Source: Eggerthellales bacterium
Lineage (GTDB): Bacteria > Actinomycetota > Coriobacteriia > Coriobacteriales > Eggerthellaceae
DNA: 64,000 nucleotides
Assembly: GCA_029225085.1 (NCBI GenBank)
Contig: JAQXVU010000012.1
Coordinates: 1 to 64,000, forward strand
Direction: 5' to 3'
In this document: positions 1-64,000 of the stretch, in pieces
Layout: every line of letters starts with the position of its first letter
Numbering within the stretch: the stretch's first letter is position 1
Notes under the pieces: model-generated
The model's database searches: none
The model's input: only the letters and a program-made list of their open reading frames with translations
What the model was told of the DNA's origin: nothing
Position numbers and translations under genes: made by a program

Positions 1-20
1 TGAATGATCTTCATGACCAT
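1..20 (-). CDS. 5' end of an unidentified gene leaving the window
   Basis: Only six or seven codons are visible. On the minus strand a ribosome-binding site GGAAAGGA lies about 5 nt before an ATG at 20, giving M-V-M-K-I-I and then the window edge; a second in-frame ATG is at 14. The position, at the head of a minus-strand run, fits a gene start. Nothing can be said about function from this fragment. Confidence 0.4.
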
Positions 21-223
21 CAAGTCCTTTCCTACAGTAGGGTCGAACAGGTATGTGTAACCAATTCATTCTACACAGCCAAAACCCGAATCTGAAGGAG
101 CGCAGGAAAAATGCGCCGTTAAATCGGTGTCAAGAGGGAAAGGACACGTCGGCTTCGCCAGCCGAGGCTCGTTGCAGCAGCATCACAATTGCAGACAACG
201 CCGCTATCCGCAGCCAGCAAACC

Positions 224-646
224 CTACGTGTGCTTAATGACGACCGTCTCGCAATGAGGACAGGTGACCTTGATGGTGCCCTTGCCCTTAGGAACGCGCA
301 TGACATGACCGCAGCGCTCGCACTTGAAGTACTTCATGGTCTTGCGGTCGCGATACTTCATGTTCAGAAGCTTCCACCAATCGCGAATGGGCTTGGTGCG
401 AGCCAGGAACATCTGATTCTCCGCCTGGCGCTTCATATAGTTGCCCTTCGAGAAAGAGCGGCCAATGGCCACCATGAGCACCAGCAGGGACAGAACGCTC
501 AGCAAGAACGTGCCCATGAACATGTCGAGGACCAGCAGCGCGAAGGCGAGGCCCATCATGAACATGCCGAATTCGTCCATGCCGTAGCTGCCGCCCGCGC
601 GCATATTGCTGTTGAATTTGTTCTTCATATTCGCGAAGAAGCCCAT
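224..646 (-). CDS. Small membrane protein with C-terminal zinc ribbon
   Basis: 140 residues if translation starts at the ATG at 646, which has GAGGA 5-6 nt upstream; longer in-frame starts lack a good ribosome-binding site. The N-terminal third is soluble (starts MGFFANMKNK). Residues about 27-65 are strongly hydrophobic and could form one long or two short membrane helices. A basic linker follows, and the C-terminus carries a rubredoxin-like knuckle pair (CERCGH ... CPHC, Cys-x2-Cys spaced by about 16), so it probably binds zinc. I do not recognise a named family. The knuckle plus membrane anchor resembles many uncharacterised actinobacterial proteins. The gene stands alone, about 290 bp downstream of the prepilin peptidase gene. 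Confidence 0.75.
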   Translation of the reverse strand: MGFFANMKNKFNSNMRAGGSYGMDEFGMFMMGLAFALLVLDMFMGTFLLSVLSLLVLMVAIGRSFSKGNYMKRQAENQMFLARTKPIRDWWKLLNMKYRDRKTMKYFKCERCGHVMRVPKGKGTIKVTCPHCETVVIKHT

Positions 647-898
647 CTGGTCCTCGTCTTTCTGGAAGGTAGGGAAACGCAAGGGGCGCGGAAACATGAA
701 CGCCCCTCCGTGAGCAACTGTAGCATTAAGCCCGAGGGCCTTTGAGCTTCGCGACAAAGTCTCCAAGAAGAATCGGACAATTCGTCATTTTGTTTAGTTT
801 TGGAAGGAACGCGAAGGCGTACGTCCCCACCGTCGCCCTAGATCACGACGAGGCACAAAAGGGGTCGGGATCGCGCACCCCCGCCACTGCCTCAGATT

Positions 899-970
899 GC
901 AGCGAAGCCCAAGAGCAGCGAGAGCCAAAGGAAGCAGCCTAAACCGCAGCGAAGCCCAAGAGCAGCGAGA
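899..970. repeat. 25-bp direct duplication of the prepilin peptidase gene tail
   Basis: A 25-bp sequence at 946-970, which encodes the last residues (SLLLGFAA) of the prepilin peptidase, is repeated exactly at 899-923, 47 bp away and just past the stop codon. The downstream copy is untranslated. It belongs to a wider pattern of duplicated gene ends in this window (see also 3137-3250, 33688-33764, 38757-38890, 6783-6816). Confidence 0.85.
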
Positions 971-1694
971 TGAACGTTGCCGCGCAGATAGCCGGCCCGA
1001 AAGGAAAGGGCTGATGGCGAAAGGGTTCTTCGCGCGAGGCGGCTAGCTCTGGTTCAAAGAACGTCGAGCGCTCTTGCTCCGACGGTTGCTCTTGCTCCGA
1101 CGACTGCTCCCTCGACGTCCCGAGCTTCGCGGCAAACGGCACTCGAGCGCTCCCCTGCCGACGGCAACCCCACCGGTTCCAGAGCAGAGCCAAAGGAATG
1201 CTGAGCCCGCAGGCCAAAAGAAGGTTCAGGGCGGATCCTTCCACACCTAAAAACAGGCTCACCGCAAAGAGCAGCTTCACGTCTCCCCCGCCTAGCGAAG
1301 GACGCTTCGCTATGGCTCCGTATAGGGCGGCACACAGGAGAAGGCCTCCTCCTACCACCACGGCAGCCAGCAAGCTCTCCCCGCACAGCGTCGCCCACTC
1401 GTGCAGGGGCAGACAAAAGGCCAGATAGATGGCATATGCGATCCATTCCACAAGGATCATCGCCACCAGAGCGTTGGGGATGATGAAGGTCCGCAGATCT
1501 ACCGCCGCTGCGCAGGCGAGAAGAAGGCAAAGCACGAAGTGAGCCGCGAAAGCGACGCACGGGCCCTCCACCGCAAACAAGGCAAGGCCGCACAACGAAG
1601 CGACCGCAAGCGTAGGGCGCCGCCAATCCGAAAGAATCGCCATCCAGCTAGGCGAAGAGACATAAGGGGGATCTGTGCGAGGCGAGTCGTTCAT
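939..1694 (-). CDS. Prepilin peptidase (A24 family, short form)
   Basis: Membrane aspartic protease that cleaves the leader of type IV prepilins or pseudopilins. The two catalytic-site regions of family A24 are visible: the first Asp in AAVDLRTFIIPNA (about residue 66) and the second in the GxGD motif SLGGGDVKLL (about 139). There are about six hydrophobic segments. At 251 residues, and with no CxxC zinc domain, this is a peptidase-only enzyme without the N-terminal methyltransferase half of PilD. An Arg/Ser/Glu-rich cytoplasmic insertion (about residues 183-228) precedes the last helix and is poorly conserved in type. The ATG at 1694 has GAAAGGATGG upstream. It is not beside the pilus genes at 60349-64000, although it is the obvious candidate to process those prepilins. 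Confidence 0.88.
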   Translation of the reverse strand: MNDSPRTDPPYVSSPSWMAILSDWRRPTLAVASLCGLALFAVEGPCVAFAAHFVLCLLLACAAAVDLRTFIIPNALVAMILVEWIAYAIYLAFCLPLHEWATLCGESLLAAVVVGGGLLLCAALYGAIAKRPSLGGGDVKLLFAVSLFLGVEGSALNLLLACGLSIPLALLWNRWGCRRQGSARVPFAAKLGTSREQSSEQEQPSEQERSTFFEPELAASREEPFRHQPFPFGPAICAATFISLLLGFAAV

Positions 1695-1957
1695 GAAGCC
1701 ATCCTTTCACGAGTAGTACTGCTCGCCTGCGGCGCCGCACGCGGTTGCCCACGGCATTGCGTGCAGCTGCGCGCGGTTGCCCACAGCACAACACGGCATC
1801 CCACGGCGAGCCGAAGAGTAAAAGGACAGCGGCTTCCGAATCGCTGTCTACCTGCAAGTATGCCCCACAGCAGTCGCATTACGAAGAGGAATTCCTCATG
1901 AAAAGAGTTTCTAGCGAAGAGCGTCCTCTCGCGTAGAAGCCATCTGCAAGACTTAGC
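1695..1957. other. Gene-free leader upstream of the prepilin peptidase gene
   Basis: No credible gene is seen. The stretch contains a direct repeat CGCGGTTGCCCAC at about 1739 and 1776, again with a spacing in the 30s. Short reading frames here lack ribosome-binding sites and look like chance. Confidence 0.5.
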
Positions 1958-1990
1958 CGGGAAAACGCAGGGAACCCCTGCGCTTTCCCG
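1958..1990. repeat. Long hairpin just upstream of the tRNA-Thr promoter
   Basis: CGGGAAA and CGCAGGG pair with CCCTGCG and TTTCCCG, with a single A/C mismatch and a 3-nt loop. It is followed on the plus strand by TTGCTTTT, which doubles as the -35 of the tRNA promoter. It could be a terminator insulating the tRNA gene, although no plus-strand gene precedes it. Confidence 0.55.
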
Positions 1991-2020
1991 TTGCTTTTAC
2001 CAGGGTCTGTGCTTTATAAT
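1991..2020 (+). promoter_or_regulatory. Promoter of tRNA-Thr
   Basis: TTGCTT (1991-1996), an 18-bp spacer and a consensus TATAAT (2015-2020) lie 28 bp before the mature tRNA. This is a good vegetative sigma-A promoter match at the expected distance. Confidence 0.75.
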
Positions 2021-2047
2021 TCCACAAGCATGGGGTTCGCCCCACAT

Positions 2048-2123
2048 GCCGATGTGGCTCAGTTGGTAGAGCAATTCACTCGTAATGAATAGGTCACCGG
2101 TTCGAGTCCGGTCATCGGCTCCA
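2048..2123 (+). tRNA. tRNA-Thr(CGU)
   Basis: A full cloverleaf can be folded. The acceptor arm GCCGATG pairs with CATCGGC, D arm GCTC/GAGC, anticodon stem ATTCA/TGAAT around loop CTCGTAA (anticodon CGU, decoding ACG), and T arm ACCGG/CCGGT with loop TTCGAGT. The 3' CCA is encoded (2121-2123). The molecule is 76 nt with CCA. It has its own promoter and terminator, so it is a single-gene transcription unit. Confidence 0.97.
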
Positions 2124-2135
2124 TTGCATAGCAAA

Positions 2136-2159
2136 GGCCAGGCAAATGCCTGGCCTTTT
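2136..2159 (+). terminator. Intrinsic terminator after tRNA-Thr
   Basis: GGCCAGGC and GCCTGGCC form a perfect 8-bp stem around AAAT, followed by TTTT. It starts 13 bp after the tRNA. Confidence 0.9.
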
Positions 2160-2233
2160 CATTTTCCAAACAAAATTATCTCTAGTCGGCAGAGAAATGA
2201 TGCGCCTGACGGCCCAGGCGAAAATACGCTCCC

Positions 2234-3022
2234 CTAGCGCTTGGGAGCCTGTTGCAGGAGCCAACCGCCATCAGCAAAGAGCACCTGGCCCGTCACATAC
2301 GAGGCATCCTCGCTTGCCAAGAAGAGCACGCAGCTAGCGATCTCATCCTTGGTTCCGCGTCGACCCAACACCAAACTATCCCGCATGTTCTGCTCAGCTG
2401 CAGGGTCAGCGTAGGCTGCGGCATTCAGATCGGTGGGAATGCTGCCAGGACCAACAGCGTTCACGCGAATGCCCAGGTCGCCCAAGTCATGAGCGAAAGT
2501 CTTGGTCAGAGAGTTCGTGCCGGCTTTGCACATGTTGTACAGAACGGTGGTAGGGCCCGTGAGCACGGAGCTCACCGAGGAAATGTTCACGATAGCGCGG
2601 CCACCACCGTTGGCGCGATGATAATCGGCGAACCACTGGCAGGCGAAGAACTGGCTCTTCAGGTTCACGTTAACGTTGCGCTCCCAGGTAGCCTCATCAA
2701 CGGTCCCCACAGGAGTCGCCTCCCAGATGCCAGCGTTGTTCACCAGCACATCGAAGGCGCCGAAACGCTGCACCACCTGGGAGAAGAAGGTGTCAATCTG
2801 CTGGGGATCAGACACGTCGCAGGAAGCGTACATGACGCGAGAGGCGTCTCCACCGGCCACCTGAGCAAACTCGCTCACAATCTCATCAGCGTCACGAGCA
2901 GACCTTCCGCATACGGCCACGGAAGCGCCGTTTTGCAGGAAACGCTCTGCGATGCGCCTGCCGATGCCGCGAGCAGCTCCGGTTACCACGACAACTTGTC
3001 CGTCGAAATCGTAGGTGTTCAT
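2234..3022 (-). CDS. SDR-family oxidoreductase
   Basis: Classical short-chain dehydrogenase/reductase of 262 residues, NAD(P)-dependent. The cofactor motif TGAARGIG is at residues about 15-22, the NNAG motif at about 93-96, the catalytic Ser in NISSVSSV, and the YxxxK pair in YNMCK. The C-terminus ends in the usual FADGG region. Family resemblance is to 3-oxoacyl-ACP reductase/glucose-1-dehydrogenase types, so the substrate cannot be assigned. A dedicated FabG exists at 30328, so a housekeeping fatty-acid role is less likely. The ATG at 3022 follows ATAGGAGA. The gene is alone between tRNA-Thr and the ABC exporter. Confidence 0.88.
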   Translation of the reverse strand: MNTYDFDGQVVVVTGAARGIGRRIAERFLQNGASVAVCGRSARDADEIVSEFAQVAGGDASRVMYASCDVSDPQQIDTFFSQVVQRFGAFDVLVNNAGIWEATPVGTVDEATWERNVNVNLKSQFFACQWFADYHRANGGGRAIVNISSVSSVLTGPTTVLYNMCKAGTNSLTKTFAHDLGDLGIRVNAVGPGSIPTDLNAAAYADPAAEQNMRDSLVLGRRGTKDEIASCVLFLASEDASYVTGQVLFADGGWLLQQAPKR

Positions 3023-3136
3023 AGCGGTTCTCCTATCAAACTATCCCAGCAAAACGCAGGTCTGGGCTCAGACAAAAACGGGAGGCCCGAGCTTGTACCA
3101 AAGCTCGGGCCAAAATCCCGCCAATGCAAAACCTAA

Positions 3137-3250
3137 CCTTCCACGTAGGTCGGACCAACTCAGGACCTAGCCTTCCACGCGGACCGGGCCAACTTGGGGC
3201 TCAGCCTTCCGCATACGTTGAGCCAACCTAGGGCTTAACCCTCTGCGTAT
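3137..3250 (-). repeat. Four tandem 34-bp units grown from the ABC permease gene end
   Basis: Read on the minus strand, units start from 3' flanks of CCTTCC at 3137, 3171, 3205 and 3239, exactly 34 bp apart. The first unit contains the last codons and stop of the permease gene (Y-A-E-G-TAA). The second reads Y-A-E-G-TGA again. The third and fourth are more degenerate but keep GTGGAAGGYTAG. The array is degenerate (roughly 60-70% identity between units) and covers most of the gap to the SDR gene. Confidence 0.85.
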
Positions 3251-5004
3251 TTAACGTTAGCCTGATTGTACTTGTTAATCAGAAGCCGCAGGTCAATGTC
3301 CTTATTGTCCTTAAACCACTCTACTATGTTCGGGCACCTTTGAATGCTCACAGGCAGATATCTTTCCCCATCGCGGCCAAAGAACAGGGTGCCAACCTCG
3401 TCATTGGTCTCTTCAAAGCTCGACAAGAAGCAGCGCATGGCATCATGCTTGTAGATGTCAGGCTTCAGGGCGTTGTTCACGAAGTCAGCGTATTCCCTGC
3501 TGTCCAGGTTCACGGAATACCATTCGCCCGTCTCGTCAAAGTAGTCAAAGGAAACCTGATAGCCCTTCAGCTTGTAGTTCAGGGAATCGCCCAGCCAGGA
3601 TTCGATTCCCTCATCGGTTGCAGCGACATCTTCCATCATGTCGAAAGCCTCGTTGCCCACGCCGTCAGCGTAGCGGAACATGTCATAGGTGCGGGAGATC
3701 TCCTCGCCATCTTTCATGGTGTACGTGATGAGCACGGACACGCAATCGCTGGTCTCATGGCTGGAATCCATATCCTGGCCGTACTGGTCGATGAGCATCT
3801 CATGAACCCTGATGACGTCCTCGATGTTAGCGGGATCTTCCAGAGTCATGCGCTCGTAGGAGGTCACTTCCACCTTGGCCACGTTGTCAGCATCAGGCAC
3901 GTAGGTGCGCAGCTGCAGCACGTCGAAATAGCAGCCCAGGACCAGAACAGCGCCACACATCGACACAGCCAAGCCCTGCTTCCAACTAGCCCGCAAAGCA
4001 TGCTTGCCACGCTTCAGGCTCTGCTCGCCCAAGACGACGCCCAAGAATCCGCCCACAACCATCATGGCCATGATAAGCAGAGCGTCGAAAAGAGGGACGT
4101 GCCCCGTGTTGGCATCGGCGCCGCTGCCCAGCGAGAGGAACAGCGTCACCATGCCGAAGAAGGCGGCTCCCAGAACGCCCACGGCCACTTTGAAGGCTCC
4201 AGCGATGCCGGGGAGAGCCAGGGAGGATCCGGCGACTTCCAAATGCCTGCGGCGATTCAGCACCAAAGCGATGACCACCATGACAACCGCCACCAGGCAG
4301 TACACGATAAGGGGCAGCCAATTGGGGCCATCGACCAGGCACCATACACCCAGAGCCTCGAGAGGCGAAGCCCACAGGAACACCTGAGTAGAGAAGACCA
4401 CACTGGGCACCAAAGAGGACATGATGGCCTCGACGATGAGCTCGAGGGTGTACACACCGGTGCAAATACCCAGGTAGAAGACGGTGGCAATAGACTTACG
4501 GCCGGCAAACTGCACGGACAGCACCGCGATGGAATAGAACACCAGGGTGAAGCCCAAGGTAAGGCCCAGCCACGTCAGGCATGCATCGATCGCAACTGCA
4601 GGCAGTATCACAGCGAGCCACAGAATCACCAAACCAATCACCAGCTCGATGACCAGCAGCGGAAGCAAACCGGCCACGAACATCACGGCAAAGAGAGCCT
4701 GACGGCTGATAGGTGCCGATCCGTAGAACATGGCCGCGGGCGCCTTAAACAAGTACTCCCACACCGTGAGAACCGATACCAAACTCGCAATCATGCAGCC
4801 AACGAGGCTCGCGAAGTACTCCAAATCCCAGCCTGTGGTCAAAGCGAGATTCACAGAGCCGCCGATGACACTGCTAGAGCTGGTCAAGGTTGCCAAAGGA
4901 AGCACCAGACCAAGGGCCCACGCCAAGAAGAAGCACAGCCACAGTGGCCAGCAACGGCAAACCGTGGCCAAAGCCAAACGGCCGTTATAGGAGCTATTCC
5001 TCAT
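3235..5004 (-). CDS. ABC-2 type exporter permease
   Basis: Membrane subunit of the exporter whose ATPase is the next gene upstream; the two overlap by 11 bp. About 589 residues. The first half (about 20-270) has some eight hydrophobic segments. A further membrane block (about 275-365) follows, then a roughly 220-residue hydrophilic region predicted to lie outside the membrane and a soluble C-terminus. This architecture is seen in permeases of YtrA-regulated ABC systems. The chosen ATG at 5004 has GGTGAT upstream; a GTG at 5013 is also possible. The substrate is unknown. A GntR-type repressor sits at the head of the operon, suggesting induction by a cell-envelope stress or an antibiotic, by analogy with ytr systems. 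Confidence 0.82.
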   Translation of the reverse strand: MRNSSYNGRLALATVCRCWPLWLCFFLAWALGLVLPLATLTSSSSVIGGSVNLALTTGWDLEYFASLVGCMIASLVSVLTVWEYLFKAPAAMFYGSAPISRQALFAVMFVAGLLPLLVIELVIGLVILWLAVILPAVAIDACLTWLGLTLGFTLVFYSIAVLSVQFAGRKSIATVFYLGICTGVYTLELIVEAIMSSLVPSVVFSTQVFLWASPLEALGVWCLVDGPNWLPLIVYCLVAVVMVVIALVLNRRRHLEVAGSSLALPGIAGAFKVAVGVLGAAFFGMVTLFLSLGSGADANTGHVPLFDALLIMAMMVVGGFLGVVLGEQSLKRGKHALRASWKQGLAVSMCGAVLVLGCYFDVLQLRTYVPDADNVAKVEVTSYERMTLEDPANIEDVIRVHEMLIDQYGQDMDSSHETSDCVSVLITYTMKDGEEISRTYDMFRYADGVGNEAFDMMEDVAATDEGIESWLGDSLNYKLKGYQVSFDYFDETGEWYSVNLDSREYADFVNNALKPDIYKHDAMRCFLSSFEETNDEVGTLFFGRDGERYLPVSIQRCPNIVEWFKDNKDIDLRLLINKYNQANVKYAEG

Positions 5005-5875
5005 TACGATCACCGCCCAACTCGTAGATAAAGATCTCTTCCAGAGAAAGTGGAAGAACGTTCACGAACATGGGGTTGCTCTGGGCCAGGATGGCCTGGG
5101 CCTTCTCAGCGCTTGCACGAACCACCAGGGTGAACAGGCGGCCTTCCTGCACGCGGTTCACCACGTCGAGCTCGGCGGGAGCCTCGAACTTGTCGTCCTC
5201 GAAGGCGACCTGCACCTTCACGAAGTTCTCCTGCAGCTCGGACAGGGAACGCTCCAGGCGCATCTGGCCAGCATCCATGATGCCCACGTGGTCGCAGACA
5301 TCGGTGAGCTCGCGCAGATTGTGGGAGGAGGACACCACCGTCATGCCACGATTGGCAACGTCGTCCATGACCAGGCCCCAAATAGTGTGACGCGCGGCAG
5401 GGTCAAGGCCGTCTACCGGCTCGTCGAGGAGCAACACGTCTGGGCGGCGAGACAAGGCCAACCAGAAGAAGGCCTGCTTCTGCATGCCCTTGCTGAGGGA
5501 GCGCACCTGGCGATTGGTTTCCAAGTTGAAATAAGGGCGCAGCTCCTCGAAACGCAGGGAGCTAAAATCGGGGAAGACCACGCCGTACAGGTTCTTCATG
5601 CCCTCGACAGTCGCGATCTCCGAGAAATATAGATCGCTGGGGATAGAGGCGATGCGACCCTTAACGGCAACGTTCTCGTACACTTCCCCGCCGCAAACGC
5701 TTACAGTGCCGGCGTCTGCTCGCATAGCGCCGGAAATGACCTTCAGCGCCGTGGTCTTACCTGCGCCATTGGGTCCCACCAGGCCATATACGGAGCCGGG
5801 CAGCACATGCATGTCGAAGTTCTGCAGTGCCTGCACGGGCCCGAACGCCTTGCAGACCTGAGATACCTTAATCAT
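4994..5875 (-). CDS. ABC transporter ATP-binding protein (exporter type)
   Basis: 293 residues. Walker A GPNGAGKTT is at about 35-43, the signature in SLSKGMQKQ at about 130, Walker B LLLDEP at about 154-159, and the switch His in SSSHNLRE at about 186. The C-terminal 80 residues form an accessory domain as in CcmA/EcsA-like exporters. It overlaps the permease at its 3' end and the GntR regulator at its 5' end (8 bp), so the three genes are co-translated. It powers efflux through the permease; cargo unknown. Confidence 0.93.
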   Translation of the reverse strand: MIKVSQVCKAFGPVQALQNFDMHVLPGSVYGLVGPNGAGKTTALKVISGAMRADAGTVSVCGGEVYENVAVKGRIASIPSDLYFSEIATVEGMKNLYGVVFPDFSSLRFEELRPYFNLETNRQVRSLSKGMQKQAFFWLALSRRPDVLLLDEPVDGLDPAARHTIWGLVMDDVANRGMTVVSSSHNLRELTDVCDHVGIMDAGQMRLERSLSELQENFVKVQVAFEDDKFEAPAELDVVNRVQEGRLFTLVVRASAEKAQAILAQSNPMFVNVLPLSLEEIFIYELGGDRNEE

Positions 5876-6233
5876 CAGATTTCCCTTCCTTCAAACGGTT
5901 CGAGAGCTCCTCAGCGGTACAACCCAAATCGATGAGCTGCTGAGAAACCTCGTCGAACTGGCCAAGAAGCTCTTGCTTGCGGGAATCCGCCGCATCGACG
6001 GAACCCGAGACGAAACTGCCCTTTCCCGGCATGGAGTAGATGAAGCCCTTAGCTTCGAGCTCGCGATAGGCCCTCTGAATGGTATTGGGGTTGATGGCCA
6101 ATTGCGATGCCAGGCTCCTGACGCTGGGGAGCTTATCGTCCTCGCGCATGATTCCCGCGGCGATGAGCTTCATGAAGTTGTCCTCGATCTGCTCATACAA
6201 AGGGCGAGAATCCTGCGGATTGATGCTGATCAC
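5868..6233 (-). CDS. GntR-family regulator, YtrA subfamily
   Basis: 121 residues from a GTG start at 6233, chosen because AAAGGAGGTGA lies 4-5 nt upstream. An upstream in-frame ATG at 6269 has no such site. The winged helix-turn-helix (about residues 8-76) carries the GntR hallmark LPSVRSLASQ and NPNTIQRAYRELEAKG. The short, helical C-terminus without a ligand-binding domain is typical of the YtrA subfamily, which controls ABC exporters encoded in the same operon. The next two genes are exactly that. A promoter with an overlapping palindrome at 6458-6508 suggests autoregulation. Confidence 0.92.
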   Translation of the reverse strand: MISINPQDSRPLYEQIEDNFMKLIAAGIMREDDKLPSVRSLASQLAINPNTIQRAYRELEAKGFIYSMPGKGSFVSGSVDAADSRKQELLGQFDEVSQQLIDLGCTAEELSNRLKEGKSDD

Positions 6234-6457
6234 GCTCTCACCTCCTTTCGGGTTCGGTTCGGCAAGCAAGTTCGGCTCGCCGCAGGTTCAGCGAGGCACG
6301 GGACCGACCCGTTTCGCCTCGCCGCTTAAACTCGGTGGCAAATGCGATGGCGCGCAAAATCGTACTTGCCATGGTTGCTGCGCAGAGCACTCGCAAGCGA
6401 GGCCCTACTTGCACGGAATGCTCGTTGCACGAGGTTCCGCTTGTGCAAATCGTCTTA

Positions 6458-6482
6458 ACTGTACTAATGCACTTAATACAGT
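6458..6482 (-). promoter_or_regulatory. Probable GntR operator
   Basis: Inverted repeat ACTGTACTAA, 5-nt spacer, TTAATACAGT (one mismatch in 10 pairs). It overlaps the last bases of the -10 box and the start site of the gntR-ABC operon promoter, the classical position for a repressor. Further half-sites occur at 6481-6490 (GTGTACTAAC) and 6505-6514 (TCAATACAGT). Confidence 0.75.
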
Positions 6483-6508
6483 GTACTAACACAGTTTCAT
6501 ACCGTCAA
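6480..6508 (-). promoter_or_regulatory. Promoter of the gntR-ABC exporter operon
   Basis: On the minus strand TTGACG (6508-6503), 17-bp spacer, TACACT (6485-6480). The predicted transcript would have a leader of about 240 nt before the GTG at 6233. No gene is seen in that leader. Confidence 0.7.
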
Positions 6509-6700
6509 TACAGTCAGGGGATCGAAGAGAAGATTCAGAAGAAAGGGTAAAGAAGGTTCAAAAGAGAGCTGGGAAGTTCGAGGAAGGTCTCCCAATGAAA
6601 GGTTTTGACAAGGTGGCAATAAGGGAAATCCGAGCCAAAGGGCAACGGTCCCGGTCGCCAGCCATCAGCCGCCAGCGACAGTCCGAGCCATGCGCGACAA

Positions 6701-6777
6701 ACAAAACGGCCACCGAGAAGCTCGAGCATCCTTCCCAGAGCGAAGCGGGTGGGGATGCGAGAGTTTTCTCGGTGGCC
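6701..6777 (-). terminator. Large hairpin terminator after pyk
   Basis: GGCCACCGAGAA (6708-6719) pairs perfectly with TTCTCGGTGGCC (6766-6777), with an inner imperfect stem GCTCGAGCATCC/GGATGCGAG. On the minus strand it is followed by GTTTTGTTTG. It lies 35 bp past the pyk stop. Confidence 0.8.
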
Positions 6778-6782
6778 CTATA

Positions 6783-6816
6783 CGTCGCGAATAACTAACC
6801 GTCGCGAATGACTAGC
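6783..6816. repeat. 17-bp tandem duplication across the pyk stop codon
   Basis: CGTCGCGAATAACTAAC at 6783 and CGTCGCGAATGACTAGC at 6800 are adjacent 17-bp units with two differences. The second overlaps the pyk stop codon (6812-6814). It is the same kind of gene-end duplication seen at several other loci here. Confidence 0.75.
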
Positions 6817-8269
6817 GGACTTCCACCACCATCATGGTGTTGGTAGGCGCATAGGTCTCAACGCCGTTACGCACGGTCTTAGGACTCGTAGTGGGATCGC
6901 CCAGCGTCATGACAACCACGTCGCCAGTCTTCAGCAGACCCGCGTCCTTCAGAGCATCCTGAGCACGATTCACCACGCGCTGCATGTTGCCGCTGGCTAC
7001 CTCGCCCACCACAGGGGTAACGCCCCAGTACAGCTTCATGCGACGGGCAACCTCGGGGCTTGGAGTCACGGAATAGATGGGACGACGAGGACGCATATTC
7101 GAGATGAGCAGCGCCGTGCGTCCGCTGACCGTAGGAGCAACCAGGGCCTTTGCGCCGATGCAGTAGGCGGTCACCACGGCAGCACGTCCCACCGCACGGG
7201 AACCGAAGGTAGATACCCACACCTCGTTCTGGCGGGAACGGGCGTCCTCTGCCATGTGGGCTTCAGAGTCGACGGCGATGGTAGCCATCATGCTCACGGC
7301 CTCGACAGGATACGAGCCGGCGGCAGTCTCGCCGGAGAGCATCACGGCATCGGTACCGTCGTAAATGGCGTTGGCCACGTCGCCCACCTCAGCACGGGTA
7401 GGACGAGGGTTGCGAATCATAGAGTCAAGCATCTGGGTTGCGGTAATGACCGGACGATGACGCTCGTTGCAACGGCGGATGATCTTTTTCTGAATGTGAG
7501 GCACCTGCTGAGCTGGTACTTCCACACCCAAATCGCCACGAGCAACCATGATGCCATCGGAGGCCTCGATGATCTCATCGATGTTGTTCACTGCATCGAT
7601 GCACTCGATCTTAGAGATGATCTGAATGCCTGCGCCCTCGTTGGCGTCAAGGTACGCGCGGACCTCGTTCACGCCGGCCGCATCGCGAATGAAGGAGGCG
7701 GCCACGAAATCGACACCCTGCTCGATGCCGAACATCAGGTCGCTCTTGTCCTTCTCGGTGATGGCGGGCAGACCCGCATCGACGCCGGGGACGTTCAGGC
7801 TCTTGCGCTGGCCGAGCATGCCGCTGTTCAGCACGCGGCAGCGAATATCGGTGCCTTCCACTGCCAGAACCTCGAAGCCGATAAGGCCATCATCAGCCAA
7901 AATGACGGTTCCTGGCTGCACGTTCTGGGGCAGCGTGGCGCAATTCTGGTGCACGCGTGCGTTGGTTCCTGGGGTGGGGTCGGAAGTGAACACCATCTCG
8001 GCGCCCTCTTCCATATACACGGGCTCGCCGCCCTCGAGAAGGCCCGTGCGAATCTCAGGGCCCTGGGTATCGAGCATGATGGCAACCACATAGCCGTTGG
8101 CGTTGGCCACACGGCGGAGCCTGGCGATACGTCCGGCCTGCTCCTCATGGGATCCGTGGCTGAAGTTCAGGCGGGCGACATCCATGCCGGCCTGCAGAAG
8201 TTCAAGGACCTTCTGGTCGTCGTCGACCGCTGGTCCGAGGGTACATACAATCTTGGTGCGCTTGTTCAT
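6812..8269 (-). CDS. pyk: Pyruvate kinase
   Basis: Glycolytic enzyme converting phosphoenolpyruvate and ADP to pyruvate and ATP. 485 residues, full length. N-terminal KIVCTLGPA, the NFSHGSHEE loop, LDTQGPEIRTG, the active-site block KIECIDAV, MVARGDLGVE, and the family signature ATQMLDSMIRNPRPTRAE are all present in order, followed by DAVMLSGETAAGSYP. The C-terminal domain has the effector-site-like VSGRTA region. ATG at 8269 with GGGAAGGGA upstream. Together with ackA next to it this suggests ATP generation by substrate-level phosphorylation. A perfect palindrome (8365-8380) lies in its leader. Confidence 0.97.
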   Translation of the reverse strand: MNKRTKIVCTLGPAVDDDQKVLELLQAGMDVARLNFSHGSHEEQAGRIARLRRVANANGYVVAIMLDTQGPEIRTGLLEGGEPVYMEEGAEMVFTSDPTPGTNARVHQNCATLPQNVQPGTVILADDGLIGFEVLAVEGTDIRCRVLNSGMLGQRKSLNVPGVDAGLPAITEKDKSDLMFGIEQGVDFVAASFIRDAAGVNEVRAYLDANEGAGIQIISKIECIDAVNNIDEIIEASDGIMVARGDLGVEVPAQQVPHIQKKIIRRCNERHRPVITATQMLDSMIRNPRPTRAEVGDVANAIYDGTDAVMLSGETAAGSYPVEAVSMMATIAVDSEAHMAEDARSRQNEVWVSTFGSRAVGRAAVVTAYCIGAKALVAPTVSGRTALLISNMRPRRPIYSVTPSPEVARRMKLYWGVTPVVGEVASGNMQRVVNRAQDALKDAGLLKTGDVVVMTLGDPTTSPKTVRNGVETYAPTNTMMVVEVR

Positions 8270-8610
8270 GGCACTTCCCTTCCCGGTTTCCTACCGAGTC
8301 ATCGCTTCGCGTCCTCTTTCAACGAAGCTCATCCGTCAATCTTAAGTCGCTACAAGAATACCCGCCAAACCATGGTTTGGTAACTAATTTCTCTGCTTTT
8401 TCATGGTCAGTTTGCTCAGTTTTTACAAACCTGCCACGCACAAACGCAACTGCCACGGTAACGGTTTAAAAGATATGGAAGAAGTGGAAGGGGGCGCACT
8501 GCGGGAACCGCGCGGCGCGACCCACACGGCGGCGCGGCGCGTGCCGCACGTAGCATCGCGCACGGGTCGCAGACGGCAAACGAGAGTCGCGACGCGAGCC
8601 GCCCGCAACC
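8270..8610. other. Gene-free interval between pyk and ackA
   Basis: The left part is the pyk promoter region with the 8365-8380 palindrome. The right part (about 8480-8600) is GC-rich with repeated GCGCGRC-like stretches and no credible gene. One GTGGAAG heptamer is at 8483. Confidence 0.6.
8365..8380 (-). promoter_or_regulatory. Perfect 16-bp palindrome upstream of pyk
   Basis: CCAAACCATGGTTTGG reads identically on both strands. On the minus strand it starts 3 bp after a possible -10 (TAGTTA), with CTGACC about 18 bp further upstream as a weak -35. The position suggests an operator controlling pyk; the regulator is not identifiable. Confidence 0.6.
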
Positions 8611-9822
8611 CTATCGGAGCTGGGACACCAGCGCGTCGGTCTCGCGGGCGATGCGCATCTCCTCGTCGGTGGTGACCACGCAGATCTTAATGGGCGAGTC
8701 GTCAATGCTGATGATGCGGTTCATGCCAATGGCACCTTCCACCTGATTGCGCTCCTTATCGAGGATCATGCCCATGTGGGCCAGCCCCGCGAAGATCCGC
8801 TCACGCAGCTCCGCGCTGTTCTCGCCAATGCCCGCCGTCATGACCACCGCATCGGTCCTGGTCATAGCTGCATAGAAGGAGCCGATGGCCTTCTGCACCT
8901 TGTACACGTACATGTCTATGGCAAGGCCCGCCGCCTCGTCACCGGCGTCGGCTGCCTGCAGAACGTCCCGCATGTCGCTGATGCCGCTGATGCCCAGGAC
9001 GCCGGATTCCTTGTTCAGGATCTCGTCCATCTCGTCGAAGGTCAGGCCCTCGCGACGCATGATGTAGGTCACGATGGCGGGGTCGATAGAGCCGGAGCGG
9101 GTGCCCATCATCAGGCCCTCTAGCGGAGTGAACCCCATGGTGGTATCGATGCTCTTGCCGTGGTTCACCGCGGTGATAGAACCGCCGTTGCCAAGGTGAC
9201 ACGTGATAAGGCCCAGGTCGCGCAGGGGGCGCCCCAGCAGATTAGCCGCCTGCTGCGCCGCGTAGCGATGGCTGGTTCCGTGAGCGCCGTAGCGACGGAT
9301 GCTGTACTTCTCGTAGTAGCGCATGGGCAGCGGATACATGTAGGCCTTCGGCGGCATGGTGGTGTGGAAGGCAGTATCGAAAACAGCCACCTGGGGCGTG
9401 TCGGGCAGCAGCTGCTGAAGGTGGCGGATGCAGGCATCTGCCGGCGGGTTGTGCAACGGAGCCAGCTCCTCGCACTTCAGCAGGTTCTCGAAGGCCTCCT
9501 TGTCGATGAGGGTGGCCTTGCTGAAGTACTCACCGCCAGCGACCACGCGGTTTCCGATGGCATCGATCTGGGACAAGCCGCTGATAGGAGACTCGGGATC
9601 ATCGACCAGGACCTCCAGAAGCTTTTCGAGGCATTGCTCGATAGAAAAGCCGCCCACCTTGAAGCGCATCTTCTGGAATGTCGGCGCGAAGGACACGTTC
9701 ATGAAGGCGTCGTCCTCCCCCACCTTTTCAGCCAGGCAGCGCATGAGCGAGACTTTGCCGTCCGTCTCTATGAGCTGGCACTTCAGTGAGGAACTTCCCG
9801 CGTTTACTACCAGGACACGCAT
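8611..9822 (-). CDS. ackA: Acetate kinase
   Basis: 403 residues, full length. Interconverts acetyl phosphate + ADP and acetate + ATP, normally paired with phosphotransacetylase, which is not in this window. The ASKHA signatures are visible: VVNAGSSSLK at the N-terminus, the catalytic region DTAFHTTMP (about 146-154) and YGAHGTSHRY (about 176), HLGNGGS (about 206), and GTRSGSIDP (about 240). ATG at 9822 preceded by CAAGGAGG. It is probably the last step of fermentative ATP production with pyk. Confidence 0.97.
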   Translation of the reverse strand: MRVLVVNAGSSSLKCQLIETDGKVSLMRCLAEKVGEDDAFMNVSFAPTFQKMRFKVGGFSIEQCLEKLLEVLVDDPESPISGLSQIDAIGNRVVAGGEYFSKATLIDKEAFENLLKCEELAPLHNPPADACIRHLQQLLPDTPQVAVFDTAFHTTMPPKAYMYPLPMRYYEKYSIRRYGAHGTSHRYAAQQAANLLGRPLRDLGLITCHLGNGGSITAVNHGKSIDTTMGFTPLEGLMMGTRSGSIDPAIVTYIMRREGLTFDEMDEILNKESGVLGISGISDMRDVLQAADAGDEAAGLAIDMYVYKVQKAIGSFYAAMTRTDAVVMTAGIGENSAELRERIFAGLAHMGMILDKERNQVEGAIGMNRIISIDDSPIKICVVTTDEEMRIARETDALVSQLR

Positions 9823-9912
9823 GACTGCCTCCTTGCACTAGGCTTCCATTACTAAAAGTATGGCAGAGCCGCGAGACATGACGACCGCACAAATTCCGTC
9901 TGTACAAATAAT

Positions 9913-10018
9913 ACGGACGGCCCGCCGAAGCGGACCGTCAGAGCAGTGCCCAGTACGCCAGCCGAATGACCGGACCGAGCCCCATACGCAAACGGACGGC
10001 CCGCCGAAGCGGACCGTC
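9913..10018. repeat. Twin 27-bp hairpin repeats
   Basis: A 27-bp sequence beginning ACGGACGGCCCGC occurs identically at 9913-9939 and 9992-10018. Each copy folds on itself (GGACGG...CCGTCC outer stem, CCGC/GCGG inner stem, GAA-type loop). No T-tract follows on either strand, so these are not standard terminators. They lie between ackA and the end of dmsC. Confidence 0.85.
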
Positions 10019-10069
10019 CACCCTTCGCGGGCAGTGCAGCTGCCCATATATGTTGCTTCTGCCTAGGCT

Positions 10070-10118
10070 GTCAGCGCGTCAGCCAACCCGTATCTCGCGT
10101 CAGCGCTTCAGCGAACCC
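10070..10118. repeat. 20-bp direct repeat downstream of dmsC
   Basis: GTCAGCGCGTCAGCCAACCC at 10070 and GTCAGCGCTTCAGCGAACCC at 10099, two mismatches, 29 bp apart, in the 3' flank of dmsC. Confidence 0.75.
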
Positions 10119-10144
10119 AAAGCCCAAGCCAAACCGGTTCGTCC

Positions 10145-11002
10145 CTACAGGCCGATGCCGATCTGCATGCCGTAGAAGGCCAGGCGTGCCAGGAAGACAG
10201 CGAGAACAACCACCACGATGAGGATGATCGAAACGCTCTTCCAAGGAGCAACCTTCACAGCCATGAAGGTACCGCCAACGCCGATGACCATCAGGATGAT
10301 GGAAATCACCACGAAGGGCAGCATTGCACCAGCTGCAGCGCCGCCGTCTACCAGGGCAGATGCGGAGCCAGAAGCCAGAACGTAGATACCGATGACGCCT
10401 GCGACTGCCATGAGGAAGCCCAGTACGTTCACGCCGGCAACGGTGTTGGCGCAAGAGCCGTCGAGCTCGCGATCAGCCACGTCAGACATAGCCAGCACCA
10501 GCATAGCCACTGCGGTACCACCGAAGAGGCCGAAGCCGATGGTGCTGATAGGCGTGAACAGGGTGTTCCAGCAAGGAACGCCGGCGATCATGTAAGCCAT
10601 GCCCATGAAGGTGCAGCATACGACGCCCAGAACAGCCAGGACGGCCACGATCACCTTGTGGGTGCCGCCGGGCATCTTAGCGAAGCCGCCAGCCAGCCAG
10701 TAGATCACGGCCAGAATGCCGAAGACAACCAGCATGATGATCTCGTTAGCCATGGGGGTAGATCCCACGGTAGAGAACACGTTGGTGGCGTTGATAGGAT
10801 TGGTCAGATGGAAGAAGGAAGCCAGGACGCCAACCACCATGAATGCCAGGGGAATGACGGAGAACTTCGCGGTCTTCTGGTACTCCTCAGGGGAGAGCTT
10901 ACCGTAGGCATAGGTGATGGCCAAGGTCACATAGGCACCCACGCCGATGGTGGCCAAGGTGGTGAACACCGCCAAAGGGAAATCTGCGAATACCTCGGTC
11001 AT
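10145..11002 (-). CDS. dmsC: DmsC-like membrane anchor subunit of a molybdoenzyme
   Basis: 285 residues with about eight hydrophobic segments, no soluble domain. The sequence fits the DmsC family: N-terminal DFPLAVFTTLATIGVGAYV and FFHLTNPINA (the conserved His of the quinol site region). It would anchor the DmsAB pair on the outer face of the cytoplasmic membrane and pass electrons from menaquinol. It is the last gene of dmsABC, 2 bp after dmsB, with GAGGAGGTGA before its ATG. Confidence 0.9.
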   Translation of the reverse strand: MTEVFADFPLAVFTTLATIGVGAYVTLAITYAYGKLSPEEYQKTAKFSVIPLAFMVVGVLASFFHLTNPINATNVFSTVGSTPMANEIIMLVVFGILAVIYWLAGGFAKMPGGTHKVIVAVLAVLGVVCCTFMGMAYMIAGVPCWNTLFTPISTIGFGLFGGTAVAMLVLAMSDVADRELDGSCANTVAGVNVLGFLMAVAGVIGIYVLASGSASALVDGGAAAGAMLPFVVISIILMVIGVGGTFMAVKVAPWKSVSIILIVVVVLAVFLARLAFYGMQIGIGL

Positions 11003-11004
11003 GA

Positions 11005-11631
11005 CTACTTCACCTCCTCAGCGTTGGAAACGAAGCCGGTGGTATCACCAGTCACCTGAGCATCATCGCTGTTGCTGATGTAGATGTTGGGGCTGGTGAT
11101 GGAAGGATCTGGCATAGGAGCGATACCGCGAACGGTGTTGTGGTACTTCTCCTTCAGCTCCTTCACCTCGCCGAAGTCGAGGGCGCGGAGAGGGCATGCC
11201 TCAACGCAGATAGGACGCTTGCCCTCAGCAATGCGGTCAGCGCAGCCATCGCACTTCACGGTGTGGCCAACGGTCTTGTCGACCTTGGGAACGTTGTAAG
11301 GGCAGTTCATTGCGCAGTAACCGCAGCCGATGCACTTAGAGGCGTCAACAGAGACCAGACCGGTCTCGGGATCCTTATGCATAGCCTTGGTGGGGCAAAC
11401 CGCCACGCAAGCAGGATGGTCACAATGCTGGCAGCCAAGAGACACGTGATAGGAGAATACCGAGCAAGTAGCGGAGCCGTCCTCGGCAACCTCCCACTCG
11501 CCACCCTCGTAGTCATAGATCCTACGAGGAGAGCTCTCACGAGAGAGGTCCTTGTAATCCATGCAGGCAAACTGGCAGGTCCTGCATCCCGTGCAACGGG
11601 AGTTATCGAAATGGAATCCGTATTGGGTCAT
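11005..11631 (-). CDS. dmsB: DmsB-like iron-sulfur subunit (four 4Fe-4S clusters)
   Basis: 208 residues with four ferredoxin-type cysteine groups: CTGCRTCQFAC (about 15-25), CQHCDHPACVAVCP (about 68-81), CIGCGYCAMNCP (about 98-109), and KCDGCADR...CVEACP (about 125-147). It carries electrons between the membrane anchor and the molybdenum subunit. DmsB has no Tat signal of its own in the family and is exported as a complex with DmsA. Tightly placed between dmsA (14 bp) and dmsC (2 bp). Confidence 0.94.
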   Translation of the reverse strand: MTQYGFHFDNSRCTGCRTCQFACMDYKDLSRESSPRRIYDYEGGEWEVAEDGSATCSVFSYHVSLGCQHCDHPACVAVCPTKAMHKDPETGLVSVDASKCIGCGYCAMNCPYNVPKVDKTVGHTVKCDGCADRIAEGKRPICVEACPLRALDFGEVKELKEKYHNTVRGIAPMPDPSITSPNIYISNSDDAQVTGDTTGFVSNAEEVK

Positions 11632-11645
11632 CTTCGCACCTCCCC

Positions 11646-14105
11646 TTAAGCCTTAGATACCTGGACGATGATGGAATTGGAAGGACCGTTGCCCTTACCA
11701 AGAGGCGTTGGCCTGTAGGTGGTCAGCGTATTCACGCAGCCGCCTTCGTCTACCTGGTTGCCCGACATGTTGGCGCTGTGCCATGCACCCTGAGGTACGC
11801 AAACGGTACCGGGGATGATGCGGTTGGTGACGAATGCAGGAATGCGAATCTCACCAGCAGGGCTCTTCACGCTCACCACGTCATCCATACTGATGCCGCG
11901 AGACTTCGCATCGATGGGGTTGATCCACAGACGCTGAGAGGCGGCCTCGTCGAGCTCCTGAATGAAGCCGAAGGAGGAGTGGGTGCGGCTCTTATGATGG
12001 AAGCCGGAGCAGTACAGTGGGTACTCGTCGGTCACGGAGCCGTAGCCCTGGAAACCAGGATTGAACAGAGGGATAGGATAGATCTCGTCGCCCTCTTCGA
12101 GCTCCCAAGACTTGTTCAGATTGTCGAGGGTCTCAGAGTAGATCTCGATCTTGCCGGATGGGGTGCCCAGAGGGTTGGCCTCAGGGTCATCGCGGAACTT
12201 GTCGAAGCCGATGGCGGGAGGCAGCTCCTGCTTGAACAGACCCTGCTCGAGAATCTCGTCCCAGGAGGGAACTTTGATTCCGTAGAAAGAGCTGTAGTTG
12301 TTCTCATACAGGTACTGTACCCACTCATCATGAGTGCGACCCTCAGTGAACTCATCGCGCTTACCGAAGGACTCAGCGATGTCGGCGCAGACGTCGTAGC
12401 TAGAACGGCACTCGCCAGGAGCCTCCTGAGCAGGGGTACCAACCTTAACGGCGGTGTAGTACTCGGAGTAGCCCTGGGTGTACATGTTCAGCTGCTCGCA
12501 GCGCATGGCATCAGGAAGCAGCAGGTCAGCGTACTTGGCGGAGTCGGTCATAACCGTGTCCCACACCACCAGGAACAGGTCCTGAGTGTTCTCGTTGTTC
12601 AGAACCTCGTACACCTTGTTGATGTCGCCGTGCTGGTTGGTGATGCAGTTGCCCGCATATTCCATAACGAACTTAAGGCTGGTGCCCAGCTTGTCGGCGC
12701 CCATGATGCCCGCGTTGGTAGCGGTCATGTCCTCACCGTGATCGACTGCGTTCAGCCACTGATACACAGGCAGCGTGGTGGGGTTGGGGTTAGCATCGGG
12801 GATGCCGCCGGTCAGGTAGATAGGAGGCTCAGCCTCGCGCTGACCGGTGTTGGTGCCGGGCAGGCCGATCTTGCCGATGAGGATCTGCAGCAGACAGATT
12901 GCGCGGGAAGCTTCCTCACCGTTGCTGTGACGCTGAGGACCCCAGCCCTGAGTGATGAAAGGTGCCTTTGCCTTGGCGATAGTGTCGGCCAGCTCGCGAA
13001 TGACATCAGCGGGGATCTGGGTGATAGGTGCAGCCCACTCAGGGGTCTTCTCTACCTTGTCATAGCCCTTGCCCATGATGTAGGCCTTGTAGGACTTGTT
13101 CTTGCCCTTGGCAGACTTAGGCATGGTGTCCTCGTCGAAGCCAACGGTGTACTTGTCCAGGAACTTCTTGTCGATCTGGTTGTTCACGATCCACTCGTGG
13201 GCGATGGCAGCAACCAGAGCGCCGTCGGTGCCGGTGCGGATAGGGATCCACTGATCGCCGGTGCCGGAGATGGTCTCATTCAGACGGTAGTCGATGTGAA
13301 TGACCTTGCCGCCGCGAGCGAGGATTGCCTCGCGGGCGCGAGCGAAGTCCCACACAGCGTTTGCGCCGCCCATACGGGTCTCAGCTGGGCTGTTGCCAAT
13401 GAGAACCAGCAGGTCAGAGTGAAGCTCAGCCTCGCTGAAGGAAGATGCGTTGTAGGCATCATAGGGGCTAAAGACGCTGCCCTTCTCGGCGTCGAAGCCA
13501 TACATGTAAGGCATTGCTGCGCTCATCATATTGGTGGAATAGTCGTAGCCCTGATTTACGTAGCCGCCCTTGCCCAAGCTGGTGAGCATGCGACCTACAG
13601 GACGACCGGTGTTGGCGTACATGCCGGTACCGTAGTTCAGGTACACAGCATTTGGGCCACCGAAATCGTAGGCGTACTCGAGCTTATCGTGAATCAGCTG
13701 AATAGCCTCTTCCCAGGTAATCTGCTCGAACTTACCCTCGCCGCGCTTCGCACCCTCAACGCGCTTCATGGGGTACAGCAACCTGTCTGGGCTGTTGATC
13801 CACTTACGCATGGCGCGACCACGCAGGCAAGCGCGGGCCTGCAGATCATCTGGGCCCACATTGTCGGTTTCCATGTACTTAATCTTGCCGTCAGCACAAT
13901 GCCACTGGAACACGCAGCTGCCGCCGCAGTTCACGTTGCACATACCCCAATGAATCTCATCAGGAGTTTCGGCAAGAGCAGGCGTAACCTCGTTCACCAG
14001 AGCGTTAGATGCGGAAAGAGCGCCGCCAGCTGCTGCCAGCGCACCAAGAGCACCTGCTCCCTTAACGAAGGTCCGTCGTGAGAGTCCTGCACGATTCTCA
14101 GACAT
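11646..14105 (-). CDS. dmsA: Tat-exported molybdopterin oxidoreductase, DmsA-like catalytic subunit
   Basis: 819 residues from the ATG at 14105, which follows GAAGGAGGGG; a start further upstream is less likely. Twin-arginine signal SRRTFVKG at residues 9-16, then a hydrophobic stretch ending ALAE. A 4Fe-4S site is formed by Cys56, Cys60, Cys64 and Cys93. The molybdenum ligand is probably the Ser in GYDYSTNMM, aligned with the DmsA serine. The rest shows standard bis-MGD-binding blocks (NSPAETRMGG, QGWGPQRHSNGE, KIGLPG near 430) and the C-terminal cap fold. The true electron acceptor (DMSO, TMAO, methionine sulfoxide or another organic substrate) cannot be read from sequence; Eggerthellaceae carry many paralogues with different substrates. 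Confidence 0.93.
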   Translation of the reverse strand: MSENRAGLSRRTFVKGAGALGALAAAGGALSASNALVNEVTPALAETPDEIHWGMCNVNCGGSCVFQWHCADGKIKYMETDNVGPDDLQARACLRGRAMRKWINSPDRLLYPMKRVEGAKRGEGKFEQITWEEAIQLIHDKLEYAYDFGGPNAVYLNYGTGMYANTGRPVGRMLTSLGKGGYVNQGYDYSTNMMSAAMPYMYGFDAEKGSVFSPYDAYNASSFSEAELHSDLLVLIGNSPAETRMGGANAVWDFARAREAILARGGKVIHIDYRLNETISGTGDQWIPIRTGTDGALVAAIAHEWIVNNQIDKKFLDKYTVGFDEDTMPKSAKGKNKSYKAYIMGKGYDKVEKTPEWAAPITQIPADVIRELADTIAKAKAPFITQGWGPQRHSNGEEASRAICLLQILIGKIGLPGTNTGQREAEPPIYLTGGIPDANPNPTTLPVYQWLNAVDHGEDMTATNAGIMGADKLGTSLKFVMEYAGNCITNQHGDINKVYEVLNNENTQDLFLVVWDTVMTDSAKYADLLLPDAMRCEQLNMYTQGYSEYYTAVKVGTPAQEAPGECRSSYDVCADIAESFGKRDEFTEGRTHDEWVQYLYENNYSSFYGIKVPSWDEILEQGLFKQELPPAIGFDKFRDDPEANPLGTPSGKIEIYSETLDNLNKSWELEEGDEIYPIPLFNPGFQGYGSVTDEYPLYCSGFHHKSRTHSSFGFIQELDEAASQRLWINPIDAKSRGISMDDVVSVKSPAGEIRIPAFVTNRIIPGTVCVPQGAWHSANMSGNQVDEGGCVNTLTTYRPTPLGKGNGPSNSIIVQVSKA

Positions 14106-14236
14106 AGCCCCTCCTTCTATTCTCACCCTCACCCCATCGGCGAGGGCATCCCACTACTTCAAGCAGGAGGAGGCAACCCCGGAAACGAGACTCCGCGAAA
14201 CCTCACCAGCTCGCATCCTTTAGCGAAAGCGTCTCC

Positions 14237-14259
14237 GCTCATCTGATAGCCAGATGAGC
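14237..14259. promoter_or_regulatory. Perfect hairpin/operator in the dmsA upstream region
   Basis: GCTCATCTG and CAGATGAGC form a perfect 9-bp inverted repeat around ATAGC, about 130-155 bp before the dmsA start. The T-run lies on the wrong side for a terminator on the coding strand. It is best read as a regulator site or an mRNA-leader hairpin. Confidence 0.6.
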
Positions 14260-14359
14260 AAAAAACAGCCACTCACAGGGCATACTCCACCGCTCACTTT
14301 CGATTCTCCACAGGGTGTGCAGGAATAAAAAAGGACAGAATTCAAATGTTGGGTAAAAC

Positions 14360-14383
14360 CTATTATCTATCTTAGGATAATAG
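14360..14383. promoter_or_regulatory. Second inverted repeat upstream of dmsA
   Basis: CTATTATC, 8-nt spacer, GATAATAG: a perfect 8-bp inverted repeat at about -255 to -278 from the dmsA start, in an AT-rich island. On the minus strand it includes TATTAT that could act as a -10, with no good -35, as expected for an activator-dependent promoter. Confidence 0.5.
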
Positions 14384-14439
14384 AAACGCCCAGGTAGAAG
14401 CAGGGGTTTGCGGAGGGGCAAAATAACTCAGATTTCTAA

Positions 14440-15099
14440 CTACCTGTAGAAATTAGGAACATCTACGTGCAGGTCGAGCTCCTTCTGCATGCCCGCCAAC
14501 GTTGCGCCGGTCAGGCGAGCAAGGCCCTCATAGAAGGGGTGCTGGGACTCTTTCTGCACCACCACCATGAAATGACCAGCCCAGGTCAGAAGATGCTCGC
14601 TGAGGTACTCCCGCAGGATTTCCGGACGATGAGAAGCGATGTAAGCCATGAGCACCAGCATAGAACCGATGTGGTCCTCGGGCTCCTCGGAGTCGCCGCG
14701 ATTCAGGGCCAGGCCCTCGCGCTTCATCCAGCGGCGCAGGGCAATGGTGGTATCGCCGAAGATCACCTGCTCCTTGTCGGTGTACACCGAGCCCCAAGGA
14801 GGAGCCACCTTGGTGGCAGGACCTACGAACAGGCGGCGATACTCGGAGTACAGAGGCTCAGCATCGATGCCCTCCGCAAGGCCCTTCTGCATCTGGGAGA
14901 TGAAGGCGGCAGCAGTGTAGGCCTCTACAAAGGGCCAGTCCTCGGCAGCAGCACCCGCGTCAAGCTCGGCGAAAGCCTGCAGCACTGGGGCCACATGCTC
15001 GGCATTGAACTTAGGGTCGTACAGGAACATGGGACCAAGGGTATTGCCCACAAAGGCAATGCCATCGAGCACATCCTGGTTCATGCAGGGATCTTCCAT
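14440..15099 (-). CDS. TorD/DmsD-family chaperone for the molybdoenzyme
   Basis: 219 residues, all helical, soluble. The family signature is clear: YSEYRRLFVGPATKVAPPWGS (about residues 84-104) and EPEDHIGSMLVLM (about 138-150; the TorD-type EPxDH motif). Members bind the Tat signal peptide of their partner, hold it until the cofactor is inserted, and then release it for export. The partner is very probably the adjacent DmsA, although torD is transcribed first with 334 bp between them. ATG at 15099 with GAGGAG upstream. Confidence 0.92.
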   Translation of the reverse strand: MEDPCMNQDVLDGIAFVGNTLGPMFLYDPKFNAEHVAPVLQAFAELDAGAAAEDWPFVEAYTAAAFISQMQKGLAEGIDAEPLYSEYRRLFVGPATKVAPPWGSVYTDKEQVIFGDTTIALRRWMKREGLALNRGDSEEPEDHIGSMLVLMAYIASHRPEILREYLSEHLLTWAGHFMVVVQKESQHPFYEGLARLTGATLAGMQKELDLHVDVPNFYR

Positions 15100-15159
15100 A
15101 GCTGCTCCTCACTTCTATATCGTCCCAACGAAAATCGGGACGATTATTCTAACCTGCCG

Positions 15160-18100
15160 CTATCTCTTCTTTTGGGCGCGACGCTCGGCTCGCAAGCGAC
15201 GGCGCTCCTTCTTCTCCTCGTTCAGCTCGTACAGACCGCCCTTGGCGTCCTCGCCCATCTGGGAGATGAACTCGCCGGCGTCATCAGGGACCTCGTCTAC
15301 GTCGGGACCCAAGTCGACGATCTTCATGGGCTTGCGCCACAGCAGGTCATAGACAATGGGCACCACGAACAGGGTGGTAAGGGTACCGTACAGCAAACCA
15401 CCCGTCACCACCAGAGCCATTCCGCGCTCAGCGCTGGCACCGATCTCAGGGTTAAAGATCATGGCCAGCATGGCGAAGATGGTGGTGGCCGCCGTCATCA
15501 TGATGGGGCGCATACGGGTCATGCCCGTGGCGATGAGGGCAGAGCGCTTTTCCATACCTTGGCGACGGAGCTTATTGGCGAAGTCTACGAAGACGATGCC
15601 GTTGTTCACGATGACGCCCATGAGGACCACGAAGCCCATGAGGGACATGACATCAAGGCCCTGACCTGCGATAAGCAGAGCGAGCACGCCACCAGTAAAG
15701 GCCAAGGGAACCGTAAGGATGATGATGAAGGGCGCCACGAAGCTACCGAACTGAGCCATCATGATCAGGTAGATCAGCAGCAGGCCCAGAGCCATGAGCT
15801 GCAGCATCTGCTGAATCATGTCAGCGACCTGGGAGTCCGTGCCCTCTAGGCTCATCTCTACCCCGTCGGGAAGCTGCAAGTCAGCCAGCTTAGGCTGCAG
15901 CTGGCGAGAGAGCAGCGTCAGGTTCTCGCCCTCGTCAGGCTCGGCAGTGACCTTCATGATGTAGGTGCCGTTCTGGGAGGTCAGGCTCGAGAGGCCAGCC
16001 TTCTCTTCCACCGTGGCAACCTTCGACAGCTTATAGGTCTTGGTCTCCTGCGTGCCCGAAGCAGAGCTGCTTACGGTGAACTCGGTATCTAGCAGAGTCT
16101 CCTTGGTGATCTCATTGCGGTTGCTGATGAGGTTCACATCCTGGGCATCGTCGCCCACGCCCATGGTGATTGCCGTGGTAGAAGTATTCAGCTTGCCTGC
16201 CAGCTGCTGGTAGATCTGAGCGACGGTAGTGCCCAGAGCCGCCACCTTGTTCTTGTCGAAGACCAGCTGCAGCACGGGATCTGCATCCTCCTGGCCGTTC
16301 TCGATCTCTATGTAGCCTTCCACACTGTCAACGGTGTCCATGACCTGCTGGCTCGCGTCAAGCAGCGCCTGAGGATCGTCACCGGTGAGCTGAATCTCGA
16401 GCTGCTCCTTCAGCATCGAGGAGCTCATAGCGGAAGCGTCGGCCATGAATTCGCAATCTAGGCCCTCGCCAGCCTGCTTCACCTGCTCCTGCAGGGCGGC
16501 CATCTGGTCCTCGGTATGCACCTTCTCCTTGTCTACCGTGGCGTAGAACATGAAGCCGGGGATGCGATCCTCTTCATCGTCAGAGGCGGAGCCGGAGCCC
16601 ATAGACATGCCGCCGGACATGACAGAGCCCATGGCCGAGGAGTCGGCGGAACCCACATCCTGAATGCCGTCAATCTGCAGCAGGCGGTCAGTGATGGTAT
16701 CGGCCACCTCGATGGCCTCGTCCTTAGTGGAGTCCTCGGGCATGACCACCGTGACGCCAATCTGGTTAGACGTCATGTTAGGCACCATAGAGATGCCCAT
16801 CTGCAAAACCGATACCAGGCAGAACACAGCCAACGCCGTAGCGCCTACCAGTACCGGCGCCTTGTGCTTCAGACACCAGGCAATGGCACGACCATAGGCC
16901 TGCTTTAGGCGCTCGAACCAGATGACCTCCCGAGGCGCATGATTGGCGAAAAGCTTGGCGCCAAGGGCGGGCACGCAGGTAAGAGCCACCAGCAGCGAGG
17001 CCAGCAGCGCGAAGGACAGGGTCAGGGCGAAGGGAACCAACATCTGGTTCACCAGGCCCGTGGTGAACACAAAGGGCAGGAACACGCAGATGGTGGTTAA
17101 GGTGGAAGCAGTCACCGCGCCCGCCACCTGCTTGGCGCCCTGAGCGGCACTGCGCTCGGCGGTGAGGCCGCGGGCTCGCAGGCGATAGATGTTCTCGAGA
17201 ACCACCACGGAGTTATCCACCAGCATGCCGATGCCCAGGGACAGAGCGCTGAGGGTCATGATGTTCACGTCGAGACCCCAGAAGTACATGAGGGTCAGAG
17301 CGAAGAGCACGCTGAAGGGAATCGAGAAGGCGATGACCAGCGTGGGCCGCACGCTCTTCAGGAACAGAGCCAAAACGATGACAGCCAGCACGATGCCCAT
17401 GAGCAGGCTCTGCAGAATGGTGGTGATGAACAGGTTGATGTACTTGCCCTGGTCATAGAGGTACATGACCTTCAGGTTCTCGTCCTCGCTCTGCAGGTCT
17501 TCGAGAGTATCCTGAACCGCTGCGGACACATCGCTGGTTGCCGCGGTAGAAGACTTGGTAACGGAGACGATGATGCCATCCGTGCCGTTCAGCTTGGCAT
17601 AGATGTCGCCCTCGTTGGAAAGGGTGGTGACGTCCGCCACGTCCTTGATGCGGATATCGCCCACGCCGTCAATATTAGTAAGAACCGTGTTCTTCAGCTC
17701 CTTGGCGGTGGTGTACTCCTCGCCCACCTTCAGAAGCCAGGTGCCGTCGGAGTCATCCTTCACATAGCCAGCGGGCATGCTGAAATTCTGAGCGGAAATG
17801 AGCTGGGAGAGGGTGCTGATATCCAACAGCGCATCGATGTTAGCGGACTCGATGGCCTGCTTGCGAGAGGCCTCATACTGAGACTCGGCATCCTTCAGAT
17901 CGGCTTCGCTGGCCTGAAGGGTCTGCTTGGCGGCAGCGATCTGAGCGGTTGCGCTGCCAAAGCCGGCAGCTGCATTCACGGATCCGGCGTTCACCTGGGA
18001 CAACTGCTCCTGCAGCTCGGCCAGCTGATCCTGAGCGGTGGCCAGCTGCTCTTCAAGCTCCTTGGTGTCCTGGCCATAGGCCTGGGCCGAGGTGATGGCA

Positions 18101-18906
18101 GCGGAGAGGGCGGTGATCTGTGCCGTAGTGGCGGAGATGGCCGTAGTCAGGCCCGAGCTTGCGAAAGCCAGCTCATCAGCGGTGGAAGCCTGCTGGTCGG
18201 AGAGGGATTTCTCCTGATCTTCCAACTCTTGCTTGGCCTTGGCCACCTGGGACTTGCCCTCATCGATCTGCTTCTTGGCGTCATAGAGCTTATCGTTCAC
18301 CGAGGCCAGGAGCCTGTTGTTCACGTCGTCGATCTTGCTCTGGTTCAGTTCCACATTCACCGTGTCGGACACCAAGCCCACGCCGCTTACACTGGCAATG
18401 CCGTCCTGGCGCTGCAAGGCGGGAATGAGAGTGTCCTGCACGTACTTACTGGTCTCAGCCTGAGTCTTGCCATCGAGGGCCACGCCCACATAGGCCGTAG
18501 CCACCGCATCAGCGCTCATTTCCATATAGGTAGGGGTGCCCACGTCGTCGGGGAGCATCGGTGTCACTTGGTTCACCGCAGCGCTGACCTTCACCAGGGC
18601 GCTGTCCATGTCGGTGCCGTCGACGAAAGCCAGGAAGATCATAGAAAAGTTCTCAGAGCTCTGGGAAGAGACGGAATCGACGCCGGAGAGGGTCGCCAGC
18701 TTCTCCTCGAGGGGGTCGGTGACGTCTTCCTCGACCTTTTCGGGGCTAGCACCGGGATAGGTGGTGATGACCGCCATATAGGGAATGTCCATCTCCGGAT
18801 ACAGGTCGGTCTTCAGATAAGTGAGAGAGTAAGCGCCCAAGGCCAGCACGATGATGGCGGCCGCGAGAACGTAGAAGGGCTTCAGTACCGAAAAGCGTGG
18901 GAGCAT
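15160..18906 (-). CDS. RND efflux transporter permease (HAE1/SwrC type) with coiled-coil insertion
   Basis: 1248 residues. Twelve membrane segments in the RND pattern: one near the N-terminus (about 9-30), a block after residue about 490, one after about 690, and a C-terminal block from about 1025. N-terminal DLYPEMDIPYMAVITTYPGASPEKVEEDV is the family's opening. TM4 contains GMLVDNSVVVLENI, with the proton-relay Asp. Unusual is a long Gln/Lys/Ala-rich coiled coil (about residues 205-355) inside the first large extracellular domain, a feature of some Gram-positive members. No membrane-fusion partner or outer-membrane channel is adjacent, as expected for a monoderm. Likely exports lipophilic compounds or lipopeptides. 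AAGGAT precedes the ATG. Confidence 0.92.
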   Translation of the reverse strand: MLPRFSVLKPFYVLAAAIIVLALGAYSLTYLKTDLYPEMDIPYMAVITTYPGASPEKVEEDVTDPLEEKLATLSGVDSVSSQSSENFSMIFLAFVDGTDMDSALVKVSAAVNQVTPMLPDDVGTPTYMEMSADAVATAYVGVALDGKTQAETSKYVQDTLIPALQRQDGIASVSGVGLVSDTVNVELNQSKIDDVNNRLLASVNDKLYDAKKQIDEGKSQVAKAKQELEDQEKSLSDQQASTADELAFASSGLTTAISATTAQITALSAAITSAQAYGQDTKELEEQLATAQDQLAELQEQLSQVNAGSVNAAAGFGSATAQIAAAKQTLQASEADLKDAESQYEASRKQAIESANIDALLDISTLSQLISAQNFSMPAGYVKDDSDGTWLLKVGEEYTTAKELKNTVLTNIDGVGDIRIKDVADVTTLSNEGDIYAKLNGTDGIIVSVTKSSTAATSDVSAAVQDTLEDLQSEDENLKVMYLYDQGKYINLFITTILQSLLMGIVLAVIVLALFLKSVRPTLVIAFSIPFSVLFALTLMYFWGLDVNIMTLSALSLGIGMLVDNSVVVLENIYRLRARGLTAERSAAQGAKQVAGAVTASTLTTICVFLPFVFTTGLVNQMLVPFALTLSFALLASLLVALTCVPALGAKLFANHAPREVIWFERLKQAYGRAIAWCLKHKAPVLVGATALAVFCLVSVLQMGISMVPNMTSNQIGVTVVMPEDSTKDEAIEVADTITDRLLQIDGIQDVGSADSSAMGSVMSGGMSMGSGSASDDEEDRIPGFMFYATVDKEKVHTEDQMAALQEQVKQAGEGLDCEFMADASAMSSSMLKEQLEIQLTGDDPQALLDASQQVMDTVDSVEGYIEIENGQEDADPVLQLVFDKNKVAALGTTVAQIYQQLAGKLNTSTTAITMGVGDDAQDVNLISNRNEITKETLLDTEFTVSSSASGTQETKTYKLSKVATVEEKAGLSSLTSQNGTYIMKVTAEPDEGENLTLLSRQLQPKLADLQLPDGVEMSLEGTDSQVADMIQQMLQLMALGLLLIYLIMMAQFGSFVAPFIIILTVPLAFTGGVLALLIAGQGLDVMSLMGFVVLMGVIVNNGIVFVDFANKLRRQGMEKRSALIATGMTRMRPIMMTAATTIFAMLAMIFNPEIGASAERGMALVVTGGLLYGTLTTLFVVPIVYDLLWRKPMKIVDLGPDVDEVPDDAGEFISQMGEDAKGGLYELNEEKKERRRLRAERRAQKKR

Positions 18907-19069
18907 GGCAAATCCTTGCGGTATGGGTATAAGTGTGCGAGGCCGTCGCGAAGACAGACCAGAACAGCCATTTTAGACGAGGGCGTCTCCGCACGAACGC
19001 GGACGTTTCCCGATAACACAGAAACCGTTGATTTGTTGCATTTCGCCATCTTGATTTCGCATAGTTAGG

Positions 19070-19113
19070 TGGAAGTTGTCTCCCTGAGCCTACGGGCCGC
19101 TACGCCGCCTTCC
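19070..19113. repeat. Inverted GTGGAAG/CTTCCAC pair
   Basis: GTGGAAG (about 19072-19078) and CTTCCAC (about 19107-19113) face each other across about 28 nt, the only close inverted pair of this heptamer noted in the window. It lies between the divergent RND and htpG genes, upstream of the htpG promoter. Confidence 0.6.
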
Positions 19114-19147
19114 ACATGCCCCAAAACCGCAGAAACCTTGTAGACCC

Positions 19148-19175
19148 TTGCCAAGAAAAATGGTGTAACTATAAT
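19148..19175 (+). promoter_or_regulatory. htpG promoter
   Basis: TTGCCA (19148-19153), 16-bp spacer, consensus TATAAT (19170-19175). The start site would fall near 19182, at the left arm of the CIRCE-like element, giving a leader of about 225 nt. Confidence 0.8.
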
Positions 19176-19181
19176 CACTTT

Positions 19182-19208
19182 TTGGCACTCTCGGTTCGCG
19201 ACTGCTAA
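19182..19208 (+). promoter_or_regulatory. CIRCE-like heat-shock operator (HrcA site)
   Basis: TTGGCACTC, a 9-nt spacer, GACTGCTAA. The CIRCE consensus is TTAGCACTC-N9-GAGTGCTAA, so 16 of 18 conserved positions match and the spacer is exact. It begins 6 bp after the -10 box, the standard place for HrcA repression. HrcA itself is not in the window. Confidence 0.85.
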
Positions 19209-19281
19209 TTCGGTTCAAAACCAACGGCACCCCGTGCGTCGAGTGATCGAGCCCCAGCGCAACGCAGGCCGCTACGCAATG

Positions 19282-19349
19282 CGGGCTTCCGTGCGACACG
19301 GGCTTCCGTGCGACACGGGTTTCCGTGCGACACGGGCTTCCGTGAGACA
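19282..19349 (+). repeat. Four tandem 17-bp repeats in the htpG leader
   Basis: CGGGCTTCCGTGCGACA is repeated head-to-tail at 19282, 19299, 19316 and 19333, with one substitution in each of the last two units. The period is not a multiple of three, so it is not coding. It sits in the 5' untranslated region, 57 bp before the htpG ATG. Confidence 0.9.
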
Positions 19350-19406
19350 CGAGCCTCGAGCGCCACCCCGTACCTCGGTACTAACTTCTATACAAGGAGA
19401 TGACAT

Positions 19407-21311
19407 ATGAAGGAATTCAAGACAGAGAGCAAGAAGCTGCTCGATCTCATGATCAACAGCATCTACACCAACAGGGAGATCTTCCTGCGCGAGCTGATCT
19501 CTAACGCATCTGACGCGGTAGACAAGCTGTACTTCCAGAGCCTCACCAACCCCGACATGAACTTCGCCCCCGATGAGCTGCACATTCAGGTCTCCTGGGA
19601 CGAGGAGGCACGCACCGTCACCGTCTCCGACAACGGCATCGGCATGGACGAAGAGGGCCTCGACAACAACCTGGGCACCATCGCCCACTCCGATTCTATG
19701 GAGTTCAAGAACGACGAGGAGAAGCAGTCCGAGGACATCGACATCATCGGCCAGTTCGGCGTTGGCTTCTACTCCGCCTTCATGGTAGGCGACCTGGTTA
19801 CCGTTATCACCAAGCCCTACGGCTCCGACCAGGCCTGGAAGTGGACCTCTACCGGCGTTGACGGCTACACCGTCGAGCCTACGGAGAAGGAGGGCTGGGG
19901 CACCGACGTCATCGTGCACCTGCGCCCCGACACCGATGAGGAGAAGTACGGCGAGTTCCTGAACGAGCACTCCCTGAAGAGCCTCATCCGCCGCTACAGC
20001 AACTACGTTCGCTACCCCATCATGATGGAATGCGAGCACAGCCGCGAGCTGCCTAAGCCCGAGGACGCCGGCGACGACTACAAGCCCGAATACGAGCAGT
20101 ACACCGAGCTCGAGACCGTAAACTCCCGCATCCCCATCTGGAAGCGCAAGAAGTCCGAGGTCACCGACGAGGAGTACAACGAGTTCTACAAGACCACCTT
20201 CCACGATTACGCCGACCCTCTGAAGACCATCAGCTTCCACGCTGAGGGCGCCATCAGCTACGACGTGCTGCTGTTCATCCCCAGCCGCGCACCCTTCGAC
20301 CTGTACTCGAAGGAGTACAAGAAGGGCCTGCAGCTGTACAGCTCGAACGTGCTGATCATGGACAAGTGCGAGGATCTGCTGTTCGATCACTTCAACTTCG
20401 TAAAGGGCGTCGTCGATTCTCAGGACCTGACCCTGAACATCTCCCGCGAGACCCTGCAGCAGAACAACCAGCTGCGCGCCATCGCCAAGCGCATCGACAA
20501 GAAGATCACCCAGGCTCTGGAGTCTATGCGCGATAACGAGCGCGACAAGTACGAGGAGTTCTTCGCCGCATTCGGCCGCACCCTGAAGTACGGCATCTAC
20601 AGCAGCTACGGCATGAAGAAGGACCAGCTCGGCGGTCTGATGCTCTTCCACTCCGCTAAGGAGGGCAAGCTGGTGACCCTCGACGAGTACTTGGCCAACT
20701 GTCCCGAGGATCAGGAGAACATCTACTACGCCACCGGCGAGAGCATCGAGCGCCTGAGCACCCTGCCTATGGTAAAGAGCGTTCTGAACAGGGGCTATGA
20801 TGTGCTCCTGTGCTGCGAGGACGTTGATGAGTTCTGCATGATCTCTATCGACATCTACAACGAGAAACAGCTGCGCAACGTGGCCGACGCCGATCTGGGT
20901 CTTGAGACCGAGGAGGAGAAACAGGAGGCCGAGGAGGCAACCAAGAGCAACGAGGCTCTGTTCGCCGCCATGCAGGAGGCCCTGGGTGACAAGGTGACCA
21001 AGGTTGCCGTGAGCCCCCGCCTGGTAGACGTGCCCGCCGCTCTCTCCGCTGAGGGCCCCGTCTCCCTCGAGATGGAGAAGATGATGGCCATGATGCCTGA
21101 CGCCGATGGCTCCGTGAAGGCATCCCGCGTACTCGAGATCAACGCCAAGCACCCCGTCTTCGCAACCCTGCAGGTAGCACAGGAAGTTGGCGACACCGAG
21201 AAGGTATCCCTGTACACTTCCCTGCTGTACAACCAGGCTCTTCTTATGGAAGGCATGCCTATCGACGACCCCGTAGCCTTCAGCGAGGCCATCGCCAAGC
21301 TCATGAAATAA
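19407..21311 (+). CDS. htpG: Chaperone protein HtpG (Hsp90)
   Basis: 634 residues, full length. ATP-dependent dimeric chaperone of the cytosol. The GHKL ATPase domain shows the N-box RELISNASDAVDKL (about 29-42), SDNGIGM (about 74-80) and the GQFGVGFYSAF lid motif (about 115-125). The middle domain has NISRETLQ (about 350), which includes the catalytic Arg. ATG at 19407 preceded by AAGGAGATGA. Codon use is strongly biased to C-ending codons, as expected for a highly expressed protein. Control by HrcA is inferred from the CIRCE-like element; a factor-independent terminator follows. Confidence 0.97.
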   Translation: MKEFKTESKKLLDLMINSIYTNREIFLRELISNASDAVDKLYFQSLTNPDMNFAPDELHIQVSWDEEARTVTVSDNGIGMDEEGLDNNLGTIAHSDSMEFKNDEEKQSEDIDIIGQFGVGFYSAFMVGDLVTVITKPYGSDQAWKWTSTGVDGYTVEPTEKEGWGTDVIVHLRPDTDEEKYGEFLNEHSLKSLIRRYSNYVRYPIMMECEHSRELPKPEDAGDDYKPEYEQYTELETVNSRIPIWKRKKSEVTDEEYNEFYKTTFHDYADPLKTISFHAEGAISYDVLLFIPSRAPFDLYSKEYKKGLQLYSSNVLIMDKCEDLLFDHFNFVKGVVDSQDLTLNISRETLQQNNQLRAIAKRIDKKITQALESMRDNERDKYEEFFAAFGRTLKYGIYSSYGMKKDQLGGLMLFHSAKEGKLVTLDEYLANCPEDQENIYYATGESIERLSTLPMVKSVLNRGYDVLLCCEDVDEFCMISIDIYNEKQLRNVADADLGLETEEEKQEAEEATKSNEALFAAMQEALGDKVTKVAVSPRLVDVPAALSAEGPVSLEMEKMMAMMPDADGSVKASRVLEINAKHPVFATLQVAQEVGDTEKVSLYTSLLYNQALLMEGMPIDDPVAFSEAIAKLMK

Positions 21312-21457
21312 GCTGGGGATTCAGCCAGGCCAGCGCCAGCTGACCAAGCGCTGCGATATCGGCGCAGACCGACCAAGCGCGGCCAAGCCGGCAAGGCTGG
21401 CAAGGCCAGCACCAAGCCGGCAAGCGCCAGCGCAAAAACCCACGCAGCATGCAAACC

Positions 21458-21499
21458 ACCTCCCATTTCCCGAACAGGGGAATGGGAGGTTTTGTTTTG
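21458..21499 (+). terminator. Intrinsic terminator after htpG
   Basis: ACCTCCCATTTCCC pairs with GGGGAATGGGAGGT (one mismatch) around a 5-nt loop, followed by TTTTGTTTT. It lies about 150 bp past the htpG stop. Confidence 0.88.
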
Positions 21500-22530
21500 C
21501 CTGAAGCAGGAGTAAATAAGGCAAGGTTTTTGGCATAATCGCGCCAAAATGGACGCATATAGATAACGTCCCCTAGAACACCAAGGGACCGCGGGCTGAA
21601 CTAGGTGGGCTAAGCCCAGATTGGTTCTCAAAGTGGCCGCGAATCACCTGCGCCTTCACCTCGACGAGTCAGACAAAACAACGAATCTTCGATCGGAGAA
21701 ACCCAGTGAAAGCGGGACTGCAGCGACCTCGGATACAGGGCCTCCTACCTGGTGGGCGACATCGCCCCGGGCATTGTGGCTCTCATGGCCCTCATCTTCG
21801 TCATCGCCCTCGCTTGCTCTAGGAAGCGAGATGCTGAAGTTAGGTACGGGAGCCAGAAGGCCGAAGTTCGCTCTGGGAAGCGAGATGCTGGGATGCGCTC
21901 CGGGAAGTGGGAAACTGGGATGCGCTCCGGAAACCGGGAGACCAAGCCCGTCGGATCCCACGGCAGGCACTCCGCCCCGAAAAGACGGCGGCGATGAGGG
22001 CGGATAAACGTCCGAACGGATAAACGCCCGTGCAGCGCCCGTGCAGCTTTTTTGGCCTCAAAAAACAGAAACGGCCTCTCAGTGCAGGAGTTGGTAATGG
22101 GGCAGAACCCCAAAGTGGACTATACCCAGAGTCCTGTCGCGCATGAGGATGGTCACCGCATACTCAATGTGGGTCTAAATCAGGACTCTATCCCGACAAC
22201 CTGATTCACCGACCAGTCAATTTCACAATGCAGACCTCACCACGCCCTCAGGAGAGATCCGATCTTCTGCACTGAGCGGCCCATTCTGCAAAATGACCAG
22301 ATTTTTTTGGAATAAGTTCTGCACTGAGGCCCCGATTCTGCATCCCGGCGCCCATCGGCAGTTAGCGCCACGCAAACGAGCATCCCGGCGCCCATCGGCA
22401 GTTAGCGCCACGCAAACGAGCACGACCGGTCACAAACGGGTACAAGATAGCCTCACCCCAGCACGTCTTCCGCCATAGAAGATTCAAGCACACGTTTTGT
22501 CCGCCAACCCCCATTTCGCTGTCAATCCAG
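21500..22530. other. Gene-free, repeat-rich stretch between htpG and acpP (left part)
   Basis: No convincing gene was found on either strand. At 21752-21997 a GTG-started 81-codon frame begins with a hydrophobic stretch (GIVALMALIFVIALAC) and then repeats RSGK-x-E/D-x-GMR-like units. It has no ribosome-binding site and the repetition is at DNA level (GGGAAGCGAGATGCTG twice near 21830 and 21886), so I do not call it. Two copies of TTCTGCACTGAG followed by ATTCTGCA occur near 22264 and 22317. I looked for tmRNA, RNase P RNA and SRP RNA core motifs and saw none. Confidence 0.5.
22341..22420. repeat. Perfect 40-bp tandem duplication
   Basis: The 40 bp at 22341-22380 (begins CATCCCGGCGCCCATCGGCA) is repeated without a change at 22381-22420. 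Identity of both copies implies a recent duplication. It is non-coding as far as can be seen. Confidence 0.95.
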
Positions 22531-22533
22531 ACA

Positions 22534-22566
22534 GAAGTCCCCGCCCAAATGGACGGGGACTTCTTT
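22534..22566 (+). terminator. Isolated intrinsic terminator in the gene-free stretch
   Basis: GAAGTCCCCG and CGGGGACTTC form a perfect 10-bp stem around a 10-nt loop, followed by TTTGTT on the plus strand. No gene is recognised immediately upstream, so it may end an unrecognised small RNA, or simply shield the fab operon from readthrough. Confidence 0.7.
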
Positions 22567-22653
22567 GTTACTTGCGTAATAGGCTCCCACGAAACGCAGA
22601 TCTCCGAGCGCCCATGGCCCACGCCCCGCACTGCAAGGATTTTCAGGAGTTTA

Positions 22654-22864
22654 TGGTCCCAATGGGCATTTCGTCTGATTTGCACAACCCAAAAAGCAAG
22701 CACAAATCACGTTTGGGACCATAATCCCATCACAAATCGCAAACGGGACCAGGCAAAACAGCACAAATCGCATTTCGGACCACAAACGCCAATTAATCCC
22801 CGCGCGCAACAGCAGAAATCGAAAACGGGACCAAATAAGCCATCACAAATCGCGTTTCGGACCA
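22654..22864. repeat. Phased array of about 22-bp repeats upstream of the fab operon
   Basis: Five units of the form KCASAAATCrm...GGACCA start at 22700, 22730, 22761, 22812 and 22843. The ends (CACAAATC and GGGACCA/CGGACCA) are constant and the six central bases vary (ACGTTT, GCAAAC, GCATTT, GAAAAC, GCGTTT). Spacings are 30, 31, 51 and 31 bp, so units sit on the same face of the helix. An inverted, longer copy lies at 22654-22685. There is no cas gene, and spacers of 8-29 bp are too short and irregular for CRISPR. Confidence 0.85.
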
Positions 22865-22960
22865 CGCTCCCATCACGGGTGCCCCCTCTTCCACCTCTTC
22901 ATAACTTTTCGCTATTTCGTGGAGCACATGTGAAGGCCCTGCGGTTTCGAAAAAGGGCTA

Positions 22961-22989
22961 TTGCATCCTAAAAAAGGTTCACTTATTGT
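22961..22989 (+). promoter_or_regulatory. Promoter of the fatty acid synthesis operon
   Basis: TTGCAT (22961-22966), 17-bp spacer, TATTGT (22984-22989). It is followed immediately by a palindromic operator and lies about 75 bp upstream of acpP. It would drive acpP through the MarR gene at 33002. Confidence 0.7.
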
Positions 22990-23007
22990 ACTAAATCGCA
23001 TTTAGTA
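22989..23007 (+). promoter_or_regulatory. Operator of the fatty acid operon (FabT-like site)
   Basis: TACTAAATCGCATTTAGTA is a perfect 8-bp inverted repeat with a 3-nt centre. It touches the -10 box and covers the start site. A related half-site TAAATGCGA follows at 23031-23039. The AT-rich palindrome size suits a MarR dimer, and a MarR-family gene ends the same operon; the pairing is an inference. Confidence 0.8.
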
Positions 23008-23064
23008 AAAAACTTTTAAATAAATGCGACACAAGCAATGCAAGGAACCGAAAAGGAGAAACTC

Positions 23065-23295
23065 ATGACGTTCGAGAAGGTACGCGACGCAATTGTAGAG
23101 ACCATCAGCTGCGAGGAGAGCGAAGTCACCATGGAGGCTTCCCTGGTCGACGACATCGGACTCGACTCCCTGGACGCTGTCGAGCTGAACATCGCCCTCG
23201 AGGAGGCATTCGGCGTATCCATCCCCGCTGACGAGATGGGCAACATGAAGACCGTAGGCGAGATCGTCGCTTTCCTCGACGCTCAGCAGGCATAA
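23065..23295 (+). CDS. acpP: Acyl carrier protein
   Basis: 76 residues, acidic, with the phosphopantetheine attachment Ser in DIGLDSLDAVEL (about Ser36). It carries the growing acyl chain for all Fab enzymes encoded downstream. ATG at 23065 has AAAAGGAGAA upstream. First gene of the operon, directly behind the palindromic operator; 2 bp separate it from accB. Confidence 0.96.
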   Translation: MTFEKVRDAIVETISCEESEVTMEASLVDDIGLDSLDAVELNIALEEAFGVSIPADEMGNMKTVGEIVAFLDAQQA

Positions 23296-23297
23296 GC

Positions 23298-23879
23298 ATG
23301 AACACCGAGAACATCATCTCCCTCATGCAGGCCTTCGATGCCTCGTCTCTGGCTTCTATGGAAGTCGAGCACGAGGATCTGCGCCTGAAGATGAAGAAGC
23401 CCTCGGCTGTTGCTCAACAAGTTGTTGTGGAAGCTGGCGCAGGCACTTTGGCTGGTGCCGGCATGGTTCCCGCTGCTTTGGCTGGTGCCGGCATGGTTCC
23501 CGCTGCTCTGGCTGGCGCGGGCGTTCCCGTTACAGCTCCGGCTGTCCCCGCAGCTGCCGCTCCCGTCGCTCCTGCCGCAGCCGAAGCCACCGCACCTGCA
23601 GCCGATGCAGCAACTGAGGCCGCTCCCGCCAAGAACCTGGTAGCCGTGAAGGCTCCCCTGGTGGGCGTCTTCTACGCTGCCCCCTCCCCTGACCAGCCGC
23701 CTTACGTTTCCGTTGGCGACCACGTCGAGGAAGGCGCAACCCTCTGCCTCGTCGAGGCAATGAAGCTCTTCAACGAGATTCCCGCTCCCTGCTCCGGCAC
23801 CATCGCGGCTATTCACGCCAAGAACGCCGAGGTCGTGGGCTTCGACGAGCTCATCATGGAAATCGAGGTCGATGCCTAA
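23298..23879 (+). CDS. accB: Biotin carboxyl carrier protein of acetyl-CoA carboxylase
   Basis: 193 residues. N-terminal helix region (1-35), a long Ala/Pro-rich linker (about 45-112), and a C-terminal biotinyl domain with the biotinylated Lys in VEAMKLFNE (about Lys154). The linker contains a 10-residue unit (LAGAGMVPAA) encoded by two 30-bp copies at 23447 and 23477 plus a third diverged one, a likely site of length variation. It shuttles carboxyl groups between AccC and the AccDA carboxyltransferase encoded next. Confidence 0.95.
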   Translation: MNTENIISLMQAFDASSLASMEVEHEDLRLKMKKPSAVAQQVVVEAGAGTLAGAGMVPAALAGAGMVPAALAGAGVPVTAPAVPAAAAPVAPAAAEATAPAADAATEAAPAKNLVAVKAPLVGVFYAAPSPDQPPYVSVGDHVEEGATLCLVEAMKLFNEIPAPCSGTIAAIHAKNAEVVGFDELIMEIEVDA

Positions 23880-25277
23880 ATGTTCAAGCGAATTCTTGTG
23901 GCCAACCGAGGCGAGATCGCCCAGCGCATCATCCGCAGCTGCACCGAGATGGGCATCGAGTCCGTCGCGGTATATTCCAAGGCCGACGCCAACGAAAGCT
24001 ATCTGGGTCTGGCCACGGAATCCGTGTGCATCGGCGACGCTCCTGCCGCCGAGAGCTACCTGAACGCCCAGCGCATCATCATGGTGGCTCAGCTGAAGGG
24101 CTGCGACGCCATTCACCCTGGTTACGGCTTCCTCTCCGAGAACGCCGCTTTCGCCCGCATGTGTCAGGATTCCGGCATCACCTTCATCGGCCCCTCCCCT
24201 GAGGTCATCGAGAAGCTGGGCGAGAAATCCGCTGCCCGCGACTTCATGGCGGCCCAGGGCGTACCCACCGTCCCTGGCTCTGACGGCATCGTCACCTCCG
24301 TAGACGAGGTGCTTTCCATTGCCGAGGCCATCGGCTACCCCATCCTCATGAAGGCATCCGCTGGCGGTGGCGGTCGCGGCATGCGCCGTGCCGACTCCCC
24401 TGAGGACGTGACCCGCCTCTTCCCTGCCGCCCAGGCCGAGGCCAAGGCCTGCTTCGGCGACGACAGCATGTACGTCGAGAAGCTGGTGCTGAACCCCAAG
24501 CATGTGGAAGTGCAGGTTCTCGCCGACACCCAGGGCAACGTGGTGCACCTCGGCGAGCGCGACTGCTCCGTGCAGCGCCGCAACCAGAAGATCATGGAAG
24601 AGTCCCCCTGCAGCCGTCTGTCCGACGAGCTCCGCGAGAAGATGGGCTCCATCGCGGTGGAAGCCGCCAAGGCGGTAGGCTACGTGAACGCCGGCACCGT
24701 GGAATTCCTCCTCGACCAGGACAACAACTTCTACTTCATCGAGATGAACACCCGCATTCAGGTCGAGCACCCCGTCACCGAGATGGTGTACGGCGTCGAC
24801 CTGGTACATGAGCAGATCCGCATCGCCTTCGGCCTGCCCCTGCGCTTCGGCCAGCAGGACCTGCACATGAACGGCCACGCCATCGAGTGCCGCATCACTG
24901 CCGAGGATCCCCAGAACAACTTCATGCCCTGCCCCGGCACCGTGAACTTCGTGCACTTCCCCGCTGGCTGCGGAACCCGCGTCGACTCCGCCCTGTACTC
25001 CGGTAGCACCCTGACCCCCTACTACGACTCTATGATCGCCAAGATCGTCGTATGGGCACCCACCCGTCTCGAGGCCATCCGACGCATGCGCCGCTGTCTG
25101 GCCGAGACCGTCATCGAGGGCGTGAAAACCAACCTCGACTTCAACCTGTTCATCCTCTTCCACGGGGAATACCTGACGGGAAACTACGACACCGGATTCA
25201 TCGCCAAGAACGACCAGGAGATTCTGGGCCTCGCCGCCCAGGCAAACAAGATCAAGAAGGAAAGCGCCAGGAGCTAA
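23880..25277 (+). CDS. accC: Biotin carboxylase subunit of acetyl-CoA carboxylase
   Basis: 465 residues, full length. ATP-grasp enzyme that carboxylates biotin on AccB using bicarbonate. KRILVANRGEIAQRIIRSC opens the N-terminal domain; the Gly-rich ATP loop KASAGGGGRGMR is at about 159-170, HLGERDCSVQRRNQK at about 223-237, and the catalytic EMNTRIQVEHPVTE at about 289-302. The ATG begins immediately after the accB stop codon, so the two are translationally coupled. Confidence 0.97.
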   Translation: MFKRILVANRGEIAQRIIRSCTEMGIESVAVYSKADANESYLGLATESVCIGDAPAAESYLNAQRIIMVAQLKGCDAIHPGYGFLSENAAFARMCQDSGITFIGPSPEVIEKLGEKSAARDFMAAQGVPTVPGSDGIVTSVDEVLSIAEAIGYPILMKASAGGGGRGMRRADSPEDVTRLFPAAQAEAKACFGDDSMYVEKLVLNPKHVEVQVLADTQGNVVHLGERDCSVQRRNQKIMEESPCSRLSDELREKMGSIAVEAAKAVGYVNAGTVEFLLDQDNNFYFIEMNTRIQVEHPVTEMVYGVDLVHEQIRIAFGLPLRFGQQDLHMNGHAIECRITAEDPQNNFMPCPGTVNFVHFPAGCGTRVDSALYSGSTLTPYYDSMIAKIVVWAPTRLEAIRRMRRCLAETVIEGVKTNLDFNLFILFHGEYLTGNYDTGFIAKNDQEILGLAAQANKIKKESARS

Positions 25278-25280
25278 CCT

Positions 25281-27194
25281 ATGCCAAGCAACCCCTTTAC
25301 CAGCCGCCACCTGTTCCTGCAGGCCGTGGCTCTTCTGAAGCCCAAAGCCCAGGAAGAGGCCAAGCGCCAGAAGAACATGACCATGACCTGCCCTTCCTGC
25401 AAGGCCACCCATAAGCGCAAGCATCTGGTGCGCGACCAGTACGTATGCCCCGCCTGCGGATGTCATCTGAAGATGCCCGCCACCGCACGTCTGCAGAGCC
25501 TCTTCGACAACGGCGCCTACGACCCCCTCTTCGACACGCTAGTGGGCGCTGACCCCATCAACTTCCCTGGCTATGCCGACAAGGTAGATGCCACCCGCGA
25601 GAAGTCCGGCCTGACGGAGGCCGTGGTCTGCGGTAGGGGCCTGGTGGGCAATGTGGAATGCGTCGCCTGTGCCTTCGACGCCAGCTTCTTCATGGGTAGC
25701 ATGGGCGAAGCGGTGGGCGAGCGCGTGACCCGCGCCGTGGAAACCGCCACCGCCGAAGGTCTGCCCCTGGTGATCTTCAGCCTCAGCGGCGGTGCCCGCA
25801 TGCAGGAGGGCATCTTCTCCCTCATGCAGATGGCCAAGACCGCTGCCGCCGTCCGTCGTCATGCCGACGCAGGCCTGCTGTACGTCTCCGTCCTCACCAA
25901 CCCCACCACCGGCGGTGTGCTGGCAAGCTTCGCCAGCCTCGGCGACATCATCATCGCCGAGCCCGAGGCCCTCATCGGCTTCGCTGGCCCCCGCGTCATC
26001 GAGCAGACCATCCGCCAGAAGCTCCCCGAGGGCTTCCAGCGCTCCGAGTACCTGTTCGAGCGCGGCTTCATCGATCGCATCGTCCCACGCCAGGACCTGA
26101 ATAAGGAGCTGCGGGACATCCTTGCCCTACATGCGGGCAAGGCTCCTAAGAAGGATAAGGCAGAAGGTGCCGCTGGCACTCGCGGAAACGACTCCTCTCA
26201 CAGTGGCGACACTGGCCGTAAGGGCTACACCACGGCAGCTAACGGCAACAACGCCGCAGCCAGCGCTGACACTGTTCCTGCCCAGGCCCTATGCCCTGTC
26301 CCCCAGGCTCCCATCAGCGCCTCCGCTCGCGTGGCCCTGGCCCGCGACAAGGATCGCCCCAAGGCGGACTTCTACATCTCCCAGCTCTTCGACAACTTCA
26401 TGGAGCTGCACGGAGACCGCCACGACAAGGACGACCCCTGCATTAAGGGCGGCATCGCCTGGTTCCACGGACAGCCCGTCACGGTCATCGCCCAGTGCAA
26501 GGGCACGAACCTGCAGGAGAACCTGACCTATAACTTCGGCATGCCCAACCCCCAGGGCTACCGCAAGGCCATGCGCTTGGCAGAGCAAGCCGAGAAGTTC
26601 GGACGCCCCATCGTCACCATCATCGACACCCCCGGTGCCTACCCCGGCATCGAGGCTGAGGAGAAGGGCCAGGGCGAGGCTATCGCTCAGTCCATAGCCC
26701 TGTTCAGCGGCCTGAAGGTCCCCGTCGTCGCCCTGTTCATCGGCGAAGGCGGTTCCGGTGGCGCTCTGGCTCTCAGCGTGGCGGACTCCCTGATCATGCT
26801 CGAGAACGCCGTGTTCTCGATCCTGTCCCCCGAGGGCTTCGCCTCCATCCTTTGGCGCGATGCCTCCCGTGCGGCCGAAGCCGCGGAGCACATGGGTCTC
26901 ACCGCCCCTGAGCTTCTGGAATACGGCGTGGCCGACCAGGTCATCCCCGAGGGCAGCCAGCCTCTGCAGGCACCTTGCCCCGAGACCGTGAGCCTCATCG
27001 ACCAGGCCATCTCTGGCGAGCTGAAGCGCCTTGGCACCCTGAGCTCCGAGGAGCTGGTAAACGCTCGCTACGAGAAGTTCCGCCATATGGGTACCTTCGC
27101 CGAGGGCACAAATGCCAGCGCAGCGGGCGCAGGCGCTGCCGCCACGGGCACCCACGCAACGGGCGCCGCTTCCAAGCAAGGAAAGCGCAAGTGA
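25281..27194 (+). CDS. accDA: Fused acetyl-CoA carboxylase carboxyltransferase beta-alpha (AccD-AccA)
   Basis: 637 residues combining two normally separate subunits. The N-terminal half is AccD: zinc ribbon CPSC...CPAC (Cys-x2-Cys-x15-Cys-x2-Cys, about residues 36-58) and the crotonase-fold carboxyltransferase core (SLSGGARMQEGIFSLMQM). A low-complexity, Gly/Ser/Asn-rich linker (about 285-340) follows. The C-terminal half is AccA, with the GDRHDKDDPCIKGGIAW block and IDTPGAYPGIEAEEKGQGEAIA. The protein transfers the carboxyl group from biotin to acetyl-CoA, giving malonyl-CoA. Fusions of these subunits occur in some actinobacteria. The 3' end overlaps the fabH start codon. Confidence 0.95.
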   Translation: MPSNPFTSRHLFLQAVALLKPKAQEEAKRQKNMTMTCPSCKATHKRKHLVRDQYVCPACGCHLKMPATARLQSLFDNGAYDPLFDTLVGADPINFPGYADKVDATREKSGLTEAVVCGRGLVGNVECVACAFDASFFMGSMGEAVGERVTRAVETATAEGLPLVIFSLSGGARMQEGIFSLMQMAKTAAAVRRHADAGLLYVSVLTNPTTGGVLASFASLGDIIIAEPEALIGFAGPRVIEQTIRQKLPEGFQRSEYLFERGFIDRIVPRQDLNKELRDILALHAGKAPKKDKAEGAAGTRGNDSSHSGDTGRKGYTTAANGNNAAASADTVPAQALCPVPQAPISASARVALARDKDRPKADFYISQLFDNFMELHGDRHDKDDPCIKGGIAWFHGQPVTVIAQCKGTNLQENLTYNFGMPNPQGYRKAMRLAEQAEKFGRPIVTIIDTPGAYPGIEAEEKGQGEAIAQSIALFSGLKVPVVALFIGEGGSGGALALSVADSLIMLENAVFSILSPEGFASILWRDASRAAEAAEHMGLTAPELLEYGVADQVIPEGSQPLQAPCPETVSLIDQAISGELKRLGTLSSEELVNARYEKFRHMGTFAEGTNASAAGAGAAATGTHATGAASKQGKRK

Positions 27195-28393
27195 GCGGCC
27201 TGCGCATAGCAAGCGTCGGCAAGTACCTGCCCCCTACCGTTCTGGGGAACCATGAGCTGGCGGCAAAGCTGCAGGTCAGCGAAGAGTGGATTCTCTCCCG
27301 CACCGGCATCATCAGCCGTCACCTCGCCACCGATGACACCGTGGTGTCTATGGCGGCAAAAGCGGGCAGGGAGGCACTGGTCGTCGGGGGCATCTCCCCT
27401 GAGGAGATAGGCGTCGTCATCGTGGCGACCTCTACCCCCGACAGTCTCTCCCCTGCCGCCGCCTGCTTGGTGCAGCGAGAGCTGGGGCTTCCCGAGGACG
27501 TGATCGCCTTCGATCTGTCCTGCGGCTGCGCCGGATTCCTGACGGCACTGCAGACGGCTCAGGGACTCCTGACGACGATGCCTGAGGCAGTGGCGACCGA
27601 CGCAGCAATTTCCGCAACGTGCGACCCCGCCACCGCACATGGTTTTACCGCGATGCCCCGCAAGAAGGCCCTGGTCATCGCCAGCGAGCGCTGCTCTACG
27701 TATCTGAACTGGTCCGATCGCAGCACCTGCATTCTCTTCGGAGATGGCGCCGGTGCGGCAGTGGTCGAGTTGGAAGAGGCCACCGCAGCCGATCAGCTCG
27801 ACGCAGACAGGCAACCCGCCGCAGGCATCTCGCCGACTGAGACCGCTTCAGCCACAGCTGGGCAACCTGACCCGGGAAGCGAGCCCCTCTTCCACCTGGT
27901 AGGAGGAACCTGCGGCAACGCCGAGATGCTGGGCATCACCGCCGATGGCAGCAGCGCCGACAGCGGCAACGACACTTCCTCTGTCACCAACGAGGTATAC
28001 GGGTGCGAGCCCCCAGCCGCCCTCGCCGGCGCGAAGGAAGGCTTTCCCGTCATCACCATGAACGGTGCCGAAGTGTTCAAGTTCGCCGTCACCAAAATCC
28101 CCCAGATGATCGACGAGCTGCTGCGCAAGGCGAACCTGACCGCTCAGGGCGTCGATCACTTCGTCTTCCATCAGGCCAACGGGCGTATCCTGCGCTACGT
28201 CTGCGAGAAGCAGGGCGTCCCCGAGGAGAAAGTCTTCTCTGACCTGCAGAAATACGGCAATACAGCCGCTGCAAGCATCCCCATTACCCTGGCCGACATG
28301 GGGGAGCAGGGCCTTCTGCACCGAGGCGAAACGGTGCTGTTAGCAAGTTACGGCGCGGGACTGGCCTGGAGGGCCGCCCTGCTCCGCTGGTAG
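27191..28393 (+). CDS. fabH: 3-oxoacyl-ACP synthase III with unusual insertion
   Basis: Starts fatty acid synthesis by condensing acetyl-CoA (or a branched acyl-CoA) with malonyl-ACP. The GTG at 27191 overlaps the accDA stop (GTGA) and starts exactly at the family N-terminus (SGLRIASVGKYLP). Catalytic Cys lies in LSCGCAGFL (about 117), His in FVFHQANGR, Asn in KYGNTAAAS. At 400 residues it is about 75-80 longer than usual FabH. The excess is mainly a Thr/Ser/Ala/Asp-rich insertion at about residues 197-277, plus extra residues after about 130. The ends and active site are intact, so it should be functional. Confidence 0.93.
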   Translation: MSGLRIASVGKYLPPTVLGNHELAAKLQVSEEWILSRTGIISRHLATDDTVVSMAAKAGREALVVGGISPEEIGVVIVATSTPDSLSPAAACLVQRELGLPEDVIAFDLSCGCAGFLTALQTAQGLLTTMPEAVATDAAISATCDPATAHGFTAMPRKKALVIASERCSTYLNWSDRSTCILFGDGAGAAVVELEEATAADQLDADRQPAAGISPTETASATAGQPDPGSEPLFHLVGGTCGNAEMLGITADGSSADSGNDTSSVTNEVYGCEPPAALAGAKEGFPVITMNGAEVFKFAVTKIPQMIDELLRKANLTAQGVDHFVFHQANGRILRYVCEKQGVPEEKVFSDLQKYGNTAAASIPITLADMGEQGLLHRGETVLLASYGAGLAWRAALLRW

Positions 28394-28406
28394 AAAGAGA
28401 GAGGAA

Positions 28407-29378
28407 ATGACTAAGAAGTTCACCGATCTGTCCCAGATTCTGGGAACCAAGTACCCCTTCATCGTAGGCGGCATGGCCAACGTGTCTACCGACGCCTTCG
28501 CCGCAGCTGCCTCTAACGCCGGCGCCATGGGCGTCATCGCCTCCGGCGGCATGAACCCCGAGACCCTGCGGGAGAACATCCTCACCGCACGTCAACTCAC
28601 GGACAAGCCCTTAGGCGTGAACATCATGCTGAAGCACCCCCAGGCTGACGAGTTCGCCCAGATCGTCGCCGAGCTGAAGGTTCCCTTCATCACCACCGGC
28701 GCAGGCAACCCCAGCAACTACCTGCCCATGTGGAAGGAAGCTGGCTGCACGGTCTTTCCCGTGGTAGCAGCAGGCGTTCTGGCCAAGCGCGTCATCGAGT
28801 CCGGCGCTGACGGCGTCATCGCTGAGGGCACCGAGTCCGGCGGTCACGTAGGCGACATGGCCACTATGTCCCTGGTGAAGCAGATCGCCGACATGGTCGA
28901 TGTCCCCGTTGTCGCTGCTGGCGGCATCGCTTCCGGCGATCAGTTCCTGGCCGCCATGGCCCTGGGCGCCTGCGGCGTGCAGATGGGCACGGCCCTGCTG
29001 GTCAGCGAGGAGTGCCCCATCCACGACAACTACAAGCAGGCCCTGCTGAAGGCCAGCGATTCCGACACCGTGGTCACCGGTCGTTCCACCGGCTCCCCCG
29101 TGCGCCAGCTGAAGAACTACATGACCCGCCAGTACAACAAGGACGAGAAGCGCGGTGCCACCCCCGAGGAGCTTGAGACCTGGGTGCTGGGCAGCCATCG
29201 CAAGGCCGTATACGACGGCGACACCAAGCTGGGCTCCCTCATGGCTGGCCAGGTAGCAGGCATGCTGCACGAGATTCGCCCCATGGCCGACATCCTCGAC
29301 GAGATCTACAACGACGCTCAGGCTTCCCTAGCCGAGCTGAACGAGAAGATGGCCGCCCTGTACGGAAGGGAGCTGTAA
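28407..29378 (+). CDS. fabK: Enoyl-ACP reductase II (FabK, flavoprotein)
   Basis: 323 residues, TIM-barrel FMN enzyme of the nitronate monooxygenase/FabK family. Catalyses the last reduction of each elongation cycle. The N-terminal PFIVGGMANVSTDAFAAAASNAGAMG, the GADGVIAEGTESGGHVGD loop (about 132-149) and AAGGIASGDQ (about 171-180) are characteristic. No FabI-type (SDR) enoyl reductase is in the operon. FabK enzymes are known to be insensitive to triclosan. The ribosome-binding site GAGAGGAA precedes the ATG. Confidence 0.92.
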   Translation: MTKKFTDLSQILGTKYPFIVGGMANVSTDAFAAAASNAGAMGVIASGGMNPETLRENILTARQLTDKPLGVNIMLKHPQADEFAQIVAELKVPFITTGAGNPSNYLPMWKEAGCTVFPVVAAGVLAKRVIESGADGVIAEGTESGGHVGDMATMSLVKQIADMVDVPVVAAGGIASGDQFLAAMALGACGVQMGTALLVSEECPIHDNYKQALLKASDSDTVVTGRSTGSPVRQLKNYMTRQYNKDEKRGATPEELETWVLGSHRKAVYDGDTKLGSLMAGQVAGMLHEIRPMADILDEIYNDAQASLAELNEKMAALYGREL

Positions 29379-30335
29379 GTGCGATTCGCCTTCATGTTCG
29401 ACGGTCAGGGCGCTCAGACACCTGGCATGGGCAAGGACCTGTACGAGGCCTTCCCCGTGTTCCGCGAGACCTTTGACCAGGTAGACCCCACTGGTCGCTA
29501 CCGCGAGCTCTGCTTCAACGGCACTGCCGAGGACCTGGCCGATACCCGCAACACCCAGCCCTGCCTGGTAGCGTTGGAAGTCTCCCTTGCCGCCCTGATG
29601 GAATCCGAGGGCCTTACCCCCTCCCTCTCCTTCGGCCTGTCCCTGGGAGCCTACGCGGCCCTGGCCAGCGCCGGGGCCTTCACCCCCGAAGAGGCTGTGC
29701 GTGCCGTGGCCTTCCGCGCCCAGGCCATGGCCGACGCCACCGAGGCCTGCAACCAGCCCTTTGCCATGATGGCCATTCTGGGCCTTACCGAAGAGCAGGT
29801 GCGCGAGGCCTGCGCTGTGGCGGCACCAGCAGGCTACGTAACCCCCACCAACTTCAACTGTCCTGGCCAGATCGTAATCTCCGGTGAGAAGGCAGCGGTG
29901 GAAGCCGCCGTTGCCGCCGCGGACGACCTTGGCGCGAAGCGCTGCATGCCCCTGGCAGTCAGCGGCCCCTTCCACACCAAGTTTATGGAGCCCGCCAGCA
30001 AGGCTCTGGAAGGCTACTTCGCCGCCAATCCCCCACGCCAGCCTCAGCGCCCCTTCCTCTTCGACACCACCGCCGCCCCTCTGGCAGAGGGCGAAACCGT
30101 GGCCGAGATGCTGCAGCAGCAGGTGCAGAGCTCCATCAGCTTCCAGGGCTGCGTACAGCGCATGGCAGCCGACGGCATCACCGTTGCCGTAGAGCTGGGA
30201 GCGGGAAACTCCCTGACCAAGCTGGTGAAGCGCATTGACCCTGCAGTAAAGCGCCTGGCCGTGTACGACGCTGAGAGCTTCATGAAGGTACGGGAGCAGC
30301 TGCGCTCCCTGGAAGGAGAAGAGAGCCATGTCTAA
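29379..30335 (+). CDS. fabD: Malonyl-CoA:ACP transacylase
   Basis: 318 residues from a GTG that directly follows the fabK stop codon (TAAGTG). The opening FMFDGQGAQTPGMG, the nucleophile Ser in FGLSLGAYAAL (about 86-96) and the catalytic His in SGPFHTKFM (about 201) identify the enzyme, which loads malonyl groups on ACP. The 3' end overlaps fabG by 8 bp. Expression should be coupled to both neighbours. Confidence 0.95.
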   Translation: MRFAFMFDGQGAQTPGMGKDLYEAFPVFRETFDQVDPTGRYRELCFNGTAEDLADTRNTQPCLVALEVSLAALMESEGLTPSLSFGLSLGAYAALASAGAFTPEEAVRAVAFRAQAMADATEACNQPFAMMAILGLTEEQVREACAVAAPAGYVTPTNFNCPGQIVISGEKAAVEAAVAAADDLGAKRCMPLAVSGPFHTKFMEPASKALEGYFAANPPRQPQRPFLFDTTAAPLAEGETVAEMLQQQVQSSISFQGCVQRMAADGITVAVELGAGNSLTKLVKRIDPAVKRLAVYDAESFMKVREQLRSLEGEESHV

Positions 30336-31080
30336 GCTGTTTGAACCTGGCACCGTCGCCATCGTCACCGGCGCTGCCCGCGGCATCGGTCGCGCCATCG
30401 CCGTCGAGCTGGCCTGCGAGGGTTGCAACGTGGTGGTGAACTGCCGAACCAGCAACGAAGCAGCAGCCGAAACCCTGCGCCAGGTCGAGGCCCAGGGAGT
30501 CCGCGGCCTCATCGTCGAAGCGGACGTATCTGCCGCTGACGAGGCAAAGGCTCTGGTAGACGCCGCAATCGCCGAGTTCGGCCACGTAGATGTGCTGGTG
30601 AACAACGCCGGCATCACCGCCGACGGCCTCCTGGCCACCATGACCCCCGAGGACTTCAACCGCGTACTGCAGGTGAACCTGGGCGGCACCTTCAACTGCA
30701 TGAAGGCAGCGACCCGTCCCATGATGCGCGCCAAGCACGGAGCCATCGTGAACATCTCGAGCGTGGTGGGTGTCGCCGGCAACGCTGGTCAGGCCAACTA
30801 CGCCGCCAGCAAGGCAGGCATCATCGGCCTCACCAAGTCTGCCGCTAAGGAGCTGGCCCGCAAGAAGGTTCGCGTGAACGCCGTGGCCCCTGGCTTCATT
30901 GCCACCGACATGACCAACGCCATGACTGACCAGGCCAAGGAGCGCACCGTCGCCAACATCGGGCTGGGCGCTATCGGCCAGGCCCAGGACATCGCCCACG
31001 CCGTAGCCTTCCTGGCCAGCGACAAGGCCAGCTACATCACCGGTCAGGTGCTGCGCGTAGACGGCGGCCTGATCATTTAA
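30328..31080 (+). CDS. fabG: 3-oxoacyl-ACP reductase
   Basis: 250-residue SDR enzyme reducing 3-oxoacyl-ACP with NADPH. VTGAARGIGRAIA (about 11-23), NNAGIT (about 91-96), catalytic Ser in NISSVVG, YAASK (about 156-160) and the C-terminal ITGQVLRVDGGL are typical of FabG. Overlaps fabD by 8 bp; an approximately 110-bp gap follows before fabF. Confidence 0.95.
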   Translation: MSKLFEPGTVAIVTGAARGIGRAIAVELACEGCNVVVNCRTSNEAAAETLRQVEAQGVRGLIVEADVSAADEAKALVDAAIAEFGHVDVLVNNAGITADGLLATMTPEDFNRVLQVNLGGTFNCMKAATRPMMRAKHGAIVNISSVVGVAGNAGQANYAASKAGIIGLTKSAAKELARKKVRVNAVAPGFIATDMTNAMTDQAKERTVANIGLGAIGQAQDIAHAVAFLASDKASYITGQVLRVDGGLII

Positions 31081-31191
31081 CGGATTCATCGAGAACGAGG
31101 CCAGCTCGACAGCACTCGAGCCAACCTCGTCCCCCTTCCACATAGCCCAACTTGCAACCCACTTTACCCCTCTTAAGAAAGGCTCATCCCT

Positions 31192-32424
31192 ATGGAACGA
31201 CGCGTAGTCATCACCGGCATGGGCGCTGTAACGCCCCTGGGCAACACCGCCGCCGAGACCTGGCAGGCCGCCAAGGCAGGCGCCTGCGGCATCGGCCCCA
31301 TCACCCAGTACGATTCCGAAAACCAGGCCGTGCACATCGCCGGCGAGGTTAAGGACCTCGACGTGAACGCCCTCATCGGCAAGCGCGAGGCCAAGCGCAA
31401 GCAGCGCTTCGTGCATCTTGCCCTCATCGCCGCCCGCGAAGCTATGGAAAACAGCGGCATCGACATGTCCCAGGAGGACCCCTATCGCTGCGGCGTCACC
31501 GTGTCCTCCGGCATCGGCGGCCTGTCCGGCACCGAGGAGAACCATGACCGCGGCCATCGCATCGGCTTCGATCGCGTGTCCCCTCTGTACGTGCCTTCCA
31601 GCATCTCTAACAGCGCTGCCGGCGAAATCGCCATCGATCACGGCCTGAAGGGCGAGTGCAGCTGCGTCGTCTCCGCTTGCGCAGGCGGCACCAACGCAGT
31701 GGGCAGCGCCTATCGTGCCATCCGCCACGGTTACGCCGACGTCGTGCTGGCAGGCGGCACCGAGGCAAGCATCACGCCTCTGGGCGTTGGCGGCTTCACC
31801 GTTATGAAGGCCCTCACCACCTGCGGCGACGTGAATCGCGCTTCCATCCCCTTCGATGCGGAGCGCTCTGGCTTCGTCATCGCCGAGGGTGCCGGCATCC
31901 TGGTCCTCGAGGAGCTCGAGCACGCCCTGAACCGCGGCGCCGATATCATCGCCGAGGTCGTAGGCTACGGCTACACCTGCGACGCCTACCACGTGACCTC
32001 CCCCGACCCCACCGGCGAGGCCGCTGCCGAATCTATGCGTCGCGCCATCGCCGAGGCTGGCATCGAGCCTGGTCAGGTCGACTACATCAACGCTCACGGC
32101 ACGTCCACCCCTATGAACGACCGCATCGAGTCTACCGCCTTCCACACTGTCTTTGGCGAGACGGCCCCCTACGTCAGCAGCACCAAGTCTATGACGGGCC
32201 ATCTACTGGGCGCTGCCGGCGCTGTCGAGACCATCTTCTCGGCCTACGCCATCGCCGACAACTTCATTCCTCCCACCATCCATCACCAGGTGGCCGACCC
32301 TGAGTGCGACATCAACCTGGTGGCCAACGAGGGTCTCAGCACGCAGGTGAACTACGCTCTCTGCGATTCCCTGGGATTCGGCGGCCACAACGCCTCCGTC
32401 CTGCTGACCCGTTACGAAAGGTAA
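31192..32424 (+). CDS. fabF: 3-oxoacyl-ACP synthase II
   Basis: 410 residues, full length elongating condensing enzyme. Catalytic Cys in SACAGGTNA (about 165), first His in NAHGTSTPMND (about 303), second His in SMTGHLLGAAGAVE (about 339). RVVITGMGAVTPLGN is the standard N-terminus. Preceded by AAGAAAGG; the 111-bp upstream gap holds a CTTCCAC heptamer (31133) but no obvious promoter, so it is probably still part of the acpP transcript. Confidence 0.96.
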   Translation: MERRVVITGMGAVTPLGNTAAETWQAAKAGACGIGPITQYDSENQAVHIAGEVKDLDVNALIGKREAKRKQRFVHLALIAAREAMENSGIDMSQEDPYRCGVTVSSGIGGLSGTEENHDRGHRIGFDRVSPLYVPSSISNSAAGEIAIDHGLKGECSCVVSACAGGTNAVGSAYRAIRHGYADVVLAGGTEASITPLGVGGFTVMKALTTCGDVNRASIPFDAERSGFVIAEGAGILVLEELEHALNRGADIIAEVVGYGYTCDAYHVTSPDPTGEAAAESMRRAIAEAGIEPGQVDYINAHGTSTPMNDRIESTAFHTVFGETAPYVSSTKSMTGHLLGAAGAVETIFSAYAIADNFIPPTIHHQVADPECDINLVANEGLSTQVNYALCDSLGFGGHNASVLLTRYER

Positions 32425-32427
32425 GCC

Positions 32428-32859
32428 ATGGCACGCACCCTGAACTCCAACGAAATTCAGAAGATCCTCCCCCACCGCCACCCCTTCCTGCTGGTAGACC
32501 GCATCGACGACTACGAGCCCGGCATCAGCGCCACGGGCACCAAGTGCGTCACGGTGAACGAGCCCTTCTTCGCCGGCCATTTCCCCGAAGAGCACGTCAT
32601 GCCCGGCGTTCTCATTGTGGAAGCCCTGGCACAGGTGGGTGCCATCGCCCTGCTCTCCCTGCCCGAGAACCAGGGGAAGCTGGCCTTCTTCGGCGGCATT
32701 CGCAAGTGCCGCTTCCGCAAGAAGGTCGTTCCTGGCGACGTTCTGAGCATGCAGTGCGATATCATCGAGATGCGCGGTTCTGTGGGCATTGGAAAGGCTG
32801 TAGCCAAGGTAGACGGCAAGGTCGCCTGCCAGGCTGAGCTCACCTTCGCCGTAGGATAA
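32428..32859 (+). CDS. fabZ: 3-hydroxyacyl-ACP dehydratase
   Basis: 143 residues, hot-dog fold. N-terminal [14 protein letters not shown], active-site His in [15 protein letters not shown] (about 51) and Glu in IVEALAQ (about 65). It removes water to give trans-2-enoyl-ACP for FabK. 3 bp after fabF. It completes a full FAS II elongation set in one operon. Confidence 0.96.
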
Positions 32860-32871
32860 GAAGCTGTTAGC

Positions 32872-32903
32872 GCCGAAGCTGACCGCAAAGCGACAGCTTC
32901 GGC
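32872..32903 (+). promoter_or_regulatory. Hairpin between fabZ and the MarR gene
   Basis: GCCGAAGCTG and CAGCTTCGGC form a perfect 10-bp stem around 12 nt. No T-tract follows (TTCCACC instead). It could damp transcription into the regulator gene or stabilise the upstream mRNA. Confidence 0.55.
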
Positions 32904-33001
32904 TTCCACCTAGCCCTCCGCACCGTGCGCAACACCACAGCGCAGCACCTGCGAAAGTGCAATGCCGTGCTAGTTCACCAACGCATAGATACGGAGAGAC
33001 C

Positions 33002-33466
33002 ATGACCGGTTCTGACGAGGCAGCCCTGGGAAAGGCAATGAGCGACCTCTTCATGAGGTTCAAGCTGCATTACTACTGCCAGATCCTGAGGAACGTCGAG
33101 AACCGCAGCACAACTCTCTCTACCGATGAAAGCTACTTCGCTGAGGTGGTGTACTCCCTGGGTATGCCAACTATCGGCGAGGTAGCTTCTTTTGTGCAGA
33201 TCTCGCCCCAGAATGCCGCCTACAAGGTGAATCGCCTGGTAGAGAAGGGGTATATCACCAAGGAGAAGGGTCCCAACGACAAGCGGGAGACCCGCCTGAA
33301 GGTCACTGAGCGCTTCATGAACTACTACAACATGGGCAACCGCTACATCTACGATGTGGCTGGCCAGATGGAAGAGCGCTTCAGCCCCGAGGAGATTGAG
33401 CAGTTCGTGCACATGCTGAACGTCACCACCAGAGAGCTCCCTGACGAGACCCCAGCGGGCTCGTAG
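33002..33466 (+). CDS. MarR-family regulator, probably FabT-like
   Basis: 154 residues from the ATG at 33002 (GGAGAG upstream). Winged helix-turn-helix of the MarR type: PTIGEVASFVQISPQNAAYKVNRLVEKGYITKEKGPNDKRETRLKVTERF spans recognition helix and wing (about 59-108), flanked by dimerisation helices. It is the last gene after the FAS II set. In streptococci and lactococci the MarR protein FabT sits beside the fab genes and represses them with long-chain acyl-ACP as co-repressor. Position and the operator at 22989 suggest the same logic here, but homology to FabT specifically was not tested. Note Tyr/Phe-rich ligand region. Confidence 0.8.
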   Translation: MTGSDEAALGKAMSDLFMRFKLHYYCQILRNVENRSTTLSTDESYFAEVVYSLGMPTIGEVASFVQISPQNAAYKVNRLVEKGYITKEKGPNDKRETRLKVTERFMNYYNMGNRYIYDVAGQMEERFSPEEIEQFVHMLNVTTRELPDETPAGS

Positions 33467-33498
33467 CCTCGAACACCACCGCACGCTCGCAAATAAAA

Positions 33499-33525
33499 AG
33501 CCGAGCACAGATGCGCGCTCGGCTT
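33499..33525 (-). terminator. Terminator of tRNA-Arg
   Basis: AAGCCGAGC and GCTCGGCTT form an 8-9-bp stem. On the minus strand the stem is followed by TTTTATTT. It lies 11 bp past the tRNA 3' end. On the plus strand there is no T-tract, so it does not obviously end the fab operon. Confidence 0.85.
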
Positions 33526-33535
33526 CAGAATTCAA

Positions 33536-33611
33536 TGGTGCCCCAGATACGATTCGAACGTACGACACCCGCTTTAGGAGAGCGGTGCTCTATCCCCTGA
33601 GCTACTGAGGC
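33536..33611 (-). tRNA. tRNA-Arg(CCU)
   Basis: Complete cloverleaf on the minus strand. The acceptor arm GCCTCAG pairs with CTGGGGC (one G-U), D arm GCTC/GAGC, anticodon stem CCGCT/AGCGG with loop CTCCTAA (anticodon CCU, decoding AGG), T arm GTACG/CGTAT with loop TTCGAAT. CCA is encoded. AGG is a rare codon in the neighbouring genes. Confidence 0.96.
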
Positions 33612-33687
33612 ATGTGAAGGTATTTTAGCATTACACCGCTAAAACGCCAGGGACAAGCAGGTTAGCCTTTAACTACTCACGCTCGCT

Positions 33688-33764
33688 GCAGTAATGCAAG
33701 TTCACTACTTAATCCTGCCGCAGCAATGCAAGCTCACTACTCACGCTCGCTGCAGCAATGCAAG
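33688..33764 (-). repeat. Three tandem 32-bp units from the CAP gene tail
   Basis: GCAGYAATGCAAG occurs at 33688, 33720 and 33752 (32-bp period) with conserved flanks (CACTACT, GCTCGCT). The rightmost unit is the 3' end of the CAP-domain gene, including L-H-C-C-S-E-R-E-stop. A near copy (L-H-Y-C-S-E-R-E-stop on the minus strand) is repeated downstream in untranslated DNA. Confidence 0.88.
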
Positions 33765-34678
33765 CACAGGTATACGGTAATCCGATCATCGGACTCAACC
33801 TGCGAGAAGCCCATACCCACATACCGATAGTAGCGGCTCAGCAGGTTCTTCTGCTGATCGCTGTGGCTGGCCATAGTCTCGTACAGCGTTGCAGCAAGCT
33901 GGGCAAAGTCCTGATCCTGATAGCCGAAGGAAGAGTCGATGCTGGCCATGGCCACATTCTCTGCCGCATAGATATCGCCAACGGCAAAGCCCTCCTCCTG
34001 CAGGGACTCAGACCAATCGTCCCCGTTGGGCCTGGTGTGAGACCAGGCATCAGGAAGCTCGGAGGCACGCACCGAAGCAGTTGCCTGCAGAGCGCCAGAA
34101 TCGCTCAGATCGTTGCGGCCAGAGTCGTTGCGCTTCTCGTTCACCAAAGCCAAAAGCTCATCGGCCACCTGTTGCAACTCATCGTCGGAAAGCTCGCGAG
34201 CCTCAGGACCAGCCATAGGCGTCGCGTCGTCATTAATGGTCACTTCCTGGCTCGCCGGGGTCATCACGACGTTCTGGGTCCCGCCCTCGGTCTGCAGCAT
34301 GCCCACCGGCTCGGACATCGCCAGAAAGCCCACCACGCCTATTGCAAGGACCAGACAGCAAGCCGTCAGAATCGAGGCAAAGTTACGCTTCCGTGCCTTC
34401 CCGTGGCGCCCACGCGAACTCGAGGCGCTCGCGCTGTGCCTACCCCGTCCCGAGGAACCGGAAGCCCCGGCAACCCGCTCGGACATACGCTGAGCTTCCC
34501 CGACCATAGGGCGAGGGGCCGACTCTTGGGAACCGACGGGCAGGCGATCCTGTCCCAGTCCCTGGGAGCCACCGGGCAAGCGCTGCGGTTGGGAGCCGGC
34601 AGACAGACGACGCTGCCCCGACTGCTGAGAGCCGACGGGCAAGCGACGCTGTTGGTTGTTAACGGAATGACGGCCCAT
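33737..34678 (-). CDS. Membrane-anchored CAP/SCP-domain protein with repetitive N-terminus
   Basis: About 313 residues from the ATG at 34678. The cytoplasmic N-terminus (about 1-95) is built from degenerate repeats (RLPVGSQ-, RLSAGSQ-, RLPGGSQ-type), Gln/Ser/Arg-rich. One membrane helix (about 103-122, ILTACCLVLAIGVVGFLAM) is followed by a linker and an extracellular CAP domain (about 165-305): LLALVNEKRNDSGRNDL, HTRPNG, the AENVAM motif (usual GENIA) and YRYVGMGFSQ. CAP proteins bind lipids or peptidoglycan or act as proteases; the role here is unknown. It ends unusually in YLCLHCCSERE. The N-terminal repeats are encoded by imperfect DNA repeats. Confidence 0.85.
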   Translation of the reverse strand: MGRHSVNNQQRRLPVGSQQSGQRRLSAGSQPQRLPGGSQGLGQDRLPVGSQESAPRPMVGEAQRMSERVAGASGSSGRGRHSASASSSRGRHGKARKRNFASILTACCLVLAIGVVGFLAMSEPVGMLQTEGGTQNVVMTPASQEVTINDDATPMAGPEARELSDDELQQVADELLALVNEKRNDSGRNDLSDSGALQATASVRASELPDAWSHTRPNGDDWSESLQEEGFAVGDIYAAENVAMASIDSSFGYQDQDFAQLAATLYETMASHSDQQKNLLSRYYRYVGMGFSQVESDDRITVYLCLHCCSERE

Positions 34679-34708
34679 AGTTACCTGCAAGAAGCTGCGA
34701 AAACAGCC

Positions 34709-35389
34709 CTACTCGGTTGCGCCGTAGAGCTTGTAGTACTCATCGATGGCGGCCTTGATGTCGTCGTCGATGACTACCTTGCCCTGACAGGGACGATTGT
34801 GCAGGTACTCGGTGACCTCAGCCATGTTCACGATGGCAGCGGTGGGGAAACCGTAGCGCTCGGAAACCTCGTCGAGAGCGCACTTCTTGCCGCCCTTGCC
34901 CACTTCCATACGATTAAGCGAAACCATAAGGCCCTTGATCTCGATGTCGGCAGCGGCGGTGATGATGGGGTGGGTCTCCTCGATAGACTTGCCGGAGGTG
35001 GTTACGTCCTCGACCATGATCACGCGGTCGCCATCCTGCAGGTTGTAGCCCAGCAGGTTGCCGCCCTCGCCGTGATCCTTCACCTCTTTGCGGTTAGAGC
35101 AGTACTTCACTTCCTTGCCGTACAGCTCCTGGAAGGCCATGGCGGTGATAACGGACAGGGGGATGCCCTTGTAGGCAGGGCCGAAGACCACGTCGAAGTC
35201 GAGGCCGAAGTTGTCGTGGATGGCCTGAGCGTAGTACAGTCCCAGGCGATGCAGCTGGTCACCAGTGACATAGGCGCCAGCGTTCATGAAGAAGGGGGAC
35301 TTGCGTCCGGACTTCAGGGTGAACTCACCAAATTTCAAGACGTTGCTCTCAACCATGAACTCGATGAATTCCTGCTTGTACTGTTCCAT
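34709..35389 (-). CDS. pyrE: Orotate phosphoribosyltransferase
   Basis: 226 residues; makes orotidine 5'-phosphate from orotate and PRPP in pyrimidine synthesis. FGEFTLKSGRKSPFFMNAG near the N-terminus, FGPAYKGIPLSV (about 74-85), and the PRPP-binding motif VIMVEDVTTSGKSIEE (about 129-144) are diagnostic. ATG at 35389 follows AAGGGGGA. It is not next to other pyr genes. The 210-bp upstream gap holds no obvious attenuator. Confidence 0.95.
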   Translation of the reverse strand: MEQYKQEFIEFMVESNVLKFGEFTLKSGRKSPFFMNAGAYVTGDQLHRLGLYYAQAIHDNFGLDFDVVFGPAYKGIPLSVITAMAFQELYGKEVKYCSNRKEVKDHGEGGNLLGYNLQDGDRVIMVEDVTTSGKSIEETHPIITAAADIEIKGLMVSLNRMEVGKGGKKCALDEVSERYGFPTAAIVNMAEVTEYLHNRPCQGKVVIDDDIKAAIDEYYKLYGATE

Positions 35390-35523
35390 GTGGGTCCCCC
35401 TTGGTGGTCTTTACATACGTGTATTCATGATACCGAGGTTTCCCCTCACCACGTACCTGCATCTTAAGAATCTGTGGAAGAATTAGCCCGAAAAACCCTG
35501 AAATCCCTTGCGCTTCTTCGTGA

Positions 35524-35543
35524 GTTAGTTTAGTTTAACTTAC
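35524..35543 (+). promoter_or_regulatory. DtxR/IdeR-like iron box before feoA
   Basis: TTAGTTTAGTTTAACTTAC (35525-35543) matches 14 of 19 positions of the DtxR/IdeR consensus. With the preceding G it also shares the pattern GTTAGTnTnnnnTAACTTnC with the site before feoB (14 of 20 identical). A possible promoter (TTGCGC 35508-35513, 17 bp, TAGTTT 35531-35536) is overlapped by it. Confidence 0.75.
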
Positions 35544-35601
35544 CGAAATCGACGAAAGGGCGTCCCCTATGGGACGACGCCCGAAAACGAAGGGAAAGCT
35601 C

Positions 35602-35811
35602 ATGGTCCTAGCCGACATCACGAAGAACGGCACCTACCACGTGCACCTGGTGAAAGCCGGTGGCGAGATGGGTCGCCACCTGCAGGACATGGGCTTCCTC
35701 CCCGGCGAGCCCATTCAGGTCGTCGCCCATTTCGACGGGAACGTGGTGGTCAGCGTAAAGGGCTCCCGTGTTGCCCTCTCCGATGAGCTGGCCCGCGACA
35801 TCATCGTCTGA
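35602..35811 (+). CDS. feoA: FeoA-family protein (first copy)
   Basis: 69 residues from the ATG at 35602 (GAAGGGAAA upstream); an upstream in-frame ATG would add 11 basic residues. SH3-like FeoA domain throughout: HLQDMGFLPGEPIQVV and VVVSVKGSRVALSDELARDIIV. Works with FeoB in ferrous iron uptake, probably binding its cytoplasmic side. First of two feoA genes in tandem, behind an iron-box-like site. Confidence 0.9.
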   Translation: MVLADITKNGTYHVHLVKAGGEMGRHLQDMGFLPGEPIQVVAHFDGNVVVSVKGSRVALSDELARDIIV

Positions 35812-35956
35812 ACATAGCCAACCCCTGCGCTCGGCCACTGCTCCCTCTCTGTTATCTCCTCCTTGTAGTGGCCGGGCGCCCCACCCTATGAACCCTGCCG
35901 GCATCTGCCGGCTCTCTCCTCGTGTCCGCATGCAACAACAAGGAAAGGAGGCGCAC

Positions 35957-36178
35957 GTGAAGACCCTGCGCGACGTAAAGAGCGGCGAAACCGTTACCGT
36001 GGTGAAGCTGCACGGCGAAGGCGGCATCAAGCGCCGCATCATGGACATGGGCATCACCAAGGGATGCACCGTGTTCGTGCGCAAGGTGGCACCCTTTGGC
36101 GATCCGGTGGAAGTAACCCTGCGAGGCTACGAACTCACTCTGCGCAAAGAGGATGCCCAGATGATCGAAGTTCAGTAG
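35957..36178 (+). CDS. feoA: FeoA-family protein (second copy)
   Basis: 73 residues from a GTG at 35957 with AAAGGAGG upstream. Single SH3-like FeoA domain: KRRIMDMGITKGCTVFVRKVAPFGDPVEVTLRGYELTLRKEDAQMIEV. It differs clearly from the first copy, so it is not a recent duplication. Paired FeoA proteins beside FeoB are common in anaerobes. A terminator follows within 6 bp, separating this unit from feoB. Confidence 0.92.
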   Translation: MKTLRDVKSGETVTVVKLHGEGGIKRRIMDMGITKGCTVFVRKVAPFGDPVEVTLRGYELTLRKEDAQMIEVQ

Positions 36179-36183
36179 GAGCA

Positions 36184-36206
36184 CCCGTCCCAGGACGGGA
36201 TTTTTT
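36184..36206 (+). terminator. Terminator after the feoA pair
   Basis: CCCGTC/GACGGG stem with a 4-nt loop, followed by six T residues. It starts 5 bp after the second feoA and precedes the second iron-box-like site, so feoB probably has its own promoter. Confidence 0.88.
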
Positions 36207-36215
36207 ACCCCTAGC

Positions 36216-36235
36216 GGTTAGTCTTAACTAACTTC
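36216..36235 (+). promoter_or_regulatory. Second iron-box-like site, before feoB
   Basis: GTTAGT, 4-nt spacer, ACTAAC is a perfect inverted repeat (36216-36231). Aligned with the feoA site it has the same GTTA-N8-TAAC frame followed by TT. Located about 135 bp before feoB. Confidence 0.7.
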
Positions 36236-36368
36236 CAAATGAACCCGCAAGGATTCAACCGAAGCCCCACGCACGAACCTGCAAGGCCTCAGCCGAAGCC
36301 CCACGCACAAACCCCTCGCAGAAGTCCCGACAGCGGGCTTCCACACGAAAACACGGAAAGGAAAGCTC

Positions 36369-38756
36369 ATGAGAGTTGCGCTGGCTGGAAACCCCAACAG
36401 CGGGAAGACCACCCTCTTCAACCAGCTCACCGGATCAAACCAACACGTTGGCAACTTCCCCGGTGTGACCGTCGAGAAGAAGGTCGGCACCCTGAAAAGC
36501 GACAAGTCCGTCGAGGTCGTCGACCTGCCCGGCATCTATTCCCTGTCCCCCTACAGCCTCGAGGAAGTGGTGGCCCGAAACTACCTGGCCCAGGAGCACC
36601 CCAACGTGATCCTGAACATCGTCGACGGCACCAACCTCGAGCGCAACCTGTACCTGACCACGCAACTCGCTGAGCTGGGCATTCCTATGCTGGTGGCCGT
36701 GAACATGGCCGACATCCTGACAAAGCAGGGCGAGACCATCAACGCCGCAGCCCTCGAATCGGCCCTCGGCGTCACCGTGGTGCAGATCTCCGCGCTGAAG
36801 GGCGAGGGCCTCACTGACCTCATCGCCGCTCTGCCCCAGGTTGCAGCAGGCGCCAGCCCCAGGCCCCTGTGCTTCACCCCCGACATCGAGCCCCAAGTTG
36901 CCGAGGTAACCGCCAAGCTCCCCGCCTCCGTAGATGAGCACCTCCGTCGCTTCTACGCGGTGAAGCTTCTCGAAGGCGACCAGCGCATCGGCGAGGACGT
37001 CGAGGGCCTTCCCGATGTCACCGCCAACAAGGAGGCCATCGAGGCAGCCTGCGACGACACCTCCGAGTCCGCCATCATCAACGAGCGCTACAACTACCTC
37101 ACCCGCATCATGCCCTCCATCACCAGCAAGGACAGCACCAAGGTGAAGGAGAGCATCTCCGACAGAATCGACCGCATCGTCACCAACCGCATCCTGGCCC
37201 TGCCCATCTTTATCGTCACCATGATGTTGGTGTACTTCGTCTCCGTGTCCTCGGTGGGTGCCGTGGCCACAGACTGGGCGAACGACGGCGTCTTCGGCGA
37301 TGGCTGGTACCTCGACGCCTCCCCCATCGTGGGTCTTGACGGTGCCCAGGCAGACTTCGACGAGGCCCAGGGTGCCTACGATGACGCCGTTGCGGCTCTC
37401 GGCGCAGGCATCGGCGGTTCCTATGAAGCCTACGACGATGAGACCGGCGAGAATTCAGTGGTGGAAGTAGACCAAGCCCTCTACGACGAATCAGTAGCCG
37501 TCGTGGCAGCCTATGGTGAGACTTCTGACTCCTATGGCGAGGCAGGTCCCGATCCCGCCGACTTCGGCATCTGGGTTCCCGGCATTCCTCCTCTGCTAGA
37601 TGCTCTACTGCTGGAAGACGGCGCCAACCTTGACCCTGATGGCTGGCTCTATGGCCTGATCATGGACGGCATCGTTGCCGGCGTCGGCGCAATGCTGGGC
37701 TTCCTTCCCCAGATGTTCATCCTCTTCCTCATGCTGGCCTTCCTGGAGCTCTGCGGCTACACCTCTCGCGTGGCCTTCATCCTCGACCGCATCTTCCGCC
37801 GCTTCGGCCTGTCCGGTAAGTCCTTCATCCCCATGCTCATCAGCTCCGGTTGCGGCGTTCCCGGCGTCATGGCATCCCGCACCATCGATAACGAGCACGA
37901 TCGCCGCATGACCGTCATGACCACCACCTTCATCCCCTGCGGCGCAAAGCTCCCCTTCATCGCCCTGATCGCCTCCGCCATCTTCGGCGGCGTCTGGTGG
38001 GTGGCTCCCTCCGCCTACTTCCTGGGCATCGCCGCCGTGCTCATCAGCGGCATCATCCTAAAGAAGACCCGCTTCTTCGCTGGCGATACCACCCCCTTCG
38101 TCATGGAACTCCCCGCCTACCATCTGCCCAGCGTCGGAAGCATCCTACGTTCTGCCGGTGAACGCTGCTTGGCCTTCGCCAAGAAAGCCGTCACCGTCCT
38201 GCTACTGGCCGCCATCCTCATCTGGTTCCTCTCTACCTATGGCATTGGCGCATCTGGCCTGGTAGCCGTAGAGAATTCCGATGAGTCCCTGCTGGCCGCC
38301 CTCGGTGGCGCCATCGCCTGGCTCTTCGCCCCGCTGGGTTGGGGAACCTGGGAGGCAACGGCAGCTTCTATCTCCGGCCTCATGGCCAAGGAGCAGATCG
38401 TCTCTACTATGGCCATTCTGTACGACTCCCCCGACGGCTGGTTCTCAGCTGTTCAGGGCGCCTTCGGCCTGGCAGCCGGCTATTCCTTCCTGGCCTTTAA
38501 CCTGCTGTGCGTCCCCTGCTTCGCCGCCATGTCCGCCATCTGGCGCGAGATGGGCTCTGTGAAATGGGCCGCTGCAGCCTGGGGCTACGAGTGCCTGACC
38601 GCTTGGATGGTTGCCCTGTGGGTCTACCAGCTGGTGGGCTTGGCTCTTGGCGAATGCGTCTTCGGCCTCTGGACAATCGTGGCCATCGCCTCCCTGGGCG
38701 CCGTCATCTATCTGCTGGTGCGCCCCAACAAGCACAAACAAGCTGCAAGCAGGTAG
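36369..38756 (+). CDS. feoB: Ferrous iron transporter FeoB with enlarged extracellular loop
   Basis: 795 residues. N-terminal G domain: GNPNSGKTT (8-16), GNFPGVTVE (G2), DLPGIYSL (G3), NMAD (G4). Then a helical GDI-like region, and the two Gate repeats of membrane helices (FLPQMFILFLMLAFLELCGYTSR, and SGCGVPG which carries the conserved Cys). Between the first membrane helix and the next there is an acidic, Asp/Glu/Ala-rich stretch (about residues 312-414) some 80 residues longer than usual, predicted outside the cell. It may collect metal or contact the cell wall. Preceded by GGAAAGGAAA. Confidence 0.95.
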   Translation: MRVALAGNPNSGKTTLFNQLTGSNQHVGNFPGVTVEKKVGTLKSDKSVEVVDLPGIYSLSPYSLEEVVARNYLAQEHPNVILNIVDGTNLERNLYLTTQLAELGIPMLVAVNMADILTKQGETINAAALESALGVTVVQISALKGEGLTDLIAALPQVAAGASPRPLCFTPDIEPQVAEVTAKLPASVDEHLRRFYAVKLLEGDQRIGEDVEGLPDVTANKEAIEAACDDTSESAIINERYNYLTRIMPSITSKDSTKVKESISDRIDRIVTNRILALPIFIVTMMLVYFVSVSSVGAVATDWANDGVFGDGWYLDASPIVGLDGAQADFDEAQGAYDDAVAALGAGIGGSYEAYDDETGENSVVEVDQALYDESVAVVAAYGETSDSYGEAGPDPADFGIWVPGIPPLLDALLLEDGANLDPDGWLYGLIMDGIVAGVGAMLGFLPQMFILFLMLAFLELCGYTSRVAFILDRIFRRFGLSGKSFIPMLISSGCGVPGVMASRTIDNEHDRRMTVMTTTFIPCGAKLPFIALIASAIFGGVWWVAPSAYFLGIAAVLISGIILKKTRFFAGDTTPFVMELPAYHLPSVGSILRSAGERCLAFAKKAVTVLLLAAILIWFLSTYGIGASGLVAVENSDESLLAALGGAIAWLFAPLGWGTWEATAASISGLMAKEQIVSTMAILYDSPDGWFSAVQGAFGLAAGYSFLAFNLLCVPCFAAMSAIWREMGSVKWAAAAWGYECLTAWMVALWVYQLVGLALGECVFGLWTIVAIASLGAVIYLLVRPNKHKQAASR

Positions 38757-38890
38757 ACGTTGGCACGCCTCGGCGAGCCACAAGCGGATACATGCTGGTT
38801 GCGTCCCAAGCGGGCGCAACCAAACCGCAAACAAGCAAACGTTGGCGCGCCTCGGCGAGCCCGAACAAGCCGCAAGCAAGCAAACCGTTC
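38757..38890 (+). repeat. Degenerate tandem repeats following feoB
   Basis: The feoB end and stop (ACAAGCTGCAAGCAGGTAG) plus the next 22 bp (ACGTTGGCACGCCTCGGCGAGCC) recur at about 38824-38862 and, partly, 38864-38888, with the stop codon TAG turned into CAA. Distances are about 82 and 45 bp. The pattern is the same as in other gene-end duplications here. Confidence 0.75.
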
Positions 38891-38916
38891 TATACTCAGA
38901 TACGGAAGGAGCTTCT

Positions 38917-39357
38917 ATGAATCTGGGATCCTACATAGTCCTGGCAATTCTGCTGGTCATCGTGGGACTGGCCATCTATAGCATGGTGAAGACCAAGCGC
39001 GCAGGCAAGAGCATCAGCTGCGGCGACTGCAGCTGCAGCGGCTCCTGCGATGGAAGCTCCTGCCCCAGCGCAAAGCTAGCAGTAGACCTAGCCAAGAGCA
39101 TGCAGGAAAGCGTCAACGCTTGCGGTACTTCCAGCGCTTCCAACACTTCCAACGCTTCCAGCTCCGCCAACTCCGCCAGCGCTTCCAACGCTGCGAAGCC
39201 TGTTGAATCTTGCAGCGATTCCACATCTTCGGGCACTTCCGATTCTTCCACATCTTCGGGCACTTCCAGTTCTTCCACATCTCCTGATGTCGTAAGCGCC
39301 ATTGATGCCTCGGTAGCTCACGGGGATTCAAAGGATTCCCGCTCCCCAGGCCGCTAA
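38917..39357 (+). CDS. FeoB-associated Cys-rich membrane protein
   Basis: 146 residues from the ATG at 38917 (GGAAGGAGC upstream). N-terminal membrane helix (MNLGSYIVLAILLVIVGLAIYSM), a basic stop, then SCGDCSCSGSCDGSSCPS with six Cys, the pattern of the small FeoB-associated proteins. An unusual tail of about 80 residues is nearly all Ser/Thr/Ala/Asn, encoded by short DNA repeats (a 24-bp unit TCTTCCACATCTTCGGGCAC... twice near 39240 and 39264). The core probably helps iron transfer at FeoB; the tail looks like slippage-derived padding. Confidence 0.88.
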   Translation: MNLGSYIVLAILLVIVGLAIYSMVKTKRAGKSISCGDCSCSGSCDGSSCPSAKLAVDLAKSMQESVNACGTSSASNTSNASSSANSASASNAAKPVESCSDSTSSGTSDSSTSSGTSSSSTSPDVVSAIDASVAHGDSKDSRSPGR

Positions 39358-39443
39358 GCTCCTTCCACACGGTAGAATAGCTCCCGCAAACCTTAAGCGC
39401 CGGTGCCCTTCAGGTGCCGGCGTTCTTCTATGAAAGGATGGTC

Positions 39444-39938
39444 ATGGCCCAGCTTCAGATCTACTGCGACGGCGGCTGCCGCGGCAACCAGGCAGATACC
39501 AACATCGGCGGATGGGGCGCCTACCTGGTCTTCGGCTCCGTCACCAAGAAGCTCTACGGCGGCGAGGCCAACACCACCAACAACAAGATGGAGCTCACCG
39601 GCGCCATCGAGGGCCTGCGGGCCATCAAGAACAAGAACGTCCCCACTGAGGTCCTGGTAGACAGCGCCTATGTACTGAACGGCATCACCAGCTGGATTCA
39701 CGGCTGGATGAAAAAGGGCTGGGTGAACTCCAAGAAGGAGCCTGTAGCCAACAAGGAGCTGTGGCAGGAGCTCTACGCCGAGAAGCAGAAGTTCGCCGAT
39801 ATCACCTTCACCAAGGTGAAGGGCCACAGCACCAACGAGGGCAACAACATGGCGGACTTCCTGGCCAATCACGCCATGGACGAAGTGGAAGCCGGCGTCC
39901 TTTCCAATGCGCGACAGGTGTGCATCCTGAAGGACTAG
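39444..39938 (+). CDS. rnhA: Ribonuclease HI
   Basis: 164 residues. Degrades RNA in RNA-DNA hybrids. Catalytic carboxylates can be seen: Asp in IYCDGGCRGN (9), Glu in NNKMELTGAI (about 51), Asp in LVDSAYV (about 74), and the last Asp in GNNMADFLAN (about 138), with the His of VKGHSTNEGN. ATG at 39444 preceded by GAAAGGATGG. It lies between Feo genes and the metalloregulator, without functional link. Confidence 0.95.
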   Translation: MAQLQIYCDGGCRGNQADTNIGGWGAYLVFGSVTKKLYGGEANTTNNKMELTGAIEGLRAIKNKNVPTEVLVDSAYVLNGITSWIHGWMKKGWVNSKKEPVANKELWQELYAEKQKFADITFTKVKGHSTNEGNNMADFLANHAMDEVEAGVLSNARQVCILKD

Positions 39939-40056
39939 CCTCGTGCTACCATGAGAGGCGCCCGCTGCAGACAGCAAGCGATCGAGCAGCGAGAGGCGTC
40001 ACCCGCGAGCAAAACGCCGTCCGCACTAAGAGGCGCATCTCACAGAAAGGCCCGTC

Positions 40057-40431
40057 ATGAAGATCCGCGAATCAGCTGAAGACTATCTGGAGAGCATCTA
40101 CATGCTTCAGATGAAGAACGGCTATGCCCGTTCCGTTGATATCGCCGCCCAACGCCAGGTCACCAAAGCATCGGTAAGCATCGCCATGAAGCAGCTGCGG
40201 GAAAACGACTACATCTCTATGGCCTCCGATGGCTCCATCACGCTGAAGGACAAGGGTATGGAGATTGCCCAGCGCATCTACGAGCGTCACAACGTGCTCA
40301 CCAAGATGTTCGTGGCTCTCGGCGTTGATGAGGAAACCGCAGCTCAGGATGCCTGCAAGATAGAGCACAGCCTCTCGGACACCACCTTCAACGCCATCAA
40401 GAACCACGTCAAGAACCAGGCAAAGGCCTAG
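40057..40431 (+). CDS. DtxR/MntR-family metal-dependent regulator
   Basis: 124 residues: winged helix (RESAEDYLESIYMLQMKNGYARSVDIAAQRQVTKASVSIAMKQLRENDYI) and helical dimerisation/metal-binding domain with GMEIAQRIYERHNVLTKMF, IEHSLSD. The Glu/His residues for metal binding (E..RHNVL, C-KIEH) are at family positions. It lacks an SH3 third domain, so it is MntR-like in size and a little shorter. Its nearness to feo, and the DtxR-like boxes before feoA and feoB, make it the best candidate iron or manganese regulator for these genes. Confidence 0.9.
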   Translation: MKIRESAEDYLESIYMLQMKNGYARSVDIAAQRQVTKASVSIAMKQLRENDYISMASDGSITLKDKGMEIAQRIYERHNVLTKMFVALGVDEETAAQDACKIEHSLSDTTFNAIKNHVKNQAKA

Positions 40432-40466
40432 GAGCGCGCAAAGCATCAGAGCTGGAAGCAGACCCG

Positions 40467-40605
40467 TCGCCAAGTCCGATGCCCGATTTGCGCCGGTCTG
40501 TTGCCAAGTCCGATGCCCGATCTGCGCCGGTCTGTTGCCAAGTCCGACGCACGATTTGCCCGGTCCGTCACCAAGTCCGACGCACGATTTGCGCCGAACT
40601 CGTCA
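40467..40605 (+). repeat. Four tandem 34-bp units after the metalloregulator
   Basis: GCCAAGTCCGAYGCMCGATTTGCG-type units begin at 40469, 40503, 40537 and 40570 (34, 34, 33 bp). Units are 80-95% identical. They share CGATTTGYGCYGGTCY with the reverse complement of the array at 22700-22864. No reading frame with a start is maintained. Confidence 0.88.
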
Positions 40606-40989
40606 CTCCGAAGGTAGCTGGAAGCCCCTGGCTGGCTAGAAACCCACTAAATGTACAATCGATTGCCCTCGAACAAGGTCGCGTGGCGAGTTTCCTTCTA
40701 AATGGCAATCGGAATTTAGCTCGAACCAATGTTTTTACACATATCGTCAGATATGTGTATCTCATTTTAATTAGATAATCCACATTTTTAAAGAAACTGG
40801 GTATTAAATGGAATGGCACGCCTTCCATCGAACTGGTCGGTGGGTCATTTAGTGACTTTCTAGCCAATTTGGGTCGATTTTCCTCGATTTGCGTGCCATT
40901 TAGTGACTTTCCAGCCATCCCCGTGCCATTTAGTGACTTTCCAGCCATCCGCTGACCAAGACTCTCGCAATCCATCATTCAAAACTAAA
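40606..40989. repeat. Gene-free stretch with phased CATTTAGTGAC repeats
   Basis: GTGCCATTTAGTGACTTTCCAGCCATCC is exact at 40893-40920 and 40923-40950, with a diverged copy at 40843-40870. Spacings are 50 and 30 bp. Partial inverted copies (CTAAATGGCA, AAATGGAATGGCAC) occur at about 40645, 40697 and 40805. The minus strand would read a repeated K-S-L-N-G-T peptide, but no start site supports a gene. Confidence 0.8.
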
Positions 40990-41021
40990 AAAATGAACCC
41001 TCCTTACGGAGGGTTCATTTT
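40990..41021 (-). terminator. Strong terminator of the copper operon
   Basis: A perfect 14-bp stem (AAAATGAACCCTCC with its complement) and a 4-nt loop. On the minus strand it is followed by TTTAGTTTTG after an A/T-rich stem base. It lies about 60 bp past the last gene of the copA operon. It may also work on the plus strand. Confidence 0.9.
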
Positions 41022-41079
41022 GGAGGATATTTATAAAAGGATCTCGCACCTGGCCTGCGGAACATCGCTCGCGCTCGGC

Positions 41080-41355
41080 CTAAAACTTAGGGGTATAGCC
41101 CTCGATCCTCTTCTCTGCCTCAGCAATAGCAGTCTGCAGAGAGTAATCGACCTTTACCTCAGCATTGAAGCCGGCAGCCACTGCCGTTGCAAACAGATCG
41201 CTGTCGGTAACGTAGGGTGCACACTCAACCAGCAGGGCGCTGTCCTTGATGCTTGGAGTGATCTTCGTCACGCCTTCCACCGTTTTAAGGGCCGCTACCA
41301 CTGCGTTGGCAGCCTCCTTCGTACGCATGCCATCGACCATCAGAAGCTTCTGCAT
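41080..41355 (-). CDS. HMA-fold protein without the CxxC metal site
   Basis: 91 residues from the ATG at 41355. The ferredoxin-like heavy-metal-associated fold can be traced (MQKLLMVDGMRTKEAANAVVAALKTVEGVTKITPSIKDSALLVEC ... FNAEV). The loop that normally carries MxCxxC reads MVDGMRTKEA with no Cys, so copper binding by the usual site is not possible. It is the last gene of the copA operon, 173 bp after copA and before a strong terminator. Could be a diverged chaperone or a regulatory partner of CopA. Confidence 0.75.
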   Translation of the reverse strand: MQKLLMVDGMRTKEAANAVVAALKTVEGVTKITPSIKDSALLVECAPYVTDSDLFATAVAAGFNAEVKVDYSLQTAIAEAEKRIEGYTPKF

Positions 41356-41528
41356 AGAAATCACCCTCTCTGAGTATGTAGCGGTACGCCATCTCACCGA
41401 CAACGTAGGCAGGGTTCTGCACAACCCGAAACCAGGGAACGACTCTGCACAATCTGTCCCTCAACAATCAAGCCTACTCGTAGGCATGTCCTTTGGCTAT
41501 TCGACAAATTCCGCAATTGTTGGTGTCA

Positions 41529-44114
41529 TTATCTTTCCAAAAGTGCAGGCTTTGTCCAATTACGCAAACGCAGAGCGTTTCCCACTACGCAAAGACTCGA
41601 GCAGCTCATGGCAGCCGCCGCCAACATGGGGTTCAGGGTGATGCCCGCCCATACGAAGAGGCCAGCCGCCACCGGAATACACAGAGCGTTGTAGATAAGA
41701 GCCCAGAACAAGTTCTGCTTCACGTTGCGCATAGTGGCACGGCTTATGTCGAAGGCTGCGGCAACCTCTTCGGCGCTATTGCCCATGACCACCACATCGG
41801 CACAGTCTATGGCCACATCGGTACCCGCTCCCATGGCAATGCCCACATCGGCACGGGCCAGAGCTGGGGCATCGTTAATGCCGTCGCCCACCATGGCCAC
41901 GGTACCCGCCTCCCGCAGATCCCGGACCACCTGCTCCTTGCCCTCGGGCTTCACCTGGGCAATGACCTCGTCGATGCCCACCCGAGCTGCCACCGCAGCC
42001 GCCGTGCGCTCATCGTCACCGGTGACCATAACGGTTCGGTAGCCCTGACCTCGCAGCCATGCCACCGTTGCCGCCGCCTGAGGACGAAGGGTGTCCGCCA
42101 AAGCCACGCCGCCAAGAAGCTTACCGTCACAGGCAAAGTACAGCACCGTGGCTCCTTGCTCCGCCAACTCCTGAGCCCAGGTGGAAAGAGGTTGTACGCT
42201 AACGCCGACCGATGCCATCAGCTCGGCGTTGCCGCCCAAGCACTCCACCCCATCTATGCGGCAGCGTACGCCGCCGCCGGGAATCTGGGTGAACTCGTCG
42301 AGGGAAACAAGGGGAACCTGCTCGCCCGAGGCCTGCTCGCCCGGGACTTGCTCGCCCAGCTCCGCATGGGCGGCCTGCTCGCCATGCTCCGTCTGCTCGC
42401 CCGAGGCCTGGTCTCCGAGCTCAGCTTGCCCGCCTCGAGGGAAACCCTCAGCAACAGCATCGGCCTGCACGTCGGAATCATCAAGCGCACCAAGCGCAGC
42501 TTGCTTCCTCACATAAGCAACCAGGGCCTTACCCAGAGGATGCTCGGAGCGAACCTCCAGAGCGTAGGCCACGGAAAAAAGCTCGCTGACATTTTTCTTA
42601 GCTCCAGCGCTGGCGCTGGCGATTGCGCCATCAGCAACAGCCGCATTGCCGCCAGCGTCGGGGCTCACGGCGTCTGCGGGCGCATCGCTGCCAGCAGCAA
42701 TCACGTCAGCAGCAACAGACGCATCGGTGCCAGCAGCCATCGCGCCAGCGTCATCCAGAGCACGCACGCTCACCACAGCAGGATGTCCCCAGGTCAGCGT
42801 ACCCGTCTTGTCGAAAGCCACCGTCTTCACCTTGCAGCAGGACTCCAGGGCCTCAGCGCTCTTCACCAGAATGCCCGCCGACGCACCACGGCCCATACCC
42901 ACCATAAGGGCCGTAGGCGTTGCCAGACCCAAAGCACAGGGGCAGGAGATCACCAGCACCGTCACGGCGTAGTTCAAAGCGGTTCCCACATCGGCACCCA
43001 GAAGCATCCAGGCTGCAAAGGTTACGCAGGCAATGCCAATGACCGCAGGCACGAAGATGCCGCTGACCTTGTCGGCAACGCGTTGCACCGGAGCCTTCGA
43101 GCTGGTGGCATCATCTACCAGCTCGATGATCTGAGAGAGCACCGTATCCCTGCCCACATGAGTGGCCTTCACCACCACCCAGCCGCCGGTACACAAAGTG
43201 GCGCCCACTACCTCATCACCTGCCGCCTTATCAACAGGGTCGCTCTCGCCGGTAAGGGCACTCTCGTCTACCGTGCAGGTGCCTTCCACAATGACACCGT
43301 CAACGGGCACGGTCTCGCCAGTGCGCACTACCACCAGATTGTCCTTCTTCACCTGATTCAGGCTCACCACCTGCTCCTGGCCCTCTACCAGCATGGTTGC
43401 CTGCGCGGGCACCAGGTTAAGCAGACTGTCGAGGGAGTCCGTGGTGCGTTCCTTAGCGCGAGCTTCCAGATACTTACCGAGGGTAATGAGGGTCAGAATC
43501 ACGCCGGCGCTCTCAAAGTACAGGCTCATCGCGGCTTCCTGCACCCCCGCCATATCAGCGGCAGCTGTAGCCAACACAATGCGCACCAAGCCGTAGCAGC
43601 CATATAAGGTGGAAGCAGTGGCGCCCAAAGCCACCAGAGTGTCCATGCTCGGCGCACCCTGGAACAGGGATTTGAAGCCACGTTGGAAGAGGACGAAGTT
43701 CACCACAACGATAGGAGCCAGCAGCACCAGCTCGATAAGGGCCACCCATAGCAGGTTCTCGTGGCCGGAGAGGAAAGCCGGCAGGGGCCATCCCAGCATA
43801 TGGGCCATACCCAGATAGAACAGAGGCACGCAGAAGATGGCCGAGATGACCAGACGCCGCTTCACGGTCTTGGGCTGGTCACCGTCCTCCCCCACCTTTT
43901 CGGTGGAAAAGCCAATTTCGCGCACCGCCGCACGAATATCCTCAGCGGTCTTCTGTCCGCCTTCAAACTCTACATCCATAGAGTTCTTCAGCAGATTCAC
44001 CGCCACAATCTGCACGCCGGGAACCTCACTCACCCTGCGCTCTACGCGAGAGGCGCAGGACGCGCAGTGCATGCCAAGCACATCGAAGCGTTGCCGCAAC
44101 CTTACCATCTCCAT
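41529..44114 (-). CDS. copA: Copper-exporting P1B-type ATPase (CopA)
   Basis: 861 residues. One N-terminal metal-binding domain with [12 protein letters not shown] (about 15-26), membrane helices, TGES phosphatase loop (TGESDPVD), the CPC permeation motif [11 protein letters not shown] (about 395), phosphorylation site [18 protein letters not shown], and [27 protein letters not shown] with these flanks indicates Cu(I) export. The nucleotide-binding domain contains two low-complexity insertions (Ala/Asp/Gly-rich at about 465-505; Gly-Glu-Gln-rich GEQASGEQ-type at about 560-600) absent from standard CopA. Start is uncertain: ATG at 44114 or 44108. Confidence 0.94.
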
Positions 44115-44169
44115 CCAAGCCCGCGACGTTGCAGGCCCATCCTATTATTTGGAATGCGCCACGGGGACG

Positions 44170-44475
44170 CTACCATCTCCAACCGTGAATGCCCGTGAAG
44201 GTGATGTCCTTCAACCCGAAGAAGCTGCGCAGACCCAGCGTCACCTTGTCGTCGAACTCGAAGACCGCGGTGCAATATACCTTGCCCAGCTCTGTATCCA
44301 GCACGTGACGGGACTTCTTCTCCATCCCCTCAGCCTGCTTGTCCGTAAGGAACTTAGCCGACACCTCCGCGAAGCCACAGGTGGAGGTCCCCGAATCTAC
44401 CAGCTCCACTTCGATATGGTGGTAGCCCTTCTTGTTCATGTAGTCCTTCAACTCATTTGAAAGCTCTGCGTTCAT
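44170..44475 (-). CDS. Conserved hypothetical protein heading the copper operon
   Basis: 101 residues, soluble, no signal. I do not recognise the family. Two Cys are present (GTSTCGFAEV, VYCTAVFEFDD), spaced about 34 residues, and the C-terminus ends FTGIHGWRW. The fold looks alpha/beta, faintly like HesB/IscA-type proteins, but the cysteine pattern does not match. It has an excellent ribosome-binding site (GAAGGAGGCGGC) and lies 55 bp upstream of copA, so a role in copper sensing or sequestration is possible. Confidence 0.7.
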   Translation of the reverse strand: MNAELSNELKDYMNKKGYHHIEVELVDSGTSTCGFAEVSAKFLTDKQAEGMEKKSRHVLDTELGKVYCTAVFEFDDKVTLGLRSFFGLKDITFTGIHGWRW

Positions 44476-44777
44476 GCCGCCTCCTTCTCAGGTGTTCGTT
44501 TCTCATTCGCTACAATGATTCACCAATGAACCTACCATGTTCCGTCGCCGCCTTTGGCCGCAGTTGCCGCGAAAAGCACGATGCAGCAAGCGGTTGCCCG
44601 GCCGCGCGTCGCTGGCGGCCACGGCTGCCCGGCCGCGCGACACCGGCGCCCAGGGCTGCCGCCGACAGCCTCGTCGCTGGCGCGGTCACCAGCCCCATCG
44701 CCAGCATGGTCACCAGCCTCGTCGCTGGCGGCCAGGCCGAACCCGACGGAACCTCAGCGCAGATAAGGAGCCCCGCT
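44476..44777. other. Gene-free, GC-rich interval with direct repeats
   Basis: Between the divergent copper operon and the hydrolase gene. Contains TCATT-N6-AATGA (44503-44518), a possible operator. TGCCCGGCCGCGCG occurs twice 31 bp apart (44595, 44626), and CAGCCTCGTCGCTGGCG twice 48 bp apart (44666, 44714). A long in-frame extension of the hydrolase frame runs through it but is low-complexity and lacks a start signal. Confidence 0.6.
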
Positions 44778-45659
44778 ATGGGTTGGAACAGCAAGGCCCG
44801 CAAAAAGGCCGAGGAGGACAGGCGCAAAGAGGACGCCCGCTACCAGGAGCGCTACGAGGAGGAGCTGAAGAAGATCCAGTCCCGCAAGAAGCGCCCTCTG
44901 CGCGATCTGGGCGTGTTCCTCATCGCTGCCCTGCTGCTCATCGCCCTTGGCGGTGGCATCTACCTGTTCAACCAGTCCCACGCCACTGACGAGGCCAAAG
45001 CCATCACCGCGCTGGCCGACTCCGAAGGCGTTGCCAACGGCGTGAAGGTCAGCAAGCTGCAGGACGGCTACCTGCTGTACGAGCCGGTTAGCAGCACCCA
45101 CAGCCAAACCCAGGACACCGGCGTCATCTTCTACCCTGGTGGCAAGGTGGAATCCGATGCCTATGCTCCCTTGCTGCAGAAGCTGGCAGCCCAGGGCGTT
45201 ACCTGCGTTGCAGTCACCGTGCCCTTCAACCTCTCTATGCTGAACACCAACGCTGCTGATGGCGTAGCCCAGCAGGTTCCCCAGGTCAGCACCTGGTACG
45301 TCATGGGCCACTCCTTAGGCGGCGTATCCGCATCTTCCTATGCAGCGGCCCACACCGACTCCGTAACTGGCTGCATCTTCCTGGCATCCTATCCTTCCGA
45401 CGATCTGTCCGGCTCCGGCCTTCGCACCCTGAGCATCTACGGCACTGAAGACGGCGTCATGAACCGCGACAACTACGAATCGGCCAAGACGCTGCTCCCC
45501 GCAGACAGCCAAGAGATGGTCATCCAGGGCGGCAACCATGCCCAGTTCGGCAATTACGGTAAGCAGGACCACGACAACGATGCATCCATCACCGCCGATG
45601 ACCAGCAGCAACAGGCTGTGAACACCATCATCAGCTTCCTCACGAACGTATCCGCCTAG
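44778..45659 (+). CDS. Membrane-anchored alpha/beta hydrolase
   Basis: 293 residues from the ATG at 44778, chosen for AAGGAG 8 nt upstream. A charged N-terminus (Lys/Glu/Arg coil, 1-45) is followed by one membrane helix (LGVFLIAALLLIALGGGIYLF, about 50-70) and an extracellular alpha/beta-hydrolase domain: VIFYPGGKVESDAY, nucleophile Ser in MGHSLGG (about 178-184), Asp/Glu in YGTEDGVM, and His in GGNHAQFG (about 258). The fold resembles dienelactone-hydrolase-like esterases. Substrate unknown. It stands alone between two convergent metal operons. Confidence 0.85.
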   Translation: MGWNSKARKKAEEDRRKEDARYQERYEEELKKIQSRKKRPLRDLGVFLIAALLLIALGGGIYLFNQSHATDEAKAITALADSEGVANGVKVSKLQDGYLLYEPVSSTHSQTQDTGVIFYPGGKVESDAYAPLLQKLAAQGVTCVAVTVPFNLSMLNTNAADGVAQQVPQVSTWYVMGHSLGGVSASSYAAAHTDSVTGCIFLASYPSDDLSGSGLRTLSIYGTEDGVMNRDNYESAKTLLPADSQEMVIQGGNHAQFGNYGKQDHDNDASITADDQQQQAVNTIISFLTNVSA

Positions 45660-45722
45660 CCCTCGCGGAGCACGAGCGCCCGTTGCCTGCGGGCGCATGC
45701 ACCCGCGCGTCTTCGCGACAGC

Positions 45723-47777
45723 CTACGAACGTATCCGCATGGCCCGCATGGCATTCAGCACGGCGATGACGCAGACGCCCACATCGCCAAAGACCGCCAG
45801 CCACATGGTGGCAAAGCCCACCGCGGCCAAAGCCAGAATAGCCAGCTTCACGCCCAAGGCGATGACGATGTTCTGCCAGACGATGGCCATGGTCCTGCGA
45901 GCGATGCGCACCGCCAGAGCAATGCTCGAAGGCTTGTCGTCCATGAGCACCACGTCCGCCGCTTCAATAGCAGCATCGGATCCCAGTGCGCCCATGGCAA
46001 TGCCCACGTCCGCACGGGTAAGCACCGGCGCATCGTTAATGCCGTCGCCCACGAAGCACAGGGTGCCCTTGGTACCCTGCAGCTCGCCGAGGAGGTCCTC
46101 GACCCGCTGCACCTTGTCCTGGGGCAGCAGGCCGCCCTGGCACTCATCGACTCCCAGCTCGGCAGCAACGGCTTCAGCCACCTGGGGCCTATCGCCGGAA
46201 AGCATGACCGTGCGTCTCACGCCCACCTCATGCAAAGCAGCGATGGCAGCCTGAGCATCGGGCTTCACCGCATCGGAGATGACCACGGCACCCAGGTAAA
46301 CCCCGTCCTTGGCCGCATACAGCACCGTGCCGGTGCTTTCCACCTCGTCATAGACCACGTTATGGGCTGCCAACAGCTTGCCGTTGCCCACCATGATTTC
46401 GTGGAAAGTGTCGCCGCAAGCCTCCGATGTCTGCATGCCATCGAGGACATCGGCGCCAGCGTCGGCTGGCTGAATACCGAAAACGTCGCTCACCTGGGCG
46501 ATGACGCCCTGGCCGCTAATCTCCTGCACATCGCCCACCAGCTCCGAACGAATCCTCTTGCCAACAGCAAACGTACGCTCTGCGGGGCCAGCCGCAACAG
46601 CAGATGCGGCTTCTTCCACACCATCCGTGAAAGCGCGCACCACTGATTGCGCCACGGGATGGGTGCTGAGGCTCTCGGCATGGGCAGCCCAGGCCAGGAT
46701 TTCCGCAGGGTTTACGCCTGACTGGGGCAGCACCGCAGTAACCGCGAAGGAACCCGTGGTCAGGGTACCGGTCTTATCGAAGACCACCGTGTCAGCCTTG
46801 GCCAGGGCCTCTAGATAATTGCCGCCCTTCACCAAGATGCCCTTTCGAGAGGCGCCGCCAATGCCGCCGAAGAAGGACAGGGGCACGCTGATAACCAAAG
46901 CGCAGGGGCAGGACACCACCAGGAAGATGAGACCACGCTGCACCCAATCGGACCAGGGCAAGCCCGCCGCCAAAGGAGGAAGCACCGCCAGGGCAAGTGC
47001 GCAGCCAGTGACGATGGGAGTGTAGTACCGGGCGAAACGGGTGATGAAGCTCTCCGTACGGGCCTTGCGTTCGCTGGCGTTCTCTACCAGTTCCAGAATG
47101 CGCGCCACCGTGGAGTCCTCGTAGGCCTTGGTGACCTGCACCGTCAACGCGCCAGACAGGTTCACGCAGCCGCTGATGACCTGATCGCCCACCTCGGCGG
47201 CGCGAGGAGCCGACTCACCGGTAAGGGCCGCGGTATCTAACTGGGAGCTTCCAGCCACGATGATGCCATCGAGGGGGATGCGCTCTCCGGGCTTCACCAC
47301 AATGGTGTCACCCACGGCAACCTCGTCGGGGTCTACCTCCTCAAGCTCGCCCTCCACCAGAAGATTGGCGTACTCGGGGGCGATGTCCATCATATCGGCG
47401 ATAGACTGGCGGCTCTTGCCCACGGCATAGCCTTGAAACCACTCGCCCACCTGGTAGAAGATCATCACCGCAGCGCCCTCGGCCATATGAGGGTCGGACT
47501 CGGGGAAGAACACCAGGGCGAAGGCGCCGATGGTGGCCACCGACATGAGGAAGTTCTCGTCGAAGACCTGACCGTTCACCACGCCATGGCCAGCCTTGCG
47601 CAGCACGTCATGGCCAGCGATGAGATAGGGCACCAGAAACGCCGCGAACTCCGCGTAGAGCGCATAGGGCTCCGGCAACCACGCCTCGAAGGGCAGGGCG
47701 AAAACCACCAGGAACAATCCCAGTGCCACCAAGATGCGCTTCAGGTGCTTCTTCTGCTTTTTCGTGAGAGCGACCAC
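45723..47777 (-). CDS. Zinc/cadmium-exporting P1B-type ATPase
   Basis: About 684 residues. The GTG at 47777 has AGGAGAG 7 nt upstream; a TTG at 47783 is the alternative, and there is no ATG nearby. No N-terminal metal-binding domain; its place may be taken by the separate 72-residue protein just upstream. Motifs: TGESAPR, SCPCALVISVP (CPC), DKTGTLTTG, STHPVAQ (HP), [20 protein letters not shown], and the last-helix Lys (GVKLAIL) and Asp (FGDVGVCVIAVLNAMR) of zinc/cadmium/lead pumps (ZntA/CadA group). Third gene of an ArsR-controlled operon. Confidence 0.94.
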   Translation of the reverse strand: MVALTKKQKKHLKRILVALGLFLVVFALPFEAWLPEPYALYAEFAAFLVPYLIAGHDVLRKAGHGVVNGQVFDENFLMSVATIGAFALVFFPESDPHMAEGAAVMIFYQVGEWFQGYAVGKSRQSIADMMDIAPEYANLLVEGELEEVDPDEVAVGDTIVVKPGERIPLDGIIVAGSSQLDTAALTGESAPRAAEVGDQVISGCVNLSGALTVQVTKAYEDSTVARILELVENASERKARTESFITRFARYYTPIVTGCALALAVLPPLAAGLPWSDWVQRGLIFLVVSCPCALVISVPLSFFGGIGGASRKGILVKGGNYLEALAKADTVVFDKTGTLTTGSFAVTAVLPQSGVNPAEILAWAAHAESLSTHPVAQSVVRAFTDGVEEAASAVAAGPAERTFAVGKRIRSELVGDVQEISGQGVIAQVSDVFGIQPADAGADVLDGMQTSEACGDTFHEIMVGNGKLLAAHNVVYDEVESTGTVLYAAKDGVYLGAVVISDAVKPDAQAAIAALHEVGVRRTVMLSGDRPQVAEAVAAELGVDECQGGLLPQDKVQRVEDLLGELQGTKGTLCFVGDGINDAPVLTRADVGIAMGALGSDAAIEAADVVLMDDKPSSIALAVRIARRTMAIVWQNIVIALGVKLAILALAAVGFATMWLAVFGDVGVCVIAVLNAMRAMRIRS

Positions 47778-47789
47778 CGGCAAACTCTC

Positions 47790-48008
47790 CTACAAAATGA
47801 CCGTGCAGTCAGGCTCGATCTTCTTGAAGATGCGTAGGCTCTCCTGCAGAGCAGCCTCGAACTTGTCGTCCTCTGCCACCAGGGTAAACTTCTGGGTGAG
47901 GAAGTTCACGGAAGCCTTCTGCACTCCGTCGATCTTCGCAATGCCGTCCTGAATCTTCGCGGCGCAGTTCGCGCAGCACAGGTCTTCGAGCTTGTAGGTC
48001 TTACGCAT
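47790..48008 (-). CDS. Heavy-metal-associated domain protein (separate metal-binding domain)
   Basis: 72 residues, a single HMA fold. The metal site is DLCCANCAAK (Cys-Cys-x2-Cys, residues about 9-13), and the fold continues VQKASVNFLTQKFTLVAEDD. ATG at 48008 with AGAAGGAA upstream. Located 12 bp before the ATPase start. It looks like the N-terminal domain of a ZntA-type pump expressed as its own protein and probably passes zinc to the ATPase or senses it. Confidence 0.9.
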   Translation of the reverse strand: MRKTYKLEDLCCANCAAKIQDGIAKIDGVQKASVNFLTQKFTLVAEDDKFEAALQESLRIFKKIEPDCTVIL

Positions 48009-48104
48009 GATGGTTCCTTCTCGTTTCGTTTGCCAGCCACGCAGCCAGCAGTTAGCAGCCAGCGAGCATCCTTGCTTCACAAGGCGCTTCTCGCCCGCCC
48101 TTCC

Positions 48105-48545
48105 CTATTCGCAGATATGGCTCATGCCCTGAGCCAAGATGGAATGCACGTGGTCGTCGGACAGTGAGTAGATCACGTTCTTGCCGTCGCGGCGAAAGCG
48201 CACCAGACGAGCACTCTTCAAAGCCCTGAGCTGGTGAGATACGGCGCTCTGGCTCATGCCCACGCTTTCAGCCAGATGGGCGACGCACAGGTCGCCATCC
48301 ATGAGGGCGTAGAGAATCTTGATGCGGGTGGTATCGCCGAACACGCGGAAAAGATCGGCCAGATCGTAGAGGAGCTCCTCGTCGGGCATGTCCTCGGTTA
48401 CAGCGGCGCCAACGCAGGTATCGTCCTGAGCGCTAGCCGTCTGACGGCCGTCAGCCTCAGCACCAGCCATTCGGAAAGCGGAAGCTTCCGCACCGGCATC
48501 TTGGGCGCCAGAAGCATCGGTCGTGCGAAGTTCATCGGTTGCCAT
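48105..48545 (-). CDS. ArsR/SmtB-family zinc-responsive repressor
   Basis: 146 residues from the ATG at 48545 (GGAAGGGAG upstream). An Ala/Asp-rich N-terminal extension (1-50) precedes the winged helix: LADLFRVFGDTTRIKILYAL, DLCVAHLAESVGMSQSAVSHQLRALKSARLVRFRRDGKNVIYSL. The C-terminal helix has Asp-x-His and, 11 residues on, His-x-x-Glu (DDHVHSILAQGMSHICE), the complete alpha-5 zinc site of SmtB/CzrA. The alpha-3N CVCD site is only partly kept (DLCVAHL). It should release DNA on zinc binding. The operator at 48561 fits. Confidence 0.93.
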   Translation of the reverse strand: MATDELRTTDASGAQDAGAEASAFRMAGAEADGRQTASAQDDTCVGAAVTEDMPDEELLYDLADLFRVFGDTTRIKILYALMDGDLCVAHLAESVGMSQSAVSHQLRALKSARLVRFRRDGKNVIYSLSDDHVHSILAQGMSHICE

Positions 48546-48560
48546 AGGGTTCTCCCTTCC

Positions 48561-48584
48561 ACATATGAGCAACTGCTCATATGT
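48561..48584 (-). promoter_or_regulatory. SmtB/CzrA-type operator
   Basis: ACATATGAGCA, 2-nt centre, TGCTCATATGT: a perfect 11-bp inverted repeat, with the ATATGAnCA...TGnTCATAT core known for SmtB/CzrA proteins. It overlaps the -10 box and lies 16 bp before the arsR start. Confidence 0.9.
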
Positions 48585-48610
48585 TAGAACATAGGAACAG
48601 CCCGTGTCAA
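48581..48610 (-). promoter_or_regulatory. Promoter of the zinc-efflux operon
   Basis: On the minus strand a perfect TTGACA (48610-48605), 18-bp spacer, TAACAT (48586-48581). The operator begins inside the -10 box, so repressor and polymerase must compete. Confidence 0.82.
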
Positions 48611-48725
48611 CAATGGCCAAGGGGCAAACAAAAGAAGCTGTGGAAGATAAGCGACTGAGGCGACGGCTCGAAGGAGGCACCCCCTCTCACGCCGAAGCAG
48701 CAGGCCCTCCCCCAGCGGAAGACGA

Positions 48726-49382
48726 TTAATCGAGGAGGCGTACGGCGCTCACCAGCTGGGCGGGCTCCTTCACCAGCACGTTCGGCTCATAGCGCAGCAG
48801 CTCGGAGCCAGAGAAGAACTTGCCCCACGCAACGGCGATGGCATCCATGCCGGCGGCTTGGGAAGCCTGAACGTCATAGGGGCTGTCGCCCACGTAGATG
48901 CACTCATAGGGGTACAGACCCATGTCCTCAGCAGCGCGAATGAGGGGATCAGGCAGGGGCTTGTGGCCAGAGGACTGCTCGAGGCCATAGATGATTTCGA
49001 AGTAGGAGTCGATGCCGGCATAGCGCAGACCGCCTGCCACCAGGGCCTGGCGCTTGGAAGAGACCACGCCCAAGCGATAGCCCATGGCCTGCAGCTCCTG
49101 CAGAGCCTCGGGAATGCCAGGGAACGCGGGGGACTTCTCTAAAAGGTCCCGCTCGTTATGGGTGCGGTACACCTGCACCAGCTGATCTACCTGCTCAGGG
49201 ATCTCTGCGAAGTGCTGCATCTGATCGAGCAGGGGCTTTCCCACCATATGCAGCAGCTCTTCATCAGGGATGTCGTGACCAAGGACCTGGTTCATGGCGT
49301 AGTGCATGCTCACGCGAATAGCGTCGAAGGTATCCGACAGCGTGCCGTCATTGTCGAAGAGCACTGCCTTGATCTTTGCCAC
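48726..49382 (-). CDS. HAD-family phosphatase (phosphoglycolate phosphatase/PpaX-like)
   Basis: 218 residues from a GTG at 49382 with GAGGGGAG upstream. Motif I DNDGTLSDT (with Asn between the two Asp, 10-18), motif II SSKRQ (about 108), motif III Lys in SGHKPLPDP, motif IV GDSPYDVQAS (about 165). The helical cap between motifs I and II makes it subclass I, like Gph/PpaX. The substrate is not predictable; a general phosphoglycolate or pyrophosphate phosphatase role is most likely. Confidence 0.88.
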   Translation of the reverse strand: MAKIKAVLFDNDGTLSDTFDAIRVSMHYAMNQVLGHDIPDEELLHMVGKPLLDQMQHFAEIPEQVDQLVQVYRTHNERDLLEKSPAFPGIPEALQELQAMGYRLGVVSSKRQALVAGGLRYAGIDSYFEIIYGLEQSSGHKPLPDPLIRAAEDMGLYPYECIYVGDSPYDVQASQAAGMDAIAVAWGKFFSGSELLRYEPNVLVKEPAQLVSAVRLLD

Positions 49383-49472
49383 GGGTTCTCCCCTCTTCCT
49401 CTCGCTGAGTCTCTGGATTCATGCGTCCCTGTCGCAAGAACCCAGTATCTCACGATAGACGTGAATACGAAA

Positions 49473-49500
49473 TGAGGGGCCTGCATAAGCAGGCCCCTCA
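49473..49500 (-). terminator. Terminator after the OYE-type reductase
   Basis: TGAGGGGCCTGC pairs perfectly with GCAGGCCCCTCA around ATAA; on the minus strand it is followed by TTTCGTATT. It lies 31 bp past the stop codon. Confidence 0.85.
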
Positions 49501-49530
49501 CATGCTGAAAGCTATGCTATGCGGTAAGGC

Positions 49531-51624
49531 TTACAGGGTCATTGCCAGAGCGTAACCAGCGTTGGTTGCCTCCAGGGAACGGAATACCTTGCCAGCAGGG
49601 GTGGTTGCGTCGCCGATGATGTGAGCGTTGGGGAAGTCCTTGATGACCTCGTTGTACAGGTCCATGTTCTCCTCGACGCCGTAGGACATCAGGAAGGTGT
49701 CGCAAGGAAGCAGGGTCTGGGTGGTGGTGCCATCCTCGTTCAGAGTCTCTACGGTTGCGCCGTAATCGTCGACCTTAACGATCTTGGTGTTGGCCATCAT
49801 CTTAACGCCCAGCTGCTTCAGGTGGTTGATCTCAGGCTTACGGTCGATGATGCCGATGCCGTTGCCGAACTTGCCGGACTCCTCGATCACGGTCACCTCG
49901 CGGCCCTCGGACATGGAGGAAGCGCACTCCAGGCCAGCGAATCCGCCGCCACCAACGACGAGACGCTTACCAACCATAACGTGCATGCCCATGCCGAAGC
50001 GCATGAAGCCAGGGGTGCCACCCTGAACCTTGATTGCCTGGCAGGCGCCCCACCAAATGAAGCCCTTGCCAGCTGGCTTGTGACCAGCAACCAGGTCCTT
50101 AACGTCCTGAGAGGACATAACCTTGCGATGGTTGCGGCCCTCGAAGTCCTTGTTGATGACGTTTCCGCCAGGAGCGAGAACAACCTCGTCAGGGTTCAGA
50201 GACTTGATGAGCTCTGGGGTAGCAACGGTCTTCAGCTTCAGATCGATGCCAGGATGCAGCTTCATCTCTTCCTTCCAGAAGCGGCATACACCCTCCATGT
50301 TGGGGTTCAGAACCTGAGCCATGTTCATGAGGCCGGTAACCTTGTTGGCCTTGTCGATGAGGGTAACCTTGTGGCCACGAACCTCAGCAACGCGAGCGGT
50401 CTCCATACCACCAGGACCAGCACCAACAACAACGATGTGCTTCTGCTTATCAGCAGGCTTGTCCTCGGGGTGACCCATGGAAATGTTCTTGATGTTTGCG
50501 TTTACGGAGCAGTGAATTGGCTGACCGAGGAAGGTCTTGTCCAGGCAGCGAGAGCAGACGATGCAGGAACGGATGCGCTCGGGGTGACCCTCCTTCACCT
50601 TGTTCACGAAGTCAGGATCTGCGATGAGGGTACGGCCCAGACCAACAGCGTCGGAAACGCCCTCGTCGAGGATCTTCATGCACATATCGAGGTTGGTGAT
50701 ACGGGTACCGCAGTAGGTAGGCAGCTCGGTGTGCTGATAGAACTGCTTGAAGCGGCCGTTGAACTCACCCTCAGGAACCAGGGAGTTAGCAACAGGACGA
50801 GGAGCCTCATGGAAGCCAACCTGGATGTTCCAAGCGTCGATGCCGTGAGCCTCGATGAACTTAGCCTGCTCGATTGCGTCAGGAACGCGGTTTCCGCCAG
50901 GCATGAGGTCGTCGATGGAGTAACGAACAGCGATGGGCACACCAGGGCAACGCTCGTGAATGCCATCGATGATGTCGGTGAGCAGACGAGCGCGATTCTC
51001 AGGAGAGCCGCCGTATGCGTCAGTACGATGGTTGGAGTACTTGGAGCAGAAGCGCATGACCATGTAGCCGATGCCAGCGTGGATCTCGATGATGTCGAGG
51101 CCAGCCTTTACCAGACGCTCAGCAGCATCAACATACTGCTTAACCATGATCTGGATCTCCTCGACGGTGAACTCCTTCTCAGGCATGCCTACGAAAGGAC
51201 CGGAAGGAATCTTCTTGCCGTTGGAGTCACGCAGGGAAGGAGCATATGCGTGCAGCTCGGACTCGCCGTCTGGACGCCACTCATAGTTCAGCTGCAGCTG
51301 AGCAGCAACCTTAGAACCATACTTGTGGCAAGCGTCGATGAGCTTCTTCCAACCAGGGATGAAGCAGTCGTCCCAAGCGCCTACAGCACCAGTAGCGTTG
51401 TAGTACTTAGGAGTGACGTTCCACAGGTTGCAAACGCCTGCAGAACCAACGGTGATCAGACCAACGCCGCCCTTTGCGCGAGCCTCGTAGAAGTCGATGA
51501 TCTCATCGGTGATGTAGTTCTCGTGGTCAACCATCTCGGTGGTCATAGGAAGCATGACTACGCGATTAGGGATTTCCACGTTGCCGATCTTAAACGGCTC
51601 CAAAAGCTTATCGTACTGTCCCAC
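49531..51624 (-). CDS. Old-yellow-enzyme-type NADH:flavin oxidoreductase (dienoyl-CoA reductase/BaiCD family)
   Basis: 697 residues from a GTG at 51624 with AAAGGGG 7 nt upstream; an ATG 30 bp further up has no ribosome-binding site. The N-terminal TIM barrel binds FMN (IPNRVVMLPMTT..., IEIHAGIGYMVMRFCSKYSNHRTDAYGGSPENRARL, GLGRTLIADPD). A 4Fe-4S motif follows, CIVCSRC-x11-C (about 345-363). The C-terminal half has FAD- and NAD-binding folds (VVVGAGPGGMETARVAEVRG; VVGGGGFAGLECA). Relatives include 2,4-dienoyl-CoA reductase, BaiCD/BaiH bile-acid enzymes and cinnamate-type reductases. Substrate open; an enone/enoate reductase role is likely. Confidence 0.92.
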   Translation of the reverse strand: MGQYDKLLEPFKIGNVEIPNRVVMLPMTTEMVDHENYITDEIIDFYEARAKGGVGLITVGSAGVCNLWNVTPKYYNATGAVGAWDDCFIPGWKKLIDACHKYGSKVAAQLQLNYEWRPDGESELHAYAPSLRDSNGKKIPSGPFVGMPEKEFTVEEIQIMVKQYVDAAERLVKAGLDIIEIHAGIGYMVMRFCSKYSNHRTDAYGGSPENRARLLTDIIDGIHERCPGVPIAVRYSIDDLMPGGNRVPDAIEQAKFIEAHGIDAWNIQVGFHEAPRPVANSLVPEGEFNGRFKQFYQHTELPTYCGTRITNLDMCMKILDEGVSDAVGLGRTLIADPDFVNKVKEGHPERIRSCIVCSRCLDKTFLGQPIHCSVNANIKNISMGHPEDKPADKQKHIVVVGAGPGGMETARVAEVRGHKVTLIDKANKVTGLMNMAQVLNPNMEGVCRFWKEEMKLHPGIDLKLKTVATPELIKSLNPDEVVLAPGGNVINKDFEGRNHRKVMSSQDVKDLVAGHKPAGKGFIWWGACQAIKVQGGTPGFMRFGMGMHVMVGKRLVVGGGGFAGLECASSMSEGREVTVIEESGKFGNGIGIIDRKPEINHLKQLGVKMMANTKIVKVDDYGATVETLNEDGTTTQTLLPCDTFLMSYGVEENMDLYNEVIKDFPNAHIIGDATTPAGKVFRSLEATNAGYALAMTL

Positions 51625-51905
51625 GATAAAACCCCTTTCAGCATTTCGTGACATTGCGATTCATTGTACACTCACCCACGCCGTATTTGTGGGAATAATT
51701 GAAAGTTAGGGATTCCATAAACAACGGCTATATTTCGCATTTCGTGGAAGAAAACCCCGTGATATGGGCATTTATGGCTAATTCCGACAAATTGAGTAAA
51801 ACGTCGAAATCGGTGAGCGGCAACACCGACAGTAGCTCGTAAAACCAGCAGGCGCAGCTCGGGCAAAGCAAAACGAAGGCGCCCGCGAAGAACGACGAAT
51901 GTACC

Positions 51906-52799
51906 CTACTCCTCGGAGCCCTGCACCAAGAAGATCATGACGATGATGAGCACGATGCCCACCAGCACCGGAGGCGCGAAGGTGGTTCCCAGCCAAATGG
52001 CGGCAAAGGCCGTTGCGGCAACCGGCTCGGTGCATCCCATGAGGCCAGCCTTCATAGAGCCCGCTTCCTTCACGCCCTGCATGAAGAAGCCATAGCTGCA
52101 GAAGGTTCCCGCAATGACCATAAGGGCAACGTAGAAGATCACTTCAGGAGTCAGATCGACCGCGATAGTCCAGGGTTGCACCACCACCCAGGCCAGGATG
52201 CCGGCAATAAGCATGCCCAGACCCGTGGTGACAAAGTTGCCCCACTCAGCCAGCAAGTGCACGGGCAGCACCGTGTAGAACACCATGGTCACTGCCAAGA
52301 TGCAGCCGCAGATCAGACCCTCAGGGGAAATGGCCAGATGACCCACGTTGCCTTCCGTAGCGATGAGGAACACGCCCACCAACGCCAGGATGACGCCCAG
52401 GACCTCACGGACCTTGGGGACCCTGCGGAACTTGAAGCAGGTTATGGCCAGGATGAGGATGAGGCCCATGCGTTCCATAACCGTAGCGATGCCCGCATTG
52501 GTGAAGGAGATAGTAGTTAGATAGAAAACCTGGGGACCGAGGACGCCTAGCACGGCATACAGCACCAAGATGCCCAGCAGCTTCGGCTCCTTAGGCACTT
52601 TCCGCAACCTGCCCGGTGACTTCAGGGCAGCCAGCGTCAGAAAGAAGACAGAGCCGAACAATAGGCGCACGCAGATAAGCCAGGGAATGCTGATGTCATA
52701 GGTATCTGTGAGAAGCTGAGCGCATGCGCCGGAAAAGCCCCAGCACACGCCCCCCAAACCCGCGAAGAAAAGGCCGCGAGCCACGGATGCATGGGCCAT
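51906..52799 (-). CDS. EamA/DMT-family transporter
   Basis: 297 residues, ten hydrophobic segments in two repeats, the EamA layout. FAGLGGVCWGFSGACAQLL opens the first repeat, and the second ends VAATAFAAIWLGTTFAPPVLVGIVLIIVMIFLV. Members export amino acids, metabolites or nucleotide sugars; substrate not predictable. It lies 15 bp after the ubiB-like gene, probably in one transcript. No strong ribosome-binding site is seen. Confidence 0.88.
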   Translation of the reverse strand: MAHASVARGLFFAGLGGVCWGFSGACAQLLTDTYDISIPWLICVRLLFGSVFFLTLAALKSPGRLRKVPKEPKLLGILVLYAVLGVLGPQVFYLTTISFTNAGIATVMERMGLILILAITCFKFRRVPKVREVLGVILALVGVFLIATEGNVGHLAISPEGLICGCILAVTMVFYTVLPVHLLAEWGNFVTTGLGMLIAGILAWVVVQPWTIAVDLTPEVIFYVALMVIAGTFCSYGFFMQGVKEAGSMKAGLMGCTEPVAATAFAAIWLGTTFAPPVLVGIVLIIVMIFLVQGSEE

Positions 52800-52814
52800 G
52801 TAGTTCGACTTTCT

Positions 52815-54476
52815 TTACGATTTTCGGTAAATGTCCACCAATATGACAATGAATATTACCAAAGCACACAGATACATGATGAAGGAAAGTACCGGCATGC
52901 CCATGAACTGAGGGAGACCCTGCACCGAGAAGATGAGGCTCGCACCTACCAGCAGGCCCGCCACCACCAAGCTCATGGTGAAGCGATTGATGATGCGAGA
53001 CAAACGCTTCAGGGGCTCCACCGAGCCCATGAGCTCCATGTTCATCTTCATCTGGCCACGGCTCATCATGCGCAGCACCTCGCCAGAGTACTCCGCTGCG
53101 TTAGAGAGGCCCTTGGTCGCCGCATACAGAGACACCATGAGCTCCTTGGCAAGATGCTCAGCATCCTTGGCCACGTCCCGATCCCGCATGATGTGATCGT
53201 TGATGATGGTGATGATGTTGCAGTTGGCGATGTACTCAGCCAGCGTTCCTTCCATCGTGACGATGCCACGGGCAACCTGGGTCACCGAAGAGGGCAAGGT
53301 CACCTTGCACTGCCTGGTCAGAGCCACGATATCCATGAGCAAGGAGCCTACGTCTATGTCCGCCACGTCGACGGTGCCGTACCTATCAAGCACCGCATCG
53401 AGCTCCGCCACCAACCGGGTATGGTCGATGCGCCGCAAGTCCGCGTCGACGGAATAGCTGATGAGAGCGTCCTTCAACTTCGAGCCGTTCTTCTGGCCCA
53501 CCGCTTCGATGATCTTCTGGAAGCACTGGCGATCGCGCGCCGACAGCCTGCCCATCATGCCCAGATCGAGGTAGACGATCTTCCCCTCCCTGATGATGAT
53601 GTTGCCAGGATGGGGGTCGGCGTGGAAGAAGCCGTGATCGAGGATCTGAGCTGCGTAGTTGTCGAGGGCCTTCTGCCCGATCTCTTCCAGATCATAGCCG
53701 GCAGCCTTCAGGGCCCGAGAATCGTCGATGGGGATGCCCTGCACGTACTCCATCACCAGAACCGAATCGGTGCAGTACTCCATGAAGGGCTTGGGGCAAT
53801 CGATGAACTTCACGTCCGCGTTCAGCTGGGCGAACTCGAAGAGGTTGGCCGCCTCCTTCAGGAAGTCGGTCTCTTCCTCTACCGTATCGCTGAGCTCTTC
53901 GACCACCTGGCGCAAATCGACCATCTGGCCCTCGGCCATGAAGCGATCGAGGCGCTTGGCGATAGAGCGCAACACGTCGATGTCCTGGGCCATGGTGACG
54001 CGCACATCGGGGCGGCGCACCTTCACCGCCACGGTCTCGCCGGTAACGAGAACCGCCTTGTGCACCTGGGCAAGGGACGCGGAGCCCAAGGGGACGGGGT
54101 CTATCTCCTTGAAAATCTGGCTGAAACGTTCGCCGTAGATGTCCTGCAGCACCTCTTGCACCTGGTTGAAGGGCATGGGGTCGCACTGAGCCTGCAAGCG
54201 AGCCAGGGCCTCGCAGTAGGACTGGGGAAGAATCTCGGAACGCAGGGACAGCATCTGGCCGAGTTTGATGAAGCTGGGGCCCAGATCTACCAGCAGGTCA
54301 CAGAACTGATCGGGGGAAAGGCCCTTGGTCACCTCGTGCTTGCGCAGCAAGGAGATGATTTCATGCAGGCGCTTATAGCGAGTCTTACGGGTGAAGCCAT
54401 ACTTCTCCCGTATGTTCTCGCCTGAATCGTCAGGGAAGAGCCTGGTCAGCAAGGTGTTGTCGGATTTGGAAGCCAT
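52815..54476 (-). CDS. ABC1/UbiB-family atypical kinase
   Basis: 553 residues. The KxGQ motif appears as IKLGQMLSLRSEILP (about 71-85), the A-rich loop as PLGSASLAQVHKA, the invariant Lys in VAVKVRRPD, and then HADPHPGN and YLDLGMMGRL of the catalytic loop/DFG equivalent. Two C-terminal membrane helices (about 495-549) anchor it. UbiB/COQ8 proteins support quinone biosynthesis and lipid handling through ATP use. In an organism that should depend on menaquinone, a role in quinone extraction from the membrane is plausible. A phasin-like gene lies upstream, with a terminator between. Confidence 0.92.
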   Translation of the reverse strand: MASKSDNTLLTRLFPDDSGENIREKYGFTRKTRYKRLHEIISLLRKHEVTKGLSPDQFCDLLVDLGPSFIKLGQMLSLRSEILPQSYCEALARLQAQCDPMPFNQVQEVLQDIYGERFSQIFKEIDPVPLGSASLAQVHKAVLVTGETVAVKVRRPDVRVTMAQDIDVLRSIAKRLDRFMAEGQMVDLRQVVEELSDTVEEETDFLKEAANLFEFAQLNADVKFIDCPKPFMEYCTDSVLVMEYVQGIPIDDSRALKAAGYDLEEIGQKALDNYAAQILDHGFFHADPHPGNIIIREGKIVYLDLGMMGRLSARDRQCFQKIIEAVGQKNGSKLKDALISYSVDADLRRIDHTRLVAELDAVLDRYGTVDVADIDVGSLLMDIVALTRQCKVTLPSSVTQVARGIVTMEGTLAEYIANCNIITIINDHIMRDRDVAKDAEHLAKELMVSLYAATKGLSNAAEYSGEVLRMMSRGQMKMNMELMGSVEPLKRLSRIINRFTMSLVVAGLLVGASLIFSVQGLPQFMGMPVLSFIMYLCALVIFIVILVDIYRKS

Positions 54477-54488
54477 AGGAAAAACGAG

Positions 54489-54510
54489 GGCGCCCCACCA
54501 GGGGCGCCCC
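54489..54510 (-). terminator. Terminator/attenuator between the phasin-like gene and ubiB
   Basis: GGGCGCCCC and its complement form a perfect 9-bp stem around ACCA; on the minus strand CTCGTTTTT follows. It lies 12 bp after the phasin-like stop and 13 bp before the ubiB start, so ubiB is likely expressed by partial readthrough. Confidence 0.85.
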
Positions 54511-54521
54511 TTAGGTCGCTA

Positions 54522-54920
54522 CTAGTTTTCAGACGCCTCAGGCTTAGGGGCCTCTGCCTCAGGTGCCTCTGCCTCGGGAGCCTCCTCTGCTGGCTCAGCC
54601 TCAGCATCTACCACTTCGGCATCTACCGTAACGCAGCCGGCATTGGCCTCAGCTACGATGCGGGATACGGAAGCTGCGAAAGCGTCTCGGTCCTCAGGGG
54701 ACATGGCCCTGACCTGTGCGGCAATGGCCTCATCGCGAACGCGGCCCATGGCCTCCTCGCCCTTATGCTTCAGCTCGGAGTTAATCTCCTTGCCCTGCTC
54801 GATGGTGATGCCGCCCTTCTCGATAAGGGTGTCTACCACTTCCTTGGCCTTCTCACCGGTGACGGCGGCAGCGCCTACGCCTGCCAGGAAGATGTCCTTG
54901 AATACGTCGAAGCCTGCCAT
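54522..54920 (-). CDS. Phasin-like helical protein
   Basis: 132 residues. An amphipathic N-terminal segment (DVFKDIFLAGVGAAAVTGEKAKEVVDTLIEKGGITIEQGKEI) has the polyhydroxyalkanoate granule-associated/phasin-like pattern, followed by a helix and an acidic Glu/Ala/Pro tail of repeated EAPEAEAP units (about 108-132). Proteins of this type often sit next to ubiB genes, where they have no proven link to PHA. TAAGGAGG precedes the ATG. Possibly a small UbiB partner or membrane-surface protein. Confidence 0.8.
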   Translation of the reverse strand: MAGFDVFKDIFLAGVGAAAVTGEKAKEVVDTLIEKGGITIEQGKEINSELKHKGEEAMGRVRDEAIAAQVRAMSPEDRDAFAASVSRIVAEANAGCVTVDAEVVDAEAEPAEEAPEAEAPEAEAPKPEASEN

Positions 54921-54983
54921 AAAGGCCTCCTTACCTTGAGGGATTTCCTTTGCTCAATTGTAGGCCAAGGAGCTTTTATCGCC

Positions 54984-55862
54984 TTATCTATCCAGAGCGG
55001 GAGCAACGTATTCCACAATTTGACCAACAAAAAGTTCCCTGTCTACCAGGCTCTTTTTGCCAAAGAGGCTACCTTTGCCGGAGCGGTCGCCTCCCGCGAT
55101 CTGGCCATCATGCCCAGACCGGCCGCCATCCTCGGGCTGACCGCCGTCCTCGGGCTGGCCGCCCTCCACAAGCGAGCCGCCGTCCTCAGGCTTGCCGCCC
55201 TCCCCGGTCTGCTCCCCCGCAAGGCTCAGGCAATACTGGGACATGGTGAGAACGGTGCCGATGGTGGCAACGGCCGTGAAACGCACATCCATCTCCGGGC
55301 GAAAGATTCCCTCCTGCACGCCACGGGTCAGCTGCTCCTGAATGAGGCCAGCAAGCTGATCGACCATAGCGGTCAGGTCATCGCTCCAAGCCCGCTTATC
55401 CCGCCAGATCTCCGCGAGAATGAACCGGGCAATCTCCTTGTTGTCGAAGAGATACCCCGCGAAGGCATTCAGCATACCCCGCAGCGCCATACCGGCGTCC
55501 GAGGCCTCCGCCGCCGCCTTCAAGAAGGAGTCGAGCAGCTCATCGAAGGTCTGTTTCAGCACCGCAGCGGCCATTTCTTCCTTGCTGCGGAAGTGGTAGT
55601 ACAGAACGCCCTTCGAGACCCCGGCTCGCTTGGCAATATCCCCCACGTTGGCACCGGAGAAGCCATAGATACCGAAGCAGATCTTGGCCGCATCCAGAAT
55701 GAGAGCCTTGGTGCGGTCGGCCTTCTTGGGCAACTGCTCGGCCTCCGCAGGCGCGGCACCATCCGCCACAACCTCAGCCGATTCGCTGGCTCCTGACACA
55801 ATCTCTGCAGACGCAGTCTCTTCCACAGGCCTCAGGCCATCGGGCATATCAGAGCGCTTCAT
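54984..55862 (-). CDS. TetR-family regulator with repetitive insertion
   Basis: 292 residues. A disordered Ala/Glu-rich N-terminus (1-45) precedes the TetR HTH (ILDAAKICFGIYGFSGANVGDIAKRAGVSKGVLYYHFRSKEEM, about 54-97). The ligand domain is normal until about residue 210. There an insertion of Gly/Asp/Glu/Pro repeats (GGKPEDGGSLVEGGQPEDGGQPEDGG...) of about 45 residues interrupts it before the last helix. The gene ends the ABC-YhgE operon, and a TetR-type palindrome lies before the first gene, so it probably autoregulates. Confidence 0.9.
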   Translation of the reverse strand: MKRSDMPDGLRPVEETASAEIVSGASESAEVVADGAAPAEAEQLPKKADRTKALILDAAKICFGIYGFSGANVGDIAKRAGVSKGVLYYHFRSKEEMAAAVLKQTFDELLDSFLKAAAEASDAGMALRGMLNAFAGYLFDNKEIARFILAEIWRDKRAWSDDLTAMVDQLAGLIQEQLTRGVQEGIFRPEMDVRFTAVATIGTVLTMSQYCLSLAGEQTGEGGKPEDGGSLVEGGQPEDGGQPEDGGRSGHDGQIAGGDRSGKGSLFGKKSLVDRELFVGQIVEYVAPALDR

Positions 55863-55882
55863 TCCAACACCTTTCCCGGAAA

Positions 55883-58219
55883 CTACAGCTGCAGCAACGG
55901 ATGCAAGTCGGTCATGAGCACCGTCCGCTTGCTATGGGCATACAGGCAGGTCAGAGCGAAGAACACCACCAGGAACACCACGAGCATTCCCGCATCGGCC
56001 GCCGCAAGAAGCATATCACCGCCGGCCATGATCTGCCGCATGCCATCAACGAAGTAGGTCATAGGCATCCAGGGGCTGATGATCTGGAAGAACGCAGGGG
56101 CCGTCTCTACCGGGAAGGTGCCTGCCGCACTGGTAAGCTGCAAGGTCAGCAGCACCACCGAAAGGAAGCGACCGGGGAAACCGAAGGCCGCCACCAGGAA
56201 CTGCATGATGGCCATAAAGCACAACGAGCAGAGGATAGCCATGCCGTAATAAGCAGGTACGTTGGCGATGGACACCTGCAGGCCGAACTGCACGAAGGCC
56301 ACGGAGATGATGCCCTGGGCGATGGCATACAGGGCCAGGGGCATGAAGCCGGAGAAGGCCACCTTCACAGAGCTTGCGCCGCTGACCATGAGACGGCGGT
56401 TCAGGGGCTTAAAGAGGAAGCCCGCGAAGATGCAGCCCACCCAGATGCCAAGGCCGATAAAGAAGGGGGCGAAACCGGAGCCGTAGTTCTCTACCGAGGT
56501 GTAGTCGCTCTCCTGCAGAGTCACCGGAGCGCTCATGACCTGGGACTTCACCTGGGCATTGTCGCCGTTGGCAATGAGCTCGGCGGCACCATCGGTGAGC
56601 CCGGATTGCAGCTCGTCAGAGCCGCTCTTAGCGCTCACCAGTCCCGTTGCCAACGAAGCAGACCCCTCGCTGAGCGTCTGCAATCCCGCCGTCAGGGTAG
56701 AAGATCCCTCATGCAGGGCATCGGCTCCCGCAGCAAGAGCAGCCGAGCCCTCTTTAGCGCTGGCGAGGCCCACGGTCAGCGAAGACGTGCCCGCATACAG
56801 CGCATTGGCACCAGAAGCCAAGGCGGCAGACCCCTCCTTAGCCGAGTCGGCGCCGTCGTTCAGATCTGCAGCGCCAGAGGAAAGCTCCGTTGCTCCCGCG
56901 CTGGCCGCGGCAACGCCCTGCTGCAGGGCATTGGCCCCCGCAACCAGCGAATCCGCGCCTGCAACCAGCTGCTGGGATCCGGCGCTCAACTGGGAATCGT
57001 CGGCAGCGTAGGCGGACAGCGTGTCAGACAGAGAGGACACTCCCTGAGCCGTCGCACCCGTCAGTGACGAGGCCTGCTGAGCAGCCTGGCTAAGAGCCTG
57101 ATAGCCCTCCTCGCTGATCACGTACACCGTGGTTCCGTCCCCGAGAGTCATAGGCTGCATGGCGGCAATGCCGTCCGACACCGCAACAGCGGCGGTATTG
57201 GCCCCGGAGGCAGCCGCAGACAGCTGCTGGGTGCTCTGGGCCGCCTGGGAAACGGCCTGGGTCACCAAGGTCACGTACTGGCTGATGCCCTCCTGCAAGG
57301 ATGCGGCTCCCTGCGCCACCTGGTCAGAGCCACTGGCAGCATCTTTCAATCCCGCAGCCAAGCTGGTTGCACCCTGGGACAAGGCAGAGGCACCGTCAGA
57401 CAGTTCCTCCACTCCCGCATTCAGGCTGGCAGCTCCCTGGGACACAGAGCCTGCGCCAGCTTCCACATCCTGAGAGCCCTGCAGCGCATCGGCCAAGCCG
57501 GAATCAAGGGCCGCGGAACCCGTCTGTGCCTCCACCAAGCCATCAGTCACCTGAGCCGATCCCGCCTGGGCATCGGTGGCACCCTGGGCAATCTGACCGG
57601 CTCCTTCCACCGCATCAGACAGACCCGAGGACAGCTCACCGGCACCATCGGCAGCCGTCTGCAGCTCATAGCCGGAATCCTTCAGCTTGTCAAAGACCGT
57701 CGACCAGTACTCCTGAATGACGTTCCTGTTCAGGGTGGCCTCTACTTTGGCCCAAGCCGTGCCGCCAATCTGACTGGCCAGCATGTTCTTGCCCTTGTTG
57801 TACTGAATCTGCAGCTGCGCCTCACCGGGGTTGTCGCCATCAGCCGAGGCGATCTGGGCGCTGAAGTCCTCGGGCACCGTGCACACCATGTAATAGGTGC
57901 CGTCCTCGAGACCCGTCTGGGCCTCACGGGCGCTGACGTAGTCCCAGCCGAACTTCTGATCAGCCTTGTCCAGCTCCTGGCACACCTCGTCGCCGATGTT
58001 GCGCTTCTCGCCAGAGATGGTGGCGCCCTGGTCGTCGTTCACCACCGCCACCGCCACGTTCTGCAGATTGGCATAGGGGTCGAAGAAGGCGGACAGATAG
58101 AACCCAGAGAAGATCACCGGAATGAACAGCACGCCGAACAGGGCGATTTTCATAGCAGGGGTGGAATGCAGGGCATTTCGCACGCCCAAGAATGCAGCTC
58201 GCGCTCCCTTGAAGGCCAT
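55883..58219 (-). CDS. YhgE/Pip-family ABC-2 membrane protein with long repeat domain
   Basis: 778 residues. One N-terminal membrane helix (about 23-48), a soluble extracellular head, a very long repetitive region (about 190-560) and five or so C-terminal membrane helices (about 585-765). The repeats are heptad-like: LxxGaxxLxxGaxxa blocks such as ALASGANALYAG and SLAAGLKDAASG, predicted to form a long coiled or helical stalk. This is the architecture of YhgE/phage infection protein and of MmpL-linked export proteins. The ATG overlaps the stop of the ABC gene upstream (TAATG), so it is probably the permease of that ATPase. Confidence 0.9.
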   Translation of the reverse strand: MAFKGARAAFLGVRNALHSTPAMKIALFGVLFIPVIFSGFYLSAFFDPYANLQNVAVAVVNDDQGATISGEKRNIGDEVCQELDKADQKFGWDYVSAREAQTGLEDGTYYMVCTVPEDFSAQIASADGDNPGEAQLQIQYNKGKNMLASQIGGTAWAKVEATLNRNVIQEYWSTVFDKLKDSGYELQTAADGAGELSSGLSDAVEGAGQIAQGATDAQAGSAQVTDGLVEAQTGSAALDSGLADALQGSQDVEAGAGSVSQGAASLNAGVEELSDGASALSQGATSLAAGLKDAASGSDQVAQGAASLQEGISQYVTLVTQAVSQAAQSTQQLSAAASGANTAAVAVSDGIAAMQPMTLGDGTTVYVISEEGYQALSQAAQQASSLTGATAQGVSSLSDTLSAYAADDSQLSAGSQQLVAGADSLVAGANALQQGVAAASAGATELSSGAADLNDGADSAKEGSAALASGANALYAGTSSLTVGLASAKEGSAALAAGADALHEGSSTLTAGLQTLSEGSASLATGLVSAKSGSDELQSGLTDGAAELIANGDNAQVKSQVMSAPVTLQESDYTSVENYGSGFAPFFIGLGIWVGCIFAGFLFKPLNRRLMVSGASSVKVAFSGFMPLALYAIAQGIISVAFVQFGLQVSIANVPAYYGMAILCSLCFMAIMQFLVAAFGFPGRFLSVVLLTLQLTSAAGTFPVETAPAFFQIISPWMPMTYFVDGMRQIMAGGDMLLAAADAGMLVVFLVVFFALTCLYAHSKRTVLMTDLHPLLQL

Positions 58220-58896
58220 TAGTTGCCTCCCTTCTGAAGGTCGACCACCAGATCCGCCTCCCGCGCCACGTCCTCATCGGTGCAGGCGAAGACAACCGCC
58301 ACGTTGCGGCCATGGGCGATGTCTCGAAGCTCCACAAGGATCTGAGCGGTCTGGGAACTGGTGAGCTGGTCTTCTACATCGTCTACCAGAAGAAGCTTGG
58401 GGTCCCCCGCCATGCCCAGGGCAATGCCCAAGCGCACCAAATCGATGCGCTCGTAGTCCCGAACCCGCTCCTTTCCCAGGTGGGAGAGGCCGTACTCATC
58501 CATATAGGAGCGAATGTAGTCCCGTCGCACCGGCTTGTCGTACACATCCATCTCCGCCTTCAGGAACGAGGCGGCCGTCAGATTTTCCTCCAGGTCGTTC
58601 AGACCCTCGAACAGGCCCAATCCCGCAATGCGGGCCACCTTGTTGCGCTGAGCGGGAATCTCATACCCTGCAACGCTCAGAGTTCCGGAGGTGGGAATCA
58701 TGCGCCCGGCCAAGGTCAGCAGGAAAGGGGTCTTGCCATGGCCATGGTCGGATCGCACCGCCACCAAAGACCCCTGGGGAATCACGCAGCTCACGTCGCT
58801 GAAGGCCTGGCCGAGAGGGTTCTTCATGGAAAGGCGATTGGCCTCGATGAACCGCTTGGGGTCATAGGCCGGCTCTTTTCTCTTCATTCCAAACAT
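58219..58896 (-). CDS. Degenerate ABC ATPase paired with YhgE
   Basis: 225 residues from the ATG at 58896 (GCAAGGAG 5 nt upstream). It has the ABC fold, but each motif is off-consensus. Walker A reads SDHGHGKTPF (the first Gly is replaced). The signature is reduced to RDYERIDLVRLGIALG rather than LSGGQ. Walker B is LLLVDDVED, with Asp where the catalytic Glu belongs. No switch-His context is clear. It may hydrolyse ATP slowly or act as a switch. YhgE/Pip proteins are often encoded with such ATPases. First gene of the operon, directly behind the TetR-type palindrome. Confidence 0.85.
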   Translation of the reverse strand: MFGMKRKEPAYDPKRFIEANRLSMKNPLGQAFSDVSCVIPQGSLVAVRSDHGHGKTPFLLTLAGRMIPTSGTLSVAGYEIPAQRNKVARIAGLGLFEGLNDLEENLTAASFLKAEMDVYDKPVRRDYIRSYMDEYGLSHLGKERVRDYERIDLVRLGIALGMAGDPKLLLVDDVEDQLTSSQTAQILVELRDIAHGRNVAVVFACTDEDVAREADLVVDLQKGGN

Positions 58897-58912
58897 ATAT
58901 GCTCCTTGCAAA

Positions 58913-58930
58913 ACTGACCGACTGGTCAGT
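58913..58930 (-). promoter_or_regulatory. TetR-type operator of the ABC-YhgE-tetR operon
   Basis: ACTGACC, 4-nt centre, GGTCAGT, within the minus-strand context TTGACTGACCAGTCGGTCA. It is a perfect inverted repeat 17 bp before the ATG at 58896. The TGACYGACC halves resemble operators of TetR-family multidrug regulators. Confidence 0.85.
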
Positions 58931-59229
58931 CAAATAATTCGGAGCACTATTCAACACCTAACTTCCTCCCCTGTGAAGAATCTGCTGGTCGTCTTCAAAA
59001 AGTCTTTACACCGGCAGGGAGAGAAGAACTCCGGGCTCCTCCGCATGCTTGCCCCTTCACCCGCCATTCCATCGTAAAGCGGTTCCGCGCAACGTCCCGG
59101 CTCTTCGGCAGCAAGCCGTCTGCACGATATCCGCAACATAAGGCATGCACCCCTCCGCCATTCCACCTGTAAGCCGCGTTCGCTCCCCTATAATGGGAGC
59201 GTCGTCGTTGAACGGAGTTTTCCCACCTC
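58931..59229. other. Divergent intergenic region
   Basis: No gene seen. A consensus TATAAT at 59189-59194, inside CTCCC...GGGAG, is the probable -10 for the lipoprotein gene, with no good -35. A direct repeat CCGCCATTCCAYC...GTAA...GC occurs at about 59060 and 59155. Confidence 0.55.
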
Positions 59230-60159
59230 ATGAACGTCTTCGCCACATGCCGAAGCATCCCGCGCCTTGCGGTGACGCTGCTGTGCGCCGCGTTCCTAAC
59301 GATTTCCCTCACAGGCTGCGGATCAGGCGGCAACGTGGGCGAGACTTCGGGGCCCTCCTTCACTCCCAGCTTCGCCACGTCGGCCTATCACGCCGACAAG
59401 GCCCTCGCGCAAAACGGCTGCACCATAGACACCTCCGACGCCCAAAAGGGCTACGTCAGCGCAACCGGCAGCGGATCATCGCGACTGAAGCTCCTGGTGA
59501 CCTGCGGAAACATGAGCTACAACTACGACATGAAGACCGATGGCGACCCAACCATCGCACCACTGAACATGGGGGACGGCACCTACACCGTCTCGGTCAT
59601 GCGAAACACCTCGGGATCGAACTACGTAGCTCTGGCTTCTACCACCATCTCCGTAACCCTGAACGATCAGTTTCAGCCCTTCATCCGGCCCAGCCAGATC
59701 TGCAACTACCGCCAAGACAGCGACTGCGTGAAGAAGGCATCAGAACTGGTGGCCAACGCCGAGAACCAGGGCGATGCCGTGGCCGCCATCTACGAGTACA
59801 TCACCAGCTCCATCTCCTACGACAAGGCCAAGGCCACCGAGCTCTCCTCGGTCACCGGCTACCTGTCCGACCCCGATGAAACTCTCAACGACGGAAAGGG
59901 CATCTGCATCGACTACGCGGTGCTAGCCGCCAGCATGCTCCGAAGCCAAGGCATCCCCTGCAAGATCGTCACCGGCAACCTGCAGCCCGACGGCATCTAT
60001 CACGCCTGGAACCTGGTCTACATAGACGGCACCTGGCACGCTGCCGCCTTCACCGTAGAGTCCGGCACCTGGGCACGCATCGACACGACCCTCGATGCGG
60101 CGGGAGACTACACCTCGAAGGACAAGGATCTCACCTATGAAGATCGCTACACCTACTAG
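59230..60159 (+). CDS. Lipoprotein with transglutaminase-like domain
   Basis: 309 residues. Signal peptide with lipobox LTGC (Cys about 29), so it is anchored outside the membrane. The N-terminal region (about 35-150) is beta-rich and unassigned. The C-terminal transglutaminase-like (papain-fold) domain has helix AIYEYITSSISYDK, the Cys in DGKGICIDYAVLAASMLRSQGIPC (about 218-241), His in YHAWNLVYIDGTWH (about 256), and a likely Asp in RIDTT. Such proteins act as proteases or cross-linkers of the cell surface. It precedes the pilus cluster by about 190 bp; a function in pilus assembly is possible but unproven. Confidence 0.9.
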   Translation: MNVFATCRSIPRLAVTLLCAAFLTISLTGCGSGGNVGETSGPSFTPSFATSAYHADKALAQNGCTIDTSDAQKGYVSATGSGSSRLKLLVTCGNMSYNYDMKTDGDPTIAPLNMGDGTYTVSVMRNTSGSNYVALASTTISVTLNDQFQPFIRPSQICNYRQDSDCVKKASELVANAENQGDAVAAIYEYITSSISYDKAKATELSSVTGYLSDPDETLNDGKGICIDYAVLAASMLRSQGIPCKIVTGNLQPDGIYHAWNLVYIDGTWHAAAFTVESGTWARIDTTLDAAGDYTSKDKDLTYEDRYTY

Positions 60160-60348
60160 AGGGCGATACCCGCAGGACGGACGGCCTTCCACCGCCCCTG
60201 CGCCTACCGCTTGCCCTTCCACCGCGAAACCCGCCACCCCATCCCGCCTGGGACGAATGACGAAATGCAGGGCAATCCCCGCATTTCGGCCCCGACATAT
60301 TGGTACTATGAATAAACCGTGCAATTGCGCGTAAGACGAGGAGATACC

Positions 60349-61401
60349 ATGGCCCACAACACGCTTGAAAGCGGCGCCCTGAGCGCGTTTTTCGATAGCG
60401 TTGCCGTCATGCTCTCCGCAGGCATTCAGACCGATGAGGCGGTCTACCTGCTGGCGGAGAACATGCAAGACGACACCCTTCGCACCGCCTACGACAAGGT
60501 GTACCGACAGCTCATCGCGGGCTGTACCCTTGCTGATGCCATGAAGTCCTCCGAGGCCTTCCCCCACCACGCCGTCGACATGGTGCGCACCGGCGAGGAA
60601 ACCGGCCGCCTCGAAAACGTCCTGCGGAATCTGGCCTCCTACTACGACGAGGAGGATCGCCTCTTCAATAAGATTCGCACCTCGGTGGGCTACCCCGCCG
60701 CTCTGCTGTGCGTCATGAGCGTCATCCTGGCCTTCTCCGTCATCGTCATCCTCCCCGTCTTCAACGACGTCTACACCAATCTGGCAGGATCTCTTACCGC
60801 CGCCTCCTCCGGCGCCATGGATGCCTCCATCGCCATCGGCGTGCTGGCCCTCATCATCACCCTGTTCGCCACCGCAGGAGCCCTGATCGCCCTTCGCTCC
60901 TGCCGTACCTCCCACGGCCGCAATCGCCTGCTGAAGAATCTGGAGCATTTCAGCGTCAGCCGCGATGCCCTGTACCAGATGGCCCTCAGCCGCTTCATGG
61001 CGGCGCTTTCCACCTACGTGGCCTCCGGCGTGCATGATGAGGACGCCATGAAGGCAGCGATGGAAACCGTCACCAACCCCGAGCTTCGCGAGGAGCTCGA
61101 CGATGCCTATCGCCAGATGATCGATTTAGAAAAGCCCAAAAGCCTGGCCCAGGCCTTCTACGACACTGAGATCCTCGAGCCCATCTATGCGCGCCTGCTG
61201 CTTATCGGCAGCCGCACCGGCAGCCTCGACGGAACCCTTCGCGACATCTCCGCAACCTACTTCGACGACGCCATCGATCAGATCGATCGCCTGGTCGACG
61301 CCATCGAGCCTCTGCTGGCCGCCTTCATGACCATCGCCGTGGGCGCAACCCTGATCTCGGTGATGCTGCCCCTCATCGGCATCATGGGTTCTATCGGATA
61401 G
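60349..61401 (+). CDS. Type IV pilus/type II secretion platform protein (PilC/GspF family)
   Basis: 350 residues from the ATG at 60349 (GAGGAGATA upstream). Two GspF domains: FFDSVAVMLSAGIQTDEAV...RTGEETGRLENVLRNLASYYD (about 13-115) and ALSRFMAALSTYVASGVHDEDAM...LLLIGSRTGSLDGTLRDIS (about 205-305). Three membrane helices (about 125-150, 165-185, 320-345). Inner-membrane platform that works with the assembly ATPase to extrude pilin. First gene of a tight plus-strand cluster reaching the window edge. Confidence 0.92.
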   Translation: MAHNTLESGALSAFFDSVAVMLSAGIQTDEAVYLLAENMQDDTLRTAYDKVYRQLIAGCTLADAMKSSEAFPHHAVDMVRTGEETGRLENVLRNLASYYDEEDRLFNKIRTSVGYPAALLCVMSVILAFSVIVILPVFNDVYTNLAGSLTAASSGAMDASIAIGVLALIITLFATAGALIALRSCRTSHGRNRLLKNLEHFSVSRDALYQMALSRFMAALSTYVASGVHDEDAMKAAMETVTNPELREELDDAYRQMIDLEKPKSLAQAFYDTEILEPIYARLLLIGSRTGSLDGTLRDISATYFDDAIDQIDRLVDAIEPLLAAFMTIAVGATLISVMLPLIGIMGSIG

Positions 61402-61408
61402 GCACCCC

Positions 61409-61735
61409 ATGTATCACCCCAGGACAGGAAAAAAGGCTCAGCGCGACCACCGCAGGTTCACGGGCATTCTGGCTGCCCTTGTCGTGGTGGCCATCTTGGT
61501 GTGCGCAGCCCTGCCTATCCTGCAGCAGAATCTGAAGGAGCAGGGCGCCGAAGCCCTACGGCAATCGATCCTCTCTACCGCTACGCAATGCTGTGCGGTG
61601 GAAGGCGCCTATCCCTCCTCCCTGCGTCATCTCGAGGAGGAGTACGGCCTTTCCATAAACACCGAGGATTACCAGGTGACCTACGAGGTCTTCGCCGCTA
61701 ACGTCATGCCCTCTGTGGTGGTGGTGCCCCGATGA
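61409..61735 (+). CDS. Prepilin-like protein, short, without Glu5
   Basis: 108 residues. A basic leader (about 1-17, ending RRF), a hydrophobic helix FTGILAALVVVAILVCAALPILQQN and a small globular domain with vicinal Cys (TQCCAVEG) follow the shape of type IV pilins and GspG-like pseudopilins. The expected Glu at position +5 is not visible. It is 8 bp after the gspF-like gene and overlaps the next gene by 4 bp. Probably the major or minor subunit of this system. Confidence 0.75.
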   Translation: MYHPRTGKKAQRDHRRFTGILAALVVVAILVCAALPILQQNLKEQGAEALRQSILSTATQCCAVEGAYPSSLRHLEEEYGLSINTEDYQVTYEVFAANVMPSVVVVPR

Positions 61736-62358
61736 GTCAGTTCCTCTCCCACCACGATGAGACCTCCCGCAGCACCGCCTTCGGCTCCTCAGCCCCTGGC
61801 AGCGCATCTTCGCGCGGCGCCTTTGGCACCGCCGATTCCCAGCGCAAGTCCGACTACACCTCCCTGATCTTGGCCCTCTCCCACGCGAAGAGAGACAGCT
61901 CTCAGGGCAAGGCCACCCGTATCTTCACCGCCACCTTGTTCGGTATCTTCGTGCTCATGCTCCTGCTGGCATTTTTGGCGGGCGTCACGGTGTACAAGAA
62001 CCTGAGCACCGCCCAGAGCACCCTGAACAACTACCGCTCCTCCGAGAGCCTCATCGTGAACAACGTGCTGGCCAACGACTCCTACGAAACCCTGCGCCAA
62101 GGCAAGGGCCCCGAGGGAAAGTCCCTGGTCATGGTTGAGTCTAACGATGACGGCACCTACGAAACCCGCATCTATCTGTATCAGGGAATCATTATGGAAG
62201 AGTACGCAGTCCTCGGCGCTCCCTACAGCCCCGAGACCGCAACACCTCTGGCCACATCGAAGGTGTTCTCCTTCACCCTGTCGAACAACCTGCTCCGCAT
62301 CACCACCAATCATGGCACCGCCGAGGTAGCCGTGCGTTGCATGGAAGGAGCGGCCTAG
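61732..62358 (+). CDS. DUF4860-type pilus cluster protein
   Basis: 208 residues. A Ser-rich cytoplasmic N-terminus (1-60) is followed by one membrane helix (TLFGIFVLMLLLAFLAGVTVY, about 68-90) and an extracellular beta domain of about 115 residues ending in VRCMEGAA. I believe this corresponds to DUF4860, found in actinobacterial pilus operons. The start codon overlaps the previous stop (ATGA). A pseudopilin-like or assembly role is inferred from context only. Confidence 0.78.
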   Translation: MSQFLSHHDETSRSTAFGSSAPGSASSRGAFGTADSQRKSDYTSLILALSHAKRDSSQGKATRIFTATLFGIFVLMLLLAFLAGVTVYKNLSTAQSTLNNYRSSESLIVNNVLANDSYETLRQGKGPEGKSLVMVESNDDGTYETRIYLYQGIIMEEYAVLGAPYSPETATPLATSKVFSFTLSNNLLRITTNHGTAEVAVRCMEGAA

Positions 62359-62359
62359 C

Positions 62360-62746
62360 ATGTCCCTGATGTATCGCCAGCGCACCAACGAGAAAACCTC
62401 CTGGCATGGCGCCGCCCTGCTAACCGAAGCCCTGATTCTCCTCGCCTTCCTGGTGGGATGCCTTGCGGTGTTCTTCAACCTTTTGGCGTCGGCAGGCGTA
62501 ATGGGAAAAGAATCGACCCAGCTCACCGAAGCGGTTGCCCTGGCATCTAACGTGGCGGAGGAGTTCGCCGCAGATCCCACCTCCGTGCGTCAGTCCCAGG
62601 AGCTGGAAGGCTATCAGATCACCTGCACTGCCACCCCTTCCAAAACTGAAGGCGGAACCCTCTATGACGCTCACATCACGGTCTACGACGGTGACGACAT
62701 CATCTACGAGCTAGACACCGCTCGCTATGTTAGCGAGGTGAGCTAA
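62360..62746 (+). CDS. Prepilin-like protein with Glu5
   Basis: 128 residues. Leader ending WHGA and then ALLTEALILLAFLVGCLAVFFNLL: cleavage after Ala would put Glu at +5, as in type IV prepilins. The remainder is a short domain with one Cys (YQITCTA). One base separates it from the preceding stop. Likely a minor pilin processed by the peptidase at 939-1694. Confidence 0.8.
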   Translation: MSLMYRQRTNEKTSWHGAALLTEALILLAFLVGCLAVFFNLLASAGVMGKESTQLTEAVALASNVAEEFAADPTSVRQSQELEGYQITCTATPSKTEGGTLYDAHITVYDGDDIIYELDTARYVSEVS

Positions 62747-63292
62747 ATGTCTCGCAACACCGGATCGGTCCGCATGGGACCCATCAGCCTTATCACCCTT
62801 GTCATCGTCATGTGCCTTGCGGTGCTTACGGTTCTTACCGTAGCCACCGCCCATGCAGGATCGAACGTGGCCCACAAGCAGGCCGACTTCACCACCGACA
62901 CCTACACCAACGAGATCGAAGCCCAGAACCTCATGGCGGACGTAGACGGGATCCTCGCCACCGTGCGAACCTACGACGGCGGCAAAGAAGACGCTCTTGC
63001 AGCCCTTCGCGACGCCAACATCGCCTTCACTCCCGATACCCGTGAGGGACTGAACATCATCATCGACGATGAGACTGGCGACATCAGCTCTGTCGACCAC
63101 AAGAGCACCTCTATCAGCATCACCGACGATGCGGTAGAGGCGACCTTCGTGCAGACCAGCGGAAGGTGTCTTACCATCACCCTGAGAATCAACGACGACG
63201 CAACCTACACCCTGACGAAGTGGAAAGCCACCACCCTCTGGGATGAAGACGCAGAAAACAACGCCCTTTGGGACCCCGAGCAGAACGAATAA
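62747..63292 (+). CDS. Prepilin-like/hypothetical protein of the pilus cluster
   Basis: 181 residues. A short basic N-terminus, then MGPISLITLVIVMCLAVLTVLTVATA (a single helix with no Glu5), then an alpha/beta extracellular part (about 40-181) with one Cys. Its ATG directly abuts the stop of the previous gene. The family is unknown to me; the N-terminal layout suggests an exported, membrane-anchored component of the same machine. Confidence 0.75.
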   Translation: MSRNTGSVRMGPISLITLVIVMCLAVLTVLTVATAHAGSNVAHKQADFTTDTYTNEIEAQNLMADVDGILATVRTYDGGKEDALAALRDANIAFTPDTREGLNIIIDDETGDISSVDHKSTSISITDDAVEATFVQTSGRCLTITLRINDDATYTLTKWKATTLWDEDAENNALWDPEQNE

Positions 63293-63302
63293 GGAGCGCA
63301 GC

Positions 63303-64000
63303 ATGGAACTGGAAAACCTCTTGAAGCAGATGGTGGATGTAAAGGCATCCGACATCTTTGTCGTAGCGGGCCTCCCCCTCAGCTATCAAGCCAACGGACG
63401 ACAGATCCGCCTGAACGATAGGCCCCTCACCCCTGCCGACACCGAGAACTTCGTGCGCTCGGTGTTCCGCATCGCCAACAGGAGCTTCGATCATTTCCTC
63501 TCCCTGGCTAACCACGACGAGGACTTCTCCTTCGCACTGCCCGGCATCGGCCGCTTCCGTGCCAACGTCTTCCGCCAGCGCGGCTCTTTGGGTCTGGTCA
63601 TTCGCGTTATTCCCTTCGGCCTGCCCAACCCTCGCGAGATGCACATCCCCGATGAGGTCTTGAGCTGCGCCAACTTCCAGAAGGGCTTGGTGCTGGTCAC
63701 AGGCCCCGCAGGTTCGGGCAAGAGCACCACGTTGGCCTGCATCATCGACAAGCTGAACCACAGCCGCACGGGTCATATCATCACCATGGAAGACCCCATC
63801 GAGTACATCCATCGTCACCAATCCTGCATTGTCACTCAGCGTGAGGTTCCCACCGACATCGCCACCTACGGCGAGGCTCTGCGCTCCGCCATGCGCGAAG
63901 CTCCCGATGTGATCCTCCTGGGCGAGATGCGCGATTACGAGACCATCGGCACCGCAGTCACCGCCGCAGAGATGGCTCAGCTCCTGTTCTCGACCCTGCA
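63303..64000 (+). CDS. PilT/GspE-type pilus ATPase (truncated by the window edge)
   Basis: The first 232 codons of a secretion ATPase, starting at the ATG at 63303 (AAGGAGCGC upstream). The N-terminal domain MELENLLKQMVDVKASDIFVVAG is PilT-like (retraction-type) and short, as in PilT, not the long GspE/PilB domain. Walker A GPAGSGKSTT (about 138-147), the Asp box ITMEDPIEYIH, Walker B VILLGEMRD and the start of the His box (AEMAQLLFSTL) can be seen. The frame is open at 64000. PilT powers pilus retraction and is required for DNA uptake in competent bacteria. Confidence 0.92.
   Translation, partial: MELENLLKQMVDVKASDIFVVAGLPLSYQANGRQIRLNDRPLTPADTENFVRSVFRIANRSFDHFLSLANHDEDFSFALPGIGRFRANVFRQRGSLGLVIRVIPFGLPNPREMHIPDEVLSCANFQKGLVLVTGPAGSGKSTTLACIIDKLNHSRTGHIITMEDPIEYIHRHQSCIVTQREVPTDIATYGEALRSAMREAPDVILLGEMRDYETIGTAVTAAEMAQLLFSTL

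Follow-up and report, generated by a model that had tools for sequence, protein, structure and literature searches.

The window analysed here, a stretch of 64,000 nucleotides from an Eggerthellales bacterium, contains between htpG and the fatty acid operon (acpP, accB, accC, accDA and fab genes) an intergenic region that is unusually long (1.7 kb, 21312-23037), has no recognisable gene and holds several degenerate repeats. Within it we found a 40-bp sequence duplicated exactly in tandem (22340-22419), a terminator-like hairpin (22533-22564) and the array of short repeats that is the subject of this work. The features of the array are the following:

22633..22806, minus strand: imperfect palindromic core, with outer arms at ca. 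22633-22683 and 22761-22806 (covariance model R2, 194.6 bits; BLAST to C62, see below)
22654..22685, minus strand: degenerate inverted unit, half-site displaced by one helical turn (TGGTCCC..GCATTTCGTCTGATTTGC)
22700..22721, plus strand: direct unit 1, GCACAAATCACGTTTGGGACCA
22730..22751, plus strand: direct unit 2, TCACAAATCGCAAACGGGACCA
22761..22782, plus strand: direct unit 3, GCACAAATCGCATTTCGGACCA, the other arm of the palindrome, which pairs with the inverted unit
22812..22833, plus strand: direct unit 4, GCAGAAATCGAAAACGGGACCA, outside the palindrome
22843..22864, plus strand: direct unit 5, TCACAAATCGCGTTTCGGACCA, outside the palindrome

The sequence-only reading of this DNA had described five direct units of 22 bp with constant ends, and all of them were confirmed at their positions. 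They follow the pattern CACAAATC-N7-GGACCA, starting at 22701, 22731, 22762, 22813 and 22844 (the unit at 22813 reads CAGAAATC), with start-to-start distances of 30, 31, 51 and 31 bp. The 14 fixed bases gave four exact matches, and a fifth with a single mismatch, against ca. 0.0006 exact ones expected in 64 kb. The centre of the unit, originally taken as variable, does differ from one unit to another but is not free: a G or A and two unspecified positions are followed by an A/T tract (TTT or AAA/AAC) and then by G or C. In a set of 17 units, TTT or an AAA-type tract almost always occupies the three positions that precede the last G/C, as though an A/T tract were needed in one strand orientation or the other. 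An inverted copy was likewise said to stand in front of the direct units, and there is one, although it is degenerate (matrix score of 7 vs. 27-33) and has its GATTTG half displaced outwards by 10 bp relative to a normal unit. The same one-turn (ten-base) duplication, GATTTCGTCTGATTT, is seen in the C62 copies. This inverted copy does lie at 22654, previously given as the start of the element, but the conserved stretch begins ahead of it, at ca. 22633-22637. We considered also a CRISPR array, and rejected it: the linkers measure 8-29 bp and are partly shared between arrays, and none of the adjoining genes that we tested is a cas gene.

The finding is larger than it first appeared, as the array belongs to a dispersed palindromic intergenic element that is not local to the fatty acid operon. 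Exactly two more clusters of the unit were detected in the genome, C20 and C62, making three arrays in all (the window array is C12). Both are homologous to the one in the window, with 80% identity over 162 bp for C62 (by BLAST) and 67% over 246 bp for C20, and the covariance model R2 placed the counterparts of the core (window 22633-22806) at C62:6946-7118 and C20:4964-5126. Read in the same sense, the units of C62 follow each other in steps of 30, 31, 51 and 41 bp behind a degenerate inverted copy, and those of C20, also with an inverted copy in front, are separated by 41, 51, 30, 41 and 41 bp. The arrays therefore differ from each other by whole helical turns, with 31 bp becoming 41 and the distance from the inverted to the first direct unit going from 46 to 56. 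Eight intervals fit a single helical period with a resultant of 0.975 (0 of 20,000 random sets were as good), in a test that was post hoc and that treats as independent intervals that are less than fully so, the arrays being homologous. Persistence of the phase in other copies had been named beforehand as the support to look for, and both further arrays keep to 30, 31, 41 and 51 bp. With these same spacings the reading frame is not maintained, which rules out a repeated peptide encoded by the units, the outcome that would have spoken against a site array.

The place of the window array could suggest a link with fatty acid synthesis, as an upstream regulatory array for the acpP-accBC-accDA-fab genes. 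The array ends only 200 bp upstream of the likely start of acpP (23065). In addition, just upstream of acpP and near its likely promoter there is a perfect, operator-like palindrome (TACTAAATCGCATTTAGTA, 22989-23007) whose core, AAATCGCATTT, has as its only other occurrence in the window unit 3 of the array (22765), with ca. 0.01 expected. This palindrome could be the operator of a regulator of fatty acid synthesis, to be taken as a lead only. The sister arrays tell a different story. C20 has on one side an ABC transporter gene and on the other, encoded on the opposite strand, a 109-aa ORF and then secDF; C62 lies between a gene similar to those of amidophosphoribosyltransferases and one for a MocR-type regulator. 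The flanking genes are convergent at both, and the array sits between their 3′ ends, away from promoters, when an operator array would be expected upstream of the regulated genes at every copy. Two of the three copies being located between convergent genes of unrelated function, regulation of the fatty acid operon cannot explain the family of arrays, and we regard it as improbable for this one. We take the position in front of the operon to be incidental. Neither in this genome nor in the relatives described below (genus g65) was a functional theme shared by the flanking genes tested.

The element was also searched for beyond this genome. A model of the unit built on sequence only retrieved no arrays from 137 genomes of the family, and DNA BLAST against 138 family genomes gave, outside the genome itself, just short chance matches. 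A model of the palindromic core had one match outside its own genome among the 137, in G083 (E = 3e-4, arms TGGTTGAGATTGCGACTTTTGCACC). Through the unit of G083 we reached G150 and G142, which represent two species of g65, another genus of the family, and contain many arrays of TGnTCnAGATTGCGRSTYTTGCACC. Compared without gaps, the window unit in the same sense (TGGTCCCAAATGCGATTTGTGC) and the g65 unit match at 14 of 22 positions (column-shuffle p = 0.02), which is suggestive of a relationship, not conclusive, and leaves it moderately supported. Palindromic pairs of ca. 141-163 bp with similar arms were found as well in G063, from the same family, and G219, from another one; the inverted outer arms occur in two copies of ca. 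142 bp in G083, one of 141 bp in G063 and three of ca. 162 bp in G219. A combined model of the unit detected a handful of carriers among 397 genomes of the order. Its matches in G056 were discarded, since they belong to a different repeat, a dispersed element (L160, L170, L174, L178) that has one arm of the type GGCTCGAATGCGAGTTCTGCAGCCGC and, ca. 60-85 nt away, another, GCGGCGAAGCCTGTTTGAGCAGGC; at L178 two copies of it lie in tandem, 119 bp apart. A long hairpin of G332 (L163), GATAAGGCTCGAAATCGCATTTTCAGCGATTTCGAGCCTTATC, contains the AAATCGCATTT core as well, and one more copy, a partial one, comes after it. A loose pattern of the core run over 17 genomes was uninformative, given the high background. 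The exact pattern gave 14 single, unrelated matches in 84,980 GTDB species genomes, which we take as chance. Viral contigs had no match to the window unit or to two phased g65 units, and nine single matches to one g65 unit, consistent with chance. The few searches of the literature that we carried out did not turn up any account of elements like these in the bacteria concerned.

The geometry of the g65 elements could be studied in a set of 22 elements with 131 units from the two species (a reversed-matrix control gave 0 matches vs. 84). It is rigid. All 44 pairs of divergent neighbours are spaced by 27 bp, and same-direction steps are 30 or 31 bp in 37 of 43, the remainder being one of 28 bp and five of 62/63 bp, that is, with a skipped unit. 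The centre measures 99 bp in 16 of the 22 elements, 46 in four and 83/84 in two. Within the 67-nt centres GACCtGGGnAAACg stands at a constant offset in 16/16, and yet 31 of the 67 positions have no majority base and are just 29% identical, near chance. Hence length has been kept even though the sequence is saturated. The window array departs from this layout: it has neither divergent pairs at 27 bp nor a centre of 99 bp, and its steps of 41 and 51 bp are absent in g65. Nor is the g65 geometry absolutely fixed, as at two loci of L135 the centres are of 84 or 83 bp vs. 99 in their orthologues, a difference of 15-16 bp that is not a whole turn. The two L135 elements of G150 (5646-5970 and 8563-8919), inverted, 81% identical and 3 kb apart, share the 83/84-bp centre, and their G142 orthologues have that of 99 bp, a pattern suggestive of gene conversion, or of copying on a local scale, from element to element.

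Elements are shared by G142 and G150 at four orthologous loci. At one of them the element is 80% identical and gapless while the flanks are 54-71% identical with many gaps; at another a core of 185 bp is gapless. These comparisons bear on another explanation, that the arrays are neutral relics of tandem duplication. Duplication does take place, to judge from a recent, exact one of 41 bp in C20 and from g65 direct neighbours being slightly more alike than re-paired ones. A relic, however, would hardly retain its length where its sequence is saturated, or stay free of gaps between flanks that accumulate them, so that this explanation is already disfavoured and appears to us decidedly improbable.

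The palindrome itself, common to all three arrays, is formed by the inverted copy and the first three direct units and spans ca. 174 bp, with the inverted copy and unit 3, plus their outer flanks, as arms. One rival reading is that of a structured RNA with the minus strand as its source, and structured RNA had been named beside protein binding when the spacing was first described. The minus-strand folding energies of the three cores are indeed below those of shuffled sequences (z of -4.8, -3.3 and -2.9, i.e., in the range of -3 to -5), but inverted binding sites fold by construction. Real RNA helices should display compensatory changes between paired arms, and the 22 g65 elements gave no evidence of them: for divergent, inner and outer nested pairs alike, arms taken from different elements match at least as well as those of the same element. 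The three copies of our genome have double changes at 6 of 48 pairs, with an unfavourable net covariation term, and no Rfam family except tRNAs scored above threshold. The RNA hairpin was dropped on these grounds, and we consider a structured RNA highly improbable. As the arms do not covary, what is constrained is each unit in its double-stranded form, together with the spacing of the units, and this is the mark that a protein assembly would be expected to leave.

As for placement in g65, with genes called by a simple codon-usage method, the neighbours of the elements were convergent in 14 of 21 cases, co-directional in seven and divergent in none, against a convergent baseline of 17-22% in the same sequence (p between 5e-7 and 2e-5). 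The flanking genes tested were ordinary chromosomal genes. Two elements fell within 160 kb of G150 sampled regardless of matches, which suggests ca. 30 elements per genome.

Dispersed palindromic copies at intergenic sites, with a patchy set of carriers, inverted outer arms in all of them and no coding capacity, as in a MITE, call to mind a mobile element. The closest published design is BrickBuilt, a non-coding MITE of Porphyromonas gingivalis that is dispersed over intergenic sites, with short units between inverted ends and 19 copies in one strain (PMC4596501). The element described here resembles it in these respects. However, the 23-nt repeats of BrickBuilt abut without spacers, and it has empty sites and target duplications (PMC4596501), whereas our units are separated, phased in 10-bp steps and partly inverted, and lie mostly between convergent genes in g65, with no empty site seen and no target-site duplication visible by eye at three copies. 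REP, BIME and REPIN sequences are extragenic palindromic mosaics between convergent or co-directional genes (PMC3733652, PMC3116915). The setting is the same here, but by inspection the aligned units have no evident GTAG or CGTC tag beside a palindrome, single units are not hairpins, and the spacing is rigid and helical. The RAYT/Y1 transposase domain (PF01797, Y1_Tnp) is present in G142 and G138, with a partial match in G083, but absent from the main carriers, G150 and the genome under study (G000). Moreover, no autonomous copy with the same ends appeared in our own genome, the family or the phage, plasmid and viral searches, of limited depth, and the searches of phage, plasmid and viral-contig collections returned no copy of the element. 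Together with the permanence of elements at orthologous loci in two species, this makes an element that is simply mobile rather unlikely.

There are then two tendencies to reconcile, as the orthologous retention leans to a host function and the patchy carriers lean to a mobile origin. In our opinion the whole is best explained, with somewhat better than even probability, by a phased array of protein sites. Each unit of ca. 22 bp would be a putative double-stranded binding site for one sequence-specific protein, and since adjacent units, at 30/31, 41 and 51 bp, are separated by three, four or five turns of the helix, the bound molecules would align on one face of the DNA and could build an unbroken nucleoprotein array whose core is palindromic. 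The window array would be one of three copies of such an element, which may have begun as a miniature mobile element and later been held in place. This explanation draws on the copies, their spacings, the palindrome, the convergent setting of two copies and the rigid layout and orthologous retention of the g65 elements. On the other hand, a candidate binding protein was not found, and the match between the window and g65 units is just p = 0.02. Binding on one helical face had been suggested from the window array, and the phase kept by the two sister arrays and the 30/31-bp steps of g65 support it; the units are very probably sites of this kind. We infer that a protein binds the array and that one protein family may serve both genera. 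Several sites on one face of the helix, direct and inverted, are typical of multi-site nucleoprotein targets such as plasmid iterons, the ends of Tn7 and Mu or the DnaA-box arrays of oriC. The elements share with these targets the several sites of ca. 22 bp, but they have no adjoining replication or transposition gene, and their copies are scattered over the chromosome.

A more far-reaching version, which we advance tentatively, is that of an uncharacterised chromosomal nucleoprotein system of the order, with one protein family and phased palindromic arrays of fixed geometry between convergent genes (ca. 30 in G150, three here) that would act as an element of chromosome structure or a transcription boundary. 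The patchy distribution of the carriers would be odd for a housekeeping system that organises the chromosome. The usual view of dispersed intergenic repeats is that they are debris of mobile elements. Here old copies that have drifted to saturation still preserve exact distances, a sign of selection on protein-DNA geometry. The sites at which a binding protein could be tested are already mapped, and such a protein, if found, would define a transposition system or a factor of chromosome organisation, new in either case, in this little-studied order.
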